DNA from: Teretinema zuelzerae
GTDB lineage: Bacteria; Spirochaetota; Spirochaetia; Treponematales; Treponemataceae
Assembly: GCF_021021555.1 (NCBI RefSeq)
Contig: NZ_JAINWA010000001.1
Coordinates: forward strand, 248,001 to 312,000
Length of the DNA: 64,000 nt
Direction: 5' to 3'
Positions 1 to 64,000 of this stretch are shown here, in pieces. A program made the translations under genes and the position numbers. Each line of letters opens with the position of its first letter. The first letter of the stretch is position 1. The notes beneath the pieces are model-generated. The model made no database searches and had not been told where the DNA came from. It saw nothing but the letters and a program-made list of their open reading frames with translations.

Positions 1-844
1 GCGGTTCGACCGAATAGGAAATCGACTCATCCCAGGCCCTGCCGAGGGAATTCCGCGCGCTTATGCGGACCAAAAGGGATCCTTCGGCGTCGATGAGAAC
101 CGGCTCGCTGTACTCGACTCCGGAAACCGCCGGATCGGAGCCGTCCAGCGTGTATCTGATTTCTGCGCCCGCGGCGGCTTCGATATACAGAGGCTGAGCA
201 TTATTCCATACGCCCGGAAGAGGACTCACGATTTTGTACGGTTTTGCGCGCGAGTCGGGAAGAGTGAAATCGGGAGAGCTCGGCTCGCTCCGGTTTCCGG
301 ACGCGTCGATCCCCCAGGCGACCATACGCGCGCCGGAAGGGAGGAAAAAGGACGATCCTGAAGGAACAGATTCCGTGGAGAAAGCCTTCGCGAGCGGATG
401 ATATGTTCTGATCTCGACCCTACCCGGCTCCGAGAGAGTACAAACCACCAGCCTGCCGCCTTCGATATTTTCAAACGAGTAACGAGGAGGTTGCGGAGGT
501 TTCCGATCGATTATCCAGAGAAAAGAATCTTCCCTGATATATTTAGAATCCGGTTCGATATTGAATAAGCGAGCCCGTACTTGATACCGGATTTCTTCGT
601 CCGCGGCGCCGGTCAAAAATACGGGGGATTGATAGGGAGTGAATGTATCTCCGTTTATGCTTAACTCCAACCGGTGTTTATGTGAATAGGAAAAAAAAAG
701 ATTTTGGGGAATCCGGTACGATCCGGGAGAAACCGAGGGCGTCGGGACTGCAGGGGCAGAAAGCGCGCCCGCCGCCGGAGACTGGGAAAGAAGAGGCAAC
801 GCAAGTCCCGCAAAAATGGCCAGAAAAGCCGTTCGCAGTGTCAC
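1..844 (-). CDS. Secreted protein with chitobiase-type C-terminal-like domain, 3' end cut by window edge
   Basis: The frame is open from a GTG at 844 to the window edge (about 281 codons seen). A Shine-Dalgarno sequence (GGAGGGAAGG) lies just before the GTG. The N-terminus reads as a signal peptide: a few polar residues, a hydrophobic run FLAIFAGLALPLL, then a small-residue stretch. Near residue 230 the motif AEIRYTLDGSDP matches the chitobiase/beta-hexosaminidase C-terminal domain (CHB_HEX_C family) found in many bacterial surface proteins. A WGIDASGNRSEPS segment before it resembles the end of an Ig-like repeat. It starts 16 nt after the phosphoribosyltransferase stop, so the two are probably co-transcribed. 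It is likely an exported or surface protein; its C-terminal function is unseen. Confidence 0.72.
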   Translation of the reverse strand, partial: MTLRTAFLAIFAGLALPLLSQSPAAGALSAPAVPTPSVSPGSYRIPQNLFFSYSHKHRLELSINGDTFTPYQSPVFLTGAADEEIRYQVRARLFNIEPDSKYIREDSFLWIIDRKPPQPPRYSFENIEGGRLVVCTLSEPGRVEIRTYHPLAKAFSTESVPSGSSFFLPSGARMVAWGIDASGNRSEPSSPDFTLPDSRAKPYKIVSPLPGVWNNAQPLYIEAAAGAEIRYTLDGSDPAVSGVEYSEPVLIDAEGSLLVRISARNSLGRAWDESISYSVEP

Positions 845-860
845 CCTTCCCTCCTTTCCG

Positions 861-1472
861 TCATTTATGTTTATTCAGCGCGGCCAGGATAGGCCGTAAT
901 TCAGGATCCGCTCGATAATAGTATTCCTCAAGCTCCGTTTCGCTCAAGCCTATCAGTTCATGACTCATATAGTGAATCCAGCAATCCTGATCAGGGCTTC
1001 CGATTTCGTGCTTTCTGCACCAGTAATCGGGCTGGATCGGAAGCTGTTCCTCATGAAAAGAAAAGTACTTGTAGTCGTGCACGGCTACCTTGATATCGTT
1101 TCTTGGTATGCCCTTCTCCAGCAGTATTTCTACCAGATGATTTATAGTCTTTCCGGTGTCGAAAATATCGTCTATAAGAAGAATCTTGTCTCCATGGCGC
1201 AGATGTTCGGGAGAATAGGTCCAGCCGTCGACCATGACCCTGTCGCGCTGGCGGATATCCGAATACGATCTTGCAACCACGGCGGCGTACAGCACAGGAT
1301 GAGCATCCTTTCTGACGATCTTGAAGTATTCGCTTATGACGTTCGCTAAATACGCGCCGCCTCTCAGCGATACATATATTACATCGGGGATGAAACCTTC
1401 CTGATGAATTCGGTATGCCATCTTGAGCGCATTGTTGCGCACCGTTTCATATGTCAGGAATTCCTTATGCAT
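861..1472 (-). CDS. Phosphoribosyltransferase family protein
   Basis: This 203-residue protein carries the PRPP-binding signature ILLIDDIFDTGKT at about residues 97-109, the hallmark of type I phosphoribosyltransferases. An upstream SLRGGAYLA segment fits the pyrophosphate-binding loop. These enzymes attach a base to PRPP in nucleotide salvage. The sequence resembles hypoxanthine/xanthine-type enzymes more than pyrimidine ones, but the base cannot be told from the sequence. The C-terminal extension after about residue 150 is rich in Tyr, Trp and His and may shape the substrate pocket. A promoter sits just upstream, so this is the first gene of a short unit with the secreted protein at 1-844. 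Confidence 0.8.
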   Translation of the reverse strand: MHKEFLTYETVRNNALKMAYRIHQEGFIPDVIYVSLRGGAYLANVISEYFKIVRKDAHPVLYAAVVARSYSDIRQRDRVMVDGWTYSPEHLRHGDKILLIDDIFDTGKTINHLVEILLEKGIPRNDIKVAVHDYKYFSFHEEQLPIQPDYWCRKHEIGSPDQDCWIHYMSHELIGLSETELEEYYYRADPELRPILAALNKHK

Positions 1473-1494
1473 TATCTACACCTCTCATCCAATC

Positions 1495-1523
1495 ACTGTA
1501 ACGTTTTTTCGGCGATTACTCAA
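1495..1523 (-). promoter_or_regulatory. Promoter for the phosphoribosyltransferase gene
   Basis: Read on the minus strand, a -35 TTGAGT (1518-1523) and a -10 TACAGT (1495-1500) are separated by 17 nt. The gene starts 22 nt downstream of the -10. Confidence 0.55.
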
Positions 1524-1587
1524 GGGAAAGCGCTCGACGAGAGAGCGCGGTAGAAGGCTTGACCGTTCTGCCGAACTCTTGCCGAAA

Positions 1588-1620
1588 CGAAAAAAAACCT
1601 CCGGGCGAGCCCGGAGGTTG
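1588..1620 (-). terminator. Rho-independent terminator of htrA
   Basis: On the minus strand, directly after the htrA stop, a GC-rich stem (ACCTCCGGGC / GCCCGGAGGT with a 2-nt loop) is followed by a run of T. Confidence 0.85.
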
Positions 1621-1626
1621 GCAACG

Positions 1627-3126
1627 TCAACGCTTGTAGCGCATCGTAGAAACCGTTTGTCCTTCGCGCAGAACGTCGAACCACACTTCCTTCGCGGACT
1701 TGTCGGCGAGCTTCTTATAGAAGTCGGAAATATTCTGAACGTCGGCGTCGTTTATTTTCACGATAACGTCTCCCGACTGAAGCCCCATGACGGCGGCAGC
1801 GCTTTTCGCCTGAACGCCGGCCACAAGGATGCCCTTCTGTTTCGCGTCGATCTTCAGCTCCTTGCGTATGTCTTCGTTGAGGTTGAACGGCATAAACCCG
1901 GGCCACAGCTTGCTGGAATCAGAAACGTTCTTTTCGTTCCGTTCTTCGATCTTTACGTCTATTTTCTTCTCTTTTCCATCGCGAACCACGACGAAAGAAG
2001 CTTTGTCTCCGCTCACCAGATCGCCGACGTCGCGGACCAGTTGATCCACGGTCTTTACGTCCCGGCCGTTAAGAGAAACGACGAAGTCGCCGGGAACGAT
2101 TCCGCCCTTGTCGGCGGGCGAACCTAGGAATACCTGAGCCGCTAGAGCTCCTTTGCGTCCCTGGAGGCCGAGGGCTTCAAGAGTAGTCTTGTCGGCGCTT
2201 GAAAGGGATACTCCGAGCCAGCCGTATTTCACCCGGCCGTCCGAAATAAAGTCGTCTATGGCTTTCTTCACGTTATTTATGGGAATCGAAAAGCCGAGAC
2301 CCTGCGATCCGCCGCTCGAAGACGCGATCCATGCGGTTATGCCGACGACTTCGCCGTAGATATTGACAAGCGGGCCGCCGGAATTTCCCTGATTGATAGC
2401 CGCGTCGGTCTGAATGAAATCGTTGATATTGTTGTTCGGCCCGCCGTCGCGGCCGACAGCGCTTACGATGCCCTGAGTGACAGAGGACATGTAGCCGAGC
2501 GGAGCTCCGACAGCGAACACGATGTCGCCGGTTTTTACGGTATCGGAGTCTCCGATGCGCGCGACGGGAATCGAGGCGTCGTCGGATTCAAAAGAAACCA
2601 GGGCTATATCCTTTCTTTCATCGGCACCGACGAGGGTTCCCGTCATTTCGCGCCCGTCGAACAGACGAACGACGATTTCCTTGGCCTCACCGGCAACGTG
2701 CTGATTCGTCAGCAGATAATAGACCTTGCCGGATTTGCGCACTATCACGCCGGAGCCGAGACCCTCGGACTTGTACTCGCGCTTCGGCGCTTCTCCTTCC
2801 GAGGATTTGTCCCCCTGCCCGGGATTTCCGAAGAAAAACCAGGGGAACGAATTCGCTCCGGAAGAATCCACTATTCTGGTTTCCACTACGTCCAGAGTCA
2901 CTACGGCCGGGAGAATGGCGGATGAAACGCTTCTATTGGCCTTCTGCAAGCCTTCCAAAAACGATATCGATTCTGCCGATACCGAAGTTGCCGTGACGGA
3001 ATCAGCGAAAGCCGTCTGCGCTGAACCCGGATCGCGGGTCGAAAAAAACACCACCAGGGAAAAAGAGAACAACCCGGCGAGAGAGAGCAGTACGGCTGTC
3101 TTTACTTTACGCATCGTTGATTTCAT
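1627..3126 (-). CDS. htrA: HtrA/DegP-family serine protease with two PDZ domains
   Basis: This 499-residue envelope protease degrades or refolds misfolded exported proteins. Residues 1-28 form a basic N-terminus plus a hydrophobic segment (signal peptide or anchor). The trypsin-like domain shows the triad His143 (TNQHVAGE), Asp173 (RKDIALV) and Ser249 (NQGNSGGPL). Two PDZ domains follow, at about 280-375 and 400-490, each with a GxxxGDxIxxxNG-type core. A low-complexity loop (about 84-118, rich in Gly, Phe, Glu and Lys) lies before the protease core, in the place of the regulatory LA loop. The start is supported by GGAGG 7 nt upstream of the ATG. A terminator follows the gene. Confidence 0.95.
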   Translation of the reverse strand: MKSTMRKVKTAVLLSLAGLFSFSLVVFFSTRDPGSAQTAFADSVTATSVSAESISFLEGLQKANRSVSSAILPAVVTLDVVETRIVDSSGANSFPWFFFGNPGQGDKSSEGEAPKREYKSEGLGSGVIVRKSGKVYYLLTNQHVAGEAKEIVVRLFDGREMTGTLVGADERKDIALVSFESDDASIPVARIGDSDTVKTGDIVFAVGAPLGYMSSVTQGIVSAVGRDGGPNNNINDFIQTDAAINQGNSGGPLVNIYGEVVGITAWIASSSGGSQGLGFSIPINNVKKAIDDFISDGRVKYGWLGVSLSSADKTTLEALGLQGRKGALAAQVFLGSPADKGGIVPGDFVVSLNGRDVKTVDQLVRDVGDLVSGDKASFVVVRDGKEKKIDVKIEERNEKNVSDSSKLWPGFMPFNLNEDIRKELKIDAKQKGILVAGVQAKSAAAVMGLQSGDVIVKINDADVQNISDFYKKLADKSAKEVWFDVLREGQTVSTMRYKR

Positions 3127-3158
3127 ATATATGCCTCCGAAAAATTCCTAACGTTAAA

Positions 3159-3188
3159 ATAATAAAAATGAGGAGGTTCGGGTTACAA
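3159..3188 (-). promoter_or_regulatory. Possible promoter for htrA
   Basis: On the minus strand, TTGTAA (3183-3188) and TATTAT (3159-3164) are 18 nt apart upstream of htrA. The -35 is a weak match, and htrA could also be read through from map, because no terminator is seen between them. Confidence 0.4.
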
Positions 3189-3196
3189 AGAAACGA

Positions 3197-3958
3197 TTAT
3201 TCTTCGCCGTTATCCAACATGGTGAGTATTTCGGTATGATCCTTGAACACGGCGACGGTATGCTCCATATGGCACGAAACTTTTCTGTCGGACGTGACCA
3301 CCGTCCACTCGTCCGGAAGAAGATCGACGTCGCCGGTGCCGAGGTTGATCATAGGTTCGATCGCCAGAACCATTCCGGGAACGATTCTCGGATTCGGTCC
3401 GCGCTCCGGAACATTGGGAATCTGAGGGTCTTCATGGACGCTCAAGCCGACTCCATGACCGCAGTATTCGTAGACGACGCCGAAACCGGCTGAATGTGCG
3501 ATGTCGTAGACGGCCCGGGATATATCGCCGATCCTGTTGCCCGCCTTGCAGGCCTCGATTCCGGCGTACAGCGAGCGGGTCGTTACGTCGAGCAATTCTT
3601 TCTCGCGTTCGCCGACGACGCCGACGGGAACCGTCACCGCTGAGTCGCTGATGTATCCGCCGAGATTGATGCCGATATCCAGTGAAACCAAATCTCCGTT
3701 TTTGATTATTCGTTTCCTGGATGGAATGCCGTGAATGACCTGCTCGTTGACGGAAATGCACGCGGCTCCGGGAAAGCCCTCTGAATACCATGCGGGCTTG
3801 CCGCCGATGCTCTGGATAAAGTCGACGCAAAACTCGTCCAGCTCTCCGGTGGATACCCCTTCGCGGACAAGGGGAATGAGCTTTTTATATAACCGGGCAA
3901 GAGCCTTGCAGGATTTTCTTATTCCATCTATCTGTTTTTCGTTTTTTATCCGTATCAT
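3197..3958 (-). CDS. map: Methionine aminopeptidase, type I
   Basis: Removes the N-terminal Met from nascent proteins. The 253 residues match the short type I form without an N-terminal zinc-finger extension. All five metal ligands of the pita-bread fold are visible: Asp94 and Asp105 (SLDIGINLGGYISDSA), His168 (GHGVGLSVHED), Glu201 (LAIEPMI) and Glu232 (MEHTVAV). The substrate-side His76 (QVIHGIPS) is also present. Its ATG overlaps the stop of the J-domain gene (ATGA), so it is translationally coupled as the last gene of the V-ATPase operon tail. Placement behind a J-protein rather than next to ribosomal genes or secY is unusual. Confidence 0.95.
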   Translation of the reverse strand: MIRIKNEKQIDGIRKSCKALARLYKKLIPLVREGVSTGELDEFCVDFIQSIGGKPAWYSEGFPGAACISVNEQVIHGIPSRKRIIKNGDLVSLDIGINLGGYISDSAVTVPVGVVGEREKELLDVTTRSLYAGIEACKAGNRIGDISRAVYDIAHSAGFGVVYEYCGHGVGLSVHEDPQIPNVPERGPNPRIVPGMVLAIEPMINLGTGDVDLLPDEWTVVTSDRKVSCHMEHTVAVFKDHTEILTMLDNGEE

Positions 3959-4767
3959 TCATAGACCTCCAGTCTTTTTTTCAACTCTCTCATTCCGGTA
4001 ATCTTCGGATCCTGGCGCAGCGCCTCGCGAACGCAGAGGGCTGCGGTGTGAGAGTCGCCCATCCGTTCGTAGCACTGTGCCATCAACTTTAAAATAAACG
4101 CGTCGTCCTTTTTACCGAACTTCAGCTCAAGCGCCGTTTCCAGAGCGTCGAGAGCCAGCTCGTCGGGAACGAAGCCGGCCAGCTTGGTCCGCACAAGCGT
4201 GCGAACCATCAACACAACCTCGGGGAAGAAGTGCTTAAAATACGGTTTCCTGGCTTCCATGCGGTACACTTCGATCAGCAGATGAAACGCTTCAAGGGGA
4301 TACGATCGGAGATCCAACTCCTCTGCGAGAATGAACGCGCAATCCATGAAATCTTCCCGATCGAAGAAACGGGACAAGGGAAAGGAAGGATCCTTCTCAA
4401 GTTGCAACAGATACTCGCGAACCGCTTCCTCTTCCAAATCGTGGAGAAGATCGAAAAATATCAGCTTCGAGCGGCTTTCCGGATCGGATCGCTGCATGAG
4501 CCACATCCGGTAATCGAAGGAGCTGTCGGAGGAGGATCCCTCGCGGTACTTTCTGAATGATGCCCAGGTCGCGTCGAACTCGGCCCGCCTTCCGGGATTC
4601 GAAAGCGTCTCGTAGGCGAGGATGAGGGCGCGCATCCGTTCGGCGTTGTCGACGCCTTCTCCGGCCGTATCGGGATGCAACTCCTTCGCCCGGGCGCGGA
4701 AAGCGCGCTTTATCTCAGCCGCGGACGCGGATGATTTAACGCCGAGAACTCTATAACAGTCTTCCAC
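3955..4767 (-). CDS. J-domain (DnaJ-like) protein with helical C-terminal region
   Basis: Residues 1-70 form a J domain: YRVLGV at the start, the HPD tripeptide at 31-33 (KELHPDTA) and the helix ILAYETLSNPGRRAEFD. J domains stimulate the ATPase of an Hsp70 (DnaK). The Gly/Phe, zinc-finger and substrate-binding domains of true DnaJ are absent. Residues 90-270 are helical and TPR-like (AQCYERMGDSHTAALCVREAL near the C-terminus), so this is a specialised class C co-chaperone. The start is GTG, with little Shine-Dalgarno, 7 nt after the preceding stop. The stop overlaps the start of map. Its position in the V-ATPase operon could mean a role in assembling that complex, but this is inference. Confidence 0.88.
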   Translation of the reverse strand: MEDCYRVLGVKSSASAAEIKRAFRARAKELHPDTAGEGVDNAERMRALILAYETLSNPGRRAEFDATWASFRKYREGSSSDSSFDYRMWLMQRSDPESRSKLIFFDLLHDLEEEAVREYLLQLEKDPSFPLSRFFDREDFMDCAFILAEELDLRSYPLEAFHLLIEVYRMEARKPYFKHFFPEVVLMVRTLVRTKLAGFVPDELALDALETALELKFGKKDDAFILKLMAQCYERMGDSHTAALCVREALRQDPKITGMRELKKRLEVYE

Positions 4768-4774
4768 GTGAAAA

Positions 4775-5185
4775 TCAGCCTATTTTTTTGCCCACCAGGG
4801 CCGCATGGTCTTCATCTCCGACGATATCGAAGTAATCGAGCATCAATCCTTCGGCCTCAAGGGCCTTCATAAGGTTCTTGCAGGTTTTCGCGGACGAGAA
4901 TCCGCTTTTCAGCACAAGGGCGCAGCCCTTCTTGCCCGATATCGTTCCGGAAGTCGCGAGAAAGTCCGAGATTCGGCGGGGCAGTTTTCCTCCGAAGAGG
5001 CCTTGAGGACGGGTGCAGACGGCAATGTAGTCGTACACGGTCAAACGGGTGTTCACGAGATCCTCGTTTCCGTTGATGGCGTCGACCTGATTACCCTTCG
5101 AAGCGGCGGCGTTCGCCATCTTCTGCATGATATTCTGAACCCGCCTGTCGGGTTTGTCTATAAAAGCGATAAGCGCAACTCTCAT
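4775..5185 (-). CDS. Hypothetical protein, possible flavodoxin-like fold
   Basis: This 136-residue protein begins with a beta strand MRVALIAFID and has alternating strands and helices (YDYIAVCTRP, KKGCALVLKSG, LDYFDIVG), consistent with a small alpha/beta flavodoxin-like fold. No clear FMN loop is seen, so cofactor binding is not supported. It has a good Shine-Dalgarno (GGGAG) before the ATG and sits between the UspA-like gene and the J-domain gene. I do not recognise a function. Confidence 0.7.
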   Translation of the reverse strand: MRVALIAFIDKPDRRVQNIMQKMANAAASKGNQVDAINGNEDLVNTRLTVYDYIAVCTRPQGLFGGKLPRRISDFLATSGTISGKKGCALVLKSGFSSAKTCKNLMKALEAEGLMLDYFDIVGDEDHAALVGKKIG

Positions 5186-5203
5186 TCTTAGTCTCCCGGG
5201 CTG

Positions 5204-5692
5204 TTACGCCAGTTTATACAGCTGCTCGATCATCCGTTCTTTCACGGTAAGAACCGAGCATCTGGCGTTCAGCAAAATCGATTTAAATGTCGAGGAATTA
5301 ATTTCCTTCTGGTCTGTTGAGTCATGATCCGAACCGCCGAGCAGGATGGCGTCGATGTGGCGCTCCTCCGCGGAAGCGACGATTTCAGACCAAATCGCGC
5401 CCCGTCTCAGTTCCGTCTCGATTTTTACGCCCTTCGCCTTGCCGAGCTCGTCGACGTAGGCGAGATAACGCAAACCGTTCTGTTCCAGGCTCTCTTCGTA
5501 TTCGCGGCTTTCTTCTTCGATGAAAATCCGGTTGAGCGTCAGCTGTTTTATGGTCGCAGTATCGACGACGTACACGGCGTGCACTTTGCTGCGGTATAAT
5601 TTGGCCATCAACACGGCGTATTTCACCGCGTTAATCGAAGCTTCTGTTCCGTTGACCATAACCAGAAGATTCTGAAAAAGGGGCTTTATCAT
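5204..5692 (-). CDS. Universal stress protein (UspA) family protein
   Basis: This 162-residue protein starts with the typical Usp strand and loop (NLLVMVNGTEASINAVKYAVLMA) and has a C-terminal nucleotide-site region, DAILLGGSDHDSTDQKE...TFKSILLNARCSVLTV. The usual GxxGxxxxxxxxGS(V/T) ATP loop is altered (GGSDHD...F), so ATP binding is uncertain. The ATG shares one base with the stop of the V-ATPase D gene (TGATG), which implies coupling. It may act as a small regulator or stress partner of the pump, but no direct evidence is visible. Confidence 0.82.
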   Translation of the reverse strand: MIKPLFQNLLVMVNGTEASINAVKYAVLMAKLYRSKVHAVYVVDTATIKQLTLNRIFIEEESREYEESLEQNGLRYLAYVDELGKAKGVKIETELRRGAIWSEIVASAEERHIDAILLGGSDHDSTDQKEINSSTFKSILLNARCSVLTVKERMIEQLYKLA

Positions 5693-6318
5693 CAGCGATT
5701 GCCTCCGTTTCTGGATTTGAGAGCCTTCAAAACAAACACGTTTTCACGCTCCCGTTCTTCCAAGACGCTTTCGATATAGGTCTTGGTTTCCCTGGTTTGC
5801 GGAATAACCTGCTTGTCCAGGGCATTCACCCGTCTCTGCGTTTTTTTCACTTCGCGCGCAAGACGCCACACGATGGTTCTGATGGAAGCCATATCGGTGA
5901 GGAGTCGAAGCAACTCGAAGAAGTCTATCATGACTTTATCGCAATCCGCAAAGGAATTTAAATACGAGTACGCCAAACGCCGTTTCGGCAGGTTTACTGA
6001 AACGGAGGAAAAGGTCATCCCGGCGAGAATAACGCGTTTTTCTTCCAAATGATATTCATACGAAACGGTTTTTGCGACCCGTTCTGTTCTGTCGCGTCCG
6101 ACGGCCATGAACATCCGCTTGAGAGACGGATAAGCCTTTGCTATCTGTTTATCGATGTCGGCTTCCAACAGTTTAACTTTCTCGACCATCTGCATGAGCT
6201 CCATTACCAGGATTTCGCGCTTCTGTTCGAGCAGTTCGTATCCGTCGCGGGCGATCGAAAGCTGTTCCTTCACCGAAAGAAGATTAGACTTTGTCGGAGC
6301 GAGAGGAAGGCGTGCCAT
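5692..6318 (-). CDS. atpD: V-type ATP synthase/ATPase subunit D
   Basis: Central rotor shaft of the V-type ATPase, placed inside the A3B3 head. The 208 residues are almost all long helices. The conserved N-terminus MARLPLAPTKSNLLSVKEQL and the paired C-terminal coiled coil (RVNALDKQVIPQTRETKTYI) are diagnostic of the family. It follows atpB by a single base and overlaps the downstream Usp-like gene by one base. Confidence 0.93.
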   Translation of the reverse strand: MARLPLAPTKSNLLSVKEQLSIARDGYELLEQKREILVMELMQMVEKVKLLEADIDKQIAKAYPSLKRMFMAVGRDRTERVAKTVSYEYHLEEKRVILAGMTFSSVSVNLPKRRLAYSYLNSFADCDKVMIDFFELLRLLTDMASIRTIVWRLAREVKKTQRRVNALDKQVIPQTRETKTYIESVLEERERENVFVLKALKSRNGGNR

Positions 6319-6319
6319 G

Positions 6320-7744
6320 TCAGCCTGCCTGGCCTTTCATGGGAACAGCGGCGATCGGAGCGGCGGCGAGAGCCGCCGGCATATATTGATCGATGAACTC
6401 GGGCTTAATGCGGTACAGTTCGGAGCGCGGCAGAACCGAAAGGATCCGCCATCCGATGTCGAGAGTTTCGGCGATCGAGCGGTTTTCAAACTCGCCCTGA
6501 GTCAGGAAATGCTGTTCGAACAGTTCGCCGAATCGAAGATACTGCTTGTCTCCGTCCGCCAGTTCCTCTTCGCCGATGATAGCCGCGAGGTTGCGGATGC
6601 TTTTCACCTTCGAATAGGCGGCAAAAAGCTGGCTTGAAACGTCCTTGTGATCATCGCGGGTCATACCCTTTCCAATGCCGTCCTTCATCAGGCGCGAAAG
6701 GCTGGGAAGCCCGGCGACCGGCGGATAAATTCCTTTTTGCGAAAGCTCGCGGTCGAGAACTATCTGGCCTTCGGTGATGTAGCCGGTGAGATCAGGGATG
6801 GGATGGCTGATGTCGTCGTTTGGCATGGTCAGAATCGGTATCTGGGTGATCGAACCCGAAGACCCCTTGATCTTGCCGGCCCGCTCGTAAATCTCGGCGA
6901 GATCGGAATACAGATATCCGGGATAGCCCTTTCGGCCGGGAACCTCGCCCCGGGTCGTCGATATTTCGCGGAGGGCTTCGCAGTAGTTCGTCATGTCGGT
7001 CAGGACGACCAGAACGTGCTTGCCCTTTTCATAGGCGAGATATTCGGCGGCTGTCAGCGCGCAGCGGGGCGTAATGATGCGTTCTATGGAAGGAGCGTCT
7101 GCGAGTGAAAGGAACATGACGACCCGCGAAAGAACGCCCGACTTTTCAAAGGTATCGATGAAGAAACGGGCTACGTCGTACTTGATTCCCATTCCGGCGA
7201 AAACCATGACGAACTCTTCGTCCGCGGCGAGAATTTTCGCCTGTCTGATGATCTGGGCGGTGAGCCGGTTATGAGGAAGACCGTTGCCGGAAAACACGGG
7301 AAGCTTTTGTCCGCGGATCAGGGTATTCATGCCGTCGATAGCGGAAATGCCGGTCTGGATGAAGTCCCTCGGATATACGCGGGCGTAAGGATTGATGGGA
7401 TAGCCGTTCACGTTCAGTTTTTTCGAGGAGTAGAGTTCCGGATATCCGTCTATCGGCTTTCCCAGTCCGTTGAAAATGCGTCCCATCAAGCCTTCGGAGA
7501 CGCGAAGCTCCATGGGGGTCTCAAGGAATTCAACGGTTGTGTTTTCAAGGCTCAACCCGCTGGTGGATCCGAAAATCTGGATGACGCAGTTCTCGTCGGA
7601 TACGTCGATTACCCGTCCGGTGCGGATCTGGCCGGAACTGTCGCGAACCGACGCGATTTCTCCGTAAAACACGTTTTCGCGCCGTTTAACTATGACGATG
7701 GGGCCGTCCACCGACGAAATGCCCCGATATTCTACGCCTCTCAT
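6320..7744 (-). CDS. atpB: V-type ATP synthase/ATPase subunit B
   Basis: Non-catalytic head subunit, 474 residues, the usual length. Recognisable segments are [48 protein letters not shown] (the degenerate P-loop position, with no GKT) and [14 protein letters not shown]. It pairs with subunit A to form the nucleotide sites. Its ATG overlaps the atpA stop (ATGA), so equal synthesis by translational coupling is likely. Confidence 0.95.
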
Positions 7745-9525
7745 ACAGTCTCCAACTTCCGGTACATACGCTCAAGTTCATCCAATTGTTGAGCCATCCT
7801 CGTTTCGACCCCGTGCATGCCGGCGACATCCTCGTTCTCGAAGGTAGTCTTGATGCGAATGATTTCTTCGCGGCAGGGCAGATTCACGATCTTTCCGAGC
7901 GGTGCTCCGTTGCGGATGATCGTCAGAGAACGCCGATAAAAGTTCATAATCATCACAAGTATGAGAATCTGTTTTTCCGGAACCGAAAACATATCGATGT
8001 CGTCGAAGGCGCTCTGCTGGAGGAATCCGTTCTTGATCATCTCCGCCGCCACTAAAATGATGCGCTCGGTGTCGGGAAGAGCGTCCGGTCCGATGAGCCT
8101 GACGATCTGCTGGAGGCGCTGTTCGCGCTTGAGCAGTTCGAGGGCCTGGACGCGCACGTCGTTCCAGCGGGGATCGAGACGATCCCACCAGGGCTTTATT
8201 TCCTCTGCGTATTCGGAATACGACTCGATCCAGCCGATCGCCGGATAATGGCGCGCGTTCGCGAGTTCTCTGTCGAGCGCCCAGAAGCATCTGATAAAGC
8301 GTTTTGTATGCTGAGTAACGGGTTCGGAAAAGTCTCCTCCCGGAGGAGAAACCGCGCCGATGATCGAAACAGAGCCTTTATCTCCGCAAAGTGCATTCAC
8401 GCGGCCTGCGCGTTCGTAGAACTCGGCCAGACGCGTTGGAAGATAGGCGGGGAATCCTTCTTCCGCAGGCATTTCTTCCATTCGTCCGGAAAGCTCGCGC
8501 AGAGCCTCTGCCCAGCGGCTTGTGGAATCCGCCATGATGGCAACGTGCATGCCCATGTCGCGAAAGTACTCCGCAAGCGTAATTCCGGAATAGAGGGACA
8601 CTTCGCGGGCCGCTACCGGCATGTTCGAAGTATTCGCTATCAGAATGGTCCGCTCCATAAGGGAGCGGCCGGTGCGCGGATCTATGAGCTCGGGAAATTC
8701 GGTAAGAACGTCGGTCATTTCGTTTCCGCGCTCTCCGCAGCCGATGTACACGATTATGTCTGCGTCGCACCATTTGGCGACCGCATGCTGAGTCATCGTT
8801 TTACCGGTGCCGAACCCGCCGGGAATTGCGGCGGTTCCTCCCTTGGAAAGAGGAAAAAATACGTCGATGACTCTCTGTCCGGTAATCAACGGCTCCGATA
8901 CTGAAAGCTTATCTGAAAACGGCCTGGGTTTTCTCACCGGCCAGTAATGCGCAAGGTAAATATCCTCGTCGAGCTCGGTCCTGGCGATCGGCTCTTCGAT
9001 CGTGTACTCGCCTTCGCCGGCGAACCATGCGATGCTTCTGCCCCTGATCGACGGGGGAACCATGATGCGGTGGACTACGGAGTTGGTTTCCTGAACGGTT
9101 CCGAGAATGAAGCCCGGTTTAATCGGAGATCCGGAGGAAAGTCCTGCTGCGGGAACAAAACGCCATTTTTTCAGGGTATCGAGCGGCTCGCTTCTGACTC
9201 CGGGCTTCAGAAAAGCTTCAGAACCCGCGAACAGGGTTTCAAGCGGACGCTGGATGCCGTCGTAGATGGTGCCGAGAAGACCGGGGCCCAGGCGGACGGA
9301 AAGCGGACGGCGACGGCAGAGAACCTTCTCGCCGACCCGCATGCCGGTATCGTCTTCGTATACCTGGAGAGTGGCTATCCCGTCCTTCAGCCTGATGATT
9401 TCGCCGATCAGGGCGCCTTCGCCCACGTCGACGACGTCGTACAAGCCGCACGAGCCGAGGCCTTCCGCGTATACGATGGGACCGGAGATTCGGGTAACCG
9501 ATCCTTGAACTATGTCTGAACTCAT
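7741..9525 (-). CDS. atpA: V-type ATP synthase/ATPase catalytic subunit A
   Basis: Catalytic head subunit. Starting at the ATG at 9525 gives 594 residues, the normal length. This ATG has a strong AGGAGG and overlaps the atpE stop (ATGA); a longer in-frame reading starting near 9618 would overlap atpE by almost 100 bases. The Walker A loop GGFGTGKT lies at 236-243. The non-homologous region typical of A subunits precedes it (about 110-200), and [11 protein letters not shown] and [14 protein letters not shown] follow. It hydrolyses ATP to pump ions, or makes ATP in reverse. Confidence 0.96.
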
Positions 9526-10148
9526 GAAGGAATCCTCCCGCCGAGCAGGGCTTCGGCGAGCTCCTGCCTCTTGTTCGTCAGCAAGTCGGCTAAAAGCTCC
9601 TCCCGGGTTGCCCGGCACAGTATCGATTTATTTTCAGTTTCGACGAGTATTCCTTCGGAAAACTCAAAAGAGCTTTTAGCGTTTCCGGAGGCGGGGACGC
9701 AGTCCGGACAGGAAGACTCGGGCAGGGCACGGGAGATAAGGCTTCTCACATCCGTTTCCCGGGAACCCTTGTAGTACGCGCGAACGGTTTCTCCCCTGAG
9801 CACGGTTTGAAAACCTGAAAGCATGCGGCCGTAGAGGGAAAAACGCTTTTCGGACCCGAGTTCGTCAAGCCATCGTTCCAGGGATTCGCCGACCGACGAA
9901 TCAACAAAGGATACGCGTCTGCGCTGCTTTTCCAGGGGAACGGCGGATTCCGCGTCCCGGATGTATGAATCGAGCAATCGAGCGTATTCGGCCTTTTTTT
10001 CAAGACCGACCGTCTCTATGCGTTTGCGCGTATCGGAGAGGATCTGATCGCATTCGGCCTCGCTCGTCTTCAGGATTTTCTCCGCCTTGCGGCGGGCGTC
10101 TTCCTGAATTTCCCGATCCAATATCTCTGTAGAACGTAATTCTTCCAT
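9522..10148 (-). CDS. atpE: V-type ATP synthase/ATPase subunit E
   Basis: Peripheral stalk subunit, 208 residues. The N-terminal 80 residues form a charged helix suited to coiled-coil pairing with the G/H partner ([22 protein letters not shown]). The C-terminal half is a globular domain with [20 protein letters not shown], the typical E-subunit signature ending in a helix [16 protein letters not shown]. The stop overlaps the atpA start. Confidence 0.88.
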
Positions 10149-10165
10149 AATTAAACCTGTTTCCC

Positions 10166-10507
10166 TTACACGTGAATTCCGATTGCTTCCCGGATTGAAT
10201 CCGTCAGCGTTTTTCGGCCGCTCAAATGTCCATGCAATCCCGGAATTTCCACGATGAGCGGATAATCGGCGCCCATTTGCCAGTCCCGAACTTCTTCATC
10301 GAGCATGGATGAGACTTCTTCGGTCAAAATGAGGATTTTCGCGCGTTCAGATTCGGAGGGGGTTCCTCCGGCTAGCAAAGTTCCCCGGCCGGTGGCCCGA
10401 TAGAACGCGTCTAACGCCTCCTCGCGCGTCCTCGCGACCGCGCCGTGAATGCCGACCAGGGAGAAGCCTAGAACGAGTTCCCGTTCGCCGATGACAAAGT
10501 ATTGCAA
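10166..10507 (-). CDS. atpF: V-type ATP synthase/ATPase subunit F
   Basis: Small central stalk subunit, 113 residues, with a Rossmann-like fold: IGERELVLGFSLVGI then AKILILTEEVSS and YPLIVEIPG, the strand order of the F subunit family. The start is a TTG, with GGAG 8 nt upstream. It lies between the K and E genes, 16 nt downstream of the K stop. Confidence 0.9.
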   Translation of the reverse strand: MQYFVIGERELVLGFSLVGIHGAVARTREEALDAFYRATGRGTLLAGGTPSESERAKILILTEEVSSMLDEEVRDWQMGADYPLIVEIPGLHGHLSGRKTLTDSIREAIGIHV

Positions 10508-10523
10508 AAGCTACGCTCCGGAA

Positions 10524-10835
10524 TCAGAGAAGAATAATAAGAAGGGCAACGAGAAAGCCCCACAGGCAGATGCCTTCGGCGAGACCGACGAAGGGAAGAG
10601 CCTTTCCCGACAACTCGGGGTTTTCGCTCATGGCGCCCATTGCAGCCGCACCGATGCGTCCTACGGCCATGCCTCCTGCGATGCAGGCGATGCCGACAGC
10701 AACGGCCGCCGCAAGATATTTAAAGGCCGCGACCGAAGATGCCGCCGCGGCGGGAGCAGCCGCTTCAGAGGCGGCGAGGGTTGCGGCGGCGCATACGCCG
10801 AGAATAACTACGGATGCAAAAGTTTTGCGATTCAT
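10524..10835 (-). CDS. atpK: V-type ATP synthase/ATPase rotor ring subunit K
   Basis: Membrane rotor proteolipid, 103 residues from the ATG at 10835, which follows an AAGGAG. An N-terminal hydrophobic segment (residues 6-20), an Ala-rich linker, then one helical hairpin (about 33-62 and 74-103). The ion-binding carboxylate is the Glu in VGLAEGICLWGF. This is a two-helix type with a leader-like N-terminus, not the fused four-helix type. The residue after the key Glu is Gly, and the expected Gln in the first helix is not seen, so the Na+ coordination pattern appears absent. Confidence 0.9.
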   Translation of the reverse strand: MNRKTFASVVILGVCAAATLAASEAAAPAAAASSVAAFKYLAAAVAVGIACIAGGMAVGRIGAAAMGAMSENPELSGKALPFVGLAEGICLWGFLVALLIILL

Positions 10836-10855
10836 AAAAAACTCCTTGTTTCGGA

Positions 10856-12835
10856 TCAATCTGTATATTTGAACCGGAAAGGCTTGAATTCCCTTCCCGT
10901 TTCTGTAAAAAATTTAGAGAAAAACTCGTAGTACTGCAGCCTGATCACCTGGATGGCGACGATAAGACCTTCAAGAATGATTATAATCGCATTTCCGAAA
11001 ATGCCTATCGCGATGCCCCCGGCGGAAAGAGAGCCGCCCACCAGATCGGACATTGTAAAGATGATAAAGCTGAGGACCGCATGAGAAAGGGCGAACGCGC
11101 CGACGCGCAGGAAGCTGACAGAATTGGAAATATAGGTTGAAACGACTTCCAGTATTTCGACGATTCCTTCGATCACGGCCGAGAAAAGTCCGTTCTCGAA
11201 CACAGGCCGATGCCCCTCGAAAAGCCTGGTGAAAGGCTCGGCGAAAAAGATGCCTATGAGGGGAATTGCGATGCCGACGATATCGAACCATGAAAATCCG
11301 ACGCCGCCGAGAAGAACGCGGATAACGAAGGAAGCTACGTACCAGAAGAAGAAGGCGCCGCACACGCCCGTCTTGCTGAACACGGCGTGGGCCGGCTTGC
11401 CGAGCGAAAACTGGTTCACGATGTTGATTATCAAGCCCACGGAATTGATGATGAAGCCGACGGCCACGGTGAACCCGAAAAACACGATCAGTTTACCCAA
11501 CGAATCCTTCGACGGCATCATATGAAGAATGTGATCGCGCGGTTCTCCGAATAATCCGGTGACGAACCGGCTGAACGGGCGGAGCACCTCGGAATTTGCG
11601 AAAAACTCTCCCGTAAGAAGCCCCATAACCATGCTGGAGCAGCCGATCGCGACGAAAATCGGCCCGAAGTTGTTCCAGTTTTTAAGGACCTTCGCTTTTT
11701 TGGAAATCATGAGAAGTCCGATCAAAAAGAATACCAACCCCTGCCCTACGTCTCCGAACATGATTCCGAAAAGCAGGGTGAAGAAAAAAGCGACGACGGG
11801 AGTCGGATCGACCGTACCGTACAGAGGCGCGCCGTAGCTGAAAATCATGCGCTCAAAGCTTTTCACGAAAGCGTTATGCCGGTACTGCACCGGAACCTTT
11901 TCATGACCGTTCTTCACGGACGGAACTTCGCCGGGTTCGTAGGTGCGTATAGCGATTCTGCCTTCCGTGAGGTTGTCGAGATCGCGCATCACCTGAGAGC
12001 AATCGGAGGCTGCGATCCAGCCCATAATACGATATACCAGCTGCGTGGCTTCGAGGCTCTCCCTGATGCGGGAAACCTGCGCTCCCAAAGAAAAGGACTC
12101 AAGAAGCCTTCTCAACTGTTCCGCGTGGGCATCGGCATAGCGATCTCGTTGAGCGGATAGATCGGCAAGCTCGCGATCGGCCTCCTCCGACTGTTTTTGC
12201 AGTCCTTCGAGCACGTCGTCGGGCACGCCTTTGAAATCTTTCGGCACTTCCAGGGCGATGAAGCCGAACTTTTTGAGTTCGCTGTCGAGCGCGAATCTGC
12301 CTTTCTTCGAAGCGGCGGCCAGAATCCGCGAATTATCCGCGCCGAGGGACACGATGACGGCTCTGTCGCCTACGGAAAACCGGAGTTCTTCGAAAATAGA
12401 TGGATCGATTTTTCCGATCCTCATCGATAAAAAGGTAAGATGTTCGAGTTCCGAGTACGCAACCTTCAGGTTCGCAAAGGCTTTAGCCTCGTCCCAGGCC
12501 GAACGTATGCGCTTCTGCCGGTCGCCGGCTTCGTTTTCTCTTCGGCGCATATCTTCCACCGCCGCGAGGATGTCCTGAGCCGACGCGTAATCTGAATCCC
12601 CGGGAAGCGAGGAATCATCGCTCCAGGAAGATACGTCGGGGAGCTTGAGAAATGAACGGCATGACTGAAGTTGATCGAACATGGCGCGATGAGGGTTATG
12701 AGCCGAATCTGCCGGGAGTTCGGTCTCGTTTTGAATCTGGAAGTTGGCGGTCTTCCCCAGATATTCCAATACGCGGTCGATATCCTGGCGGAGAATCATC
12801 AACTCTATGAGTTTCATCTTTGTGGTTTTAAACAT
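10856..12835 (-). CDS. atpI: V-type ATP synthase/ATPase subunit I (stator a subunit)
   Basis: 659-residue stator subunit. Residues 1-330 are soluble and helical, forming the arm that contacts the peripheral stalks. The C-terminal half has seven or eight membrane helices, starting at PVVAFFFTLLFGIMFGDVGQG, a family hallmark. Later helices include VGAFALSHAVLSFIIF with the conserved RVGAFALSHA segment carrying the essential Arg for ion transfer. The ATG follows GGGAGG and overlaps the end of atpC by 8 nt. Confidence 0.95.
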   Translation of the reverse strand: MFKTTKMKLIELMILRQDIDRVLEYLGKTANFQIQNETELPADSAHNPHRAMFDQLQSCRSFLKLPDVSSWSDDSSLPGDSDYASAQDILAAVEDMRRRENEAGDRQKRIRSAWDEAKAFANLKVAYSELEHLTFLSMRIGKIDPSIFEELRFSVGDRAVIVSLGADNSRILAAASKKGRFALDSELKKFGFIALEVPKDFKGVPDDVLEGLQKQSEEADRELADLSAQRDRYADAHAEQLRRLLESFSLGAQVSRIRESLEATQLVYRIMGWIAASDCSQVMRDLDNLTEGRIAIRTYEPGEVPSVKNGHEKVPVQYRHNAFVKSFERMIFSYGAPLYGTVDPTPVVAFFFTLLFGIMFGDVGQGLVFFLIGLLMISKKAKVLKNWNNFGPIFVAIGCSSMVMGLLTGEFFANSEVLRPFSRFVTGLFGEPRDHILHMMPSKDSLGKLIVFFGFTVAVGFIINSVGLIINIVNQFSLGKPAHAVFSKTGVCGAFFFWYVASFVIRVLLGGVGFSWFDIVGIAIPLIGIFFAEPFTRLFEGHRPVFENGLFSAVIEGIVEILEVVSTYISNSVSFLRVGAFALSHAVLSFIIFTMSDLVGGSLSAGGIAIGIFGNAIIIILEGLIVAIQVIRLQYYEFFSKFFTETGREFKPFRFKYTD

Positions 12836-13841
12836 TTCGACCGCCTCCCATAAACTCTTTCATTTGTTCTTCAGTTGCGCCGAGCCGCAATCCTTCGGCT
12901 GCGACGCGAATCATCTGTTCTTCCAATTGCTTGATTCTAAAAAAAGAAGCAAGCACGCCGGCGGTAAACGGTTTTTGATGAAAACCGGAAATAGCCTGGC
13001 GATAGAGATAATTATCTGAGGAAAGCTGGGCCCAGCGGGGATCCAGGAACCAGGGCACCCCTTCTTCATGCTGATTTAAAAGCCACTTATACTGCCAAGA
13101 AGACCAGGGCTCCCAGGTATCAAGAGGCCAGGAAAGGATCTCCCTGGCGGGTCCGCAGAGCCGTTCGTCGTCTTGTTCCCCGTTGCAAGCGAGCAGAGGC
13201 AGAATATCCTCAGCTGTTTTCTGGTAGTACACGCGAAGGCGCATCGCCCACACGATATTTTGAAGAATTATCTCGTCGGCAATGAGGGCATCCGCGGCTT
13301 CGCGGTCGCTGCGGTTGAGCCTTTTCAGGGATGTCCACAAAAGCCGATAATAATCGTTGTCGATCCGCGTTTCCCACACAATCTCTTCTTCCGCATCGGG
13401 AATATGATCGCACCAGGAAAGGCTGGTTCCTGCGGTCATCGCGGCGATATCCGGCCACTTATCGTGATGAAATATCGAGAACTTCCCTAAATCCACCATA
13501 AAGGGCGCTTCGGCGTTTCCCAGCAAAAGGGAAGACAAGGCCGATTTTAAATTTGCGTAGTCGTACCGCGCGAGCAAAGCCCGGGCAAGGGGATCCGGCG
13601 AATCATAGGCGGAAAGCAAAACGATATAATCGGAAACGACCTGCTGAGCCGATTTTCGTTCAAGCAGAAGAGCGAGCATGCCTTCAGGAACGACGGGAAC
13701 ATCGTCTGAAAAAAGAAGAGTCCACAAATCCTGAAGCCGCTTGATCTCGAAGAGTTTTTTAGCTTTTAGGCCGGTATAGGAACGGCCGTACATTCCGCAT
13801 GCCTTGGCATAGACATACGCATCTGCCGCTGTTCTGTCCAT
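12828..13841 (-). CDS. atpC: V-type ATP synthase/ATPase subunit C (V-type d-like)
   Basis: 337-residue helical funnel subunit that links the central shaft to the membrane ring. The segments AYVYAKACGMYGRSY at the N-terminus and LLARYDYANLKSALSSLL near residue 95 match the V0D/AC39 family. No membrane segment is visible. It is separated from the preceding coiled-coil gene by 2 nt and overlaps atpI by 8 nt. Confidence 0.88.
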   Translation of the reverse strand: MDRTAADAYVYAKACGMYGRSYTGLKAKKLFEIKRLQDLWTLLFSDDVPVVPEGMLALLLERKSAQQVVSDYIVLLSAYDSPDPLARALLARYDYANLKSALSSLLLGNAEAPFMVDLGKFSIFHHDKWPDIAAMTAGTSLSWCDHIPDAEEEIVWETRIDNDYYRLLWTSLKRLNRSDREAADALIADEIILQNIVWAMRLRVYYQKTAEDILPLLACNGEQDDERLCGPAREILSWPLDTWEPWSSWQYKWLLNQHEEGVPWFLDPRWAQLSSDNYLYRQAISGFHQKPFTAGVLASFFRIKQLEEQMIRVAAEGLRLGATEEQMKEFMGGGRNV

Positions 13842-13843
13842 GC

Positions 13844-14149
13844 TTATAAACCCGCTGTCACGGATTCGAGGTAGGCTGCCATAGACTGATAGTCTTTAGG
13901 AATCGAGGTTAATTCTGAATCGAACCGCGAGTATTCGGACGACAGACGGTCGTCGCAGGCTTTTTTTTCGCGTTTGAGCTCTTCTTCCAGGCGAGAGATG
14001 ATTTGTTCGTAGGCGGCTTTGAATTCGGCATCAGCCTTTTCTTTCGCGGCGGCCTTTCGCCTGTCGGCTTCGGTTTGAGCGTCGAGCAGCAAATCGTATG
14101 CAAGCCGCTCGACATCGATAAGATGTCCGATTACATCCTGTGCAACCAT
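13844..14149 (-). CDS. Coiled-coil protein, V-type ATPase subunit G/H-like peripheral stalk
   Basis: 101 residues, nearly all one long charged helix (ADRRKAAAKEKADAEFKAAY, then EEELKREKKACDDRL). It is the first gene of the V-ATPase operon, with a strong GGAGG before the ATG. The length, the heptad-like pattern and the position fit the G/H subunit that pairs with subunit E in the peripheral stalk. Primary sequence in this family is poorly conserved, so the call depends largely on context. Confidence 0.75.
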   Translation of the reverse strand: MVAQDVIGHLIDVERLAYDLLLDAQTEADRRKAAAKEKADAEFKAAYEQIISRLEEELKREKKACDDRLSSEYSRFDSELTSIPKDYQSMAAYLESVTAGL

Positions 14150-14228
14150 TTCAACCTCCTCAGAAAGCGGATCCGTCAGGCAAGTCTAAGCGGCTTTCCG
14201 GGCAAGCTCCGTCATTATCAACTCCACA

Positions 14229-14702
14229 TTACATGGAGGTTGTTAAAATGTCTTCGAATCTGCTTAGTTCATTATACACGGATACGGCATCCCGCGCCTG
14301 CAAAAGCGACGGATAAAATTCAGGATCGTCCAATAAAAAAGAGAGCCGCTTAAGGGAACGCAGCTGAAGAGCGCACTCGGCATCGGACGCAAGTATCAGG
14401 AATATGAGATGAACGGGATTGCCGTCCAGAGAATCGTAGTCGATTCCATTGCGGGAAATGCCGATGATCCCCGTAACGCCGGGAAATGAAGGAATCCTGG
14501 CATGGGGAACGGCGATGCCGGGCTTTACCCCGGTAGAAAGCTTAGCCTCCCGGCTTCTCAACGCATCGAGAATAAGCGAACGGGAGACCTTGGGATTCTG
14601 GTTTGAATACAGCTGTACAAGTTCTTCGAACGATTCTTCCTTGTCTTCACTTTCCATGGAAACAGTTATCAAGTTTGACGAGAAGATGCTCCGCAGAACC
14701 AT
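14229..14702 (-). CDS. PTS EIIA domain protein (fructose/mannitol, PtsN-like)
   Basis: 157 residues with the EIIA fold. The phospho-acceptor is His67 in GIAVPHARI, the conserved motif of the fructose/mannitol/nitrogen EIIA family. The following ILASDAECALQLRSLKRLS helix is typical. No membrane EIIBC component lies nearby, so a regulatory, PtsN-like role is more likely than sugar uptake. It lies 14 nt downstream of secG and may share the secG promoter; transcription could continue into the V-ATPase operon, because no strong terminator separates them. Confidence 0.85.
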   Translation of the reverse strand: MVLRSIFSSNLITVSMESEDKEESFEELVQLYSNQNPKVSRSLILDALRSREAKLSTGVKPGIAVPHARIPSFPGVTGIIGISRNGIDYDSLDGNPVHLIFLILASDAECALQLRSLKRLSFLLDDPEFYPSLLQARDAVSVYNELSRFEDILTTSM

Positions 14703-14716
14703 ACTAATAAACCTGT

Positions 14717-15088
14717 TTATTCCGCCGAAGCAGCATCTGCCGGCGCGGTCCCGGTTTCAACCGAAGCGTCTTCAGCGGATTCCTCGAGGAACCATTCAGT
14801 ATCGGAAGATTCGATCTGAGCCTGGCGGGCTGCGGCTTCGATACCCTTATCGCTGGGGCTTTTATTAATAAAAGCAAGGAAAAAGGCGGAAACGAAAAAC
14901 AGAGTAACCACGACGTATGTGGCGCGGGTAAGAACATTCGCTGATCGGGAACCGAAGGCAGAATTGCTGCCGCCTGATAACAAACCGCCAAGACCGTCCC
15001 CATCCTCGTTCTGAACGAGCACGAGCGCTATGATGAGCAAACAGATAATGACAAAGACAACCAGCAGAATAACACCAATAATACCCAT
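14717..15088 (-). CDS. secG: Preprotein translocase subunit SecG
   Basis: Small membrane subunit of the Sec channel, 123 residues from the ATG at 15088, with GGAG 8 nt upstream; an upstream in-frame TTG overlaps that Shine-Dalgarno and is rejected. Two membrane helices (about 3-24 and 54-73) flank the conserved loop VLVQNEDGDGLGG...GSNSAFGSRSANVLTR. The C-terminal 45 residues are an acidic, Ala-rich tail that is longer than in E. coli-type SecG. Confidence 0.92.
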   Translation of the reverse strand: MGIIGVILLVVFVIICLLIIALVLVQNEDGDGLGGLLSGGSNSAFGSRSANVLTRATYVVVTLFFVSAFFLAFINKSPSDKGIEAAARQAQIESSDTEWFLEESAEDASVETGTAPADAASAE

Positions 15089-15117
15089 AAATGACTCCAA
15101 TAATGAATTCGATTTTT

Positions 15118-15146
15118 ACTATATAATAAAGAAAAATCTTGTGCAA
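15118..15146 (-). promoter_or_regulatory. Promoter for secG
   Basis: On the minus strand, TTGCAC (15141-15146) and TATAGT (15118-15123) are 17 nt apart. The predicted transcript starts about 25 nt upstream of the secG ATG. Confidence 0.65.
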
Positions 15147-15149
15147 GCA

Positions 15150-15178
15150 GTTTCGCCCCGTAATGGACAGGGCGAAAC
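15150..15178 (-). terminator. Hairpin downstream of tpiA
   Basis: A 9-bp perfect stem (GTTTCGCCC / GGGCGAAAC, 11-nt loop) follows the tpiA stop on the minus strand. The T-run comes only about 13 nt later, and the stem abuts the secG -35, so it may be a weak terminator. Confidence 0.5.
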
Positions 15179-15198
15179 GACAGGACTTCAGGAAGAAG

Positions 15199-15948
15199 TT
15201 ACTTGCAGAGAGCGATCGGAGCGAAGGTGTCGGCCTTGAGCGCGGCTCCGCCGATGAGTCCGCCGTCTATGTTAGCCTTCGCGAGAAGGGCGGCGGCGTT
15301 GTCGGCTTTCATGGATCCGCCGTATTGAATGATCATCGCTTCGGCGGCGGCGGCTCCGTACATGTCTGCGACGATTTTGCGGATGAAGGCGTGAATCGCG
15401 TCGGCATCCTCGGGGGTAGCGGTCTTGCCGGTGCCGATCGCCCAGACGGGTTCGTAGGCGATGGTTACCTTCTTGAGATCCTCGAGCGATACGCCTGCGA
15501 GGCCGAGACGTGTCTGTTCTTCGCAAACCTTTTCGGCTTTTCCGGCTTCGCGTTCTTCAAGAAGTTCGCCGACGCAGAGAATAACCTCGAGGCCGTGGGA
15601 GAGGGCGAGCTTAACCTTGCGGTTGATCATCGAGTCGTCTTCTTTGTAGGTATGGCGGCGCTCGGAGTGTCCGAGAATCACGACCTGAACGCCGAGGTCC
15701 TTGAGCTGGAGAACGGAAACTTCTCCGGTATGGGCGCCCTGCTCGTCTGTGCTCATGTTCTGGGCGCCGAGAAGGATGTTGGATCCCTTCACCACTTTGG
15801 ATACGGCGTCGAGAGCGGTGAAAGACGGCGCGATCATGTACTTGTGGGGACCGGCTTTCAGCTCTTTGACGAGGTCGGTTGCAAGGGCAACAGCCTCTGA
15901 AGCGGTTTTATGCATCTTCCAGTTTCCGGCGATAAAATATTTGCGCAT
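15199..15948 (-). CDS. tpiA: Triose-phosphate isomerase
   Basis: Interconverts dihydroxyacetone phosphate and glyceraldehyde 3-phosphate. The 249 residues are the standard length. Catalytic residues are visible: Lys11 (AGNWKM), His94 (ILGHSERR) and Glu166 (AYEPVWAIGTGK), plus the phosphate loop IQYGGSMK. A Shine-Dalgarno AAAGGAG precedes the ATG. It has its own promoter, although pgk lies just upstream on the same strand with a terminator between them. Confidence 0.97.
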   Translation of the reverse strand: MRKYFIAGNWKMHKTASEAVALATDLVKELKAGPHKYMIAPSFTALDAVSKVVKGSNILLGAQNMSTDEQGAHTGEVSVLQLKDLGVQVVILGHSERRHTYKEDDSMINRKVKLALSHGLEVILCVGELLEEREAGKAEKVCEEQTRLGLAGVSLEDLKKVTIAYEPVWAIGTGKTATPEDADAIHAFIRKIVADMYGAAAAEAMIIQYGGSMKADNAAALLAKANIDGGLIGGAALKADTFAPIALCK

Positions 15949-15979
15949 GGGATAGCTCCTTTCGTAACAAATTTATTGA

Positions 15980-16008
15980 ATAGTATCAAAAATGCGCAAC
16001 GCTTTCAA
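15980..16008 (-). promoter_or_regulatory. Promoter for tpiA
   Basis: On the minus strand, TTGAAA (16003-16008) and TACTAT (15980-15985) are separated by 17 nt, upstream of tpiA. Confidence 0.6.
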
Positions 16009-16035
16009 TCCGGGAAAACAGAGGCTTCTCTAACA

Positions 16036-16070
16036 AAACAAAAAGGGCTTCCATTTCATCGGAAGCCCTT
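16036..16070 (-). terminator. Rho-independent terminator of pgk
   Basis: On the minus strand, AAGGGCTTCC pairs with GGAAGCCCTT across an 8-nt loop, followed by a T-rich tract. It lies 18 nt after the pgk stop. Confidence 0.85.
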
Positions 16071-16088
16071 TCGGAAACTGCTAAATTG

Positions 16089-17348
16089 TTACTTTGTTTC
16101 CAGGACGGCGATTCCGGGAAGGATTTTTCCTTCGAGGAACTCGAGGCTCGCGCCGCCGCCGGTAGATACATGGCTCATCTTGTCCGCAATATTGAATTTG
16201 TTTACGGCGGCTACGGAATCTCCGCCGCCGACGACGCTGATCGCGCCCTTGCCGGTCGCGTCCGCCACAAGGCGGGCGACGGTTTCGGTTCCCTTCGCGA
16301 AGGCGTCGAATTCGAACACGCCGACAGGTCCGTTCCATACGATGGACTTGCTGGCAAGAATGGTTTCAGTATACAAGGCGATAGTCTTGGGGCCGACATC
16401 CATGCCCATCTGGCCGTCGGGGATGTCGAGTCCGGGAACGTTCGTCACCTTGGCGTCCGGAGAGAAGCCGTCGCCGCATACGTGATCAACCGGGAGGATG
16501 ATCTTAACGTGCTGGGCGGCGGCTGCGGAAAGAAGGCTTTTCGCGGTATCGATGAACTCGTCTTCCACCAAAGACTTTCCGACTGTGTGGCCCTGGGCTT
16601 TAAGGAAGGTGTATGCCATGCCGCCGCCGATGATGAGGGCGGAAGCGTTCTTGAGGAGGCTTTCGAGAACTGCGATTTTAGAGGAAACCTTCGCGCCGCC
16701 GATGATGGCTGTCATCGGTTTGGGGGGATTTGAAATCATCGGATCAAGATACTTTACTTCTTTTTCCATGAGGAAGCCGCCGACGTTCACTTTCATGAAC
16801 TTCGCGATGGTAGCGGTCGAAGCATGGGCGCGGTGAGCGGTTCCGAACGCGTCGTTTACGAAGACTTCTCCGTAGGTCGCAAGCTCTTTCGCCAGTACTT
16901 CCTGGGAAGCAGCGTCCTTCGCGGTTTCTTCCTTGTGGAAGCGGGTATTCTCCAGCATGAGAACGCCTCCAGCGGGAAGGGAGTCGACCTTGGCCTTCTG
17001 TCCCATGCAGGAAGGAGCGAATTCCACTTTCTTGCCGAGCTTGGACTCGAGATAGGCGGCGACGGGAGCCATGCGGTTTTTGCCGGCGATGAATTTTTCT
17101 TTATCAAAGGCCTTGCCGTCTTTTTCGGCTTTTTCCTGGGCCTTTTTCGCGTCCTTGTCAGGATCTCCGAGGTGGCTCATCAAAACGAGGGAACGGGGCG
17201 ATTGCTCAAGGATGTACTTGATTGTGGGCAGAGCGGCCATGATGCGGGTGTCGTCCTGAACGACTCCGTCTTTCATGGGAACATTGAAGTCCACGCGCAT
17301 AATAACGCTTTTACCCGCGAGGGCTACGTCTTTCACAGTCTTAATCAT
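16089..17348 (-). CDS. pgk: Phosphoglycerate kinase
   Basis: 419 residues, full length for the bacterial enzyme, which makes ATP from 1,3-bisphosphoglycerate. Visible are the N-terminal substrate site VIMRVDFNVPMKDG and LMSHLGDPD, the His/Arg region ENTRFHKEE, the hinge and nucleotide domain (AIIGGAKVSSKIAVLESLL, WNGPVGVFE) and the C-terminal VGGGDSVAAV. The start is backed by CAGGAGG. The divergent spacing on both sides and its own promoter and terminator suggest a single-gene transcript. Confidence 0.97.
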   Translation of the reverse strand: MIKTVKDVALAGKSVIMRVDFNVPMKDGVVQDDTRIMAALPTIKYILEQSPRSLVLMSHLGDPDKDAKKAQEKAEKDGKAFDKEKFIAGKNRMAPVAAYLESKLGKKVEFAPSCMGQKAKVDSLPAGGVLMLENTRFHKEETAKDAASQEVLAKELATYGEVFVNDAFGTAHRAHASTATIAKFMKVNVGGFLMEKEVKYLDPMISNPPKPMTAIIGGAKVSSKIAVLESLLKNASALIIGGGMAYTFLKAQGHTVGKSLVEDEFIDTAKSLLSAAAAQHVKIILPVDHVCGDGFSPDAKVTNVPGLDIPDGQMGMDVGPKTIALYTETILASKSIVWNGPVGVFEFDAFAKGTETVARLVADATGKGAISVVGGGDSVAAVNKFNIADKMSHVSTGGGASLEFLEGKILPGIAVLETK

Positions 17349-17399
17349 GGAAAAGCCTCCTGAAAATATTAAAAAAACAATCGATCTTTAATCTATAAA

Positions 17400-17428
17400 A
17401 ATATAGCAATTTGAGATTGCCTTGTAAA
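17400..17428 (-). promoter_or_regulatory. Promoter for pgk
   Basis: On the minus strand, TTTACA (17423-17428), a 17-nt spacer and TATATT (17400-17405). Confidence 0.65.
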
Positions 17429-17448
17429 TAGAGCGAAACCGCAGGCTG

Positions 17449-18315
17449 TTATTGCAGGGATTTGATATAGGGCACCATATGTTTCGCCGCGTGGGCTCCG
17501 TCGGAAACAGCTTTCGCTATTTGCAGATATCCGCCGATGCAGTCGCCGGCGGCGAAAATTCCCGGCACGTTCGTCATAAATGACTGATCAACGACGATAT
17601 CGGTCTTGTTGAGTTCAACGCCGATCTTGGCGGCGAAGTCTGCGGCTCCAGCGGTTCCCAGCGCGACGAAGGCGCCGTCAACAGCCATAGCCTCCCCTCC
17701 TTCAAGGGAAATCCCGGTCAGCTTATCCGAACCTGCAAATCCGTCTATCATGCGCTTCTCAACGGCAAGACCTTCCGGAAAGCGGGCAGAAGCAGGTTCA
17801 GCTCCGTTCGTGAAAAGAGTTATATCCTTGGTGAAATGAGCGAGTTCCGACAGCTCGTTCGCGGCGTAATCGCCCGTTCCTATGACCGCAAGACGCTTAT
17901 TCTTATAAAAAAAACCGTCGCAGGTTGCGCAAAAACTGATGCCCTTCCCGCGAAGCTCCTCAAAACCGGGAACCTTCAAGCCGGCGCGCGATTTTCCGGT
18001 GGCAAGCAATACGGATCGGCCCCGATATTCGCCGCCTGCGGTTTTCACAACCCACGCGTCCTCCATGGAAATATTCACGGCTTCCTCTTCTCGGATTTCC
18101 GCTCCTATGCGGCGGGCCTGGGCGACTCCCCGCGCGGCCAGCTCTGCGCCGGAAAGAGGCTGGTCGAAACCATAGTAATTATCGATTTTTTCGGCCCGTT
18201 CAAGAGCCCCTACTCCATGACCGAGCACCAGAACCTTCAGGCCGGCGCGAACCAGATACAACGAAGCCGAAATTCCGGCCGGACCTTTGCCAATAATAAT
18301 TGAATCGTACATCAT
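17449..18315 (-). CDS. Thioredoxin-reductase-like FAD disulfide oxidoreductase
   Basis: 288 residues from the ATG at 18315; longer in-frame readings run through non-coding-looking sequence. The FAD site is IIIGKGPAGISASLYL at 6-21, the redox-active pair is Cys129/Cys132 (SFCATCDGFF), and the C-terminal FAD motif is GIFAAGDCIGG. This is the low-molecular-weight thioredoxin reductase fold. The central pyridine-nucleotide domain is atypical: the loop reads VIGTGDYAANELSEL, and the usual HRR-type motif for the NADPH phosphate is replaced by TLFTNGAEP. Some clostridial relatives of this type use ferredoxin or flavin electrons instead, so the electron donor is uncertain. No trxA lies nearby. Confidence 0.85.
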   Translation of the reverse strand: MMYDSIIIGKGPAGISASLYLVRAGLKVLVLGHGVGALERAEKIDNYYGFDQPLSGAELAARGVAQARRIGAEIREEEAVNISMEDAWVVKTAGGEYRGRSVLLATGKSRAGLKVPGFEELRGKGISFCATCDGFFYKNKRLAVIGTGDYAANELSELAHFTKDITLFTNGAEPASARFPEGLAVEKRMIDGFAGSDKLTGISLEGGEAMAVDGAFVALGTAGAADFAAKIGVELNKTDIVVDQSFMTNVPGIFAAGDCIGGYLQIAKAVSDGAHAAKHMVPYIKSLQ

Positions 18316-18350
18316 TAAACTAATTTCTTTCTTTTTAAACGAAAAGTAAA

Positions 18351-18363
18351 GTGACAGAGTCAC
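18351..18363. promoter_or_regulatory. Inverted repeat in the divergent trxB-like/deacetylase region
   Basis: A perfect 5-bp inverted repeat, GTGAC-AGA-GTCAC, lies between the two divergent genes, 31 nt upstream of the deacetylase -35. It could be an operator for either gene; the half-sites are short. Confidence 0.3.
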
Positions 18364-18393
18364 GATTGCGGATAGAGGGGGCGCTCTTCTTTC

Positions 18394-18422
18394 TTGACAA
18401 ATGCCTGGAGAGGATTTATTTT
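18394..18422 (+). promoter_or_regulatory. Promoter for the polysaccharide deacetylase gene
   Basis: A consensus -35 TTGACA (18394-18399), a 17-nt spacer and a -10 TATTTT (18417-18422). The start codon is 37 nt further on. Confidence 0.6.
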
Positions 18423-18458
18423 GTACAAGCAGTGTACCAACAAGAAGCAGAGGAAACA

Positions 18459-19631
18459 ATGAGCAAAATGAACCATAAAGCGATATCACGACTCCCGTCC
18501 ATCAATCCGCCGGATAGACTCCAGCCGGCACGCGTGCCTCAATTCGCGGCCTTCACCTTCGACGACAACGGAAAGTCGGGTCTTCCGGGAGCTGGAACCA
18601 TCGGAGGGATGTCCTTCGTTCTCGATCTCTTCGATTCGGGGCGAAACCAGGGAAGCGGGGAGCATACAGAACACGCCGGAAAAAAAACCTTCGACTATGC
18701 CGCTACCCGGGCAACCTTCCTCGCGGCGGGTTTTTACTCAGGGCCGGGCCAATGGGAAAACGGATCGTTTGTGAAAAAAATCTGGAAAAAGGCCGCCGAT
18801 CTCGGCCATGAGATCGGGAACCACACCTACACCCACCCTCATGGACTGCGGGAAGGCTATTCAGCATCTAAATGGGAAGAAGAAATCATGCGCTGCGACG
18901 AATGCCTGACCAATCGCTTCGATCCGAATGAAACGCCGGAAACAAAGGACGACAAGAACGGAATCGGACTGAGAAGCGAGGAAATCGTCGGTTTCAGGGC
19001 GCCTTTTCTGGGATACAATGCGCATCTCTTTCCTGCGCTCTCCCGTCTCGGCTTTTCGTACGACTGCAGCATCTCCGAAGGCTTTCAGAGCGAACAGGAC
19101 GGAACAAACTGTTTTTGGCCCTATACACTCGACCTGGGAAGCCCGGGAGACCGGCTTGACGCTATAGAAAACGGCAGAGAACCGGCGCCCGGCGTGCCGG
19201 CTTTGTGGGAATTGCCGACGTATGCAGTAACCGTTCCGCCCGACGAACTGTGCAGAAAATACGGGGTGCAGGAGGGACTGAGGACGAAACTGGCGAAGCG
19301 GGTCGACACCTTTAACGAGAACGACGGAAAAATCGACGGCCTCGACTGGAATCTGTGGTCGCCGTTCGAAATGAACGCGGACGAGTTCATCGCGACTTTC
19401 GCTTATTCGCTCGATTTAAAATATCAGGGAAACCGCGCTCCGATGATTTTCTGCTTCCACTCGGATATTTACGCGGACGAGTACGACGACCCCATGCCGA
19501 ACGCAGACGCCGGGGAACGCAGGCGTGCTTTGAAAGCGTGCTACGAGTATGCTGCAGGATTGAAAGACGCCCGTCTTGTAACAATGAAAGATCTGGTATC
19601 GTGGCTGGAGAATCCCGTTCCGTTGAGATGA
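18459..19631 (+). CDS. Polysaccharide deacetylase family protein (NodB-like)
   Basis: 390 residues from the ATG at 18459, which follows AGAGGAA; a longer reading from 18351 runs through the promoter and is rejected. Motif 1 is TFDD (33-36), giving the catalytic Asp and the metal Asp. Motif 2 is NHTYTHPH (metal His122 and His126). VGFRAPFLGYN fits motif 3 (Arg and Pro). Family 4 carbohydrate esterases remove acetyl groups from peptidoglycan, chitin or other N-acetyl sugars. There is no signal peptide, so the protein appears cytoplasmic, which is unusual for a peptidoglycan deacetylase. It has its own promoter and terminator. Confidence 0.88.
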   Translation: MSKMNHKAISRLPSINPPDRLQPARVPQFAAFTFDDNGKSGLPGAGTIGGMSFVLDLFDSGRNQGSGEHTEHAGKKTFDYAATRATFLAAGFYSGPGQWENGSFVKKIWKKAADLGHEIGNHTYTHPHGLREGYSASKWEEEIMRCDECLTNRFDPNETPETKDDKNGIGLRSEEIVGFRAPFLGYNAHLFPALSRLGFSYDCSISEGFQSEQDGTNCFWPYTLDLGSPGDRLDAIENGREPAPGVPALWELPTYAVTVPPDELCRKYGVQEGLRTKLAKRVDTFNENDGKIDGLDWNLWSPFEMNADEFIATFAYSLDLKYQGNRAPMIFCFHSDIYADEYDDPMPNADAGERRRALKACYEYAAGLKDARLVTMKDLVSWLENPVPLR

Positions 19632-19637
19632 TAGAAC

Positions 19638-19675
19638 AAAAAACGCCGGAGACAGAGTTCTTCGGCGTTTTTTTT
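19638..19675 (+). terminator. Rho-independent terminator of the deacetylase gene
   Basis: AAAAAACGCCG pairs with CGGCGTTTTTT across a 14-nt loop and continues into a run of T. It starts 7 nt after the stop codon. Confidence 0.85.
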
Positions 19676-19686
19676 ATAGTTTAAAT

Positions 19687-19716
19687 TTGACAATACTGTA
19701 TTACATACACTATATT
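19687..19716 (+). promoter_or_regulatory. Promoter of the PadR cassette
   Basis: Consensus -35 TTGACA (19687-19692), an 18-nt spacer and -10 TATATT (19711-19716). The padR ATG is at 19734 with AGGAG before it. Confidence 0.7.
19697..19709. promoter_or_regulatory. Candidate PadR operator inside the promoter spacer
   Basis: TGTAT-TAC-ATACA is a perfect 5-bp inverted repeat lying between the -35 and -10 boxes of the padR promoter. PadR regulators often bind AT-rich palindromes over their own promoter, so autorepression is a reasonable inference. Confidence 0.45.
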
Positions 19717-19733
19717 AGGCACAGGAGCGAATC

Positions 19734-20084
19734 ATGGAGAATGACGACGAGGCGACCATCAACCTGATTCAGGAACTTAACCGGGGAACGCTGGTATTGT
19801 CGGTTTTACTGTGCACAGACGAGCCGGGATACGGATACTCGCTCGCTTCCCGGCTCAACGAGCAGGGAATACAGATTGAACAAAACACGCTCTACCCCCT
19901 GCTGCGAAGGCTCGAAAAACAGGGATTGCTTGAAAGCCGGTGGGATACGACTGAATCGAGGCCGCGCCGGTACTACTCGGCGAGCGAAAAGGGAAAGGCT
20001 GTGCGCGCCCGGCTTCTCGAGGAATGGAAAGGACTCGACACGGCTCTGCGCGGACTGGAACAACACAAAGGAGGTTCTGAATGA
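19734..20084 (+). CDS. PadR-family transcriptional regulator
   Basis: 116 residues with a winged-helix domain. The core LVLSVLLCTDEPGYGYSLASRL, the recognition region IQIEQNTLYPLLRRLEKQGLLESRW and the wing SRPRRYYSASEKGKAV are the PadR signature. The short C-terminal helix (ARLLEEWKGLDTALRGLE) is a dimerisation helix, as in the short PadR-s2 group. It overlaps the next gene by 4 nt (ATGA). The cassette of PadR plus HAAS-domain membrane protein is common in bacteria. Confidence 0.93.
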   Translation: MENDDEATINLIQELNRGTLVLSVLLCTDEPGYGYSLASRLNEQGIQIEQNTLYPLLRRLEKQGLLESRWDTTESRPRRYYSASEKGKAVRARLLEEWKGLDTALRGLEQHKGGSE

Positions 20085-21037
20085 AACTGGTGGATCAATA
20101 TATCCAGGCTATCGGCTCGAAGCTCCCGCTTAAAGGGCGGGCAGACATTAAAAAAGAGCTTGAAAGCTTGCTTATGGAAGATATCGAATCAAAATACGGG
20201 GAGAACCCCTCGGAGAAAGAAGCGATGGAAGCGATCCGCTCCTTCGGCAGCCCGCAATCGGTAGCGTTAAGATACGCAGAAAACCAGACGGCCGTTTCGC
20301 GAGGCCTGACGCCTTTGTATCTGATGCTGATCAAAATCGTGCCGGGCGCGCTTGCGATAGCTTTCGCGGTCATAACCGTCGTGAAGGCTCTCTCTGGAAA
20401 CGGAGGCGGACCAGCTGCTCTTCTGGGGTTCTTTGCATCAAGCGTTTTCACGTCATCGCTTGCGGCTGTAGGCGCGATCTCCATCGCCTTCGTCCTGGCG
20501 TCAAGATGCGTGCCGGACGCTGTTGCCGATCCCGACGAAGACTGGGATCCTGTTGAACTCAAGGGGATCGAAATCGATTCCGGAAAAGAATCAACGGTGG
20601 AACACATCATCGCGATAGCGGGACTATCTATCGCGGCTGTCGTCTTGAACGCGTATCCTCAGGCGATACGCGCTCTGGAAACGTCATTCTTCGCGACAGG
20701 GCTGGCCGCAGGCAGGAATCACTTCGTAGACATTGAACGGTTAGCATTGTACGTCTCGCTTTTCAATCCCGTCTGGGCAGCTCAGGCAGTACGTGCCGTT
20801 TTCGCCGTTTCCGGGAAAGCGAAAATAAAGACGTTGAAAATTTGGGGATTGATCGCGGAAGTCGCGACTGTCGCCCTCCATTGGGCGATGGCGTTCGATC
20901 TATCGCTCTATTCCGATTACGAAGGCATTGTCGGGTTCAGAATGATTTTCATTCTGGTCGCGTTAATAGAAACGATAGAGCTGGCGTCGCACGCGTTCCG
21001 CTCGCTCGTCAAAAAAATGGAAAATCTGGGGTCTTGA
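20081..21037 (+). CDS. HAAS-domain membrane protein, partner of the PadR regulator
   Basis: 318 residues. The cytoplasmic N-terminus (1-75; IQAIGSKLPLKGRADIKKEL and NPSEKEAMEAIRSFGSPQSV) matches the HAAS or permease-prefix signalling domain that often follows PadR genes. The rest contains about six hydrophobic helices (for example 84-105, 115-140, 178-197, 219-238). It is translationally coupled to padR, with AAAGGAGG before the start. It probably senses an envelope state and signals to the regulator; the ligand is unknown. Confidence 0.82.
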   Translation: MKLVDQYIQAIGSKLPLKGRADIKKELESLLMEDIESKYGENPSEKEAMEAIRSFGSPQSVALRYAENQTAVSRGLTPLYLMLIKIVPGALAIAFAVITVVKALSGNGGGPAALLGFFASSVFTSSLAAVGAISIAFVLASRCVPDAVADPDEDWDPVELKGIEIDSGKESTVEHIIAIAGLSIAAVVLNAYPQAIRALETSFFATGLAAGRNHFVDIERLALYVSLFNPVWAAQAVRAVFAVSGKAKIKTLKIWGLIAEVATVALHWAMAFDLSLYSDYEGIVGFRMIFILVALIETIELASHAFRSLVKKMENLGS

Positions 21038-21038
21038 A

Positions 21039-21584
21039 ATGAAGAAAGATTCAATCGGTTTCGTCTGGAATGCGGCGCTGGCGCATACTATCGCGTACTT
21101 TATCGCGGGGATTTTCGCGGTCACCTTTTTAGGATACCGCGAGCGTTTCGCCGAAGAAGCTCTGGCAACCTTCATGCGGCAGGTCGACGATCCCATGACC
21201 GCGCTCGGACCGGGGCTGCAAATTTTGCGAGGGCTTGTCGTCGGCGCGGTGCTTCTTCCCTTCAGGAAGAGAATAACCGGCGAAAAGCACGGCTACGCCG
21301 CGCTCGCCCTCCTCGTTGCGGGACTTTCGGGGTTTTCAGCTCTGGGCCCTGCTCCCGGTTCCTTCGAAGGCTTCGTATACACGACTCTTTCGCTGCTCTA
21401 CCATGTCTTCGGCCTGCCTGAACTGGTCTTGTACGTGCTTCTGTTCGCCCTCGTATGCAAACTGCTCGTCGAGGCTAAGAAAAAAGCTGTGAAAGCGGCG
21501 GCCGTCGCGGCCGTAGTTCTTATAAGCCTGCTCAGCCTTCTCGGCTACCTCGCCGCGACCGGGGTTCTCGCCGTGCCGGCATAA
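21039..21584 (+). CDS. Hypothetical membrane protein of the PadR cassette
   Basis: 181 residues with about five hydrophobic helices (10-28, 55-75, 83-101, 112-135, 150-176). It starts one base after the HAAS gene stop, so it belongs to the same operon. No family is recognised. Its final codons carry the first copy of a 21-bp direct repeat whose second copy lies past the stop codon. Confidence 0.72.
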   Translation: MKKDSIGFVWNAALAHTIAYFIAGIFAVTFLGYRERFAEEALATFMRQVDDPMTALGPGLQILRGLVVGAVLLPFRKRITGEKHGYAALALLVAGLSGFSALGPAPGSFEGFVYTTLSLLYHVFGLPELVLYVLLFALVCKLLVEAKKKAVKAAAVAAVVLISLLSLLGYLAATGVLAVPA

Positions 21585-21644
21585 CCGGAACCTGAAACCG
21601 CGGCCGCGCTTGCACGCCGGGCGCGGGGTTCTCGCCGTGCCGGC
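21560..21644. repeat. 21-bp direct repeat pair at the 3' end of the PadR cassette
   Basis: The same 21 bases (CGGGGTTCTCGCC then GTGCCGGC) occur at 21560-21580, inside the last codons and up to the stop, and again at 21624-21644 in the short convergent gap before the homoserine dehydrogenase 3' end. The copies are 64 nt apart. Confidence 0.85.
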
Positions 21645-21684
21645 CCGGCATGAACGGATTGCGGCCGATCCGGCGCCGAGCGCG

Positions 21685-22971
21685 TCAGTCTCCCAGACCG
21701 GCGCGGATCACCGACGCGACGCGGCGCACTGTGGGAAGAGCTTCAATTTCGGCCAGAGCGGCGCGCATTTCAGCTTCGCGCGTCGGATGGGTGATGATCG
21801 TAATCGTCGCCTCTCCGTCGCGCGCGTCCATTTGGCGGATGTTGTGGATGCTAACCCGATATTTGGCGAAGATGTTCGCGTAGGATGCGAGCACTCCGGG
21901 CGCGTCGTTGACGACGCAACGAACGAAAAAGCTGGTGATGCTTTCAGATATCGGAAGCACCTTGCGTTCGGCAAGGGCGAAATCGGTATCGTGGGAAAAT
22001 CCTTGCGTTCCGCGGAACGCGAGGTTCATCACGTCGCCGACGACAGCGGAAGCGGTCGGCAGCTCGCCGGCGCCCCTGCCGTAAAGCATGGAATCGCCGA
22101 GGCTCGAACCGCGGATAAAAATCGCGTTGAAGGCGTCGTGAACGCTTGCGAGCGGATGCTCGTCCGGCACCATGACCGGGTGAACGCGAAGCTCGAGTCC
22201 GTCCTCCCGGTTGACTCCCACCGCGAGAATCTTCACCGTGTAGCCGAAATATTTCGCCGCCGCGATATCGTCCGCAGTGATCCGAGTGATTCCTTCGCGG
22301 TATATTTCGCGGTAGTCGACGGGACAACGGAACGCGAGGCTCGATAGAATAGCGAGCTTATAGGTTGCGTCGTATCCTTCAACGTCGTTCTTGGGATCTG
22401 CCTCGGCGTATCCGAGATCCTGGGCTTCGCGGAGGGTGGCGGAGAAATCCGCCCCGGTGGCCGTCATCTTCGATAGAATGAAGTTGGTAGTACCGTTCAC
22501 GATGCCGTACACCCGCTCGATCCTGTTCGCGGCCAAGGAATTGCGGATTGCGTGGAGAACCGGTATTCCTCCGCCTACAGCCGCTTCATAGAGAATCGTA
22601 CAGCCGTGGGCCTTGGCGAGTTCGGTGAACGCGCGCCCGTGCTTTGCGATGACTTCCTTATTGGAAGTGATGACGTTCTTGCCGGCCTTGAGCGCCGCTT
22701 CTATGAATTTCTTGGCGGCGCCTTCTCCGCCGATGACTTCGATTACCGTGTTTATTTCCGCGTCGCCGATGACAGCGTCCGCGTCCGCGATGAGCATTCC
22801 TTCAGGAAGCGCGAGGCCGCGATCGGAGGAAACATCCAGATCAGCGATTCGCTTGAGGACAATTTTGCATCCTGCGCGCTCCTCGAGCATCGCGCGGTCG
22901 TTTAACAGTATTTTCGCGACGCCGGTGCCGACCGTACCGAATCCTATAACTCCTATGACGATATCAGACAT
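21685..22971 (-). CDS. hom: Homoserine dehydrogenase
   Basis: 428 residues from the ATG at 22971 with GGGAG upstream; the longer reading to 23115 is rejected. Reduces aspartate semialdehyde to homoserine on the way to Thr and Met. The NAD(P) site is GVIGFGTVGTGV at the N-terminus. VGGGIPVLHAIRNSL and the region DLGYAEADPKNDVEGYDATYKLAIL are the catalytic signature. The last 80 residues form an ACT domain (VVNDAPGVLASYANIFAKY), the usual site of feedback control by threonine. It is a stand-alone enzyme, not fused to aspartokinase. Confidence 0.95.
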   Translation of the reverse strand: MSDIVIGVIGFGTVGTGVAKILLNDRAMLEERAGCKIVLKRIADLDVSSDRGLALPEGMLIADADAVIGDAEINTVIEVIGGEGAAKKFIEAALKAGKNVITSNKEVIAKHGRAFTELAKAHGCTILYEAAVGGGIPVLHAIRNSLAANRIERVYGIVNGTTNFILSKMTATGADFSATLREAQDLGYAEADPKNDVEGYDATYKLAILSSLAFRCPVDYREIYREGITRITADDIAAAKYFGYTVKILAVGVNREDGLELRVHPVMVPDEHPLASVHDAFNAIFIRGSSLGDSMLYGRGAGELPTASAVVGDVMNLAFRGTQGFSHDTDFALAERKVLPISESITSFFVRCVVNDAPGVLASYANIFAKYRVSIHNIRQMDARDGEATITIITHPTREAEMRAALAEIEALPTVRRVASVIRAGLGD

Positions 22972-23080
22972 TTCATATCTCCCGATTTTTATTGAGTCGA
23001 ACTGCATAAATACTATATCACATATAGCCCGTGTGCAGAAAGCGGGATGATATGACCGCACCAAGTATCTGCGGGCATAA

Positions 23081-23131
23081 AAAAACCGCGTCCTGATGCG
23101 CCGTATCGGCTTCATCGGGAACGCGGTTTTT
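23081..23131 (-). terminator. Terminator downstream of gap
   Basis: AAAAACCGCGT (23081-23091) pairs with ACGCGGTTTTT (23121-23131). The inner loop holds a further partial hairpin. On the minus strand it ends in a T-run. The stem has A/T tracts on both sides, so it could work in either direction. Confidence 0.7.
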
Positions 23132-23139
23132 CGAAAGAC

Positions 23140-23162
23140 CCGGCTGCCGCAGGGACAGCCGG
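23140..23162 (-). terminator. Second hairpin between gap and its terminator
   Basis: CCGGCTG / CAGCCGG form a 7-bp stem with a 9-nt loop, 43 nt after the gap stop and just ahead of the stronger terminator. There is no T-run directly after it, so it may protect the mRNA 3' end. Confidence 0.4.
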
Positions 23163-23204
23163 ATTTTCACACAGCTAGCGTCGAAAAATAGGGAATCGAA
23201 TTCC

Positions 23205-24212
<1,008 letters not shown>

Positions 24213-24235
24213 CTAATCTATAAAATGTTACCTAT

Positions 24236-24264
24236 ACTATAGCCATACGGCCTATCAAGGTCAA
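24236..24264 (-). promoter_or_regulatory. Strong promoter for gap
   Basis: On the minus strand, TTGACC (24259-24264), a 17-nt spacer and TATAGT (24236-24241), close to consensus. The transcript would start about 27 nt before the ATG. Confidence 0.75.
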
Positions 24265-24297
24265 TGTATCGACGCCCGCTCGAACGGAGCGGAGCGT

Positions 24298-24335
24298 AAA
24301 AAAAAAGTCAACCGCCGTGAGGTTCGACCCGGCGG
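24298..24335 (-). terminator. Terminator at the end of the alarmone hydrolase gene
   Basis: On the minus strand CCGCCG pairs with CGGCGG across a 12-nt loop, overlapping the last codons of the gene, then TTGAC and nine T follow. Confidence 0.6.
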
Positions 24336-24889
24336 CACAGAAAGCCGGAATCTTCGAGGTATTGCCGGCGGGATATGACCAGCTGAATCAGTTCCTGGTA
24401 CATTTCGAAATTCACCTCGAGGGCTATGGGAAACAGATACAGCTCTGTTTCTTCGCAGTAGCGCTCGATGAAGGCGGGATCGGTGACGAAGCCGAGGCTG
24501 ATCATATTGCTGATCCTGTCCGCGCATTTAAGCACCTTGGCCCGATGGGAGCCCTTCTCGATAATGCGCTTGAGGTAATCGCTTTTCAGCATTCCTTCCT
24601 GCTTGGTCACTTCCATGACCAGGTCGTACACCTGGCCAGATTCCGAATCGATTTCCAGAATCTGGTTGCGATTGAAGTCGGGAATGTCCTCTATCACGTC
24701 GTGGATCACTGATGCCTTTAACAGCACGCTGTCGATATAGCCGTAGTCGAGGAGTATCCCCATGGTGTCGATCTGATGGCGGAACATGTTGCCGCCTGCA
24801 TGGCGTTGTTTGCCGATCAACATAGTAGCGAGCTGCATGTAGGGAGCGAGGTATATTCCTTTAAGAACCAGCATGTCCTGGGTATTCAT
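24308..24889 (-). CDS. HD-domain protein, small alarmone hydrolase-like (SpoT/Mesh1 type)
   Basis: 193 residues from the ATG at 24889, with GGGGGAG 5 nt upstream. It matches only the hydrolase half of RelA/SpoT. Visible residues are His38 (FRHQID), the HD pair His63-Asp64 with Glu67-Asp68 (VIHDVIED) and Asp124...Asn128 (KCADRISNM). The +4 spacing of HD to ED and of D to N is that of (p)ppGpp hydrolases. There is no synthetase, TGS or ACT domain. It is inferred to remove the 3'-pyrophosphate from ppGpp, or possibly the phosphate of NADPH, as some Mesh1 proteins do. It lies 16 nt after the valS stop, an operon link between tRNA charging and the stringent response. Confidence 0.78.
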   Translation of the reverse strand: MNTQDMLVLKGIYLAPYMQLATMLIGKQRHAGGNMFRHQIDTMGILLDYGYIDSVLLKASVIHDVIEDIPDFNRNQILEIDSESGQVYDLVMEVTKQEGMLKSDYLKRIIEKGSHRAKVLKCADRISNMISLGFVTDPAFIERYCEETELYLFPIALEVNFEMYQELIQLVISRRQYLEDSGFLCRRVEPHGG

Positions 24890-24905
24890 TCGCTCCCCCT
24901 GCAAA

Positions 24906-27608
24906 CTAACGCAAGTCCGCCACGTAGCCGGACAATTTTTCTATCCTGCGCCGAAGTTCGTCCAGTTTGGATTTCTCCGCGGCGACGACATCCTCCGGCG
25001 CGTTCGAGACGAAGCTCGCGTTTCCGAGCTTCGCTTCGAGACGCGAGGCATTGCCCTGCTCTTTAAGTATTTCCTTTTCAAAACGGTTTGCAAGCTGGCC
25101 GGAATCGACGCCCTCACCGACGAGGATGAAGGCCTCGAAGCCCTTCCCCACCGTTCCGATGGCGCCTTTGGGCCTGTCGGAGGGAGACGGGATGAAGTCG
25201 ACGCGGGAAAGCCCGGCGAGCATCTGCAGAATATCGACCTTCTCGCGGGCGACGGCCGCGTCGCTTCCGGCTTCAGTAAACAGCGCGATTCCGATCTTCG
25301 ATGCCGGATCTATTCCGCATTCTACCCTGAGACCCCTGATGGATCGCACCATTTCCTGAAGCGCGGTGAAGCGGGCTTCGGCGGCCTCGTCGCAGCGGTT
25401 CTCGTTCGATTCGGGATAAGACGCGCTGATCAAAAGGGAGGCGCGCTCGGCAAGCCCCAGTGAATCGTCCGCCGACCGCGCGCAGGCTGCCGGAAGGAAG
25501 CCGTAGATTTCCTCTGTAACGAACGGGAGGAAGGGATGCACCAAACGCAGGGATTCTTCCAACACCGAAAGAAGCACGGAAACAGCCCGGTTTTTCTCGG
25601 CATCGTCGCCGTTTCTGAACGAAAGCTTGGTCGCTTCCACGTACCAGTCGCAGAAATCGTTCCAGAAAAACTCGTATATCGCCTGGGCGCCGTCGTTATA
25701 GCGATAGGATTCCAGAGCCGATCGCACTGCGCCGGCGGCAGCGTTCAGGCGGTGATATATCCATCGGTCCAGTTCGGTCAAACCGCTCTTGGGAACGGAA
25801 ACGAGTTCGCGTCCCTCAAGATTTCCAAGAATGTAGCGAGAAGCGTTCCATATTTTGTTGGCGAAGCGGGAACCCATCTTGAAGGATTCCTTGTCCACCA
25901 GGATGTCCTGACCGGCGGCGCACATAAAGGCCAAGGTGAATTTAAGGGCGTCTGCGCCGAACTCGTCGACTATTTCCAGCGGATCGATGCCGTTGCCCAG
26001 AGATTTCGACATTTTCCGGCCCTGTTTGTCGCGCACCAATCCATGGATGTAAATATCGCGGAAGGGGGCTTTGCCGGTGAACTCGAGCCCCGCCATAACC
26101 ATTCTGGCCACCCAGAAAAAGATGATATCGTAGGCGGTGACGAGAGCAGTCGTGGGATAAAAGGACTCAAGGTCGGGAGTTTTTTCGGGCCAGCCCAGGG
26201 TCGAAAACGGCCAGAGCCAGCTTGAAAACCAGGTGTCCAGAACGTCGGAATCCTGTTCGATCTTCGCGCTTCCGCATTTTGAACAGGAGGCAGGATCGTC
26301 TCGGGAAACTATCATTTCTCCGCAATCCCTGCAGTACCATACCGGAATGCGGTGGCCCCACCACAGCTGGCGGGAAATGCACCAGTCTCGGATGCCTTCC
26401 ATCCAGCGAGAATAGGTATTCTCCCATTTCTGGGGATAAAATCTGATTTCGCCCTTTTTCCACGCGTCGAGAGCCTTGTCCGCGAGCGGGCGCATTTTTA
26501 CGAACCACTGGTCTGAAAGATACGGTTCGACTACGGTATTGCACCGGTAGCACTTGCCCACCGCGTGGGTAATTTTCTTTTCTTCCTTAAAAAGGCCGAG
26601 TTCCTTGAGGTCTTCGATGACGGCCTTGCGGGCGGCAGGGCATTTCAAACCGCGGTATTTTTCGGGAACTTCTGCATTAAGAGTGCCGTCCGGATTCAGA
26701 ATATTGATGACCGGGAGATTATGGCGCTTGGACACTTCCCAGTCGTTCGGATCGTGGGCGGGAGTGATTTTTACCATGCCGGTGCCGAACGTCCGGTCTA
26801 CGTACGTATCTGCAACTATCGGAATCATGCGGCCGGTCAGCGGCAAATGGACGTGTTTTCCGATCAAAGAAGCGTATCGTTCATCCTCGGGATGCACGGC
26901 TACGGCGGTATCGCCGAGAAGGGTCTCCGGACGGGTGGTCGCGATTTCGATGCGCGTCGAGCCGTCGGGAAGAGCCGATCCGGCTTCGAGCTCGTACCAG
27001 ATGTGGTACATCGCGCCGTTTGTGTCTTCGTGTTCGACTTCGTCGTCGGCAAGGGCTGTACCGCAGGAGGTGCACCAGTTTACCAGATAATTTCCGCGAT
27101 AGATAAGGCCGCGTTCGTAGAGGGTGACGAATACTTCGCGCACCGAGCGGGAGAGGCCTTCGTCCAGGGTGAAGCGTTCGCGGGTCCAGTCGACGCTGGC
27201 GCCGATCTTCCGCAGCTGGCGTGTTATAGTCTCATGATGTTCTTTTTTTACTTCCCATGTGCGTTCGACGAAAGCTTCGCGGCCCAAATCGTGGCGGCTC
27301 TTGCCTTCCTTTTTCAGACGCTTTTCTACGACGTTCTGGGTGGCGATACCGGCATGGTCGGTTCCGGGAACCCAAAGGGTAGGCTCTCCGCGCATGCGGT
27401 GATAGCGCACCACGATGTCTTGCAGGGAATTATTGAGCCCGTGGCCCATGTGGAGGACGCCGGTCACGTTGGGAGGAGGTATTACGACGACGAAGGGAGA
27501 CTCCGGGCCTGATTTCGGCTGAAAATGACCGCCGGTTTCCCAGGCTGAGTACACCCGGTCTTCAAAATCTTTTGGGTTATATGCCTTTTCGAGTTCTATT
27601 GCCTTCAT
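24906..27608 (-). CDS. valS: Valyl-tRNA synthetase
   Basis: 900 residues, class I synthetase. The ATP-site motif appears as HMGH at 53-56 (PPNVTGVLHMGHGLN) and the second signature as KMSKS (GRKMSKSLGNG, about residue 535). Between them lies the CP1 editing domain (TTRPETLLGDTAVAVHP) that clears Thr-tRNA(Val). A zinc-ribbon-like pair of CxxC motifs (CRDCG, CSKCG) sits near residues 430-450. The last 65 residues form the tRNA-binding coiled coil (FEKEILKEQGNASRLEAKL). It is likely co-transcribed with ispH upstream and the alarmone hydrolase downstream. Confidence 0.97.
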   Translation of the reverse strand: MKAIELEKAYNPKDFEDRVYSAWETGGHFQPKSGPESPFVVVIPPPNVTGVLHMGHGLNNSLQDIVVRYHRMRGEPTLWVPGTDHAGIATQNVVEKRLKKEGKSRHDLGREAFVERTWEVKKEHHETITRQLRKIGASVDWTRERFTLDEGLSRSVREVFVTLYERGLIYRGNYLVNWCTSCGTALADDEVEHEDTNGAMYHIWYELEAGSALPDGSTRIEIATTRPETLLGDTAVAVHPEDERYASLIGKHVHLPLTGRMIPIVADTYVDRTFGTGMVKITPAHDPNDWEVSKRHNLPVINILNPDGTLNAEVPEKYRGLKCPAARKAVIEDLKELGLFKEEKKITHAVGKCYRCNTVVEPYLSDQWFVKMRPLADKALDAWKKGEIRFYPQKWENTYSRWMEGIRDWCISRQLWWGHRIPVWYCRDCGEMIVSRDDPASCSKCGSAKIEQDSDVLDTWFSSWLWPFSTLGWPEKTPDLESFYPTTALVTAYDIIFFWVARMVMAGLEFTGKAPFRDIYIHGLVRDKQGRKMSKSLGNGIDPLEIVDEFGADALKFTLAFMCAAGQDILVDKESFKMGSRFANKIWNASRYILGNLEGRELVSVPKSGLTELDRWIYHRLNAAAGAVRSALESYRYNDGAQAIYEFFWNDFCDWYVEATKLSFRNGDDAEKNRAVSVLLSVLEESLRLVHPFLPFVTEEIYGFLPAACARSADDSLGLAERASLLISASYPESNENRCDEAAEARFTALQEMVRSIRGLRVECGIDPASKIGIALFTEAGSDAAVAREKVDILQMLAGLSRVDFIPSPSDRPKGAIGTVGKGFEAFILVGEGVDSGQLANRFEKEILKEQGNASRLEAKLGNASFVSNAPEDVVAAEKSKLDELRRRIEKLSGYVADLR

Positions 27609-27655
27609 GTGCCGCGTAGTCCTTCAGGATTTAAATTTAGGTATCGAATGCGATT

Positions 27656-28516
27656 TTATACGTTTTGGAGTGCTTGTTCAACTGCGTCGATTACGTCGTC
27701 CGGGGTGGAGGCACCGGCGGTGATGCCGATGCAGGACAGACTGTACGCTTCCGGAGGGATTTCCGCCGCGGTTTCCACATGCCAGGCATGTGAACACAGG
27801 CTTTGAGCGCTGAGAAACAGACGAAGGGTGTTGGCCGATTCCCTGCCGCCTACGACCAGGATGCCCTCCACTTTTTCAGCGAGCGAGGCAAGGGCTTTCT
27901 GGCGTTCGACCGTCGCCGGGCAGATGGTATCCAGAACGATCAAGTCGGTAATGTGCCGGGAAAGAACCCCGGCAATCGCGTCGTATTCGGATTGTTTTAT
28001 CGTGGTTTGGCTGATGAGCACCGCTCTTTCAGGCCAGTTTTGTATGTTTTCAGCGTCTTCCCGGGAGCCGAGAAGTATGCAATCCGGCGCGTAGCCGGCG
28101 ATGCCGGCGATCTCCCCATGGTCGCGGTCGCCTGCGAGAATCACTCGATACCCCCGCTCGTGGTAGCTTTTTGCCCGTTTTTGGCTCGAAAGCACGCGCG
28201 GACAGGTTGCGTCTACCACCATCGCATGGCGGCTTTCAAGCAGGGCGCGCTCCTGGGGCGGTATTCCGTGGGCGCGGACGACAACCGAACGGCCGTGAAA
28301 GTCGTCCGGAATCGGCGCGTAGCCCGGTCCGAGAATCTCCACGCCGGCTTCCGACAACCGCTCCAAAGCGGAGGGATTGTGAATCAAAGGCCCATAGGTA
28401 TATACCGGGCGCAGAGGGTTGTCCAGCAGCGCCTGTTCCGCGGCCTCTACTGCCCGCCTGACTCCCATGCAATAGCCCATGATATCCGCCCGGATGATTC
28501 TCAATGTCCGTTTCAT
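27656..28516 (-). CDS. ispH: 4-hydroxy-3-methylbut-2-enyl diphosphate reductase
   Basis: Last enzyme of the MEP isoprenoid route, making IPP and DMAPP with a [4Fe-4S] cluster. 286 residues from the ATG at 28516. The three cluster cysteines are in MGYCMGV (about residue 16), VDATCPRV and LDTICPATVERQ. The substrate-site His motifs are visible (GPLIHNP, VRAHGIP), as is Thr in SQTTIKQSEY. There is no clear Shine-Dalgarno; a possible -10 (TACAGT) ends 6 nt before the ATG, so the mRNA may be leaderless. It starts 22 nt after the secF terminator. Confidence 0.95.
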   Translation of the reverse strand: MKRTLRIIRADIMGYCMGVRRAVEAAEQALLDNPLRPVYTYGPLIHNPSALERLSEAGVEILGPGYAPIPDDFHGRSVVVRAHGIPPQERALLESRHAMVVDATCPRVLSSQKRAKSYHERGYRVILAGDRDHGEIAGIAGYAPDCILLGSREDAENIQNWPERAVLISQTTIKQSEYDAIAGVLSRHITDLIVLDTICPATVERQKALASLAEKVEGILVVGGRESANTLRLFLSAQSLCSHAWHVETAAEIPPEAYSLSCIGITAGASTPDDVIDAVEQALQNV

Positions 28517-28537
28517 GGGATCACTGTACCCAAGTGT

Positions 28538-28579
28538 CAAAAAAAAGAAAAGGGGTTGCCCTGATGCGGACAACCCCTT
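28538..28579 (-). terminator. Rho-independent terminator of secDF
   Basis: On the minus strand AAGGGGTTG / CAACCCCTT (9-bp stem, 12-nt loop) runs into a T-rich tract. Confidence 0.9.
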
Positions 28580-28599
28580 GGTTCATACAGACAAACTGA

Positions 28600-29835
28600 T
28601 CAGATCACTTCGCCAGAAACAGCCGGTTTCGCGACTCGGGCGATGATGCCCTTATCCTTGCGGAATCTGCTGATGAAGTTGATGAAGGAGCTTGCAATGA
28701 AGATAGTCGAGTACACGCCGCTCGTCATGCCGACGAGGAGGGCCAGAGCGAAGTTCTTCATATCTCCGGTGGTGAAAACATAGAGGGATACAACAGCGAG
28801 CATCGTGGTCACCGTGGTGATGATCGAGCGTCCGAGCATTTCCGACTGTGAAAGGTTCAAAAGATCGGTAATGTTCAATTCCGGACGGAGCTTCATGTTC
28901 TCGCGGATGCGGTCGAAAATAACGATTGTATCGTTGATCGAATAACCCAGAATCGTGAGCAAGGCCGCGATGGTGAGCGTGTTGAATTCCATCCGCGTCC
29001 AAACGATGAAGGCGATCATGATCAGGGTGTCGTGGAGAATCGCGAGAATGGCGCCCATGGCGAAGTCCCATCGGAAGCGGATGGTCGCGTACACCCAAAT
29101 AAGAGCGAGGGTCGCGAGCACGAGCCAGATCGCCTGGCGGGCCAGGGTGCCGGAGAATCTCGAACCGACGAAGTCAGTGCTGACAACGGCGATGGATTCA
29201 GCGCCCCAGACGGAATTGAGAGCCTGTTCGATGCCGAACTGGATGGTCTGGCTCGCGTTCGGATCGGTGCCGTCGTCGCTTACGCGGATCTGGAACTGGC
29301 TGTCTTCAGGCTTTCCGACGACCTGGACGGAGGCTCCCGGGAAGGCCGCAAGCGCTGTCCGCACTTCGTCGGAACCGACGAGAGGCGCGTCCTTCGGAAC
29401 ATAGTGGAACCGATAGGGAACTGCTGAAAGCCGGGAAAGTGCGGTAGAATCGGTGAAGACTGACTTCAGCGAGGCAGAAGGATCGGCGGGCTGGGAAACG
29501 GCGATTCCCGGAATCTCGGACACGGCGGAAACGAAGTCGCCGACGGTCGCGAAACGCGTATAGGGATAGGCCCAACTTTGATTATCAGATCCGACGCCGG
29601 TGGAAACAATATCGATCCCGATAGAAGACTGGGATACGGTTACCCCCTGGCTTCCGGAATACGAAAGGGTAAATGAGGTCGGCGCGATGCGTACCTTCTG
29701 GATGAAACCTGCCTGGAAATCGATTCCGAAGTTAATGCCGCGAGTGAAAAGACCGGCTATGCCGATCAGGATAAGCGCTGTGCTGACGATGGCCGTGGGA
29801 AGAAATCCGCGGCTGAATGCGATGACCTTTTTCAT
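28600..29835 (-). CDS. secF: Protein-export membrane protein SecF
   Basis: 411 residues, longer than the roughly 310 of E. coli because of an enlarged periplasmic P1 region (about 40-230). Residues 8-30 hold the first helix followed by GINFGIDFQAGF, the D1 motif of SecF. The C-terminal five helices include ILGYSINDTIVIFDRIRENM and MLGRSIITTVTTM, diagnostic for the RND-like secretion factor. It works with SecD to pull exported proteins using the ion gradient. Its start overlaps the secD stop (TAATG). Confidence 0.95.
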   Translation of the reverse strand: MKKVIAFSRGFLPTAIVSTALILIGIAGLFTRGINFGIDFQAGFIQKVRIAPTSFTLSYSGSQGVTVSQSSIGIDIVSTGVGSDNQSWAYPYTRFATVGDFVSAVSEIPGIAVSQPADPSASLKSVFTDSTALSRLSAVPYRFHYVPKDAPLVGSDEVRTALAAFPGASVQVVGKPEDSQFQIRVSDDGTDPNASQTIQFGIEQALNSVWGAESIAVVSTDFVGSRFSGTLARQAIWLVLATLALIWVYATIRFRWDFAMGAILAILHDTLIMIAFIVWTRMEFNTLTIAALLTILGYSINDTIVIFDRIRENMKLRPELNITDLLNLSQSEMLGRSIITTVTTMLAVVSLYVFTTGDMKNFALALLVGMTSGVYSTIFIASSFINFISRFRKDKGIIARVAKPAVSGEVI

Positions 29836-31571
29836 TATTTGATCCTCCAGCTGATGCTGACGGTCTTTTTCTTAGCGACGTCAGTGGTGAAGTCGAACAT
29901 GAGGCGCGATACGAAGAGAGCGGTGAAAACGGAAGACACAACGCCGATCGCGAGGCTGTACGCAAAGCCCCGGATGGGTCCGGTTCCGAGCTGGGAAAGG
30001 AATACCGCCGCGATGAAGGTGGTGATGTTCGAGTCCATGATAGCCCAGAACGCGTGGTCGAAACCGGAAACGATTGAAGCGGCTCGGCCCTTCTTCAGTT
30101 TCAGTTCGTCCTTGATGCGTTCGAAAATAACTACGTTCGCGTCTACGGCCATGCCGATGGTAAGAATCATACCCGCGACGCTGGGAAGCGTAAGAGTAAG
30201 GTTCAAAGCGGAAAGCACGCTAAAAAGGATAAAGAGGTTGAGAACCTGGGCGACGAAGGCGTTTACGCCGGCGCCGCGGTAGTACAGAAGCATGAAGAGC
30301 AGAACAGCGGCCAGACCGCAGGTAACGGCCCACACGCCCTGGCGGATCGCCTCGTCTCCCATCGAAGCACCGATAACCTGCTGGTTTTCGAGCTGAAGGG
30401 GTACGTTGAGCCAGGCGGTGCGAAGCACTGCCTTGATGTTTTCAGCTTCGTCGGCGGAGAAACCGGAAATCTGAACCTGTCCGGTGGGTATGGCTTCGTT
30501 GATCACCGCGTACGACTTGATCTTGTCGTCGGATACGATGGCCATGCTCTTCTTTACGTTGTTGGCGGTCAAATCCGCGAAAATCTTCGAGCCTTCGGAA
30601 TCGAGCACGAAGTTGACGCGGGGCTGGCCGGAAATAGAATCACGGCTGGTTTCCGCGCTCTGAATGTGCTTTCCTTCGAGTCCTACTTCCTTCTTGATTA
30701 CAAGAAAGCCGGTGCGCTCGTCGAGACCGTAGGAATCCTTGGTGTATAAACCGAGAACCTTCGTATCGGACGGAATGATCGATTGATCGAGAAGGTTGTA
30801 TTCCGCATCGAAGGTCGATGTGGGGTGAGTCCGGTAATAAGCGTTGAAGGCTTCGGTCGCTTCGGAATCAACCATATGGAAGGCGAGCATGCCCTTTCCC
30901 ATGATAATGGAATTGATGCGCTCGGAATCGGCGGTGCCCGGAAGTTCGATGTAAATCCTGTCGTCGCCCTGCTGGCGGATGACCGGCTCTGAAAGTCCGA
31001 ACTTGTCGATGCGGCTGTTCAGGGTGTCCATCGCCTGGGCCATGGCCTCGGTTCGAAAGGTACCCATATCCGCGATGTTGTCCTTCTGGGACTCCGCGGC
31101 CGCGTCGAGGTCTGCCTTGATGATGATGCTCATGCCGCCGGAAAGATCGAGGCCGAGTTTGACGGCCTTATCCTGAACGGCCTTAATGGAGAGAATGCGG
31201 TCGCGGTAGGAGGACTCGATCAGAGTCATCACGTCGGATTCGCTGGGATAGGCGGCCAGAAGAGAGCGGGCGGTCCAAACCTGGGGAACAGGCTTCTTCA
31301 GGGATTTAAGCGTCTTTTTCGCGTCGGCGAGAAGGAATCCGTATTGATTCCCGACATCTGTCTGATCGTCGGCGCGGGCCATGTCCATCAGCTTCTTCAG
31401 ATCGGATACCGCCATATTGCGAGCGTAATCCTTGATCTTTTCCCGCGAACCAAGCGCAAGGGCCTGATCCTCTTTCGGGGTGAAGTAATACCACTTTACA
31501 GACGGCCACAGAAATGCAAAACACACTGCTATGACTGCAAGAATGAGTACCAATCGGCTTCGTTTGCTCAT
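29835..31571 (-). CDS. secD: Protein-export membrane protein SecD
   Basis: 578 residues with one N-terminal helix (9-25), a long periplasmic domain and five C-terminal helices. Typical motifs are KLGLDLSGGMSIIIKAD, LNSRIDKFGLSEPVIRQQG, the AGMILTIGMAVDANVVIFER segment and the fourth-helix Asp. It uses proton or sodium flow for late steps of secretion. The order yajC-secD-secF is the common bacterial arrangement, but a hairpin separates yajC from secD here. Confidence 0.96.
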   Translation of the reverse strand: MSKRSRLVLILAVIAVCFAFLWPSVKWYYFTPKEDQALALGSREKIKDYARNMAVSDLKKLMDMARADDQTDVGNQYGFLLADAKKTLKSLKKPVPQVWTARSLLAAYPSESDVMTLIESSYRDRILSIKAVQDKAVKLGLDLSGGMSIIIKADLDAAAESQKDNIADMGTFRTEAMAQAMDTLNSRIDKFGLSEPVIRQQGDDRIYIELPGTADSERINSIIMGKGMLAFHMVDSEATEAFNAYYRTHPTSTFDAEYNLLDQSIIPSDTKVLGLYTKDSYGLDERTGFLVIKKEVGLEGKHIQSAETSRDSISGQPRVNFVLDSEGSKIFADLTANNVKKSMAIVSDDKIKSYAVINEAIPTGQVQISGFSADEAENIKAVLRTAWLNVPLQLENQQVIGASMGDEAIRQGVWAVTCGLAAVLLFMLLYYRGAGVNAFVAQVLNLFILFSVLSALNLTLTLPSVAGMILTIGMAVDANVVIFERIKDELKLKKGRAASIVSGFDHAFWAIMDSNITTFIAAVFLSQLGTGPIRGFAYSLAIGVVSSVFTALFVSRLMFDFTTDVAKKKTVSISWRIK

Positions 31572-31593
31572 TTCATTTCTCCGGATGTGCAGA

Positions 31594-31629
31594 AAGAAGC
31601 CGGCCGTCCTGCGACGAAACCGGCTTCTT
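31594..31629 (-). terminator. Hairpin between yajC and secD, possible attenuator
   Basis: On the minus strand AAGAAGCCGG pairs with CCGGCTTCTT across a 16-nt loop and ends in TTTCT. It follows the yajC stop and precedes secD by about 20 nt, so partial termination would lower secDF relative to yajC. Confidence 0.6.
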
Positions 31630-31639
31630 AGCTGATTAA

Positions 31640-32005
31640 TTATTTGATTTCCTGCGCTTCGGCAGAGGTTTCAGATTTTTCTTTTTTTGATTTTTTCTCG
31701 GTCTTTTCGTCCACGATTACGCTCGCGATTGCGGAACGGCTGAACTCGAGCTTGCAGGAGTCGTCGACCTTCACGATGACGGTCTGTTCCTTCGCTGAGG
31801 TCACTTCGCCGTGGATGCCGCCGATCGTGATGATCTTGTCGCCTTTTTTCAGGGCGGAAATCATCTTTTCGGTATCTTTCTGTTTCTTGTTCTGGGGGCG
31901 AATGATAAAGAAATAGAAAATTACGAAGACAAGGCCGAATGTTACGATCGGCATAAAAACAGAGCCTTGAGCGGCTCCTACTTGTAAAAGGGGCATAAAA
32001 CTCAT
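31640..32005 (-). CDS. yajC: Preprotein translocase subunit YajC
   Basis: 121 residues. One membrane helix (about 17-36, IVTFGLVFVIFYFFIIRPQ) with the diagnostic FFIIRPQNKKQKD, then a cytoplasmic part with KGDKIITIGGIHGEVTSAKEQ. The Lys/Glu-rich tail is longer than usual. YajC associates with SecDF. The start follows AAGGAAG, and a promoter is visible upstream. Confidence 0.95.
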   Translation of the reverse strand: MSFMPLLQVGAAQGSVFMPIVTFGLVFVIFYFFIIRPQNKKQKDTEKMISALKKGDKIITIGGIHGEVTSAKEQTVIVKVDDSCKLEFSRSAIASVIVDEKTEKKSKKEKSETSAEAQEIK

Positions 32006-32045
32006 AAAAACACTTCCTTAAAGACGCAAAGAATAGTCTTGAAAT

Positions 32046-32074
32046 AAGGTATCATCAGTCGTAAATACAGTCAA
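32046..32074 (-). promoter_or_regulatory. Promoter of yajC-secD-secF
   Basis: On the minus strand TTGACT (32069-32074), a 17-nt spacer and TACCTT (32046-32051). Confidence 0.6.
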
Positions 32075-32077
32075 GGT

Positions 32078-32120
32078 AAAAAGAAGCCCGCCAAACAGGG
32101 GCTTCCCTGCCTGGCGGGCT
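32078..32120 (-). terminator. Rho-independent terminator of the rubredoxin pair
   Basis: On the minus strand AGCCCGCCA / TGGCGGGCT (9-bp stem) is followed by TCTTTTTA. The loop contains a second small GC-rich hairpin. Confidence 0.85.
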
Positions 32121-32159
32121 GTATTTCCTTTCCGTAAAAGGAAACCGGAGAACGATACG

Positions 32160-32465
32160 CTACAACGCGAGCACTCGATTCACGGTTACTTTCGCTACTC
32201 CGAATAAACGGGGAATGGATTCGCTCTTGTACGATGAACCGGAAACAGCGTTATAGGCCTCGGCCACAGCCTGAAGATCCTCGCGCTTTCCGCTGTCCAT
32301 CGCGGCGGCGGCGGCGGCCCGGAACAAGCCCTTCTCCAGCAGTTCAGCCAGAGAAAGCCGTCCGAAGTTTTTTCGGGCGGACTTGTCAACGAGAGCGGCC
32401 GAACCGTCGTATCCAATCGTAAAGATCGCGTCTTCCCGGGTTATTTTCTTTTTTCCTGCAGGCAT
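32160..32465 (-). CDS. Small hypothetical protein coupled to rubredoxin
   Basis: 101 residues from the ATG at 32465, which shares a base with the rubredoxin stop (TAATG). The N-terminus is basic (PAGKKKITRED); the middle is Ala-rich and helical. The end SIPRLFGVAKVTVNRVLAL looks like a short DNA- or RNA-binding helix-turn-helix, but this is weak. I do not recognise a family. Coupling to rubredoxin suggests a joint role. Confidence 0.68.
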   Translation of the reverse strand: MPAGKKKITREDAIFTIGYDGSAALVDKSARKNFGRLSLAELLEKGLFRAAAAAAMDSGKREDLQAVAEAYNAVSGSSYKSESIPRLFGVAKVTVNRVLAL

Positions 32466-32623
32466 TAGACTTCCGAGAAGCTGTCCTTGCCAGCGCCGCA
32501 GACGGGGCACACCCAATCTTCAGGTAAGTCTTCGAAGGCTGTCCCAGGGCTGATTCCGTTGTCAGGATCGCCTACAGCGGGATCGTACTCATAGCCACAT
32601 AAATCACATACATACTTCTTCAT
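32465..32623 (-). CDS. Rubredoxin
   Basis: A 52-residue protein. The two iron-binding pairs are visible: [12 protein letters not shown] near the N-terminus and [13 protein letters not shown] near the C-terminus, with [11 protein letters not shown] between them, the standard rubredoxin layout. It carries one electron on a single FeCys4 site, typically to oxygen- or peroxide-reducing enzymes in anaerobes. The Shine-Dalgarno AAAGGAG precedes the ATG. No rubrerythrin or desulfoferrodoxin is present in the window. Confidence 0.95.
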
Positions 32624-32641
32624 TGGTGACTCCTTTCGCTT

Positions 32642-32670
32642 ATTATACGGCGAATGCCCTCATCGGGCAA
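32642..32670 (-). promoter_or_regulatory. Promoter for rubredoxin
   Basis: On the minus strand a perfect -10 TATAAT (32642-32647) and a -35 TTGCCC (32665-32670) are 17 nt apart. The -35 overlaps the last codons of the upstream TPR lipoprotein gene. Confidence 0.7.
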
Positions 32671-34450
32671 GCAATTCGTCAAGATTTACAAGCAGACGGG
32701 CAAGGCTGCCGTTCGAAGGATCAAGGGAAACAACCTGTTTAAGATAGTACTGGGCTTTTCTATAATCTTTTCTTTCCATATAAAGCTCGTACATTGCGAA
32801 CAGAGATTCCTGATTGCGGGGATCGGAGAGCAGGCTCGACCGCAGAGAGGCCAGGCGCGACTCCGCATCGCCCGCGAGCCGGCTTTCATAATAATGCAAA
32901 ACGCTTTTCAGGGCAGGAGACGCATCAGGCAGAGCCGAGGATATCGCGGCCCGGGCGGCGGCGTTTTCTCCCCGAGAGACAAGGCTTTGCAGATACAGGC
33001 CTGTTATCTGGGGAGATTGAGGAGAAGCAGCATAGAGCGAGGAAGCCGCCGATTTCGCTTTCGCATAGTCTCCCGCGCCGAGGAGGGCCCTCACATGAAC
33101 GATCTGATTCTCCGGGGACGGATTGACCGATACGAGCCTTTGCGCAGGCTGCAGGGCGGATTTCCATTCCTTCGCCGCGAGAAAGTCCTCGGCCAGCAAA
33201 TACAAAGCCTGCGTGTTGTCCGGATCGCTTCCCAAAACCTGTTGCACAAGATCTCTCGGCGATTGATTATTCACGTTCTGTCCGGTTTGATAGGCAACCG
33301 CAGCCGCCGACAACAGAATTTCGCCGTCGCCGGGATAGAGGCGGAGCGCTTCCTGCAACAGAGCGGAAGCCGCGACGGGATTTTTATTCCACTCGCGCAC
33401 GACGCGGGATTTTAAAAGAAGATACGACCGGTCGGTTCTGTTCGTGGTCGCGAAGGCGTCGAGCAGGGAGTTCGCCTTGAGAAATTCCTTCCGTTCGATA
33501 AGGATTCTGGCTCGCATCAGCAAATACGCGGTATTGTCGGGATTGTTCTTCAACACCGCAAGGATATATCCGTCCGCAGTGTTCCAGTCTCCCGCCGCGA
33601 AGGATGTCTCGGCGCACAATCTGAGCATTCCCTGGTCCGAGGGATACCGGGCCGCCAGGGATTTCGCCGCCAGGTACGCGTCCGCTCCCCTGCCGCGGGC
33701 CGCGAGAGCGCGGGAGTAGCCGACGCCCGCCGGATAACAGGAACTGTCGAGCTTCCATGCGGTCTCGTAAAACGCGAGGGCGGCGTCAGAATTGCCGCGC
33801 TTTTCGGCCAGGCGGGCGGAAAACAGCGGAGGAAGAACGGAGCGGGGATTCATCGCCGCCGCGCGCCGCAGGGCGTTTTCGGAATCGATATAATAGTCGG
33901 TTTGAGTGCTTTCGGTAAAAAGAACCGCAGACGGAAGCGTCAGCGCAAGGAAATCCGAACTGCCGGCGCTGTAGTCGTAGACGCCCAGCCGGGACGCCTT
34001 GAGCGCTCCGAGATAGCGGTCGGACTCGGGAACAGACGGCAGGGGCCAGGTTACCTGTTCAAGCGGATACAGAAATTTCATGAGTTCGCCGGCAATGGCG
34101 AGAACGAAGCGATTTCGCTCGGTCATTCCCCGGGGATCGGAGGTAACCAGAGACACCGCCTGACGCAGAGAGTCGGGCGAGCCGGTTTCCACATGGGACA
34201 GGATGACCGAATCGAGGTCGCTCCGGTTTTGACGCTCCCTGTCCGGAAGCGCAAGGGGCGTGCCCGCGGCGTCCTGGATCGAAGAAGGAGTCACCTCGGC
34301 CGATTTCTGCCCGTCCGATTTGCCTGCAAGCCGGGAGGTCCCGCCTCCGGCCGATCCGGAAGGAGAGGAGGCGCAGGAAACAACGGCTGCCGCGAGCAAG
34401 GCAAGAGGAAACGCTTGATAGTGATGTTTCGCCTTAATCGCGCGCGTCAC
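32660..34450 (-). CDS. TPR-repeat lipoprotein
   Basis: About 596 residues. The signal peptide ends in a lipobox (LLAAAVVSCASSP), so the protein is probably lipidated. A Ser/Gly-rich linker follows, then at least eight TPR-like helix pairs from about 190 to the end (for example AALAFYETAWKLDSSCYPAG, DYRKAQYYLKQVVSLDPSNG). A GTG at 34450 is preferred because AGGAGG lies 10 nt upstream; the ATG at 34459 lies only 1 nt after that AGGAGG. The start overlaps the upstream membrane-protein gene. It probably acts as an envelope scaffold protein. Confidence 0.85.
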   Translation of the reverse strand: MTRAIKAKHHYQAFPLALLAAAVVSCASSPSGSAGGGTSRLAGKSDGQKSAEVTPSSIQDAAGTPLALPDRERQNRSDLDSVILSHVETGSPDSLRQAVSLVTSDPRGMTERNRFVLAIAGELMKFLYPLEQVTWPLPSVPESDRYLGALKASRLGVYDYSAGSSDFLALTLPSAVLFTESTQTDYYIDSENALRRAAAMNPRSVLPPLFSARLAEKRGNSDAALAFYETAWKLDSSCYPAGVGYSRALAARGRGADAYLAAKSLAARYPSDQGMLRLCAETSFAAGDWNTADGYILAVLKNNPDNTAYLLMRARILIERKEFLKANSLLDAFATTNRTDRSYLLLKSRVVREWNKNPVAASALLQEALRLYPGDGEILLSAAAVAYQTGQNVNNQSPRDLVQQVLGSDPDNTQALYLLAEDFLAAKEWKSALQPAQRLVSVNPSPENQIVHVRALLGAGDYAKAKSAASSLYAASPQSPQITGLYLQSLVSRGENAAARAAISSALPDASPALKSVLHYYESRLAGDAESRLASLRSSLLSDPRNQESLFAMYELYMERKDYRKAQYYLKQVVSLDPSNGSLARLLVNLDELLAR

Positions 34451-34991
34451 TGAAATCATGCCTCCTGAAGAGCCACAGCAGAAACGACACGATTGTCGGA
34501 ATCAGGAGGAGAGGAAGCCACCACAAAGCCAGGGATACGAGGGAGACGTGAATGATGTCGGTCGAAAAGAGCAGGAACAGGAAGCCCAGGGCGAAGAAGA
34601 AAAAGGCCGGAACAATGAACATGGGATGGGCCCGCCGATAGCGGATCATGCCGGAAATCATGAATGAAAGCCCGACGAACAGCATAAGGAAAGGCCACAC
34701 CGAAGGCAGCGGAATCGAAAACAGCCCGAGGTCGAGCAATAGAAGCAGAAAGCCGGAGAGAAGCAGAAACGAGGCTGAAAAATGAAACCGGAAGCGGTCC
34801 TCGAAATAATGGCCCGACCATGCAAGGAAGAGGCCGCAGGCGATGGAGACAAGGGGAAGAACCATGTAGAACAGATGCCGGTTCAACAAGGTCATCAATG
34901 TAATAACCACCGCGAGAAATCCGATGCTTGAGGGGAGAACCACCACAGACAAACGAAGCAGCACTTGAGAGATCAACCCTTTTCTGTTCAC
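34434..34991 (-). CDS. Hypothetical integral membrane protein
   Basis: About 185 residues with six hydrophobic helices (roughly 10-32, 36-56, 67-83, 90-108, 118-138, 146-170). Charged residues are few and lie in loops. The GTG at 34991 is chosen because GGAGG is 6 nt upstream; a GTG at 34997 abuts it. The C-terminus overlaps the TPR lipoprotein start, implying coupling. No family is recognised. Confidence 0.72.
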   Translation of the reverse strand: MNRKGLISQVLLRLSVVVLPSSIGFLAVVITLMTLLNRHLFYMVLPLVSIACGLFLAWSGHYFEDRFRFHFSASFLLLSGFLLLLLDLGLFSIPLPSVWPFLMLFVGLSFMISGMIRYRRAHPMFIVPAFFFFALGFLFLLFSTDIIHVSLVSLALWWLPLLLIPTIVSFLLWLFRRHDFSDARD

Positions 34992-35034
34992 ACGCACCCT
35001 CCGGACATCGTATTTTAGACCAGTTTTCCATATC

Positions 35035-35064
35035 TTGCCAATAGTTATCGCGCCATGATAGTAT
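35035..35064 (+). promoter_or_regulatory. Promoter giving a probably leaderless mRNA (35071 lipoprotein)
   Basis: TTGCCA (35035-35040), an 18-nt spacer and TAGTAT (35059-35064). The GTG start is 6 nt after the -10, so transcription should begin at or very near the start codon. Confidence 0.5.
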
Positions 35065-35070
35065 CCATCC

Positions 35071-36126
35071 GTGTCAAAAAACGTAGTCGCACCAGCCGTT
35101 ATCGCCGCCGTTTTGCTCGCGTTTTCGTCATGCGTCCCGGAGACCGGCAGCTATCTGACGAAGGGGCTCGGCTCCCGGGAATCGGAACAAAAAGAACTGC
35201 TGAAGCTGCTTGCCTCCAAGAATCACGACAGCGAAACCGCCTTCGCGGTGCAGAACAGAATAGCGGGAAACCTTCTGGAAGCCGGACAAACCCGATCCCT
35301 CGTCCTGTTCCTCACTGAATCCGTGGAACGCGATTATCAGAATCCCTATAACGCATACTGGCTCCTCATGACCGCGCATTCGTACCTGAACGACGGAGCG
35401 GTAAAAATCGCCGAATACTATTTCAACCGCATACTGAAGAACCATCCGGATCTTGAAATTCGCGGAAAATCCATTCATATGATCTGCCTGCAAAACCTCA
35501 TCCGCATTACGGAATCTCCGGAAATGCAAGTTGCGTACTACACGGACCTCATCACCCGATTCGGATCGCAGATAGATCTGGGCTCGGCATACTTCAACAT
35601 GGGCCGTTCCTACGAAAAACTCGGCGAGTGGGAGCTCGCAATACAAACATATTCGCAGTTCCTCAGTTACGGCGCCTTCAACATCATTATTCCCGGAGTT
35701 CCGGACGCCTACGAATACGCGAAACGAATCGTGGACTACGACAGTTCCGCGAAGGACTGGACCTTTGAAACCCTCGACGATCTGGTGACGAGCGTAAAAA
35801 AAGCCATCGCCCAGTACGACTACCGATCGCTCGACCGCTATCGCGCAAAGGTGAATTTCTTCGCCATGTCCTGGAAGCAGGAATCGAGTGACAACAACTC
35901 CCAGGCGGACTTCCGCATGCTCGACTTCATGAGGGGAAATAGAATCCGCTACAACGACGAGCTCGACGCCTCCTCGAACCCGACCGAAGCGTATTTGCGA
36001 ACCTGGGGCTGGAGCCAGTACGTCAATATCTGGTATCTGTACTTCAGGAAAATCAGTTTTCCCGCGGATCCTGAAATTCACGGAAGATGGGAATGGGCCG
36101 GCATTTATTATGGAGACAAGCTGTAA
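35071..36126 (+). CDS. TPR-containing lipoprotein
   Basis: 351 residues from a GTG at 35071, with no Shine-Dalgarno. The signal peptide ends in the lipobox LLAFSSC (Cys21). Helical repeats follow, with a clear TPR at about 170-205 (GSAYFNMGRSYEKLGEWELA). The C-terminal 100 residues are rich in Trp and Tyr and unlike TPRs. The stop abuts the lytic transglycosylase start, so the two are probably made together at the cell wall. I do not recognise a named family. Confidence 0.82.
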   Translation: MSKNVVAPAVIAAVLLAFSSCVPETGSYLTKGLGSRESEQKELLKLLASKNHDSETAFAVQNRIAGNLLEAGQTRSLVLFLTESVERDYQNPYNAYWLLMTAHSYLNDGAVKIAEYYFNRILKNHPDLEIRGKSIHMICLQNLIRITESPEMQVAYYTDLITRFGSQIDLGSAYFNMGRSYEKLGEWELAIQTYSQFLSYGAFNIIIPGVPDAYEYAKRIVDYDSSAKDWTFETLDDLVTSVKKAIAQYDYRSLDRYRAKVNFFAMSWKQESSDNNSQADFRMLDFMRGNRIRYNDELDASSNPTEAYLRTWGWSQYVNIWYLYFRKISFPADPEIHGRWEWAGIYYGDKL

Positions 36127-37539
36127 ATGAATCATGCACGACGCCTGCTGACAGCGGCGATTATCGCATGCTCCGGGTTTTCCGCGCATGCCGCCCACGA
36201 TCCACTCGCACAGGAAGCGGGCATAGTCGAACGCGCTTCTGCGCAAACAGGAGAACCGGTAGTCCAATCGACCGGGGGAGCCGAGTCTGAAATCCCGGGA
36301 ACTCCGGCAGAACTTCCATTGTCCGGAGAGGTTTCGAATCCTGAAGCCACAGTCCCCGCGAAGATTCATCCGGTGCGGCTCAGGCCTGTTTCGGCGGTTC
36401 CTGATATAGCGGCGCCCGAAGCTGAATACGCTCTGATCAACCGCTACCGAACCCAATACTCCAGCCCCGAAGGAATCAAGTACCTGTCTGCGGTAATGAA
36501 GCGCTCGGCGCCGTACCGCGATTTCATCGTCAGCGAACTGGAGCGCATGGGCGCTCCCGCGCGCCTGCTGTATCTTCCGGTCATAGAATCGGGCTTTTCG
36601 GTTACCGCCGTTTCGCGTTCGGGAGCGACCGGGCTGTGGCAGTTCATGAAGAACAGTACGGCCCCCTTCAACCTGAGAATCAACGAATGGATGGACGAGC
36701 GGCGCGATCCCTGGCTCACCACCACGGCGGCGATCAGAAAGCTCAAAGAAAACTACGACTACCTCGGCGACTGGTATCTCGCACTCGCCGCCTACAATTG
36801 CGGACTCGGGGCGACGAGAACAGCGGTGAAAAAAGGCGGAAGCTCTGACTACTGGTACTTGTCGTCCAAGGGCTTTTTCAAAAAGGAAACCGTGCACTAT
36901 GTGCCGAAATTCCTCGCGATATCCGAAATACTCGACGAAAGCGACTCGTTAGGCATCGACTGGGGCGAAACCGACGAATCGACGTACGAAGTGATCCCCG
37001 TAAAACGGGCGGTCGACATATCCGTTCTGGCGAAGGAGACGGGGGTAGACCCGGCGGTCATGAAAAAGGCGAACCCAGCCCTGGCTTACAATATTACGCC
37101 TCCCGATGTTTCATACGGGCTGAGAATTCCCGCAGAAACGAAGGAATCGGTAGAAACAATCCTCGCGGACAAAAACAGGAAACTGCTTGAATACTACATG
37201 TACAAGGTGAAATCGGGCGACACCCTGTATGCCCTGGCCCTGCATTACGGCATCTCGGTCGACATGATCCTGCAGCATAATCCGGGAGTGAAGGCCTCGG
37301 CCCTGAAAATCGGAAAGAAACTGGTGATACCCGCCCTGAAAGACGTAAAAGCCTACACAGGGAAGAAGGATCCGGACAGCCTCGATTTCTCGGGCTCCTA
37401 TCTGGTGAAGCGGGGCGACACCCTGTGGTCCATCGCCCTGGCCTACAATATCCAGGTCGAAACCCTGGCGGACCGAAACAATCTGGATGTGAATTCCGTT
37501 CTCAAGTCAGGAAAAGAACTCAAAGTGCCGATACTGTAA
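36127..37539 (+). CDS. Lytic transglycosylase with LysM domains (MltD-like)
   Basis: 470 residues. A signal peptide (1-22), a Pro/Glu-rich linker, then a family 1 transglycosylase domain (about 120-280). The catalytic Glu154 sits in LYLPVIESGFSVTAVSRSGATGLWQFM, shown here only to mark the pattern ES...GATGLWQF; AAYNCGLGATRTA completes the fold. Two canonical LysM domains follow (starting YKVKSGDTLYALAL and YLVKRGDTLWSIAL), with a degenerate third before them. It cleaves glycan strands with anhydromuropeptide formation. It begins directly after the lipoprotein stop. Confidence 0.93.
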   Translation: MNHARRLLTAAIIACSGFSAHAAHDPLAQEAGIVERASAQTGEPVVQSTGGAESEIPGTPAELPLSGEVSNPEATVPAKIHPVRLRPVSAVPDIAAPEAEYALINRYRTQYSSPEGIKYLSAVMKRSAPYRDFIVSELERMGAPARLLYLPVIESGFSVTAVSRSGATGLWQFMKNSTAPFNLRINEWMDERRDPWLTTTAAIRKLKENYDYLGDWYLALAAYNCGLGATRTAVKKGGSSDYWYLSSKGFFKKETVHYVPKFLAISEILDESDSLGIDWGETDESTYEVIPVKRAVDISVLAKETGVDPAVMKKANPALAYNITPPDVSYGLRIPAETKESVETILADKNRKLLEYYMYKVKSGDTLYALALHYGISVDMILQHNPGVKASALKIGKKLVIPALKDVKAYTGKKDPDSLDFSGSYLVKRGDTLWSIALAYNIQVETLADRNNLDVNSVLKSGKELKVPIL

Positions 37540-37553
37540 AAAACGGAGGAACG

Positions 37554-38882
37554 ATGTTCTTTACAAAAGGCATGGCCCGCGCCGCATGCGGAATGCTGAT
37601 TCTTCTGGGATGTTCGAACGCGGCAGCCCAGCAGCGGCCGATGGAAGCAACCTCGTCCATTGATTGGCAAAAAGAAACGATCCATTCGGTTCTCTCGCTC
37701 GATACGATAAAAACCGGCATTCAATTGCCTTCGGGACGCAATTCGGCTTTGCAGATTCTCGAAATGGAAACCCCAGCCCTCTTAAAGGACACATTCTTTT
37801 CTATTCTGGTGGATTCCTCGTCCCTTCTGGGAGATTCGGTCGAACGCGGAGAAATTTCGCTCGGGGATCTCAACCGGATAATCGATACGGGAAAAAGAAC
37901 GCCGCCCTGGGTTTCTCCGGATCTGAAAAAAGTATCGATGACGCATGCAGTCGATCTTGCGGACATAGGCTCCCTTTTTATTCATCACACGGCGGTTCAA
38001 AAACCGAAGCCCATTCTGGACACCATTCCGTCCCGGGCCTTCTCGGGAATTCTCATCGACGCCCGCTCGCCTCTGCCGGTTCACGGCGAATACGAGCAGG
38101 CGATCCTCCAGCCCTGCCTCTTCCCCCGGATCTGGAACAGCGGCATGGAGCTATTGTATGAAAAGAATATGGTAAAGCCTGAAATCGCGAAAAAACAGGG
38201 AATCGCGCTGTACTCGTCCAATCCCGACGAAAGCGCGTACCGGGACGTCATCGGCGACAATCCGCTGAGAGTCTCGGCGAGACAGATTTTCGGAACCCAT
38301 CATACCGATCCGATAATATCCAACGATGACTATCTGCGCATTATGACGCAAAGCGAAAACCGGGATCTGCTCGCGAACGGAAAAGTAGTCATACTTTGCT
38401 CCGAGGAAAGTTTGGAATCGCGAGGGATCGGGCCCCGGAAGGACGACGCGTATTATTTCGCATGGAAGGATGTAGGCGAGCGGCTGTCAGCCCGCGAAGC
38501 GAAAAAGATCGATTTCAGCGACAGCTGGAAGGGGTTGAAGCTTACCATATACGACATCCGATTCGTGGCGGATACGGCGCGAATCCTTCCGGAAGAGCGT
38601 GGGCGCCTAGACGTAATCGCCGAAGCCCTCCTCCTCGCGGGGCCGAGAGCGTCTTTCCTGATCGAAGGACATACGGCGAGCGTGGGTAAACCCGCTGGAG
38701 AAACCGCTCTTTCGGTCGATCGCGCGCTCACGATAGCGAAGGAACTCCAGGCGCGAGGGATCGCGGCCGAACGTATCCATTCGGCGGGCTTCGGCGGCAC
38801 CAAACCGGTGGCTAACAACGATACAGACGAGGGCCGGGCTCTGAACCGGCGGGTCGAAATCACCATCCAGCTGCCGGATTGA
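37554..38882 (+). CDS. OmpA-domain lipoprotein
   Basis: 442 residues from the ATG at 37554, with GGAGGA upstream. The signal peptide ends in the lipobox LILLGCSN. Residues 30-310 are of unknown fold. The C-terminal 110 residues match the OmpA peptidoglycan-binding domain: FLIEGHTASVG, LSVDRALTIAKELQARGI and NRRVEITIQ. It should tether the outer envelope to peptidoglycan. It follows the lytic transglycosylase by 14 nt. Confidence 0.9.
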   Translation: MFFTKGMARAACGMLILLGCSNAAAQQRPMEATSSIDWQKETIHSVLSLDTIKTGIQLPSGRNSALQILEMETPALLKDTFFSILVDSSSLLGDSVERGEISLGDLNRIIDTGKRTPPWVSPDLKKVSMTHAVDLADIGSLFIHHTAVQKPKPILDTIPSRAFSGILIDARSPLPVHGEYEQAILQPCLFPRIWNSGMELLYEKNMVKPEIAKKQGIALYSSNPDESAYRDVIGDNPLRVSARQIFGTHHTDPIISNDDYLRIMTQSENRDLLANGKVVILCSEESLESRGIGPRKDDAYYFAWKDVGERLSAREAKKIDFSDSWKGLKLTIYDIRFVADTARILPEERGRLDVIAEALLLAGPRASFLIEGHTASVGKPAGETALSVDRALTIAKELQARGIAAERIHSAGFGGTKPVANNDTDEGRALNRRVEITIQLPD

Positions 38883-38936
38883 CGGCTCGCCGGGCGCGTG
38901 GTAGACTTTTAGCGATATAAGAAAGGGGATATGCAC

Positions 38937-39275
38937 ATGTCCAGTTCAAAGAGTATTGACCGGGAAATCGACGCGATCAGCGCCGAAACCGACGAATCCT
39001 TCGTAGAAGGAAAGATTTACTGCGCGAATTGCATTCACTGCAAACTCGTTCCGTCTCCGGGAAACTCCGTAGGGCAATTCTACCTGAGGGTGCGCTGCGA
39101 CGCCGGCAAATGGAAAAAGAAGCTCGGCGAGGAAAAGATATATAAATACTTCACTGTTACCAGGCGCAGCATCGATTGTTGTGATTCATACGAACCCATG
39201 GGCGACGCAGGCGAATTCATCAGCGACCTGAAACGAACGCTTCCCATTCGGGACGAACTCTACCGCAAGGAATAG
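38937..39275 (+). CDS. Cysteine-rich small hypothetical protein
   Basis: 112 residues from the ATG at 38937, with AAGGGG 8 nt upstream. Clustered cysteines (YCANCIHCKL, RCDAGKW, IDCCDSYEP) suggest a zinc-ribbon or metal site. The pattern LRVRCDAGKWKKKLGEEKIY looks like a basic surface. There is no signal peptide, so it is cytoplasmic. No named family is recognised. Confidence 0.72.
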   Translation: MSSSKSIDREIDAISAETDESFVEGKIYCANCIHCKLVPSPGNSVGQFYLRVRCDAGKWKKKLGEEKIYKYFTVTRRSIDCCDSYEPMGDAGEFISDLKRTLPIRDELYRKE

Positions 39276-39282
39276 AACTATA

Positions 39283-39684
39283 ATGAAACATCGGAAACAA
39301 TTACTCCCGTTAGCCGCGGCGCTGGGAACCGCGCTCGCGGTTGTGTCCTGTTCAAGCGTGCCGGACGCCAGCGCTCTCCCGCCTGAAATGTCGGCGATCG
39401 AGCTCAGCCAAAAGGGGCAGGAAGCCCTGGACCGCAACAAGTACGCGGCCGCCCGAGTGTATTATCAGACGATAATCGACCGATACGGCACCGATAATTC
39501 GTTGTTGACGGGAGCTGAATTCGAAATAGCGCATATTTTCGTGAAGCAGAAAAAATGGGACGAAGCCCGGCCAATGCTCGAAGCGATTATCGCCAGGTAC
39601 GAATCCGCGGGAGGAGCGGCGCTGCCCCCCGAATATCTCGTTCTCGCGCGGAACGATCTCGCAAAGATTCCGCTGGATCAATAA
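39283..39684 (+). CDS. Small TPR lipoprotein
   Basis: 133 residues. The signal peptide ends in the lipobox AVVSCSS (Cys at about 23). A TPR pair (ALDRNKYAAARVYYQTIIDR and VKQKKWDEARPMLEAIIARY) fills the rest. It is similar in plan to BamD/YfiO-like helical lipoproteins but much shorter. It follows the Cys-rich gene by 7 nt and ends at a strong terminator. Confidence 0.82.
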   Translation: MKHRKQLLPLAAALGTALAVVSCSSVPDASALPPEMSAIELSQKGQEALDRNKYAAARVYYQTIIDRYGTDNSLLTGAEFEIAHIFVKQKKWDEARPMLEAIIARYESAGGAALPPEYLVLARNDLAKIPLDQ

Positions 39685-39727
39685 ACAGGAACGAAATTTT
39701 AGAAAGATGCTGATTCGCGCAGTATGC

Positions 39728-39768
39728 AAAACGCCCCGGAAACGCTCGGTTTTCGGGGCGTTTTTTTT
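39728..39768 (+). terminator. Rho-independent terminator of the envelope operon
   Basis: AAAACGCCCCG pairs with CGGGGCGTTTT across a 15-nt loop and ends in nine T. The A-rich left arm means it may also serve the convergent VWA gene. Confidence 0.9.
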
Positions 39769-39773
39769 TATTT

Positions 39774-40904
39774 TCAGTACGTTTCGCCGTGAGGAAGGAT
39801 GATTACGTTCAGCTGAACATCCTTCTCGAAGGCGAGGCGGCTCACGCTTTCGTTTGTCACCCTGCCCCGCGGCTTAGGATGGGGAGGGGCGTCGCCGATA
39901 AGGATGATTTTCCGGTCGGCGTCGGGATTCCACTTCAGGGCAAGCGCCCCGTCGAGGGCCTCGTACACCGCTTCCGGAATATCCCGGCCGCCCTGCACCC
40001 TGAAAGACACGAGAGACTTTTGGAAGGCCTTCAGATCCGTTGTAAACGGGCAGGCCGACTTGACGAGAAAGTCCTCGAAATAATCCTTGTACAACACCAG
40101 AGCGACCCGCCACGCCGGATATTGCGGCAATAGCTCTGCGAGCATCGGCTCCAACAGCTCGCGCACCTTCGCGATGTCGTCGATCATGCTTTCGGTCGAA
40201 TCTATGACGAAAACGACGTCGAGAGACTTCTGGCCCGGAGGTTCGAGAATCGTTCGGATCATGGGGACGATATCGTCCGGGCCCTTCGCGTAGAGGGTTT
40301 TTCCCTTGAACCGGTCCGCAAGATCGGAAAAGGTAGAGACGGTGTCCTTCATGTACGAGACGCCGACTTCGGGAGAGGCTTTAACGACAGCTTTCTGCGT
40401 GACCCTCAACCGGAAGGGATTGTCCGCGAAGGCGCCGGAGTAGTCGCCCCAGGGTTTTGAAAACGCGCGGATATTGAGGAAGGTGCCGTCGAGGACCTGC
40501 ACATCCCCGCTGCGGGTCCATTCGTACCCGTAGCGTATGATGTAGGGTATCCAGATATGGAAGGCAGTCCCTATCGGCGTGTCGCGTTCGGGCGTCGAAT
40601 CGATGAGGCTGTAGATTTTCTTTTCCGGAGGAATGAAGCCGCCGTCCAGAAGGCGTTTTTCGTCTCCGTTTATCGGGTTCCACTCGAGAGCGCGGTAAGC
40701 GTAGTTGTCCGCACGGAGCTTGGGATCCCGGGTGGTCTCGGTAAGAAGGACCGCCTGTATGTCGCTCTTTGCCTTTATGTACAAATGATATCCGCCCTCG
40801 GGACTCTGGAGGATGCGCACATCATCCGGTCCGAGGGATAGATCCAAGGCCTGGAGAGACAGGGAAGCCAGAAAAACCGCCAATACGCACAGGGATTTCT
40901 TCAT
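39774..40904 (-). CDS. Exported von Willebrand factor A domain protein
   Basis: 376 residues from the ATG at 40904, where a signal peptide begins (KKSLCVLAVFLASLSLQA); a longer reading to 41042 is rejected. The VWA domain spans about 225-370, with the metal-ion motif DSTES (VVFVIDSTESMIDD) and later VQGGRDIPEAVYEAL and ILIGDAPPHP. The N-terminal half is a beta-rich region of unknown type. VWA domains mediate protein binding through a bound divalent metal. It is transcribed divergently from corA. Confidence 0.88.
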   Translation of the reverse strand: MKKSLCVLAVFLASLSLQALDLSLGPDDVRILQSPEGGYHLYIKAKSDIQAVLLTETTRDPKLRADNYAYRALEWNPINGDEKRLLDGGFIPPEKKIYSLIDSTPERDTPIGTAFHIWIPYIIRYGYEWTRSGDVQVLDGTFLNIRAFSKPWGDYSGAFADNPFRLRVTQKAVVKASPEVGVSYMKDTVSTFSDLADRFKGKTLYAKGPDDIVPMIRTILEPPGQKSLDVVFVIDSTESMIDDIAKVRELLEPMLAELLPQYPAWRVALVLYKDYFEDFLVKSACPFTTDLKAFQKSLVSFRVQGGRDIPEAVYEALDGALALKWNPDADRKIILIGDAPPHPKPRGRVTNESVSRLAFEKDVQLNVIILPHGETY

Positions 40905-40959
40905 ATTTCTAGTATCGGCCTCCTGCCCTTCCCTGTTTACCGCGAATTTACGCCTGAGC

Positions 40960-40988
40960 TTGCGTCGTTTATCGCTCCGGCGTATCAT
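40960..40988 (+). promoter_or_regulatory. Promoter giving a probably leaderless corA mRNA
   Basis: TTGCGT (40960-40965), a 17-nt spacer and TATCAT (40983-40988). The ATG is 7 nt after the -10, where the transcript is expected to begin. Confidence 0.6.
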
Positions 40989-40995
40989 CTGGGGT

Positions 40996-42108
40996 ATGGG
41001 AAAGACGAATAAGCCGCACAGAGCTGAGCATGCCCGGCGCATTCAGCCGTTGTACCGGAACGTGGGCGAATCGGGGGCCGGGGTGTCGCCGGGAACGCCG
41101 GTGTACATCGGGGACCGGGAGCCGGCGGAATCGACCTATACGCTGATACAGTACACGCCGCGCTCGGTGACGGTGGCGACTCCGAAGACGGTCGAAGAGC
41201 TCATGGCGATGATCGAGCCGGACGCGATAAACTGGATAAACGTGAACGGACTTGCGAGCGAGGCCGACTATAAATGGCTGTGCGCCCTGTTCAAGCTCGA
41301 CCCGCTCACGATGGAAGACATGCGCAATACGGAGCATCGGCCGAAATTCGAAGACTTCGGCGAATACATCATGCTTATCACCAAGATGCTCAAAAGGCAC
41401 GAACTGGGCGCGACCGAGTACGAACAGGTGAGCTTCGTATTGACGAAGAATACGGTCATCACCTTTCAGGAGGTGAGCGGGGACTGTTTCGATCCGGTGC
41501 GGGAACGCCTGAAAAGCGGCGCCGGAAGGATCAGGAGGCTGGGAAGCGACTACCTCGCGTACGCCCTCCTGGACGTCATCGTGGATAATTATTTCGCGGT
41601 CCTGGAGGACATCGGCAGGCGGCTTGAGCACTTCGAGGACGAGAGCACCCAGGACAGGGAGTCTACCCGTTTCATGGCGGGATTGCAAAACGTCAAGCGG
41701 GAGCTCAACACCATGCGGCGCATCCTCTGGCCGGTGCGGGACGTCGTGAACGCGGCCCTCCACAGCGAGTCCGCGCTGATCACGGACGAACTCAGGCCCT
41801 TTCTCCGGGATCTTCTGGAAAACTGCGTGCAGGTGATAGAAGCGATCGAGAACTACCGCGAAACCGCCTCGGGGATTCAGGAAGTGTTTCTTTCGACCGT
41901 CTCGCTCAGAATGAACGAAGTGATGAAGATGCTCACGGTGATATCGACCATTTTTATTCCGCTGACCTTCATCGCGGGCGTATACGGAATGAATTTTATG
42001 CACATGCCGGAGCTCGGCTCCCGATGGGGATATCCCGCGGCATGGCTCGTCATGGCGGCGATCGCGTCAGCCCTGATATTGTATTTCAAGAAGAAAAAAT
42101 GGCTCTAG
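40996..42108 (+). CDS. corA: CorA-family magnesium/cobalt transporter
   Basis: 370 residues from the ATG at 40996; a longer reading from 40813 would run into the divergent gene. The N-terminal domain is cytoplasmic and helical. The C-terminus has two membrane helices, the first ending in the pore signature YGMNF (FIPLTFIAGVYGMNFMHMPE), the second AAWLVMAAIASALILYF followed by a basic tail KKKKWL. It is a pentameric channel for Mg2+ entry. No Shine-Dalgarno is present. Confidence 0.95.
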   Translation: MGKTNKPHRAEHARRIQPLYRNVGESGAGVSPGTPVYIGDREPAESTYTLIQYTPRSVTVATPKTVEELMAMIEPDAINWINVNGLASEADYKWLCALFKLDPLTMEDMRNTEHRPKFEDFGEYIMLITKMLKRHELGATEYEQVSFVLTKNTVITFQEVSGDCFDPVRERLKSGAGRIRRLGSDYLAYALLDVIVDNYFAVLEDIGRRLEHFEDESTQDRESTRFMAGLQNVKRELNTMRRILWPVRDVVNAALHSESALITDELRPFLRDLLENCVQVIEAIENYRETASGIQEVFLSTVSLRMNEVMKMLTVISTIFIPLTFIAGVYGMNFMHMPELGSRWGYPAAWLVMAAIASALILYFKKKKWL

Positions 42109-42136
42109 AAAAGCGCGCATACGTCAGGAGTTGAAC

Positions 42137-42715
42137 ATGGCCAGACCCAGGAAAGACCCGGTAAAAGAACAGCTGATCGCGGAACTCTCGGAAACCCTGC
42201 CCCTTCTTGATTCCGAAGGGCTCGCGTTTCTGCTCAGGCAAGCGCGGGTGCATCTGCATAATATGGAAGTAATCCGGCAGGAGGAAGAGCTCGCGAAGGA
42301 GCTTGAAGCCGGGGAGGGAACAAAAAAGGCGGGCGCAGGAAGGGCGGGAAAGGCCGCATCCGGAGCGGGAAAAGCCGGAACGGACAGAAAAAAAGCCGGC
42401 GGGAAGGCGGCAAGGGATCCGGAAAAAACCGCAGAAAAGTCCGATTTCAGAATAGAAAAGTCTCCGAGCGGGGCGAGCTATCATATTGTTTCCGGCGGAA
42501 AGTGGAAGATGTTCAGCGAGGCGGAAATGCTCGCAATGGTGAAAATCGCGCAATCGAAGGATCCGATAGCCGAAGTGTCGGCGCGGCTGTGGAACTGGCT
42601 CGACGCGGAGCGGCCGGACGCCTTCGAGGAGCTCGATATCGGGGGCGAACGGGACCCGCGGGTGAGGGAGCTCGTCTCGATCTTCCGGAAGAAATTCGCG
42701 GTGCGCAAAGCGTGA
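42137..42715 (+). CDS. Hypothetical protein with a low-complexity Ala/Gly/Lys linker
   Basis: 192 residues from the ATG at 42137, with AGGAG 6 nt upstream; an in-frame TTG at 42131 is rejected. Residues 1-55 are helical (SEGLAFLLRQARVHLHNMEV). Residues 58-105 form a basic Ala/Gly/Lys-rich linker. Residues 108-192 are a compact domain (ASYHIVSGGKWKMFSEAEML...LWNWLDAERPDAF). The linker resembles that of histone-like or nucleic-acid-binding proteins. It lies 28 nt after corA. No family is recognised. Confidence 0.7.
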   Translation: MARPRKDPVKEQLIAELSETLPLLDSEGLAFLLRQARVHLHNMEVIRQEEELAKELEAGEGTKKAGAGRAGKAASGAGKAGTDRKKAGGKAARDPEKTAEKSDFRIEKSPSGASYHIVSGGKWKMFSEAEMLAMVKIAQSKDPIAEVSARLWNWLDAERPDAFEELDIGGERDPRVRELVSIFRKKFAVRKA

Positions 42716-42740
42716 ACCGGCAACCGCCGAAGGAAGCGTC

Positions 42741-42770
42741 TTGAATCCTTGAGCCCGATGATGGTATCAT
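42741..42770 (+). promoter_or_regulatory. Promoter for trpS
   Basis: TTGAAT (42741-42746), an 18-nt spacer and TATCAT (42765-42770). The ATG is 10 nt further on and no Shine-Dalgarno is seen. Confidence 0.5.
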
Positions 42771-42773
42771 CGG
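42755..42773. promoter_or_regulatory. Perfect palindrome over the trpS -10 box
   Basis: CCGATGAT-GGT-ATCATCGG is an 8-bp perfect inverted repeat with a 3-nt centre that covers the -10 box. It is a candidate operator, or a hairpin if the transcript starts upstream. Confidence 0.45.
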
Positions 42774-42780
42774 TGTTACT

Positions 42781-43848
42781 ATGGATAATAACGGAAAAAA
42801 ACGGATTCTTACGGGAGACAGACCCACCGGCCGCCTCCATCTTGGTCACTATGTCGGTTCCATCGCGAACCGGGTCCGACTCCAGGACGAATATGAGTGT
42901 TTTTTCATCATCGCCGATCTGCATACCCTTACGACGAAGCCTGAGAAGGAACACATAGAAGAGCTGGCCGACAACGTGCGCCAGATGGTGCTGGACTACC
43001 TCGCCTGCGGCATCGATCCGGCGAAGTCCACCATTTATCTGCAGTCGGCGGTTCCCGAGGTTACCGAGCTGGCCCTCTTTTTCAACGACCTGGTGAGCGT
43101 GCCCCGCCTCCAGAGGATTCCTTCCATCAAGGAAATGGCGAAAAACGCCAACCTTTCCGAGTTGCCCTTCGGACTGTTAGGATACCCGGTGCTCCAGGCG
43201 GCGGACATCCTTATGCCGCGGGCGACCCTGGTTCCCGTCGGAAAGGACAATGAAAGCCATGTTGAACTCACCCGCGAAATCGCCAAGCGCTTCAATTTCA
43301 TGTACGGGGACGTGTTTCCCTTGCCGGAAGTGATGGTCAGCGATTTCGGGTCGCTTGTGGGAACCGACGGCCAGGCGAAAATGTCTAAGAGCCTCAACAA
43401 CGCGATATTCCTTTCAGACGACGAAAAGACGGTGCAGAAGAAGGTGAACGGCATGTTCACCGACCCGAACCGCACCAGCGCCGACGTCCCCGGCCGCGTG
43501 GAAGGAAACCCCGTATTCATTTATCACGACGCCTTCAACCCGAACAAGGAAGAAGTGGAAGACCTGAAAGCCCGCTATAAGACGGGAAAGGTCGGAGACG
43601 TGGAAGTGAAGCAGAAGCTCGCGGTCGCGCTCAACAACTTCCTGAATCCCATCCGGGAGCGGAGAAGCCATTTTGAAAAACAATCGGGCTACGTGGACGA
43701 AGTGATCTACAACGGAACGCTCCGCATGCGCGAAGAAGCCCGCGAAACGCTCTCCCTCGCCAAAAAGGCGATGGGATTGTCTTCTGTTTGGAACCGGATC
43801 AGCCGCAAGGCGGAAGAAACCCGGAAAAAACGGGAAAAGGGAGAATAA
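42781..43848 (+). CDS. trpS: Tryptophanyl-tRNA synthetase
   Basis: 355 residues, class I enzyme of the usual length. The ATP motif is HLGH at 20-23 ([13 protein letters not shown]) and the second is KMSKS ([11 protein letters not shown], about 200-204). The Trp-site region ([20 protein letters not shown]) is typical. It charges tRNA(Trp). The stop is followed after 3 nt by the aroC start, tying tryptophan use to aromatic amino-acid synthesis. Confidence 0.97.
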
Positions 43849-43851
43849 CCG

Positions 43852-44976
43852 GTGGCGGGAAACACCTTCGGAACGCTTTTTAGAATCACTACCTTCGGCG
43901 AAAGCCACGGAGCCGCTCTCGGAGTTACGATCGACGGCTGCCCGGCAGGCTTGCCTTTGAGCGAGCTCGCGATCCAGAAAGAACTGGACCGCCGCCGCCC
44001 AGGAGCGCACGCGAAGGACAGCGACGGAACCGAGCGCAGCGAAAAGCTCAATCCGGCCGGAACGGCGCGCAAGGAAGCCGACGAATGCGAAATTCTGTCC
44101 GGCGTATTCGAGGGAAAAACGACCGGCACCCCGATCGCGGTGATCGTGCGCAACACGAACCAGCAGTCGGCAGATTACGGCGATATTAAAACAAAATTCC
44201 GCCCCGGCCACGCCGATTACCCGTTTTTCGAGAAATACGGGATCAGGGACTACCGCGGCGGCGGACGCTCCTCCGGACGCGAAACCATCGGCAGGGTGGC
44301 GGCGGGAGCCGTCGCCAAGAGATTCCTCGCCGGGCGCGGCATTACGGTGACCGCCTGGACGAGCGAGGCGGTCGGGATAGCATGCGAAACCTTCGACGCA
44401 GGGGAAATCGAGAAAAACGAAATGCGCGCCTGCGACGGAACGGCGGCGAAAAAGATGCTCGAGCGGGTGATAGAACTGAAGGCCGAGGGAAACTCGGGCG
44501 GCGGGGTGATCTCGTGCAGGGTGAGCGGCGCTGACGGACTCCCGGTCGGGCTCGGAGAGCCGGTATTCGACAAGCTCGACGCCGAACTCGCCAAAGCGAT
44601 CCTTTCCATCGGTTCGATCAAGGGAATCGAGTTCGGAGCGGGCTTCGAAGCCGCGCGCATGACGGGCAAGGAAAACAACGACCCCATGCGCATGGACGGC
44701 GCAACCGGCAAACCGAGATTTCTAAGCAACAATGCGGGAGGGATTCTCGGCGGGCTTTCCACCGGGGCGGACATCGTGTTCCGCGCGGCGGTAAAGCCGG
44801 TATCCTCAATCAGCCTGGCCCAGCAAACGGTTGATTCTTCCGGAAACGACTGCGCCATCGAAGTGCGCGGCCGCCACGACGTGTGCCTGTGCCCGCGCAT
44901 CGTGCCCGTGATAGAAGCCATGACCGCCCTCGTTCTGGCCGATCTCATCCTCCGCGACGAAGCGTCCCGCCTCTAA
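43852..44976 (+). CDS. aroC: Chorismate synthase
   Basis: 374 residues from a GTG. Makes chorismate from EPSP with reduced FMN. The three family signatures are seen: FGESHGAALGVTIDGCPAG near the N-terminus, PGHADYPFFEKYGIRDYRGGGRSSGRET in the middle (the phosphate and FMN site; key residues His and the Arg pair), and LSNNAGGILGGLSTG towards the end. It follows trpS by 3 nt. Confidence 0.97.
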   Translation: MAGNTFGTLFRITTFGESHGAALGVTIDGCPAGLPLSELAIQKELDRRRPGAHAKDSDGTERSEKLNPAGTARKEADECEILSGVFEGKTTGTPIAVIVRNTNQQSADYGDIKTKFRPGHADYPFFEKYGIRDYRGGGRSSGRETIGRVAAGAVAKRFLAGRGITVTAWTSEAVGIACETFDAGEIEKNEMRACDGTAAKKMLERVIELKAEGNSGGGVISCRVSGADGLPVGLGEPVFDKLDAELAKAILSIGSIKGIEFGAGFEAARMTGKENNDPMRMDGATGKPRFLSNNAGGILGGLSTGADIVFRAAVKPVSSISLAQQTVDSSGNDCAIEVRGRHDVCLCPRIVPVIEAMTALVLADLILRDEASRL

Positions 44977-45005
44977 TTCTCCGCCCGGCCGTACGGGACA
45001 TTTTC

Positions 45006-45035
45006 TTTACGGTTCGGGCGAAAGCGTGCTATTCT
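45006..45035 (+). promoter_or_regulatory. Possible promoter of the DRTGG-hydrogenase-like operon
   Basis: TTTACG (45006-45011), an 18-nt spacer and TATTCT (45030-45035). The ATG is 9 nt beyond, so the leader would be only 2-3 nt. Confidence 0.45.
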
Positions 45036-45044
45036 TTATCAGTT

Positions 45045-45404
45045 ATGAATATTCTAGAAGCGCAACAGGCCCTTCAGGCAGACATGATAGCGGACACCGC
45101 CCGGGCCGACATTGAAATCGCCTCCGCGTGCGGGGCCGACCTCATGAGCGACGTGATGGCCTTCGTGAAGGATCAGGTTCTCCTGATGACCGGACTCATC
45201 AACATTCAGGTAATACGCACCGCCATCCTGATGGATATTCAGGCAGTCTGCTTCGTCCGGGGGAAGACTCCGAACCAGGACATGATCGACATGGCGAAGG
45301 AAAACGGCATCGTCCTGCTGACGACGCGGCTTCCCCTCTTTCTGGCCTGCGGCCTCCTCTACGAAGCGGGAGTCCGCCAGGGCGGCGTGCGGGAAATCGG
45401 GTAG
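45045..45404 (+). CDS. DRTGG-domain protein
   Basis: 119 residues from the ATG at 45045; a longer reading from 44883 overlaps aroC. The sequence LLMTGLINIQVIRTAILMD and GKTPNQDMIDMAKENGIVLLTTRLP fits the DRTGG domain, a small alpha/beta unit often fused to phosphotransacetylases and found beside [FeFe]-hydrogenase-like genes in anaerobes. It starts a four-gene run with the GHKL ATPase and the H-cluster protein. It may bind a nucleotide or act as a regulatory partner; the function is unproven. Confidence 0.75.
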   Translation: MNILEAQQALQADMIADTARADIEIASACGADLMSDVMAFVKDQVLLMTGLINIQVIRTAILMDIQAVCFVRGKTPNQDMIDMAKENGIVLLTTRLPLFLACGLLYEAGVRQGGVREIG

Positions 45405-45413
45405 CGGGCAGTT

Positions 45414-45836
45414 ATGACATACCGCTTCGACGTACCGGGAAACGATTTTACCCAGGCAGGAAACGCGTCGGCGGAGATGAAGAAAATTCTCCTCCGCCTG
45501 GGCGTAAGCGGAGACGTAATCAAGCGGACCGCGGTCGCCATGTACGAGGCTGAAATCAACATGGTGGTGCACGCCGGAGGCGGAGAGGCCGAGATACGGC
45601 TCGAACCGGGCGAAATCGTCATCGTCATGACGGATCACGGGCCGGGGATTGAAAACCTCGAGCTCGCCATGCAGGACGGCTATTCCACCGCTCCCGAACT
45701 CGTCCAGCAGCTGGGATTCGGCGCCGGAATGGGACTGCCCAACATGAAGCGCAATTCGGACGAACTGGCCATCGAGACGGCTCCCGGAAAGGGAACGACC
45801 GTCACCATGAAAATACGCATACCGGAGGCCGGATGA
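45414..45836 (+). CDS. GHKL ATPase, RsbW/SpoIIAB-type anti-sigma factor-like
   Basis: 140 residues that make up only an HATPase_c domain. N box: MYEAEINMVVHAGGG. G1 box: DHGPGIENLEL. G2: FGAGMGLPNMKR. C-terminal strand: GKGTTVTMKI. There is no dimerisation/phospho-acceptor or sensor domain, so it resembles serine-protein kinases of the RsbW type. It overlaps the H-cluster gene by 4 nt (ATGA), so the two are probably made in step. It could phosphorylate a partner or give the hydrogenase-like protein a signalling output. Confidence 0.85.
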   Translation: MTYRFDVPGNDFTQAGNASAEMKKILLRLGVSGDVIKRTAVAMYEAEINMVVHAGGGEAEIRLEPGEIVIVMTDHGPGIENLELAMQDGYSTAPELVQQLGFGAGMGLPNMKRNSDELAIETAPGKGTTVTMKIRIPEAG

Positions 45837-47335
45837 ACCGCAGATGGCACTCGGTCTACCTCGACGAAGACGCGTGCAAGGGATGCACGATCTGCGTAAC
45901 CACCTGCCCGACCGAGGCGATCCGAGTACGGGACGGAAAAGCCCGCATTATCGAGGAACGCTGCATAGACTGCGGGGAGTGCATCAGGCGATGCCCGCAT
46001 CACGCCAAAAAAGCGCGGAGCGACGACCCGGCGATGATCGCGCCTGCGGACTCGGCTGCGGCCGCCGACAGCGGACTATCCGCGCTGTACGAGCTGAAAA
46101 TCGCGATACCGGCGCCCTCCCTCTACGGCCAGTTCCCCGTAAAATATTCGATAAACGAAATCCATCGCGCGCTCATAGACTGCGGCTTCGACATGGTATA
46201 TCCGGTGGCGGCCGCTACCGGCGGAATCGCGGGAGCTTCGGCAGCCTTCCTCGACCGCGCGCGCTACCCGGACCTCCCGCGGCCCCTCATCTCCTCGAGC
46301 TGCCCTACAATCATCAAGTTCATACAGATCCGCTTTCCTTCGCTCATAGAAAACATCGTGCCGGTAATCGCTCCCATGGAGCTTGCCGCCCGCATGGCCC
46401 GCGCTGAAGCGAAGCGGCTCTTCCCGAACCGCCCGAAAGCCGGCGTATTTTTCATCTCGCCCTGCGCGGGAAAAATAACAGAGGCGAAAAGCCCGCTCGG
46501 GGACGAGACCTCTTCCGTGGACGGCGTGTTCAGCATGGCCGACTTCCACCTTCCCATGCTCGCCGCCCTCCAGAAAGCAGGCGAAGGGGACGGAGCCCCG
46601 CAGCCGCTCAGCCTGTATCCCGAAGACATCGCCTGGTCCCGCGCAGGCGGGGAAGCCGAAGACACCGGAGCCGAGAAAGGAACGGCAACGCTCGCGGTGG
46701 ACGGAATGGACCAATGCGTAAAGATCCTTGAAGCGGTGGAAGACGGAAAGCTCGACTCGGTAGACTTTCTGGAGCTGATGGCCTGCGCCTCAGGCTGCGT
46801 AGGAGGCCCGCTCACGGCCCTTACCCCGGCGCTCGGCAAACACATCGTAAGCGAACGAGAAAAAGAGCTCGCCGCACGCCCGGAAAAGACGGAACAAACC
46901 CTCGTCGTCCGCAGAGAGCTTCTCGCGGAAGCAGCCGCGATAACCGACGTTCGCTCGAAAGCGGACGAACGGTCCGCGACGGCCCGGCAGGAAGGAACGA
47001 AAACAGCCGAACCGGCGTCCGAGACGGCGCGGAATGCAGAAGCCGCGCGCGCGCGCAGGCTCGACTGCGAGCGATGCCTCCGCACCGAACGATTCCCGCC
47101 CCGCCCTGCCCTCCAGCTCGACAGCGACTACCGGCGAGCCGTAGAACTGATGGAAAAAATGGAAGAAATCCGCGCGGAGCTTCCGGGACTCGACTGCGGC
47201 TGCTGCGGAGCCCCCAACTGCCGCGCGCTCGCCGAAGACATCGTAAAAGGCCTTGCCCGCAAAACGGATTGCGTTATTATTCTAAAAGAACAATACCGCA
47301 AACTGCTGGAACGCCGCGGGGGAGAAGACGCATGA
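45833..47335 (+). CDS. [FeFe]-hydrogenase-like protein with H-cluster motifs (sensory type)
   Basis: 500 residues. Residues 1-60 hold two [4Fe-4S] ferredoxin motifs (Cys15, 18, 21, 25 and 44, 47, 50, 54). The catalytic-type domain has all four cubane ligands: Cys157 (SSSCPT), Cys211 (ISPCAGK), Cys318 and Cys322 (LELMACASGCVGG). The first motif is SSSCP, not TSCCP, so the proton-relay cysteine of fast hydrogenases is Ser here. After a linker (380-410) comes CERC at 412-415 and a four-Cys iron-sulfur domain (LDCGCCGAPNC, 455-463). There is no PAS domain. These features suggest a slow, redox- or H2-sensing protein rather than a bulk hydrogenase. Maturases HydEFG are not in the window. Confidence 0.85.
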   Translation: MNRRWHSVYLDEDACKGCTICVTTCPTEAIRVRDGKARIIEERCIDCGECIRRCPHHAKKARSDDPAMIAPADSAAAADSGLSALYELKIAIPAPSLYGQFPVKYSINEIHRALIDCGFDMVYPVAAATGGIAGASAAFLDRARYPDLPRPLISSSCPTIIKFIQIRFPSLIENIVPVIAPMELAARMARAEAKRLFPNRPKAGVFFISPCAGKITEAKSPLGDETSSVDGVFSMADFHLPMLAALQKAGEGDGAPQPLSLYPEDIAWSRAGGEAEDTGAEKGTATLAVDGMDQCVKILEAVEDGKLDSVDFLELMACASGCVGGPLTALTPALGKHIVSEREKELAARPEKTEQTLVVRRELLAEAAAITDVRSKADERSATARQEGTKTAEPASETARNAEAARARRLDCERCLRTERFPPRPALQLDSDYRRAVELMEKMEEIRAELPGLDCGCCGAPNCRALAEDIVKGLARKTDCVIILKEQYRKLLERRGGEDA

Positions 47336-47943
47336 AACATGAACTGCGCCGCGAAATGAAGAGAAAACTCCAAGCTCTCGGCGAAGGAGAGGTATTCAGA
47401 GTCGGCATGAGCGAGGAAGTTCTTCCGAAAACGACAAAAACGCTGTTCACCTACCTGCCCTTCGGGAACGAGATAGATCCTTCCGGGCTCGCCGGCTGGG
47501 CCCTCGATGCCGGAATCGAGGTAGGAGCCCCCTGCGTGCGCGGAGAGGACCTCGAGTTCAGAAAAATCGAATCCGCTGACGGCCCCTTCCGGTCCGGAGG
47601 ATTCGGCATCCGCGAACCCCTTGCCGACGCTCCCCTCCTGTGGAGTCCCGCGGCCGAAAACCGCGGAGGATGCCCGAAACTCGAGAGTCTCCTCCCCCTC
47701 GCCGTACTCGTTCCCGCGCTCGCCTTCTCCCGCTACGGGCACCGGCTTGGACGCGGGAAAGGCTGCTACGACCGCTTTCTCTCCGCCCTCCTGAAGGCGG
47801 CAGGCGACCGGAGAAAGGAAATAACGCTCATCGGAACCTGCCACGACTGGCAGATACTGAGCCATGTTCCCGCCGAATCCCACGACATCCCGGTCGATTG
47901 CCTTCTCACCGGCAGGGGATGTATAGTATGCGCAACAGAATAA
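47332..47943 (+). CDS. 5-formyltetrahydrofolate cyclo-ligase family protein
   Basis: 203 residues from the ATG at 47332, overlapping the preceding stop (ATGA). The N-terminus KHELRREMKRKLQAL and the nucleotide loop RLGRGKGCYDRFLS match the MTHFS family, which converts 5-formyl-THF to 5,10-methenyl-THF with ATP. The usual GYGKGYYDR appears as GRGKGCYDR. The later IPVDCLLT replaces the common VDYVITP. It may be a true cyclo-ligase or a related kinase-like enzyme. It is coupled to the hydrogenase-like gene. Confidence 0.85.
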   Translation: MKHELRREMKRKLQALGEGEVFRVGMSEEVLPKTTKTLFTYLPFGNEIDPSGLAGWALDAGIEVGAPCVRGEDLEFRKIESADGPFRSGGFGIREPLADAPLLWSPAAENRGGCPKLESLLPLAVLVPALAFSRYGHRLGRGKGCYDRFLSALLKAAGDRRKEITLIGTCHDWQILSHVPAESHDIPVDCLLTGRGCIVCATE

Positions 47944-47958
47944 GAAAAGGGGACCGAC

Positions 47959-48699
47959 ATGGGACACATTAAATCCGCGCTGGAAATAGCGCTTGAAAAA
48001 ACAGCAGACATCGCGGTCGACAAAACCGCTATCGACAGCAGAGACCTGAAAAACCGGGGGAAAAAGGGAGCGAGCGAGTTCCTTTCCGCCCTGGCAAGCA
48101 TAGCGGCCGCACGCTCAGCCGCAGCCGAGAAGTCAAACGCCGACGAACCGGCAGCCGCGGCGGCGGAAAACGCAGCGGAGACCGAACGCCCGGCAGTCGA
48201 CTCGAACGCCGCCGATACCGGAGAACAAACAGCCAAAGCCGCCGCAAAATTCCTTGAAGCCCTCAAGGAAGCCGACGCAGAGCGTATGCGCCTCGTAGCC
48301 GAAGGCGCCGCCTCCATCTTCATTGCATCGCTTAATCTTCCTTCTTCTGAAGACGACATCACCCGATTCCAGTCGACCGGAATCGGGCTCGAGCTCCTTC
48401 TCCCCGGAGCCGGCATGGGACAACTCTTCGAGCAGCTCGCCCAGATACTCGAGCAATACCTCCAGGAGCGCGGACAAACCGAGCAGGCCATGCAGCAGCA
48501 ATACCTTCCCCGCCTCCGCGCGAAGCAACAGGAAATGGCCAAACGCTACGGCCAGAACATGCCGCTCGACCCGCGGCAGGACCCCGAATTCATGGCTGCG
48601 CTGAACAAAAACATGCGCATGGTGGAGCAGCGCTACGAACCCGTGCTCGAAGAAGTGCGCTCCCGAATCCGCGAAGCGGTCGGCATGGAGGAAAACTGA
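47959..48699 (+). CDS. Hypothetical helical protein
   Basis: 246 residues. The N-terminal 100 residues are Ala/Glu/Lys-rich and of low complexity. The C-terminal half is more compact (RFQSTGIGLELLLPGAGMG, then QLFEQLAQILEQYLQERGQ) and ends in charged helices. There is no signal peptide or membrane segment. It is preceded by AAAAGGGG and lies 15 nt after the cyclo-ligase-like gene. No function is recognised. Confidence 0.7.
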   Translation: MGHIKSALEIALEKTADIAVDKTAIDSRDLKNRGKKGASEFLSALASIAAARSAAAEKSNADEPAAAAAENAAETERPAVDSNAADTGEQTAKAAAKFLEALKEADAERMRLVAEGAASIFIASLNLPSSEDDITRFQSTGIGLELLLPGAGMGQLFEQLAQILEQYLQERGQTEQAMQQQYLPRLRAKQQEMAKRYGQNMPLDPRQDPEFMAALNKNMRMVEQRYEPVLEEVRSRIREAVGMEEN

Positions 48700-48726
48700 A
48701 AACGCTTTTTTTTAGTTCGCACCCCG

Positions 48727-48755
48727 TTGACATTTTTTGCTAAAAGCGGTAAGTT
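48727..48755 (+). promoter_or_regulatory. Promoter for tRNA-Asn
   Basis: Consensus -35 TTGACA (48727-48732), a 17-nt spacer and TAAGTT (48750-48755). The mature tRNA begins 36 nt downstream. Confidence 0.6.
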
Positions 48756-48791
48756 ATTCTTCGTCAGGAACGCGCAAGCGAACCTGCACAT

Positions 48792-48864
48792 TCCCCTGTA
48801 GCTCAGTCGGCAGAGCAAGTGGCTGTTAACCACTTTGTCCGGTGTTCAATTCACCGCGGGGGAG
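48792..48864 (+). tRNA. tRNA-Asn (GUU anticodon)
   Basis: A full cloverleaf of 73 nt: acceptor TCCCCTG/CGGGGGA, D-arm GCTC/GAGC, anticodon stem AGTGG/CCACT with loop CTGTTAA (anticodon GTT), T-arm GGTG-TTCAATT-CACC. The 3' CCA is not encoded, so it must be added after transcription. Confidence 0.95.
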
Positions 48865-48886
48865 CGACGGTCGAAAGACCTCAGGA

Positions 48887-48916
48887 AAACCCGATTCGTA
48901 AAAGTATCGGGTTTTT
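48887..48916 (+). terminator. Terminator after tRNA-Asn
   Basis: AAAACCCGAT pairs with ATCGGGTTTT across an 8-nt loop and ends in five T. Confidence 0.85.
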
Positions 48917-48939
48917 GCTTTTTAAACACATGGTCTAAA

Positions 48940-49040
48940 ACCGAGGCAGACCGCCCGCCGGCGCATTCGCGCCGGCTCCATCAGGCGCGAAAACTTTATG
49001 CGCGGAGCCCCCGCGAACGAAGGTCCTTGCAGGGGCGGAT
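48940..49040. repeat. Structured intergenic repeat, copy A
   Basis: About 101 nt, roughly 85 percent identical by eye to copy B at 59569-59667. It starts ACCGAGGCAGA and ends GCAGGGGCGGAT. It can fold: outer stem CCGCCC/GGGCGG, hairpin GCCGGCG/CGCCGGC, stem GGCTCC/GGAGCC, and GCCCC/GGGGC near the 3' end. It lies between the tRNA terminator and the 3' end of the sugar ABC operon. It has no open reading frame of note. It may be a mobile short repeat or a structured RNA. Confidence 0.8.
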
Positions 49041-49052
49041 AATAAACGGGAG

Positions 49053-49086
49053 CAAAAAAAGCCGCCCCGGAAATTCGGAGCGGCTT
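49053..49086 (-). terminator. Rho-independent terminator of the sugar ABC operon
   Basis: On the minus strand AAGCCGCTCCG pairs with CGGGGCGGCTT (one mismatch), followed by a run of seven T. Confidence 0.8.
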
Positions 49087-49119
49087 CGTGAATCGGGATA
49101 TTTTTAACTACAATATCGA

Positions 49120-50190
49120 TTACTCTTTCCGCAGCCTCATCCAGCTTGGCAATGCAAGCTTGAATTTGCCGCTCCCGCGCACCCACACGACGACGCTTTG
49201 CAAGACAATGAAAACGTAGAGGAGAAGTCCGCTTACAATTGCCTGAAAGTTGGAATTGACGCCCGCCGCGCGGATGAGTTCGTTGATAGTAAGAAGCGTG
49301 AGCGCGCCGATCGGAGAACCGAAGAGGTTTCCCACGCCGCCGGTGAGCATCGTGCCGCCGATGATGGAGGCGGCGATCGCTTTCATCTCGAAGCCCGAGG
49401 CGTTTCCGACGTTGCCCGCTCCCGTCGTCATAATATAGACGAAGCCCGCGATTCCCGAAAGCGCTCCGCACAGGAGATACGACATGAACTTCGTCTTGCG
49501 CACATTGATGCCGAGCATCAGGGCACTCTGACTGTTGCCGCCGACCGCGTAGAGGTTGCGACCGAAGCGGGACCACTTCATGAGAGCGACGAGGATGACG
49601 ATGAGGACCAGTGCAACCATTGTGCCGAGTTTGATCTGGAGCGGGATGAAATTTCCCAGCCGGTTATTATTGCCGAGGAAGGGAATGACGATGTTGTAAT
49701 CTCTGAGCGCGACGAAGCCTTCGTGCGACACGTTGATCGGGTCCTTGTGGATCGTGGTCAAAAGTCCGTTCGCGAGGAACATGCCGGCGAGAGTGATAAT
49801 AAACGGCTGAATCTCGAGGTACGAGATAAGAAAGCCCTGCAAGACGCCGAACGCGAAGCCGATGGCAAGAGCGAGGATCATGGCGCCGCCGATGCTGCCG
49901 CCCTTCGATTGAAGGAAGACCGCGCAGCACATGGTCACGAGGCCTGTCACCGCGCCGACAGAAATGTCGATGCCGCCGCCGATCATGACGATGCTGATGC
50001 CGAGCGTCAGGATGATAAGCGGGGCGTTCAGGCTGAAAAGGTCGAAGAAGGTCTGGAACTGCAGGAAACTTCCCGGATAGCGCACAATGGCGAATCCATA
50101 CATCAATACGAATATGACCGCGGCGATGATGAACAGCAGATTCGAATTCGAGAGCGCTTCCTTTGCCTCAGGATTTTTCAACGTTGCCAC
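49120..50190 (-). CDS. Sugar ABC transporter permease 2 (RbsC/YjfF-like)
   Basis: 356 residues from a GTG at 50190, with GGAGG upstream, 1 nt after the previous gene's stop. About nine membrane helices. The segments ILTLGISIVMIGGGIDISVGA and LYAVGGNSQSALMLGI are typical of the RbsC/YjfF permease family; the EAA-like loop contacting the ATPase is around LYAVGGNSQSA. It pairs with the other permease as a heterodimer, as in the E. coli ytfQRT-yjfF galactofuranose system. The substrate sugar is not identifiable. Confidence 0.9.
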   Translation of the reverse strand: MATLKNPEAKEALSNSNLLFIIAAVIFVLMYGFAIVRYPGSFLQFQTFFDLFSLNAPLIILTLGISIVMIGGGIDISVGAVTGLVTMCCAVFLQSKGGSIGGAMILALAIGFAFGVLQGFLISYLEIQPFIITLAGMFLANGLLTTIHKDPINVSHEGFVALRDYNIVIPFLGNNNRLGNFIPLQIKLGTMVALVLIVILVALMKWSRFGRNLYAVGGNSQSALMLGINVRKTKFMSYLLCGALSGIAGFVYIMTTGAGNVGNASGFEMKAIAASIIGGTMLTGGVGNLFGSPIGALTLLTINELIRAAGVNSNFQAIVSGLLLYVFIVLQSVVVWVRGSGKFKLALPSWMRLRKE

Positions 50191-50191
50191 A

Positions 50192-51277
50192 TTAAGCCTC
50201 CTTCTTCGCCGGCGCATCTGGCGCAGCGTTTTTTCTCGCGATGTCGCCGAAGGAACCACCGCCCGTCCGCATCCTCGCACGGGCGAAATACTCGCGGACT
50301 GCGGGAGAGGAGATTATCATGAGGATAATGATGAACACGGCCTTGAAAGCTTTGATCGTCTCGGTGCCGACCTCGAGTCTGAGCAGCGTCCTGCTCAGCA
50401 TCTCGATAGTGTACGCGCCGATGATCGAACCGGTGATGCTGAACTTTCCGCCGGACAGGGCGTTGCCGCCGATGGCGACGGCGAGGATCGCGTCCATCTC
50501 GACGAACTTGAGGATGTTGACGCTGTCGTGGCGGCCGGCTTTAGTAACCGCGATGAAGCCTGCGACCGCTGTACAGATTCCGAGAAGCATGTAGGACAGG
50601 AATTTGATCCGTATCGGGTTGATGCCGTTAAGCCGCGCCGCCTTCTCGTTGATTCCAACCGTCTCCGAGTAGAGCCGGAGATTGGTCACCTTGAGGAAAA
50701 CCGCGACGATCACGATAAAGATAGCCGTCAGAAGGATCGGCGTCTGTATCGGCAATCCCGGCATGATCCCGCCGATCTGGCTCGTCAGTTCATTGGCGAG
50801 AACGGGAGAGAGCTTGCCGTCGATCATAAACGAGATGGAGCGCCCCGCGGTAAACAGGATCAATGTCGCGACCATCGGCTGCACCTTGAATATTGCGACC
50901 AGAGAGCCGTTGAACGCGCCGATGACGATGCCGACGCCGCAGCTTATAAGGAAACCGAGAAAGATGGTCATCCAGGTGATCTCGCTCGATTGGAGGAGAA
51001 ACTGGACGAACACGGCGGACGTGATCGCGGCGGCAACGCCGACGCTGATGTCCTGCCCGCGCGAGGACGCGGTGACCAGCGTCATGCCGATCGAAAGAAT
51101 TACAAGCTCCGAAGCGCCGAAAAGCATGTTCGGAATGTTCCCGTACAGAGCCCCGTTAATCATCTTAACGCTGAAATAATCGGCTCCCTTGATCAGGTTT
51201 ATCACGACAAGGATCGCAAGAACCGAGAGAGGGAGCAGGAGATGTGAAAAGTGCTGAGCGATTCTGTTCTGTTTCAT
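50192..51277 (-). CDS. Sugar ABC transporter permease 1 (RbsC/YtfT-like)
   Basis: 361 residues from the ATG at 51277, which overlaps the ATPase stop (ATGA); a longer reading to 51382 is rejected. About nine membrane helices. The signature ILSIGMTLVTASSRGQDISVG matches the CUT2 permease family, followed by LRLYSETVGINEKAARLNGI. With the second permease it forms the membrane channel. A Pro/Ala/Lys-rich tail ends the protein. Confidence 0.9.
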   Translation of the reverse strand: MKQNRIAQHFSHLLLPLSVLAILVVINLIKGADYFSVKMINGALYGNIPNMLFGASELVILSIGMTLVTASSRGQDISVGVAAAITSAVFVQFLLQSSEITWMTIFLGFLISCGVGIVIGAFNGSLVAIFKVQPMVATLILFTAGRSISFMIDGKLSPVLANELTSQIGGIMPGLPIQTPILLTAIFIVIVAVFLKVTNLRLYSETVGINEKAARLNGINPIRIKFLSYMLLGICTAVAGFIAVTKAGRHDSVNILKFVEMDAILAVAIGGNALSGGKFSITGSIIGAYTIEMLSRTLLRLEVGTETIKAFKAVFIIILMIISSPAVREYFARARMRTGGGSFGDIARKNAAPDAPAKKEA

Positions 51278-52776
51278 TTGTGTCCCCCCGCTATGACGTG
51301 CATAACGTCTTTTTGCGTCAAATTCGCGCCGGTCAGCTCGCCGGCGATCTGGCGGTCCTTCATGACGATGAGGCGCGAACAAGTCCGGAGCATTTCCTCT
51401 ATTTCGGAGGAAATGAACGTAACGCTGACGCCCTCTTCGGCGAGTTTGAGCATCAGTTTCTGGATTTCCACCTTGGTTCCGACGTCGATGCCCCGCGTCG
51501 GCTCGTCAAGAATCAGGTACTTGGGGTGCGTCAAAAGCCATCTGCCGAGGATAACCTTTTGCTGGTTGCCGCCGGAAAGCTGCTTGATGGGCGTATTGAC
51601 GGATGCGGTCTTGATGCTCAGGCGCTTTACGTACTCGTCCGCGAAAGCTTCCGCCTGTTTCCGCGAAAAGGGCCTGAAAAATCCCTTCATGACCTGCATT
51701 GCGAGAATGATATTATCGCGCACCGAAAGGTCGGCGATGATTCCGTCGCCCTTGCGGTCCTCGGGGAGGTAGCCGATGCCCTGCCTCATCGCATCGATAG
51801 GCTCGTCGATTTTTGCCTTCTTGCCGTTGATTTTTATCTCGCCGCCGGTAACCTTGTCCGCGGCGTAAATCGCGCGAACGCTCTCGCTGCGGCCGGATCC
51901 GAGGAGCCCGGTGAATCCGTTTATCTCTCCCTTCCGTATTGCGAAGTCAAAGGGCTTCACTCCCGCATCGCTCGAAAGGCCAGAAGCCTCTAAAACAGGG
52001 ACGCCGCCATCAAGCGTGCAGGTCTCGCCCTTTTTCAGGTTTTCCACGTCCTCGAGCGCCTTGCCCATCATCTTCGAGACCAGCTCGAATTGGGGAAGCG
52101 AAGCGGCTTCGTATTCTCCGATCAGCTCTCCGTTGCGGAGGACCGTGATTCTGTCGCTTATTTCATATACTTGATCGAGAAAGTGGGTGATAAAAACGAT
52201 TCCCACGCCTCTCGACTTGAGTTCGCGCATAAGCTCGAAAAGTTTCCGTACTTCATCCTCGTCGAGAGAGGATGTCGGCTCGTCGAGGACGAGAATTTTG
52301 CAGTCCATGTCGACTGCGCGCGCGATCGCGATCATCTGCTGCACCGCTAGCGAACAGCTCGAAAGCTGTTGGGTCGGCCTCGACGGAATGCTGAGCGAGT
52401 CGAGCAATTTCTTCGCTTTCGCGTTCATGCTGTTCCAGCTGACGAATGCATGCCTGCCCCGGCCGATGAACATGTTTTCCGCGACGGTCAGATTGGGACA
52501 CAGGGTTATTTCCTGGTAGACCGTGCCTATTCCATTGTCTTGCGCCTCTTGCGGCGATTTGAAGTGAACCGGCTTTCCTTCAACGGTTATTTGACCGGCG
52601 TCTTTTTCGTATACGCCCGTCATTACCTTAACAAGCGTGGACTTGCCTGCTCCATTTTCACCCATGAGTGCGTGGACTTCGCCTTTTCGCAACGTAAAGT
52701 TAACGTTCGACAGAGCCCGGACCCCGGGAAAGGTCTTGCAGATTCCCTGCATTTCTAGCACCTTATCCGACTGCAA
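51274..52776 (-). CDS. Sugar ABC transporter ATP-binding protein (CUT2 type)
   Basis: 500 residues with two ABC domains. First domain: Walker A GENGAGKST, signature LSSCSLAVQQM (diverged), Walker B ILVLDEPTSSLDEDE. Second domain: a degenerate Walker A (GLLGSGRSE), signature LSGGNQQK, Walker B YLILDEPTRGIDVGT. This tandem layout, with one weak site, is characteristic of MglA/RbsA/YtfR. It powers uptake of a pentose or hexose. It follows the binding-protein gene across a hairpin and is coupled to the permeases. Confidence 0.95.
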   Translation of the reverse strand: MQSDKVLEMQGICKTFPGVRALSNVNFTLRKGEVHALMGENGAGKSTLVKVMTGVYEKDAGQITVEGKPVHFKSPQEAQDNGIGTVYQEITLCPNLTVAENMFIGRGRHAFVSWNSMNAKAKKLLDSLSIPSRPTQQLSSCSLAVQQMIAIARAVDMDCKILVLDEPTSSLDEDEVRKLFELMRELKSRGVGIVFITHFLDQVYEISDRITVLRNGELIGEYEAASLPQFELVSKMMGKALEDVENLKKGETCTLDGGVPVLEASGLSSDAGVKPFDFAIRKGEINGFTGLLGSGRSESVRAIYAADKVTGGEIKINGKKAKIDEPIDAMRQGIGYLPEDRKGDGIIADLSVRDNIILAMQVMKGFFRPFSRKQAEAFADEYVKRLSIKTASVNTPIKQLSGGNQQKVILGRWLLTHPKYLILDEPTRGIDVGTKVEIQKLMLKLAEEGVSVTFISSEIEEMLRTCSRLIVMKDRQIAGELTGANLTQKDVMHVIAGGHK

Positions 52777-52810
52777 TTAGAGACCTCCTTCGGCTTACCG
52801 CGCATATTAA

Positions 52811-52836
52811 AAAAGCGGTGCGGCAGACCGCACCGC
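52811..52836 (-). terminator. Intercistronic terminator-like hairpin between binding protein and ATPase genes
   Basis: On the minus strand GCGGTGCGG-TCTG-CCGCACCGC (9-bp perfect stem, 4-nt loop) then TTTTTTAAT. It would stop most transcripts after the binding-protein gene, giving more binding protein than membrane subunits. A second GC-rich hairpin lies at about 52840-52875. Confidence 0.75.
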
Positions 52837-52917
52837 GCGATGCGGCGGCCGGAATCAACCGGAACGCCGCGCCGCCCTTTCAAAACGACTGATCGTGCAT
52901 AAACGCCTGAAGGACGG

Positions 52918-53925
52918 TTACTTTGTGATCACGCCCTTTCCGGGATCGGCATTGAGGCCGAGTTTGGTGATGATGTCGTCGGTGATCGTCGCGGTGTCCG
53001 CGAAGATTTCTTTCTGGAAGACGATTCCGGTCGGTAGCGTACCGGACTTGATCCACTTGGAAATCTCGCCTGCCTGGCGGGGGCTGCACTGCACGTCGCA
53101 GTCCCAGTATCCGGCCTGCACGTTGCGGAGAGCGAAGCGGTTAAAGTCGAATCCGAGGATTTTGACCTTTCCGTCCTTTCCATGGGTAATGCCGGCAGCG
53201 TCGAGAGCCTGAACGGCGCCCTGGGCCATGCCGTCATTTTCGGCGTAGATCACGTTGAAGTCTTTCTTCGCGGCGATCGCGGCTTCCACCACTTTGCGGG
53301 CTTCTTCGAGGCTCCAGCTGTCTCCGCCGGTACCGTCGGCGACCAGGTTGATCTTGCCGTCGGCCTTGGCCTTGAGCACGGCGGCGGAGCGGCCGAGTTC
53401 GGCGGCCGAACCAAGCTGTCCGCGGATGAGGATGAGATTAACCGTGCCGAGATTCTGGGCGAGAACCCAGTTCATAGCGGTGTTTCCCTCGGTCGCCATG
53501 TCGGAGACGAGAGCTGCCTGAAAGTTCGAGGCATCGGTATCAATGAGGCGGTCAAAGAGGAACACCTTGACGCCCGCGGTCTTCGCGGATTTAAGGACGT
53601 TGTCCCATCCGGACGCGTTCGCGGCAGAAATAAGGAGATAGTCGACGCCGTCGCGGATGTAGCCCTGAGCGGCGGCGATCTGCTCGCTGTTGTCGCCGGT
53701 GTTTGTCTGCTTCGCGTCGTAGCCGTTCGCTTTCGAGAAGACGGCGTTCATGTCTTCGACGTTCGCCTGGCGATATCCGGACTCTTCCGGCGGCAGGTTA
53801 ACGATACCAACCTTTATAAGCCCGCCAGCCCTCGGTGCCGCATCGCTCTTTCCGCCGGCGAATACCGGGGTTGCCATGACCATGGCCAAAAGGGCCAAAA
53901 TGGCGATCTTCGTGATCTTTTTCAT
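52918..53925 (-). CDS. Periplasmic sugar-binding protein of the ABC transporter
   Basis: 335 residues. A signal peptide (about 1-23, ending TPVFAGG) with no lipobox, then a type I periplasmic binding fold. The segments NSEQIAAAQGYIRDGVDYLL, KVFLFDRLID, NVIYAENDGMAQGAVQALDAAG and AGYWDCDVQCSPRQAGE match the RbsB/YtfQ class. The first gene of its operon, it delivers the sugar to the permeases. The leader holds an inverted repeat. Confidence 0.92.
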   Translation of the reverse strand: MKKITKIAILALLAMVMATPVFAGGKSDAAPRAGGLIKVGIVNLPPEESGYRQANVEDMNAVFSKANGYDAKQTNTGDNSEQIAAAQGYIRDGVDYLLISAANASGWDNVLKSAKTAGVKVFLFDRLIDTDASNFQAALVSDMATEGNTAMNWVLAQNLGTVNLILIRGQLGSAAELGRSAAVLKAKADGKINLVADGTGGDSWSLEEARKVVEAAIAAKKDFNVIYAENDGMAQGAVQALDAAGITHGKDGKVKILGFDFNRFALRNVQAGYWDCDVQCSPRQAGEISKWIKSGTLPTGIVFQKEIFADTATITDDIITKLGLNADPGKGVITK

Positions 53926-53963
53926 CTTTCTTCCTCCACTTTCATTACGTTACGGAGCGTATG

Positions 53964-53982
53964 CCCCTATATCCATTAGGGG
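53964..53982. promoter_or_regulatory. Inverted repeat in the leader of the binding-protein gene
   Basis: CCCCTA-N7-TAGGGG lies 39 nt upstream of the sugar-binding protein start, in the divergent region (53926-54176). It is a candidate site for the adjacent AraC-type regulator, or an RNA hairpin. No convincing -10/-35 pair for the minus-strand operon could be assigned. Confidence 0.4.
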
Positions 53983-54126
53983 GCCGTTTTGCCGCGGGCG
54001 CTACCTACATCCTTTCGCACTTAATATGATTTTTTTGGGCTAACAAGTTCACTCGCGGATATATCTAGACTTTTTTACGGGACTACTACGTTTTTATTCG
54101 ATCTGCACCGGGCAGTCCGTTTTTTA

Positions 54127-54154
54127 TTGCGCTCCCCGGCAGGTATGATACAAT
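54127..54154 (+). promoter_or_regulatory. Possible promoter of the sensor operon
   Basis: TTGCGC (54127-54132), a 16-nt spacer and TACAAT (54149-54154), ahead of the lipoprotein binding-protein gene. Confidence 0.5.
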
Positions 54155-54176
54155 GAGGGTTCTGGAAGGGTATCGC

Positions 54177-55151
54177 ATGGTTCGCCACGTCCGAACATTT
54201 TTTGTTATTCTCTGTATATTGACCATTTCCGCGTGCAAAGAAAGCAGACAGAACGACGGCGCGGCCGATCCTGTCGTGCTCGGATATTCCCAGCTCGGCG
54301 ACGAGAGTACCTGGCGCACGCGGAACAGCTTTTCCATCACGACCGCGGCGCAAAAAGCGGGAATCAAGATCATGTTCGAAGACGCCATGCAGGATCAGGC
54401 GAACCAGATCAAGGCGCTCCGTTCCTTCATCGCCTACAAGGTAGACGTGATAGCGTTTTCGCCGCTCGTCGAGACCGGCTGGGACACGGTGCTCGGAGAG
54501 GCGAAGGCGGCGGGCATCCCGGTGATTCTCGTGGATCGGATGATCAAGACCTCCGACCAGAGCCTCTATGCCTGCGCTCTCTGTTCGGACTTCAGGCGCG
54601 AGGGCCGCAAAGCCGGGGAATTCCTCGTGAAAAAGTACAAAAACGTTTCGGGTCCCGTCAACATCGTGGAGTTGGCGGGGACGGAGGAATCGACCCCCGC
54701 CATAGGGCGTTTCGAAGGCTTCAGGGATATTATTTCCGCGCATCCGAAATTCAGGGTGATATTCAGCGAAGACGGCGACTTCATGGCCAGCAAGGGCCGG
54801 GAACTCATGAACAAGATACTGGATCTCTACAAACCCGAAGAAATCAACGTGATCTATTCGCACAACGACGACATGACCTTCGGGGCCATCGAGGTGATGC
54901 AGGCGTCAGGAATCAGGCCCGGAAAGGACATCGCGATCATATCGGTCGACATGACCCAGCGGAGCGTCGATTACCTCAAGCTTGGCGTCGTCAACTGCAT
55001 CATAGAGTGCAATCCAAACAGCGGTGCGCAGGTGATGGAACTCGCGCGGAAAGTAGTCGCGGGGGAACCGGTGCCGAAAAGAACGTATATCGACGAGCAA
55101 ACGTTCGACGAATTCGGCGCCGTGGGAAACATTCCCAACCGCGGATACTGA
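54177..55151 (+). CDS. Lipoprotein sugar-binding protein, likely sensor partner
   Basis: 324 residues from the ATG at 54177, with GGAAGGG upstream; an in-frame ATG at 54153 lacks a Shine-Dalgarno. The signal peptide ends in the lipobox TISACKES. The rest is a type I periplasmic binding fold (IKALRSFIAYKVDVIAFSPL, VIYSHNDDMTFGAIEVMQASG). It is transcribed with a histidine kinase and a response regulator, divergent from a transporter with its own binding protein. This is like the XylFII-LytS arrangement in clostridia, where the second binding protein gates the kinase. It is inferred to sense the sugar and pass the signal. Confidence 0.88.
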   Translation: MVRHVRTFFVILCILTISACKESRQNDGAADPVVLGYSQLGDESTWRTRNSFSITTAAQKAGIKIMFEDAMQDQANQIKALRSFIAYKVDVIAFSPLVETGWDTVLGEAKAAGIPVILVDRMIKTSDQSLYACALCSDFRREGRKAGEFLVKKYKNVSGPVNIVELAGTEESTPAIGRFEGFRDIISAHPKFRVIFSEDGDFMASKGRELMNKILDLYKPEEINVIYSHNDDMTFGAIEVMQASGIRPGKDIAIISVDMTQRSVDYLKLGVVNCIIECNPNSGAQVMELARKVVAGEPVPKRTYIDEQTFDEFGAVGNIPNRGY

Positions 55152-55166
55152 CGGCGAAGGCATAAG

Positions 55167-56645
55167 ATGATGCGCAGCGACAGTATCAGGAAAGCGCTCA
55201 AATTCACGAACATCGTCATGATCCTCGCATCCATCGTCCCTTTTATCATCAACACGCTTTACTACAACATCACCCTGAACCAGTACGAGGGCATCATCGA
55301 GAACGTATACAGCGCGAACAGCCTTTCCAGCAACCTCAAAAATGATATTTACACCACCATGTGGAACATTGTGACCGGCAAGACAACGTTCAAGGATAAC
55401 ACGCAGTACGCGCTCATCGGCCGGATCAGGGAAAACCTCGACGAGCTCGAAAAAAACGCGAACAGCGAGGACAACGGATATCTTGTGCAGGTCGCGCGCA
55501 ATACCCTGGAAACAATGGAAAGCTATGTGAACAGTATCGGCGACAATATCGCCCGGGAACGTCCCGTCCGGGAGAACGAGGAATTACTTGGAGAGATCGC
55601 GTCTGTGAGCGATCTTCTCTACGACGTCATCCAGAAATTCGTCGCGGCGGAAATGGAGCTCGCGCATATCCAGAACGCGAAAATCCGGCAATCGATGGAC
55701 TTGATGACGCTTACGCAGGTTCTCCTCTTCTTCGCTATTCTCATGTTCCTGCTGCGCAATTACCGGCAGCTCAACCGCAGAATCAACGAGCCGATCTGGC
55801 GGCTCAAAACCATGGCGTCCCGCATCGCCCAGGGAGACCTTTCGATCCGCGTCGAAAAACCCGAGATCAGCGAGCTCGACGAACTCACGGACAGCCTCAA
55901 CACCATGGCAGAAAAGCTCATCAAGCTCATCGACCAGAACGTGCAGAAGCAGCGCAACCTCCAGAAGGCCGAGATGAAAGCCCTGCAGGCGCAGATCGCC
56001 CCGCACTTCATGTACAACACGCTCGGAACCATCCTCTCGCTCGCCGAGGACGGCCAGACCGAAAACGTCGTAACCACGACGCTTGCACTGTCGAGCTTTT
56101 TTCGGCTGTCGCTCAATAAAGGAAGGGACTGGGTCACGGTCGCCGAAGAGAAAGCCCACGTCGAAAATTACCTCGCGATACAGAAGATGCGGTACGGGGC
56201 CATTCTGGAATACGACTTCGATTTTTCCCCGGAGATACTGAAAGAATCGATGCTCAAACTCCTGCTGCAGCCCCTCGTCGAGAACGCGATATACCACGGG
56301 ATTAAGAAGACGCGGCGGCGCGGTCACATCGCGGTGAAAGGAACCGCCGAGGGCGATTCCATGATCTTCACGGTCCAGGACAACGGACTCGGGATGACGC
56401 CTGAGGAACTGGAGAAGCTGCAAGCGAACCTCTTGAACTACGACGTGTCGAGCCCCGGTTCGGGTTTCGGACTCTACAACGTGTACAAGCGCATCGAGCT
56501 CTATTACGAGACCGGCGACGGACTGACGGTTGAAAGCGAATACGACAAAGGCTGCACCATCACCCTGCGGCTGCCCATAGTGCGGACGCAGGCCGCGCAG
56601 CCGGCGCCCGACCAGACTCAAGCGGCGCCGACGGAAGGAGCTTAA
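55167..56645 (+). CDS. Sensor histidine kinase (YesM/LytS family)
   Basis: 492 residues. Two membrane helices (about 13-32 and 181-197) flank an extracytoplasmic domain of 150 residues that should contact the lipoprotein. A HAMP domain follows (about 198-260), then the His_kinase region with the phospho-acceptor His280 (LQAQIAPHFMYNTLGTI) and the GHKL ATPase with N box LVENAIYHGIKK and G box DNGLGMTPEE. The tail is Ala/Gln/Pro-rich. It passes phosphate to the adjacent regulator. Confidence 0.94.
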   Translation: MMRSDSIRKALKFTNIVMILASIVPFIINTLYYNITLNQYEGIIENVYSANSLSSNLKNDIYTTMWNIVTGKTTFKDNTQYALIGRIRENLDELEKNANSEDNGYLVQVARNTLETMESYVNSIGDNIARERPVRENEELLGEIASVSDLLYDVIQKFVAAEMELAHIQNAKIRQSMDLMTLTQVLLFFAILMFLLRNYRQLNRRINEPIWRLKTMASRIAQGDLSIRVEKPEISELDELTDSLNTMAEKLIKLIDQNVQKQRNLQKAEMKALQAQIAPHFMYNTLGTILSLAEDGQTENVVTTTLALSSFFRLSLNKGRDWVTVAEEKAHVENYLAIQKMRYGAILEYDFDFSPEILKESMLKLLLQPLVENAIYHGIKKTRRRGHIAVKGTAEGDSMIFTVQDNGLGMTPEELEKLQANLLNYDVSSPGSGFGLYNVYKRIELYYETGDGLTVESEYDKGCTITLRLPIVRTQAAQPAPDQTQAAPTEGA

Positions 56646-56649
56646 AAAC

Positions 56650-58254
56650 ATGTATACTGTTTTTCTCGTCGAGGACGAGCCCCTGATCCGGGCGAACATG
56701 CGAAACGCGATCGAGAACAGCGGCGAACCCTTTAGCTGCATAGGCGAGGCTGGAGACGGCGAACTCGCGCTTACGATCATACAGGACCTGAAGCCCGATA
56801 TCCTCATCACCGACATCAAGATGCCCTTCATGGACGGACTCACCCTCGCGCGGCACGCGAAGGCGATTATTCCCTGGCTCCGCGTCATCATCGTGAGCGG
56901 ATACGACGACTTCGACCTCGCGCGGCAGGCTATCGACATCGGCGTCGATCAGTACATCCTGAAACCTACGCCGAACAAGGATCTCTTCGCGGCGCTGCAC
57001 GTCGCGAGCGAAAAAATCGCCGAGCATAAAAAACAAAGCGTCTCGTTCTTGAAGCACCAGTCGAACGACGAGATGGTGAAGAATACTCTCATCGGTTCGT
57101 TTCTGGAACAGCTCTGCAACGGCGAAATCGGCGCCGACGAGGCGCTGCGCCGCGCCGACGAACTGGAGACAGGACTCCTGAGCAAGAGCTACGCGGTGGC
57201 GATCGCGCAGTATGAGGGAAAAAACGGTTACCCAAATCGCCTGACGATCACGTCCAAGGCGAAATACGCGCTGAGGAATGACCCGGAGGTCCTTTTTTTC
57301 ATGAGCGGCGCGGACCACGTCGTGCTGATCGTCAAGGGGCCGACGGACATCGACGCCACCGGGAAGGCCTACCACGCAGCCCAGACGCTAAAGCACGAGA
57401 TCGAAGACGACGGGTCGACCAAGCTCACCGTCGGCATCTCAGCCGTGACAAACCGCATCACGGGCATCCACGACGCGTACCGCGAGGCAGGCGTCTTGCT
57501 GAAGACGTTCGCCCAGACACACCGCAGCCGAATATTCTGCTCGGGCGACCTCTGCCGCGGCGACGCATCCGTCGTCCCGGCCATCGACGACCTCTTCGAC
57601 GCCGACGTGGAAAACAAACTCAAATTCGCCACTCCGCAGGACGTTCCCGCCATCGTCGCAGAGTTCGCGAAAAGCATCGACACCGACGAGATGCAGAGCC
57701 TCCTCTACCGATATTACATTCTCATGGATCTCACTGCGGCCGCGACGCGCATCATCCGCAACTTCAACCCGTCGATGGCACAGGCCGAGCTTTCCCGTCA
57801 CTTCGCAAGCCGCAAGGACGTGTTCTCTTCGGCCATTTCCGCGCAGGAGTTCACCGATCTCGCGACAAAGATTTGCCTGAAGTTCATAGAGCTCCGCGAC
57901 AGCGGCAACAGCTGCCATCACAAAAAAATCGTTCAGAAGGCCTGCGACTTCATCAAAGAAAACTTTAATACCCCCGATATTTCGCTCAATACCGTCGCAG
58001 CCCACGTCTCTTTAAGCCCGACGCACTTCAGCACGATCTTCGCGCAGGAAATGTCCGTGACATTCATAGACTATCTGACCGGGGCCAGGATGGAAAAGGT
58101 AAAAGAACTACTCGTGACCACCGACGAAAAAATCGTCAGCATCGCTTTCTCTGTCGGCTACAACGAGCCGAATTACCTCAGCTACATCTTCAAAAAGCGC
58201 GAGGGACTGACCCCGAAGGAATACCGGACAATGAAGAAGGCGAAAGCGGAGTGA
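56650..58254 (+). CDS. AraC-type two-component response regulator (YesN-like)
   Basis: 534 residues. Receiver domain 1-120 with the acidic pair Glu8/Asp9, phospho-acceptor Asp55 (ILITDIKMPFMDG) and Lys in ILKPTP. A long middle region (about 150-420) of unknown fold. The C-terminal AraC-type double helix-turn-helix (about 433-530: ISLNTVAAHVSLSPTHFSTIF, IVSIAFSVGYNEPNYLSYIFKK) binds DNA. It likely activates the divergent sugar transporter. It lies 4 nt after the kinase gene. Confidence 0.94.
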   Translation: MYTVFLVEDEPLIRANMRNAIENSGEPFSCIGEAGDGELALTIIQDLKPDILITDIKMPFMDGLTLARHAKAIIPWLRVIIVSGYDDFDLARQAIDIGVDQYILKPTPNKDLFAALHVASEKIAEHKKQSVSFLKHQSNDEMVKNTLIGSFLEQLCNGEIGADEALRRADELETGLLSKSYAVAIAQYEGKNGYPNRLTITSKAKYALRNDPEVLFFMSGADHVVLIVKGPTDIDATGKAYHAAQTLKHEIEDDGSTKLTVGISAVTNRITGIHDAYREAGVLLKTFAQTHRSRIFCSGDLCRGDASVVPAIDDLFDADVENKLKFATPQDVPAIVAEFAKSIDTDEMQSLLYRYYILMDLTAAATRIIRNFNPSMAQAELSRHFASRKDVFSSAISAQEFTDLATKICLKFIELRDSGNSCHHKKIVQKACDFIKENFNTPDISLNTVAAHVSLSPTHFSTIFAQEMSVTFIDYLTGARMEKVKELLVTTDEKIVSIAFSVGYNEPNYLSYIFKKREGLTPKEYRTMKKAKAE

Positions 58255-58271
58255 TTTTTTTTTGGGGGGGG
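58255..58271. repeat. T9-G8 homopolymer tract after the response regulator stop
   Basis: Nine T followed directly by eight G, immediately after the stop codon. No stable hairpin precedes it, so it is not a typical terminator. Such tracts are prone to slippage and to read errors. Confidence 0.8.
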
Positions 58272-58310
58272 TGATGAACGCCGTCGCTGATTACAACAGA
58301 TCGAGCCAAT

Positions 58311-58360
58311 CGCGCCGGCCGTCGCTCCCGCACAGGAAAGCCCATGCAGGGGCGGATCAG
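58311..58360. repeat. Structured intergenic repeat, degenerate copy C
   Basis: About 50 nt that match the CGCGCCGG core and the 3' end of copies A and B (ACAGGAAAGCCCATGCAGGG, then GCGGATCA). The middle part is missing. It lies between the sensor operon 3' end and the glycosyltransferase 3' end. Confidence 0.6.
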
Positions 58361-59457
58361 GTTTTCCACTCCAGATCAACCGAAACCGTTCGCCATTGCG
58401 TAATGAACATCGCGATATTTATTGCCATGATAAAGGGGGCGTACGCCAGGTAATACAGAACGAAAGACAGCGGATTAAAACGGAAACGGGCGATGGCCGA
58501 AAAAGAACCGTATACCGCGAAAGTAAATGCAAAGCCTGCCAGCGTGCTGATCAAGCCGTCTGAAAGCATCGCGTGATGGGAGAGCCACAAGAACAAACCC
58601 GCCGGAAATTGGAAGGATTGCGCGATCATAAATATCAACGGATTCAGGAAGGATAGTTTTCCCACTGTCAACGATGCGAAGAGCAGCAGCGAAACGACGG
58701 AAGGAAGCGCTATAGCGAGAAGAGTCGTCAAAATCGAAGGCTGCCGAAAAACGCTTTTCGCCATATAAAGAAAATTGTCCTTAAACCACAACACATTTAT
58801 CAGCGTCCAGCGCTTTCGTTGCTTGATCCAGTCATCCAGCGTGTCGGGCATTCCGGTGCGCACTTTCAGGGAAAGGTCGTAGGCATAGCGGGCATGGAGA
58901 CGGAACGCGCGCGCGCCGAAATCGCCGTCCTCGTGCACCACCCGCTTAAACCCGCCCAAACGATCAAAAAGGGACTTGCGGACCGCGAACGCCGCTCCGA
59001 TCACTCCCGGAGAACGGTGGACCAGCCTCGAAAACAAAAGACTTGCCATGGCGAGACTTTGATATTCGTGGGCGATCATCGCCGAAAAAACCGACTCGAC
59101 GATCACCTCTTTCGGCATGTCCACGATATCGAACTCGACTAATTTGGATGCCAACCGGCTGATGAAGGTCGGATCGCGCGGCAGTTCGATATCATTATCG
59201 AGAAAAAGAAACGCATCAGTCTCGATCGAAAAAGCTGCGCGGTTAAGAGCCTCGGCCTTCCCTACATGCTCATCGGGGAAGACTACCTTCGCCGAATCGC
59301 CCGCTTCGGAAAGCGCGTGACTGATGGAATCCGTCATCGGACCGTCGACAACAGCGACTATTTCCAGATCTTCATACTCGTTCAAACGCAGAGAACGAAC
59401 CATAGGGACAAAAAACTTCGGTTCCTTGTACAACGGTATAAGCACAGATATTTTCAT
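58357..59457 (-). CDS. Family 2 glycosyltransferase, membrane-anchored
   Basis: 366 residues, with GGAG 8 nt before the ATG. Residues 1-220 form a GT-A domain: ISVLIPLYKEPKFFVPMVRSL, IVAVVDGP, the metal motif FLDNDIELP, a later HEDGD acidic motif and QRKRWTLINVLW, the Q(x)RW motif of processive synthases. The C-terminus has four membrane helices. The plan resembles hyaluronan/cellulose-type or N-acetylglucosaminyl polymerases. It is a lone gene between repeat copies C and B; its codon choice and AT-rich leader look somewhat different from its neighbours. Product unknown. Confidence 0.87.
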   Translation of the reverse strand: MKISVLIPLYKEPKFFVPMVRSLRLNEYEDLEIVAVVDGPMTDSISHALSEAGDSAKVVFPDEHVGKAEALNRAAFSIETDAFLFLDNDIELPRDPTFISRLASKLVEFDIVDMPKEVIVESVFSAMIAHEYQSLAMASLLFSRLVHRSPGVIGAAFAVRKSLFDRLGGFKRVVHEDGDFGARAFRLHARYAYDLSLKVRTGMPDTLDDWIKQRKRWTLINVLWFKDNFLYMAKSVFRQPSILTTLLAIALPSVVSLLLFASLTVGKLSFLNPLIFMIAQSFQFPAGLFLWLSHHAMLSDGLISTLAGFAFTFAVYGSFSAIARFRFNPLSFVLYYLAYAPFIMAINIAMFITQWRTVSVDLEWKT

Positions 59458-59789
59458 GAATGACGCTCCGCGGTATTTTCAGCACCCCTATAAAACAAAA
59501 ATAGAAATATCTGGTTTCATTTTTTTGAAGCAATTGAGAGCGGGAAGGTCGACGCATACAGAACACATACCGAGGCAGAACGCCCGCCGTCGCTTCGCGC
59601 CGGCTCCATCAGGGGCGCCGTTCAACGCGCGGAGCCCCCGCGTGCGAAAGTCCGTGCAGGGGCGAATCAAGAAGACGAGTCGGCTCGATTCATAAATCAC
59701 CCATTTTCGAGATAATTCACATTTTGCAGAAAGTGTAGCGGGATGCGGGGTAGGCTATACAACGCCTGCCCGTCCAGTGGATCCCATTC
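59458..59789. other. 332-nt intergenic region before jetD 3' end
   Basis: Contains the AT-rich leader and Shine-Dalgarno of the glycosyltransferase (59458-59520), repeat copy B (59569-59667) and about 120 nt of sequence without a recognisable gene. No terminator with a clear stem and T-run was found for jetD. Confidence 0.7.
59569..59667. repeat. Structured intergenic repeat, copy B
   Basis: About 99 nt that align with copy A along the full length: the same ACCGAGGCAGA start, a shared CGCGCCGGCTCCATCAGG, CGCGGAGCCCCCGCG and a GCAGGGGCGAAT end. The GGCTCC/GGAGCC and GCCCC/GGGGC pairs are kept; the first hairpin has one mismatch. It sits between the glycosyltransferase start and the jetD stop. 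Confidence 0.8.
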
Positions 59790-61058
59790 TTAAACTAAAT
59801 CAATAAGGATTATTTTTTCGAGGGCGGCGAGAACGGTTTGCCAAGGGATTAATTCCTGTTCGAGGCGGGGAATGCCGTTCAAGGGATACGAATCTAGAGG
59901 GACGAGGCGGTTTTCGAGAAGGTCGCGATAAAGAAGGTTTTCATCGACGGTAAGCCGGGTGAGGCTGCGTCGGGCTGGGGCGGGTTCGGTGACCCATTTG
60001 TCGCGGTTGGCGAGAAGGGTTTTGCGGTCCATAAGGAAGGACCGGGCAGAGGGAAAGGCGGAGCGGAGTTGGTCGAGAATTGCGAAGCCGTTGGTGTCGA
60101 GATCGCCCCAATACCATATATTTTTGTCAGCTAGCCACCGGCTTTTCGCGAGGCTAGTGAAGCCGTAGCCCCGGCCGAAAATGACGGCGGTGTCGGGAAG
60201 GCTCGGCAGCGAGAGGGCGGTGATGTCGTTTTCGATGATGAGGATGCGGGACTGGGGCAGGGTTACGGAGGCGAACTCATCGGCGGGAACCGAGAGGTCG
60301 GTGTAAGGCGTGAAGGTTGAAAGCGGGTCAAGGATGCGGAAGCGGATGAGTTCCGGTTTGGCGCGAAAGCCGAAGCGGTCTTCGAAGGAGAGGGCGGGGC
60401 TCGCAGGCTGACCGTCGCCTGACACGCTGACGAGCGCTTCCGGGTCGAGCAGATTCCACCACTGTTTGAGTAATCCGCGGTTTCGCTCTATGAATTTGGT
60501 GTCTACCCCGGGTACCGGAACCTGACGAAGGTATAGGCCGGATTTCCGGTTAGCGAGATACCAATCTGTAAGGTTAAGGAGCATCTCGAGGATAGGCGCA
60601 TTCTCCAGAAGGGTGAGAGGGCGTTTGCGAACCCAAGGTTCGAGGGCCGGATAGCGCACGAGCGCGAGAGCGCAGACGGCGCGCCAAAGGTCAAGCTCTT
60701 TCCGTTTGCCGAGATAGAGGGCAAGATCGTCGAGCTGGAAGAAGATTACCGCTTCGGGGATGCGGTTTTTTCCGAGCTGGCGGTGATCCCATTCCTTCCA
60801 TACAAGGGTCAGTCCGCTCCTGGCTTCCTTGTCCGCATGCAGCGCCCACGCTTCGGTCCAGCGGCGGACCGTATCGAAGCCTTTGAGGGATTCTGAAGCG
60901 GTGGGACCCTTGAGGGGAAACCGAAGGTTGGGCGGTTCGGAAGCGGCATAATCGGGGCATGAGTTTTCACTCACCGGCTCGGGCACCGTGAAATATTTCC
61001 CTTTACGCCAAGCGTCGAGTAGTTTCGCCTTCAGGTCATCGGGGAAGGAGAGATTCAC
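59790..61058 (-). CDS. jetD: Wadjet defence protein JetD (MksG)
   Basis: 422 residues. The N-terminal helical domain (about 1-200, DUF3322 type) is followed by a Toprim-like nuclease domain (DUF2220 type). Toprim residues are visible: Glu276 (ILIIENDIT) and the DxD pair Asp319/Asp321 (YWGDLDTNGFAILDQL). In Wadjet, JetABC is an SMC-type complex that extrudes plasmid DNA, and JetD cuts it. It overlaps the jetC stop by 4 nt (ATGA), as the last gene of the operon. Confidence 0.93.
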   Translation of the reverse strand: MNLSFPDDLKAKLLDAWRKGKYFTVPEPVSENSCPDYAASEPPNLRFPLKGPTASESLKGFDTVRRWTEAWALHADKEARSGLTLVWKEWDHRQLGKNRIPEAVIFFQLDDLALYLGKRKELDLWRAVCALALVRYPALEPWVRKRPLTLLENAPILEMLLNLTDWYLANRKSGLYLRQVPVPGVDTKFIERNRGLLKQWWNLLDPEALVSVSGDGQPASPALSFEDRFGFRAKPELIRFRILDPLSTFTPYTDLSVPADEFASVTLPQSRILIIENDITALSLPSLPDTAVIFGRGYGFTSLAKSRWLADKNIWYWGDLDTNGFAILDQLRSAFPSARSFLMDRKTLLANRDKWVTEPAPARRSLTRLTVDENLLYRDLLENRLVPLDSYPLNGIPRLEQELIPWQTVLAALEKIILIDLV

Positions 61059-64000
61059 TGATCGTTCTCCGGAGAAGCTGATTCGCCCGAACCAATGTCG
61101 GAGCCCGCTTGCCCTGCGGCACGTTCCGCTTTCTTGGCGCGGTAAGCCTCGATCGTGAGGGTCTGAAGACGGGAGTCGCGGCCTTCATCGTTGTAGACGA
61201 AGCCGACGGTGGACACATAGGGCTCGATGATATGGATTTTTTGCAGGGGTGTGACGATGAGGAGCTGCAGGTTGAGTTCCTTAAAAAGGCGCAGTCCGTA
61301 TCGGCTTGATTCGTCGGACCCCCGGCCGAAGGCTTCGTCGATCATGACAAAGCGGAAGCTGCGGGATTTGGTTTCGCCCCGCTCCAGGCCAAACTGGTAG
61401 GCAAGGCTCGCGGCGAGAATCGTGTAGGCGAGTTTTTCTTTCTGGCCGCCGGATTTTCCGCCCGAGTCGGCGTAATGCTCGAACTCGGTGTCGTCTTCCC
61501 GCCAGCGCTCGGAGGCAGCGAAGCCGAACCAATTGCGTACGTCGGTAACCTTTTCGGTCCAGCGGCGATCCAGCTCGGCATACCCTTCCCTGCCCCGGAA
61601 CCGCTGGATAATTTCCTTCACCTGCAGGAATTTCCGCTCCCCATAGAGTTCGTCCTGGGTTTGGCCCAGAGTGCCTTCGGTGCAGGAGCGAAGCTGTGCC
61701 CGGAACTCCCTGATTTCCGCATCAACTGAACTTTGATGCTCGAGCAGAATATATCGCCCCGGATTGTAATCGATGGCGGCGAGAGACTTGTTGATGCGGT
61801 CGATACGCTCGCGGATCAGGCTTCCTTCGGCGTCGAGCTGGGCGCGGAAATTCGCTACCTCGCGGATGGTATTTTCGTTCAACAGGGTTTTAAACTTCGC
61901 CTCGAAGGCGGGAAGGTCGTCAGCCAGGAGCTTCGAAAGCATGGAGCGGTATTCCTCGCCTGCGGCCACTGATTCGTCCAGTTCCCGGGTTTCCACGGGA
62001 TAAGCCAAGCGGAAATCTTTCATGCGGCCGACTATTCTACCGGTAAGGGTTTCAAGCCGTTTCCCTGCGGAATCAATTTTACCCTGAAGGTAATCCCGAA
62101 AGGTACGCTCCTGCAGATCAAGATTCATCAAGTTCGGAGAATGTTCGCCCGGGGCTTCTTTTTGCAGGGGCTCCAACAAGGAGGCTAGATCGTCCCGGGG
62201 AGCAAGAGCCGGGTTCTTGGGAATATAGGATTCGAGGGCGCTCAAAATCGAGGTTTCACAGGTTCCCAAATCGGCTTTTTTATCCTCCTCCTGCTGTTCC
62301 AGCCGGGAAAGGGCATCGCGCCGGGAGTTGAGCCGGTTTTCCTGCTCGTCCAAACGACTCTCGGTTTCGGCTAAACGACGGGTCAGATCTTTGAGGATGT
62401 CGGAAGAGCCTTCCAGGACACGAAGGGCTTTTTCAACTTCGGCGATCTTGAGAGCAGCTCCCTGCCAGTCGATATCCTCGAAGCGGAGAAAGTTTTCCAG
62501 GGCGGACACGGCGTCGCGGACGGAGCGGAGAACGTCGAGCTCTTCAAGGAGGGAGTTCCGTTTTTCCGCCAGGGCGGCCATTTCACTGGCCAGCTCCGAG
62601 GCGGTTTTTTCGAGGACCCTGATTTTTTCTCGGTTAGTCCAGCCGAGAACGTAGCGGCTCCGGTCCCGAAGGTCGTAGCGGTCGTCCTTCTCGTGCCGGG
62701 CGCCCCCTTCCTTGGTTTGTCCCGAAGGTGTCACCGCCTTCTCGTTCCGTCTGAAGTCCGTAAGGCTGCGGCAGCACACGTGGTCAAACCGACGCTCCAG
62801 CTGGGCGGTTACCCAGGGCGCAAAGGCAGGGTCGCGCTTCACATCGATCTTCGACGCGAGAGAGTCGGTACTGGCAGACATCCCGCCCGAGCCGCTCCCG
62901 CTGCCCATTTCCTCCCGCACCCGGAAGTACACCAAGCGGCCCCGCAAATTGGTACGATCCACGTATTCTGAAACCCGCTGATAGCGCTCCTCGCTCACCA
63001 ACAAGGACAGGGCAAAGTTGTGCAGAACCCGCTCGGCGGCACCTTCCCACTCTTCCTCCCCTTCTTTTATGCGCAAGAGCTCGCCGCAAAAAGGCAGGGC
63101 TTCCGGCAGCAAATCCAGGGCGCGGCAAAGGTCGTCGCGAATCTCCACTTGCCGGGCGGGTATATTGCTCGCCCGCTTTTTCAGCGAGGCAATTTCCGCA
63201 TTAACCGCCTGCTGTTTTTCCCGGAGCCCATGAATGTTTACATCTATCTCGGTTCGGCTGTTTTGAATCGCCGCTTCTTTCTCGGTAAGGGCCGCGTTCG
63301 CCTCCCGGGCAAGGCTGAGGTTTCGGGCAAAGGATTCCGCGTCGCCCGCTGCAGGAAGTTCCGCGACCTTCCGAAGATCGTCATACCGTTTCCTGTTTTC
63401 CTTCAGTTTGTCCCGGCTCGCTTCCAGCTGTATTTTTTGGGTGCGGAGCCGCTCAATCTCGTTACCACCCTGGGCGGCGATGGATTCCTTGATCCGCTCC
63501 CGCTCGAGCCGCGTATCGTTGAGCTCAGAGGTCACCGTTTCAAGGACGGTCCGCTTCGAATTGATTTCTTTTTCGAGCTGGGCGATTTTTTCGGCGAGCA
63601 GGTCGCGGCGGATAAAACCGTAATGCAGGCTCAATCCATTCCGGCAAGAAGTCAGGTTTTCCCTCAAGGCCGTTTCTTCGGCATGGGAACCAAGATCGGC
63701 TGCCAGGGGTTTCAGCCGGTTAATCTGATCACGGGCGCGAAGGATCGCCTCATGGGCCCGGTCAAGATCGTCAAAGTGATGAATAAGAGCTTCGATCTTC
63801 GGACCGCTTTCAAAGGCTTCGAGCATGTGGCGCTGGACGAAATCCGTCAGGTCGCCTACTGATTTCATGGACACTGTCTGGTGAAAGAGCTCCAAAGCCT
63901 GCTCGTTCTGAATGCCGAAAATACGCCGCCACTCAAGGCCGTAACTTTTAAAGTCGTCAAAAAGCGCGCAGGAAGGAAGAGATTTCAGGTTTTTCCTCAA
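61055..64000 (-). CDS. jetC: Wadjet SMC-like protein JetC (MksB), N-terminus beyond the window
   Basis: The frame is open to the window edge, giving 981 codons; the true start and the Walker A loop are beyond 64000. Two long coiled-coil arms (roughly 130-290 and 450-640 of the visible part) flank a hinge-like region. The C-terminal head has the ABC signature SGGKSGGQKEKLAYTILA and Walker B FRFVMIDEAFGRGSDES, the form typical of MukB/JetC-type SMC proteins. The head dimer burns ATP to translocate DNA. jetA and jetB (MksF and MksE) are expected upstream, outside the window. Confidence 0.93.
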   Translation of the reverse strand: MRKNLKSLPSCALFDDFKSYGLEWRRIFGIQNEQALELFHQTVSMKSVGDLTDFVQRHMLEAFESGPKIEALIHHFDDLDRAHEAILRARDQINRLKPLAADLGSHAEETALRENLTSCRNGLSLHYGFIRRDLLAEKIAQLEKEINSKRTVLETVTSELNDTRLERERIKESIAAQGGNEIERLRTQKIQLEASRDKLKENRKRYDDLRKVAELPAAGDAESFARNLSLAREANAALTEKEAAIQNSRTEIDVNIHGLREKQQAVNAEIASLKKRASNIPARQVEIRDDLCRALDLLPEALPFCGELLRIKEGEEEWEGAAERVLHNFALSLLVSEERYQRVSEYVDRTNLRGRLVYFRVREEMGSGSGSGGMSASTDSLASKIDVKRDPAFAPWVTAQLERRFDHVCCRSLTDFRRNEKAVTPSGQTKEGGARHEKDDRYDLRDRSRYVLGWTNREKIRVLEKTASELASEMAALAEKRNSLLEELDVLRSVRDAVSALENFLRFEDIDWQGAALKIAEVEKALRVLEGSSDILKDLTRRLAETESRLDEQENRLNSRRDALSRLEQQEEDKKADLGTCETSILSALESYIPKNPALAPRDDLASLLEPLQKEAPGEHSPNLMNLDLQERTFRDYLQGKIDSAGKRLETLTGRIVGRMKDFRLAYPVETRELDESVAAGEEYRSMLSKLLADDLPAFEAKFKTLLNENTIREVANFRAQLDAEGSLIRERIDRINKSLAAIDYNPGRYILLEHQSSVDAEIREFRAQLRSCTEGTLGQTQDELYGERKFLQVKEIIQRFRGREGYAELDRRWTEKVTDVRNWFGFAASERWREDDTEFEHYADSGGKSGGQKEKLAYTILAASLAYQFGLERGETKSRSFRFVMIDEAFGRGSDESSRYGLRLFKELNLQLLIVTPLQKIHIIEPYVSTVGFVYNDEGRDSRLQTLTIEAYRAKKAERAAGQAGSDIGSGESASPENDQ

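Follow-up and report, generated by a model that had tools for sequence, protein, structure and literature searches.

A conserved GHKL ATPase as a candidate signaling partner of a group D putative sensory [FeFe]-hydrogenase in the spirochaete Teretinema zuelzerae

The genome of Teretinema zuelzerae (Spirochaetota; 3.62 Mb) carries, in the 64,000-nucleotide stretch of contig NZ_JAINWA010000001.1 analyzed here (hereinafter, the window), an operon that exemplifies well, in a spirochaete, a group of H-cluster proteins known from earlier work and that sharpens the candidate for the signaling partner of this group. The H-cluster protein, HydS, is by its sequence a group D (M2e) putative sensory [FeFe]-hydrogenase, with all the published sequence features of that group, and the conserved GHKL ATPase encoded next to it stands out, on the basis of gene order, as a concrete candidate partner. 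On balance, it appears somewhat more likely than not that the operon combines HydS with a dedicated signaling pair, the GHKL ATPase and a DRTGG-fold protein, and that its effect is to tune HydABC, the bifurcating hydrogenase, according to H2 pressure. The group D class and the neighboring kinase-like gene are known from published work: a histidine-kinase gene by a group D-like gene, upstream of the bifurcating hydrogenase genes, was noted for all Thermoanaerobacter strains in 2013 (PMC3608648), and a histidine-kinase-like ATPase gene adjoining the gene for TamHydS, the group D (M2e) putative sensory [FeFe]-hydrogenase of Thermoanaerobacter mathranii (PMC8163306, PMC13104023), was noted in 2020 (PMC8163306). 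The depth of the ATPase adjacency, the DRTGG partner and the spirochaete carriers with no maturase over the cut-offs are new.

The DRTGG and GHKL genes are separated by 9 nt, whereas the GHKL/hydS and hydS/folate gene junctions are both 4-nt ATGA overlaps (Table 1); a chorismate synthase gene precedes the four-gene run and the gene for a DUF6657 protein comes after it. The reading frames and junctions, including both overlaps, are as described in the first-pass annotation of the window, and chance or spurious reading frames are ruled out by the conservation of the DRTGG-GHKL-hydS trio across loci. Elsewhere in the window (49120-53925, minus strand), there is a set of sugar-type ABC transport genes, namely two permeases, a double ATP-binding protein and a periplasmic binding protein, all named from reading the translations.

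Table 1. Genes of the operon and cluster-binding motifs of HydS (positions within the window)
Feature	Position	Strand	Basis
DRTGG-fold protein, 119 aa, probable nucleotide-binding or regulatory subunit	45045..45404	+	orthologues and predicted fold
Stand-alone GHKL ATPase, 140 aa, SpoIIAB/RsbW type	45414..45836	+	HATPase_c_2, PDB SpoIIAB match, motif conservation
Group D (M2e) [FeFe]-hydrogenase-like protein HydS, 500 aa	45833..47335	+	domains, residues, tree
Two N-terminal [4Fe-4S] motifs of HydS, C15,18,21,25,44,47,50,54	45875..45994	+	Pfam Fer4
H-cluster ligands of HydS, C157 (SSSCP), C211 (ISPC..K), C318 and C322 (ELMACASGC)	46298..46801	+	invariant 110/110
C-terminal [4Fe-4S] motif of HydS, Cx2Cx4Cx16C, C455/C458/C463/C480	47195..47272	+	Pfam FeS E=1.6e-10
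5-formyltetrahydrofolate cyclo-ligase, lineage-restricted neighbor	47332..47943	+	TIGR02727 over cut-off

Group D is marked by two N-terminal [4Fe-4S] motifs, an H-domain and a C-terminal Cx2Cx4Cx16C motif, together with the lack of a PAS domain and of the relay Cys (PMC8163306). In HydS, the H-domain is recognized with high significance (PF02906, E=1.3e-29), Ser156 occupies the position of the relay Cys (C299), no PAS domain was detected in a Pfam search, and, judging by the cysteines, the H-cluster and another three [4Fe-4S] clusters have intact ligands. The first-pass annotation had read the protein in the same way, with all four cubane cysteines (157, 211, 318, 322), Ser in place of the proton-relay Cys, no PAS domain and an extra C-terminal four-Cys domain; all these oddities are real but they are not peculiar to this protein, having been published for group D (PMC8163306, PMC3608648). 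Across an alignment of 110 HydS proteins, the window protein included, the 16 cluster cysteines are kept (a single row is gapped at the C15 and C18 columns), and neither the Cx2Cx4Cx16C motif nor the Lys that follows C211 varies in any row (110/110). The relay position is occupied by A (72), S (32) or else F, N or Y, never by C, and the M497 position varies (L/M/N/A/Q). The protein of Thermoanaerobacter wiegelii, which was put in group D by its domain architecture (PMC3608648), is 39% identical to HydS end to end, with Ala/Ser/Leu at the positions C299/M353/M497 versus Ser/Ser/Met in the window protein. A quick LG+G4 tree groups the window protein with all other group D rows, set off from the rest by a branch with SH-aLRT 100, the few, long-branched group B and C rows being themselves unsurely placed. 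The comparison with group C and D sensory hydrogenases that had been suggested for this protein thus yields group D features and a clade shared with the T. wiegelii protein. Assignment to group A was rejected on domains, residues and tree, and assignment to group C was rejected as well, no PAS or other fused signaling domain having been found and the residues and tree being in disagreement with it.

It is also conceivable that HydS is merely a slow catalytic hydrogenase that provides an extra electron outlet. Indeed, TamHydS, which binds four [4Fe-4S] clusters, catalyzes slow, reversible H+/H2 conversion (PMC8163306), but its specific activity is reported to be very low (PMC8163306), the relay Cys is absent in all 110 relatives, and the pairing with a kinase-like ATPase is near-constant in the listed loci; we consider this explanation highly improbable.

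The gene neighborhoods were compared in 110 loci, 30 from a search of the phylum (the window's own included) and 80 listed matches from a scan of named genomes, which were picked by likeness to the window HydS, so that the adjacency fractions pertain to close-to-moderate relatives among the matches listed. Within this set, hydS is immediately preceded by a GHKL ATPase gene in 104 loci out of 110, spanning two phyla, and the ATPase gene in turn by a DRTGG gene in 87 out of 110. Nearly all the hydS-adjacent ATPases are of stand-alone size, a best-scoring CBS-ATPase profile at these loci not denoting a fusion, and two relatives (L103, L122) have the DRTGG and HydS genes without an ATPase gene in between. 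Adjacency of this extent in two phyla points to a specific candidate partner pair, and the linkage of the trio outlives its separation from hydABC in spirochaetes. The earlier suggestion of a signaling unit made of a sensory-type [FeFe] protein and an RsbW-like ATPase is therefore strengthened insofar as the two form a conserved unit in which the ATP-binding residues are kept. The overlap of the folate gene with hydS, pointed out in the first-pass annotation, is real, yet only some spirochaetes have this neighbor: it is found downstream of hydS in 14 of the 110 loci (again, among the matches listed), every one from a spirochaete. A functional partnership was rejected for this lineage-restricted gene, which is probably a hitchhiker outside the conserved module.

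The ATPase matches HATPase_c_2 in Pfam (E=2.6e-11) and SpoIIAB in the PDB (E=5e-7), and its ATP site is intact as judged by the N box (E45/N49), the G1 box (D74-x-G76-x-G78) and the G2 box (G101-x-G103-x-G105-x-G107), with Glu45, Asn49, Asp74 and the ATP-site glycines conserved at 0.99-1.00 over 106 rows. Its best NCBIfam match is SpoIIAB, below the cut-off (53.9 vs 135 bits), and RsbW is also below its cut-off (23.2 vs 145 bits); with both curated cut-offs missed, a bona fide RsbW/SpoIIAB identity was rejected. One could still envisage that the ATPase works as a classical anti-sigma switch kinase, with a STAS protein as its phosphorylation substrate, control over a sigma factor as its output and HydS as one more input. 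This possibility is consistent with SpoIIAB being the best match, even at that score, and with four STAS matches in the genome whose open frames, at 113-120 aa, have the size of stand-alone proteins. However, the search for STAS or PP2C partners that the first-pass annotation recommended placed all STAS matches of the genome at a distance, with none near the hydS operon, and reading of neighborhoods by eye revealed no conserved gene for a sigma factor, STAS protein or PP2C, so that an anti-sigma switch of the classical kind seems quite unlikely.

The DRTGG protein of the window taken alone falls short of the Pfam cut-off (PF07085; 17.6 vs 25.2 bits), so that the label it received at first was not secured by this protein itself. 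Its identity rests on orthologues that exceed the Pfam cut-off, with 32 of 33 orthologues matching PF07085 at E<=0.01, and on the predicted fold (pLDDT 86), which matches the solved DRTGG structures 2ioj (E=9e-7, TM 0.81) and 3l2b.

The connection to HydABC emerges from both gene order and co-occurrence. The common order in clostridia is DRTGG-GHKL-HydS-DRTGG-PHP-HydC-GHKL-HydB-HydA. In T. zuelzerae, hydABC is on another contig (C3) than the hydS trio, in the order CBS-GHKL, DRTGG, PHP, a few other genes, HydC, GHKL, HydB, HydA, and the window ATPase is 52% identical to this CBS-GHKL protein; the arrangement looks as if HydS stood in for the CBS input of the CBS-GHKL protein ahead of hydABC. 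Group A HydA is present in 37 of the 39 HydS carriers among Spirochaetota compared to 159 of the 354 other genomes (Fisher p=2.5e-10, an optimistic value because these genomes are related). The tight linkage to hydABC in clostridia and the strong co-occurrence with group A HydA could also be accounted for if the trio were an ATP-driven, chaperone-like module for HydABC assembly or activation, in which HydS would serve as a scaffold or donate electrons, and the hydABC operon itself encodes a PHP protein and additional GHKL ATPases. However, 159 of the 196 group A-bearing genomes lack HydS, which is therefore dispensable for assembly in general, and HydABC complexes have been produced without the trio, so that we regard an assembly function as improbable. 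Regulation of HydABC by the trio remains the preferred reading.

Given that a lack of maturases had been named as an argument against a sensory H-cluster, it is pertinent that T. zuelzerae encodes HydG, HydF and HydE, all above the curated cut-offs and in one cluster; the possibility that they are missing from this genome was accordingly rejected. The gene between HydG and HydF is, we presume from its sequence, aspartate ammonia-lyase-like. In the HydG of T. zuelzerae, the C-terminal auxiliary-cluster motif, normally CTxC, is CTAG, with Gly for one conserved Cys; this HydG is one of 6 such variants among the 10 HydG sequences checked (L009, which is this HydG, L125-L128 and L133), and its full function is not certain because it belongs to this divergent set. 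HydG was detected in 15 of the 39 spirochaete HydS carriers; the remaining 24 comprise 6 with HydE and HydF (G149, G238, G266, G318, G362 and G345, without HydG at E<=1e-60) and 18 without HydE, HydF or HydG over the cut-offs. A search for the HydF dimer domain in 17 of these 18, all but a 69%-complete genome, found it in none, three controls being positive. No association between HydS and HydG was detected in Spirochaetota (15/39 vs 112/354, p=0.37), and 88 of the 196 group A-bearing genomes in the phylum sample lack HydG over the cut-off. Group A HydA is encoded in 16 of the 18 carriers with no maturase over the cut-offs (the 18 include G326, G358, G386, G374, G343 and G070), and three of the 18 are single-contig assemblies with five H-cluster proteins apiece, including a canonical HydA (TSCCPAW, MPCTAKK, E[VI]MACRGGC). 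Either the maturases of these genomes are beyond the models used or maturation differs. A literature search yielded nothing relevant on spirochaetes without HydEFG, and [FeFe]-hydrogenase genes in spirochaetes with no HydE, HydF or HydG over the cut-offs represent a separate puzzle of H-cluster maturation.

Retention of the module in the 18 carriers with no maturase over the cut-offs is compatible with HydS being an Fe-S redox sensor that contains only [4Fe-4S] clusters, without the [2Fe] subsite, and relays the redox state of ferredoxin to the ATPase. Also in line with this scenario are the cysteines, all kept in the aligned proteins, and the M497 position, which flanks the [2Fe] site and is free to vary. 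However, none of the four H-cluster ligands varies, nor does the Lys that follows C211, TamHydS is active once loaded (PMC8163306), and genomes without detected maturases also carry canonical HydA, so that H-clusters might still arise in them by a missed or unknown route. A cluster-only redox sensor thus appears rather unlikely.

Under the preferred reading of HydS as a sensor acting on HydABC, HydS would be loaded with the H-cluster and would bind H2 or equilibrate with the H2/redox state; because the relay Cys is absent, turnover would be slow and the protein would stay in a reduced, altered conformation. This state might change the ATPase activity through direct contact, the DRTGG subunit would contribute control by nucleotides, and the ATPase could then phosphorylate or sequester a target, the four unlinked STAS proteins of stand-alone size being candidates, such that HydABC would eventually be adjusted to H2 pressure. 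The group D clade, the 16 kept cysteines, the relay position without Cys, the published properties of TamHydS, the ATPase and DRTGG adjacency, the clostridial gene order, the co-occurrence with HydA, the presence of HydEFG and the CBS-fused relative of the ATPase ahead of hydABC support this proposal; the 18 of 39 carriers with no maturase over the cut-offs, the Gly in the HydG of T. zuelzerae, and L103 and L122 weigh against it. More tentatively, HydS, the GHKL ATPase and the DRTGG protein might constitute a soluble, H2-gated serine-kinase switch, and the ATPase might be the partner protein still sought for group D hydrogenases, the identification of which has been called critical for clarifying the signaling mechanism (PMC13104023). 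If so, an H-cluster protein would directly control a SpoIIAB-type kinase without PAS or a histidine-kinase phosphorelay, an architecture of which we found no description in the literature.

The T. zuelzerae genome encodes five H-cluster proteins. Two of these are encoded on one strand about 1.5 kb apart, one group B-like (L007:9310-10761, minus strand) and the other a separate group C-like, PAS-bearing protein (12259-14007, minus strand). Another (L008:8801-11182, minus strand) is a 793-aa fusion of ferredoxin, H-cluster, C-terminal FeS and methyl-accepting chemotaxis domains (PF00015, E=3e-47), which fits the described group C2 (PMC9431212).

Among the known systems, the ATPase shares with SpoIIAB/RsbW the stand-alone GHKL domain, the N/G1/G2 boxes and the catalytic Glu but differs in its scores below the curated cut-offs, in the lack of an adjacent sigma or STAS gene and in its genetic tie to an H-cluster protein. 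The DRTGG protein has the predicted fold of the DRTGG domains of the CBS-pyrophosphatase (3l2b/3l31) and AF1212 (2ioj) but, unlike these, is a stand-alone protein with invariant residues of its own (D32, S35, D36, T49, G50, R72-K74 and G103). Like the TmHydS-type group C (M2f) proteins, HydS has N- and C-terminal [4Fe-4S] domains and no relay Cys; unlike them, it lacks a PAS domain, and it has Ser at the M353 position where TmHydS has Gly (PMC8163306). With TamHydS, HydS shares the domain order, the 16 cluster cysteines, the Cx2Cx4Cx16C motif, the adjacent GHKL ATPase, the lack of the relay Cys and PAS domain, and a Ser at the M353 position; it also has the charged residues that have been described as group D-conserved (R31, R33, K36, R43, K59, D454, E468, D469 and D479). 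The differences are Ser at the relay position, where the T. wiegelii orthologue has Ala, Met instead of the Leu of TamHydS at the M497 position (PMC8163306), a low-complexity linker (residues about 346-440; window 46868-47152) that is longer than in TamHydS and other relatives and contains an extra CxxC (C412/C415), an additional C457 in the C-terminal domain, and a genomic setting in which hydS is unlinked from hydABC and followed by the folate gene.
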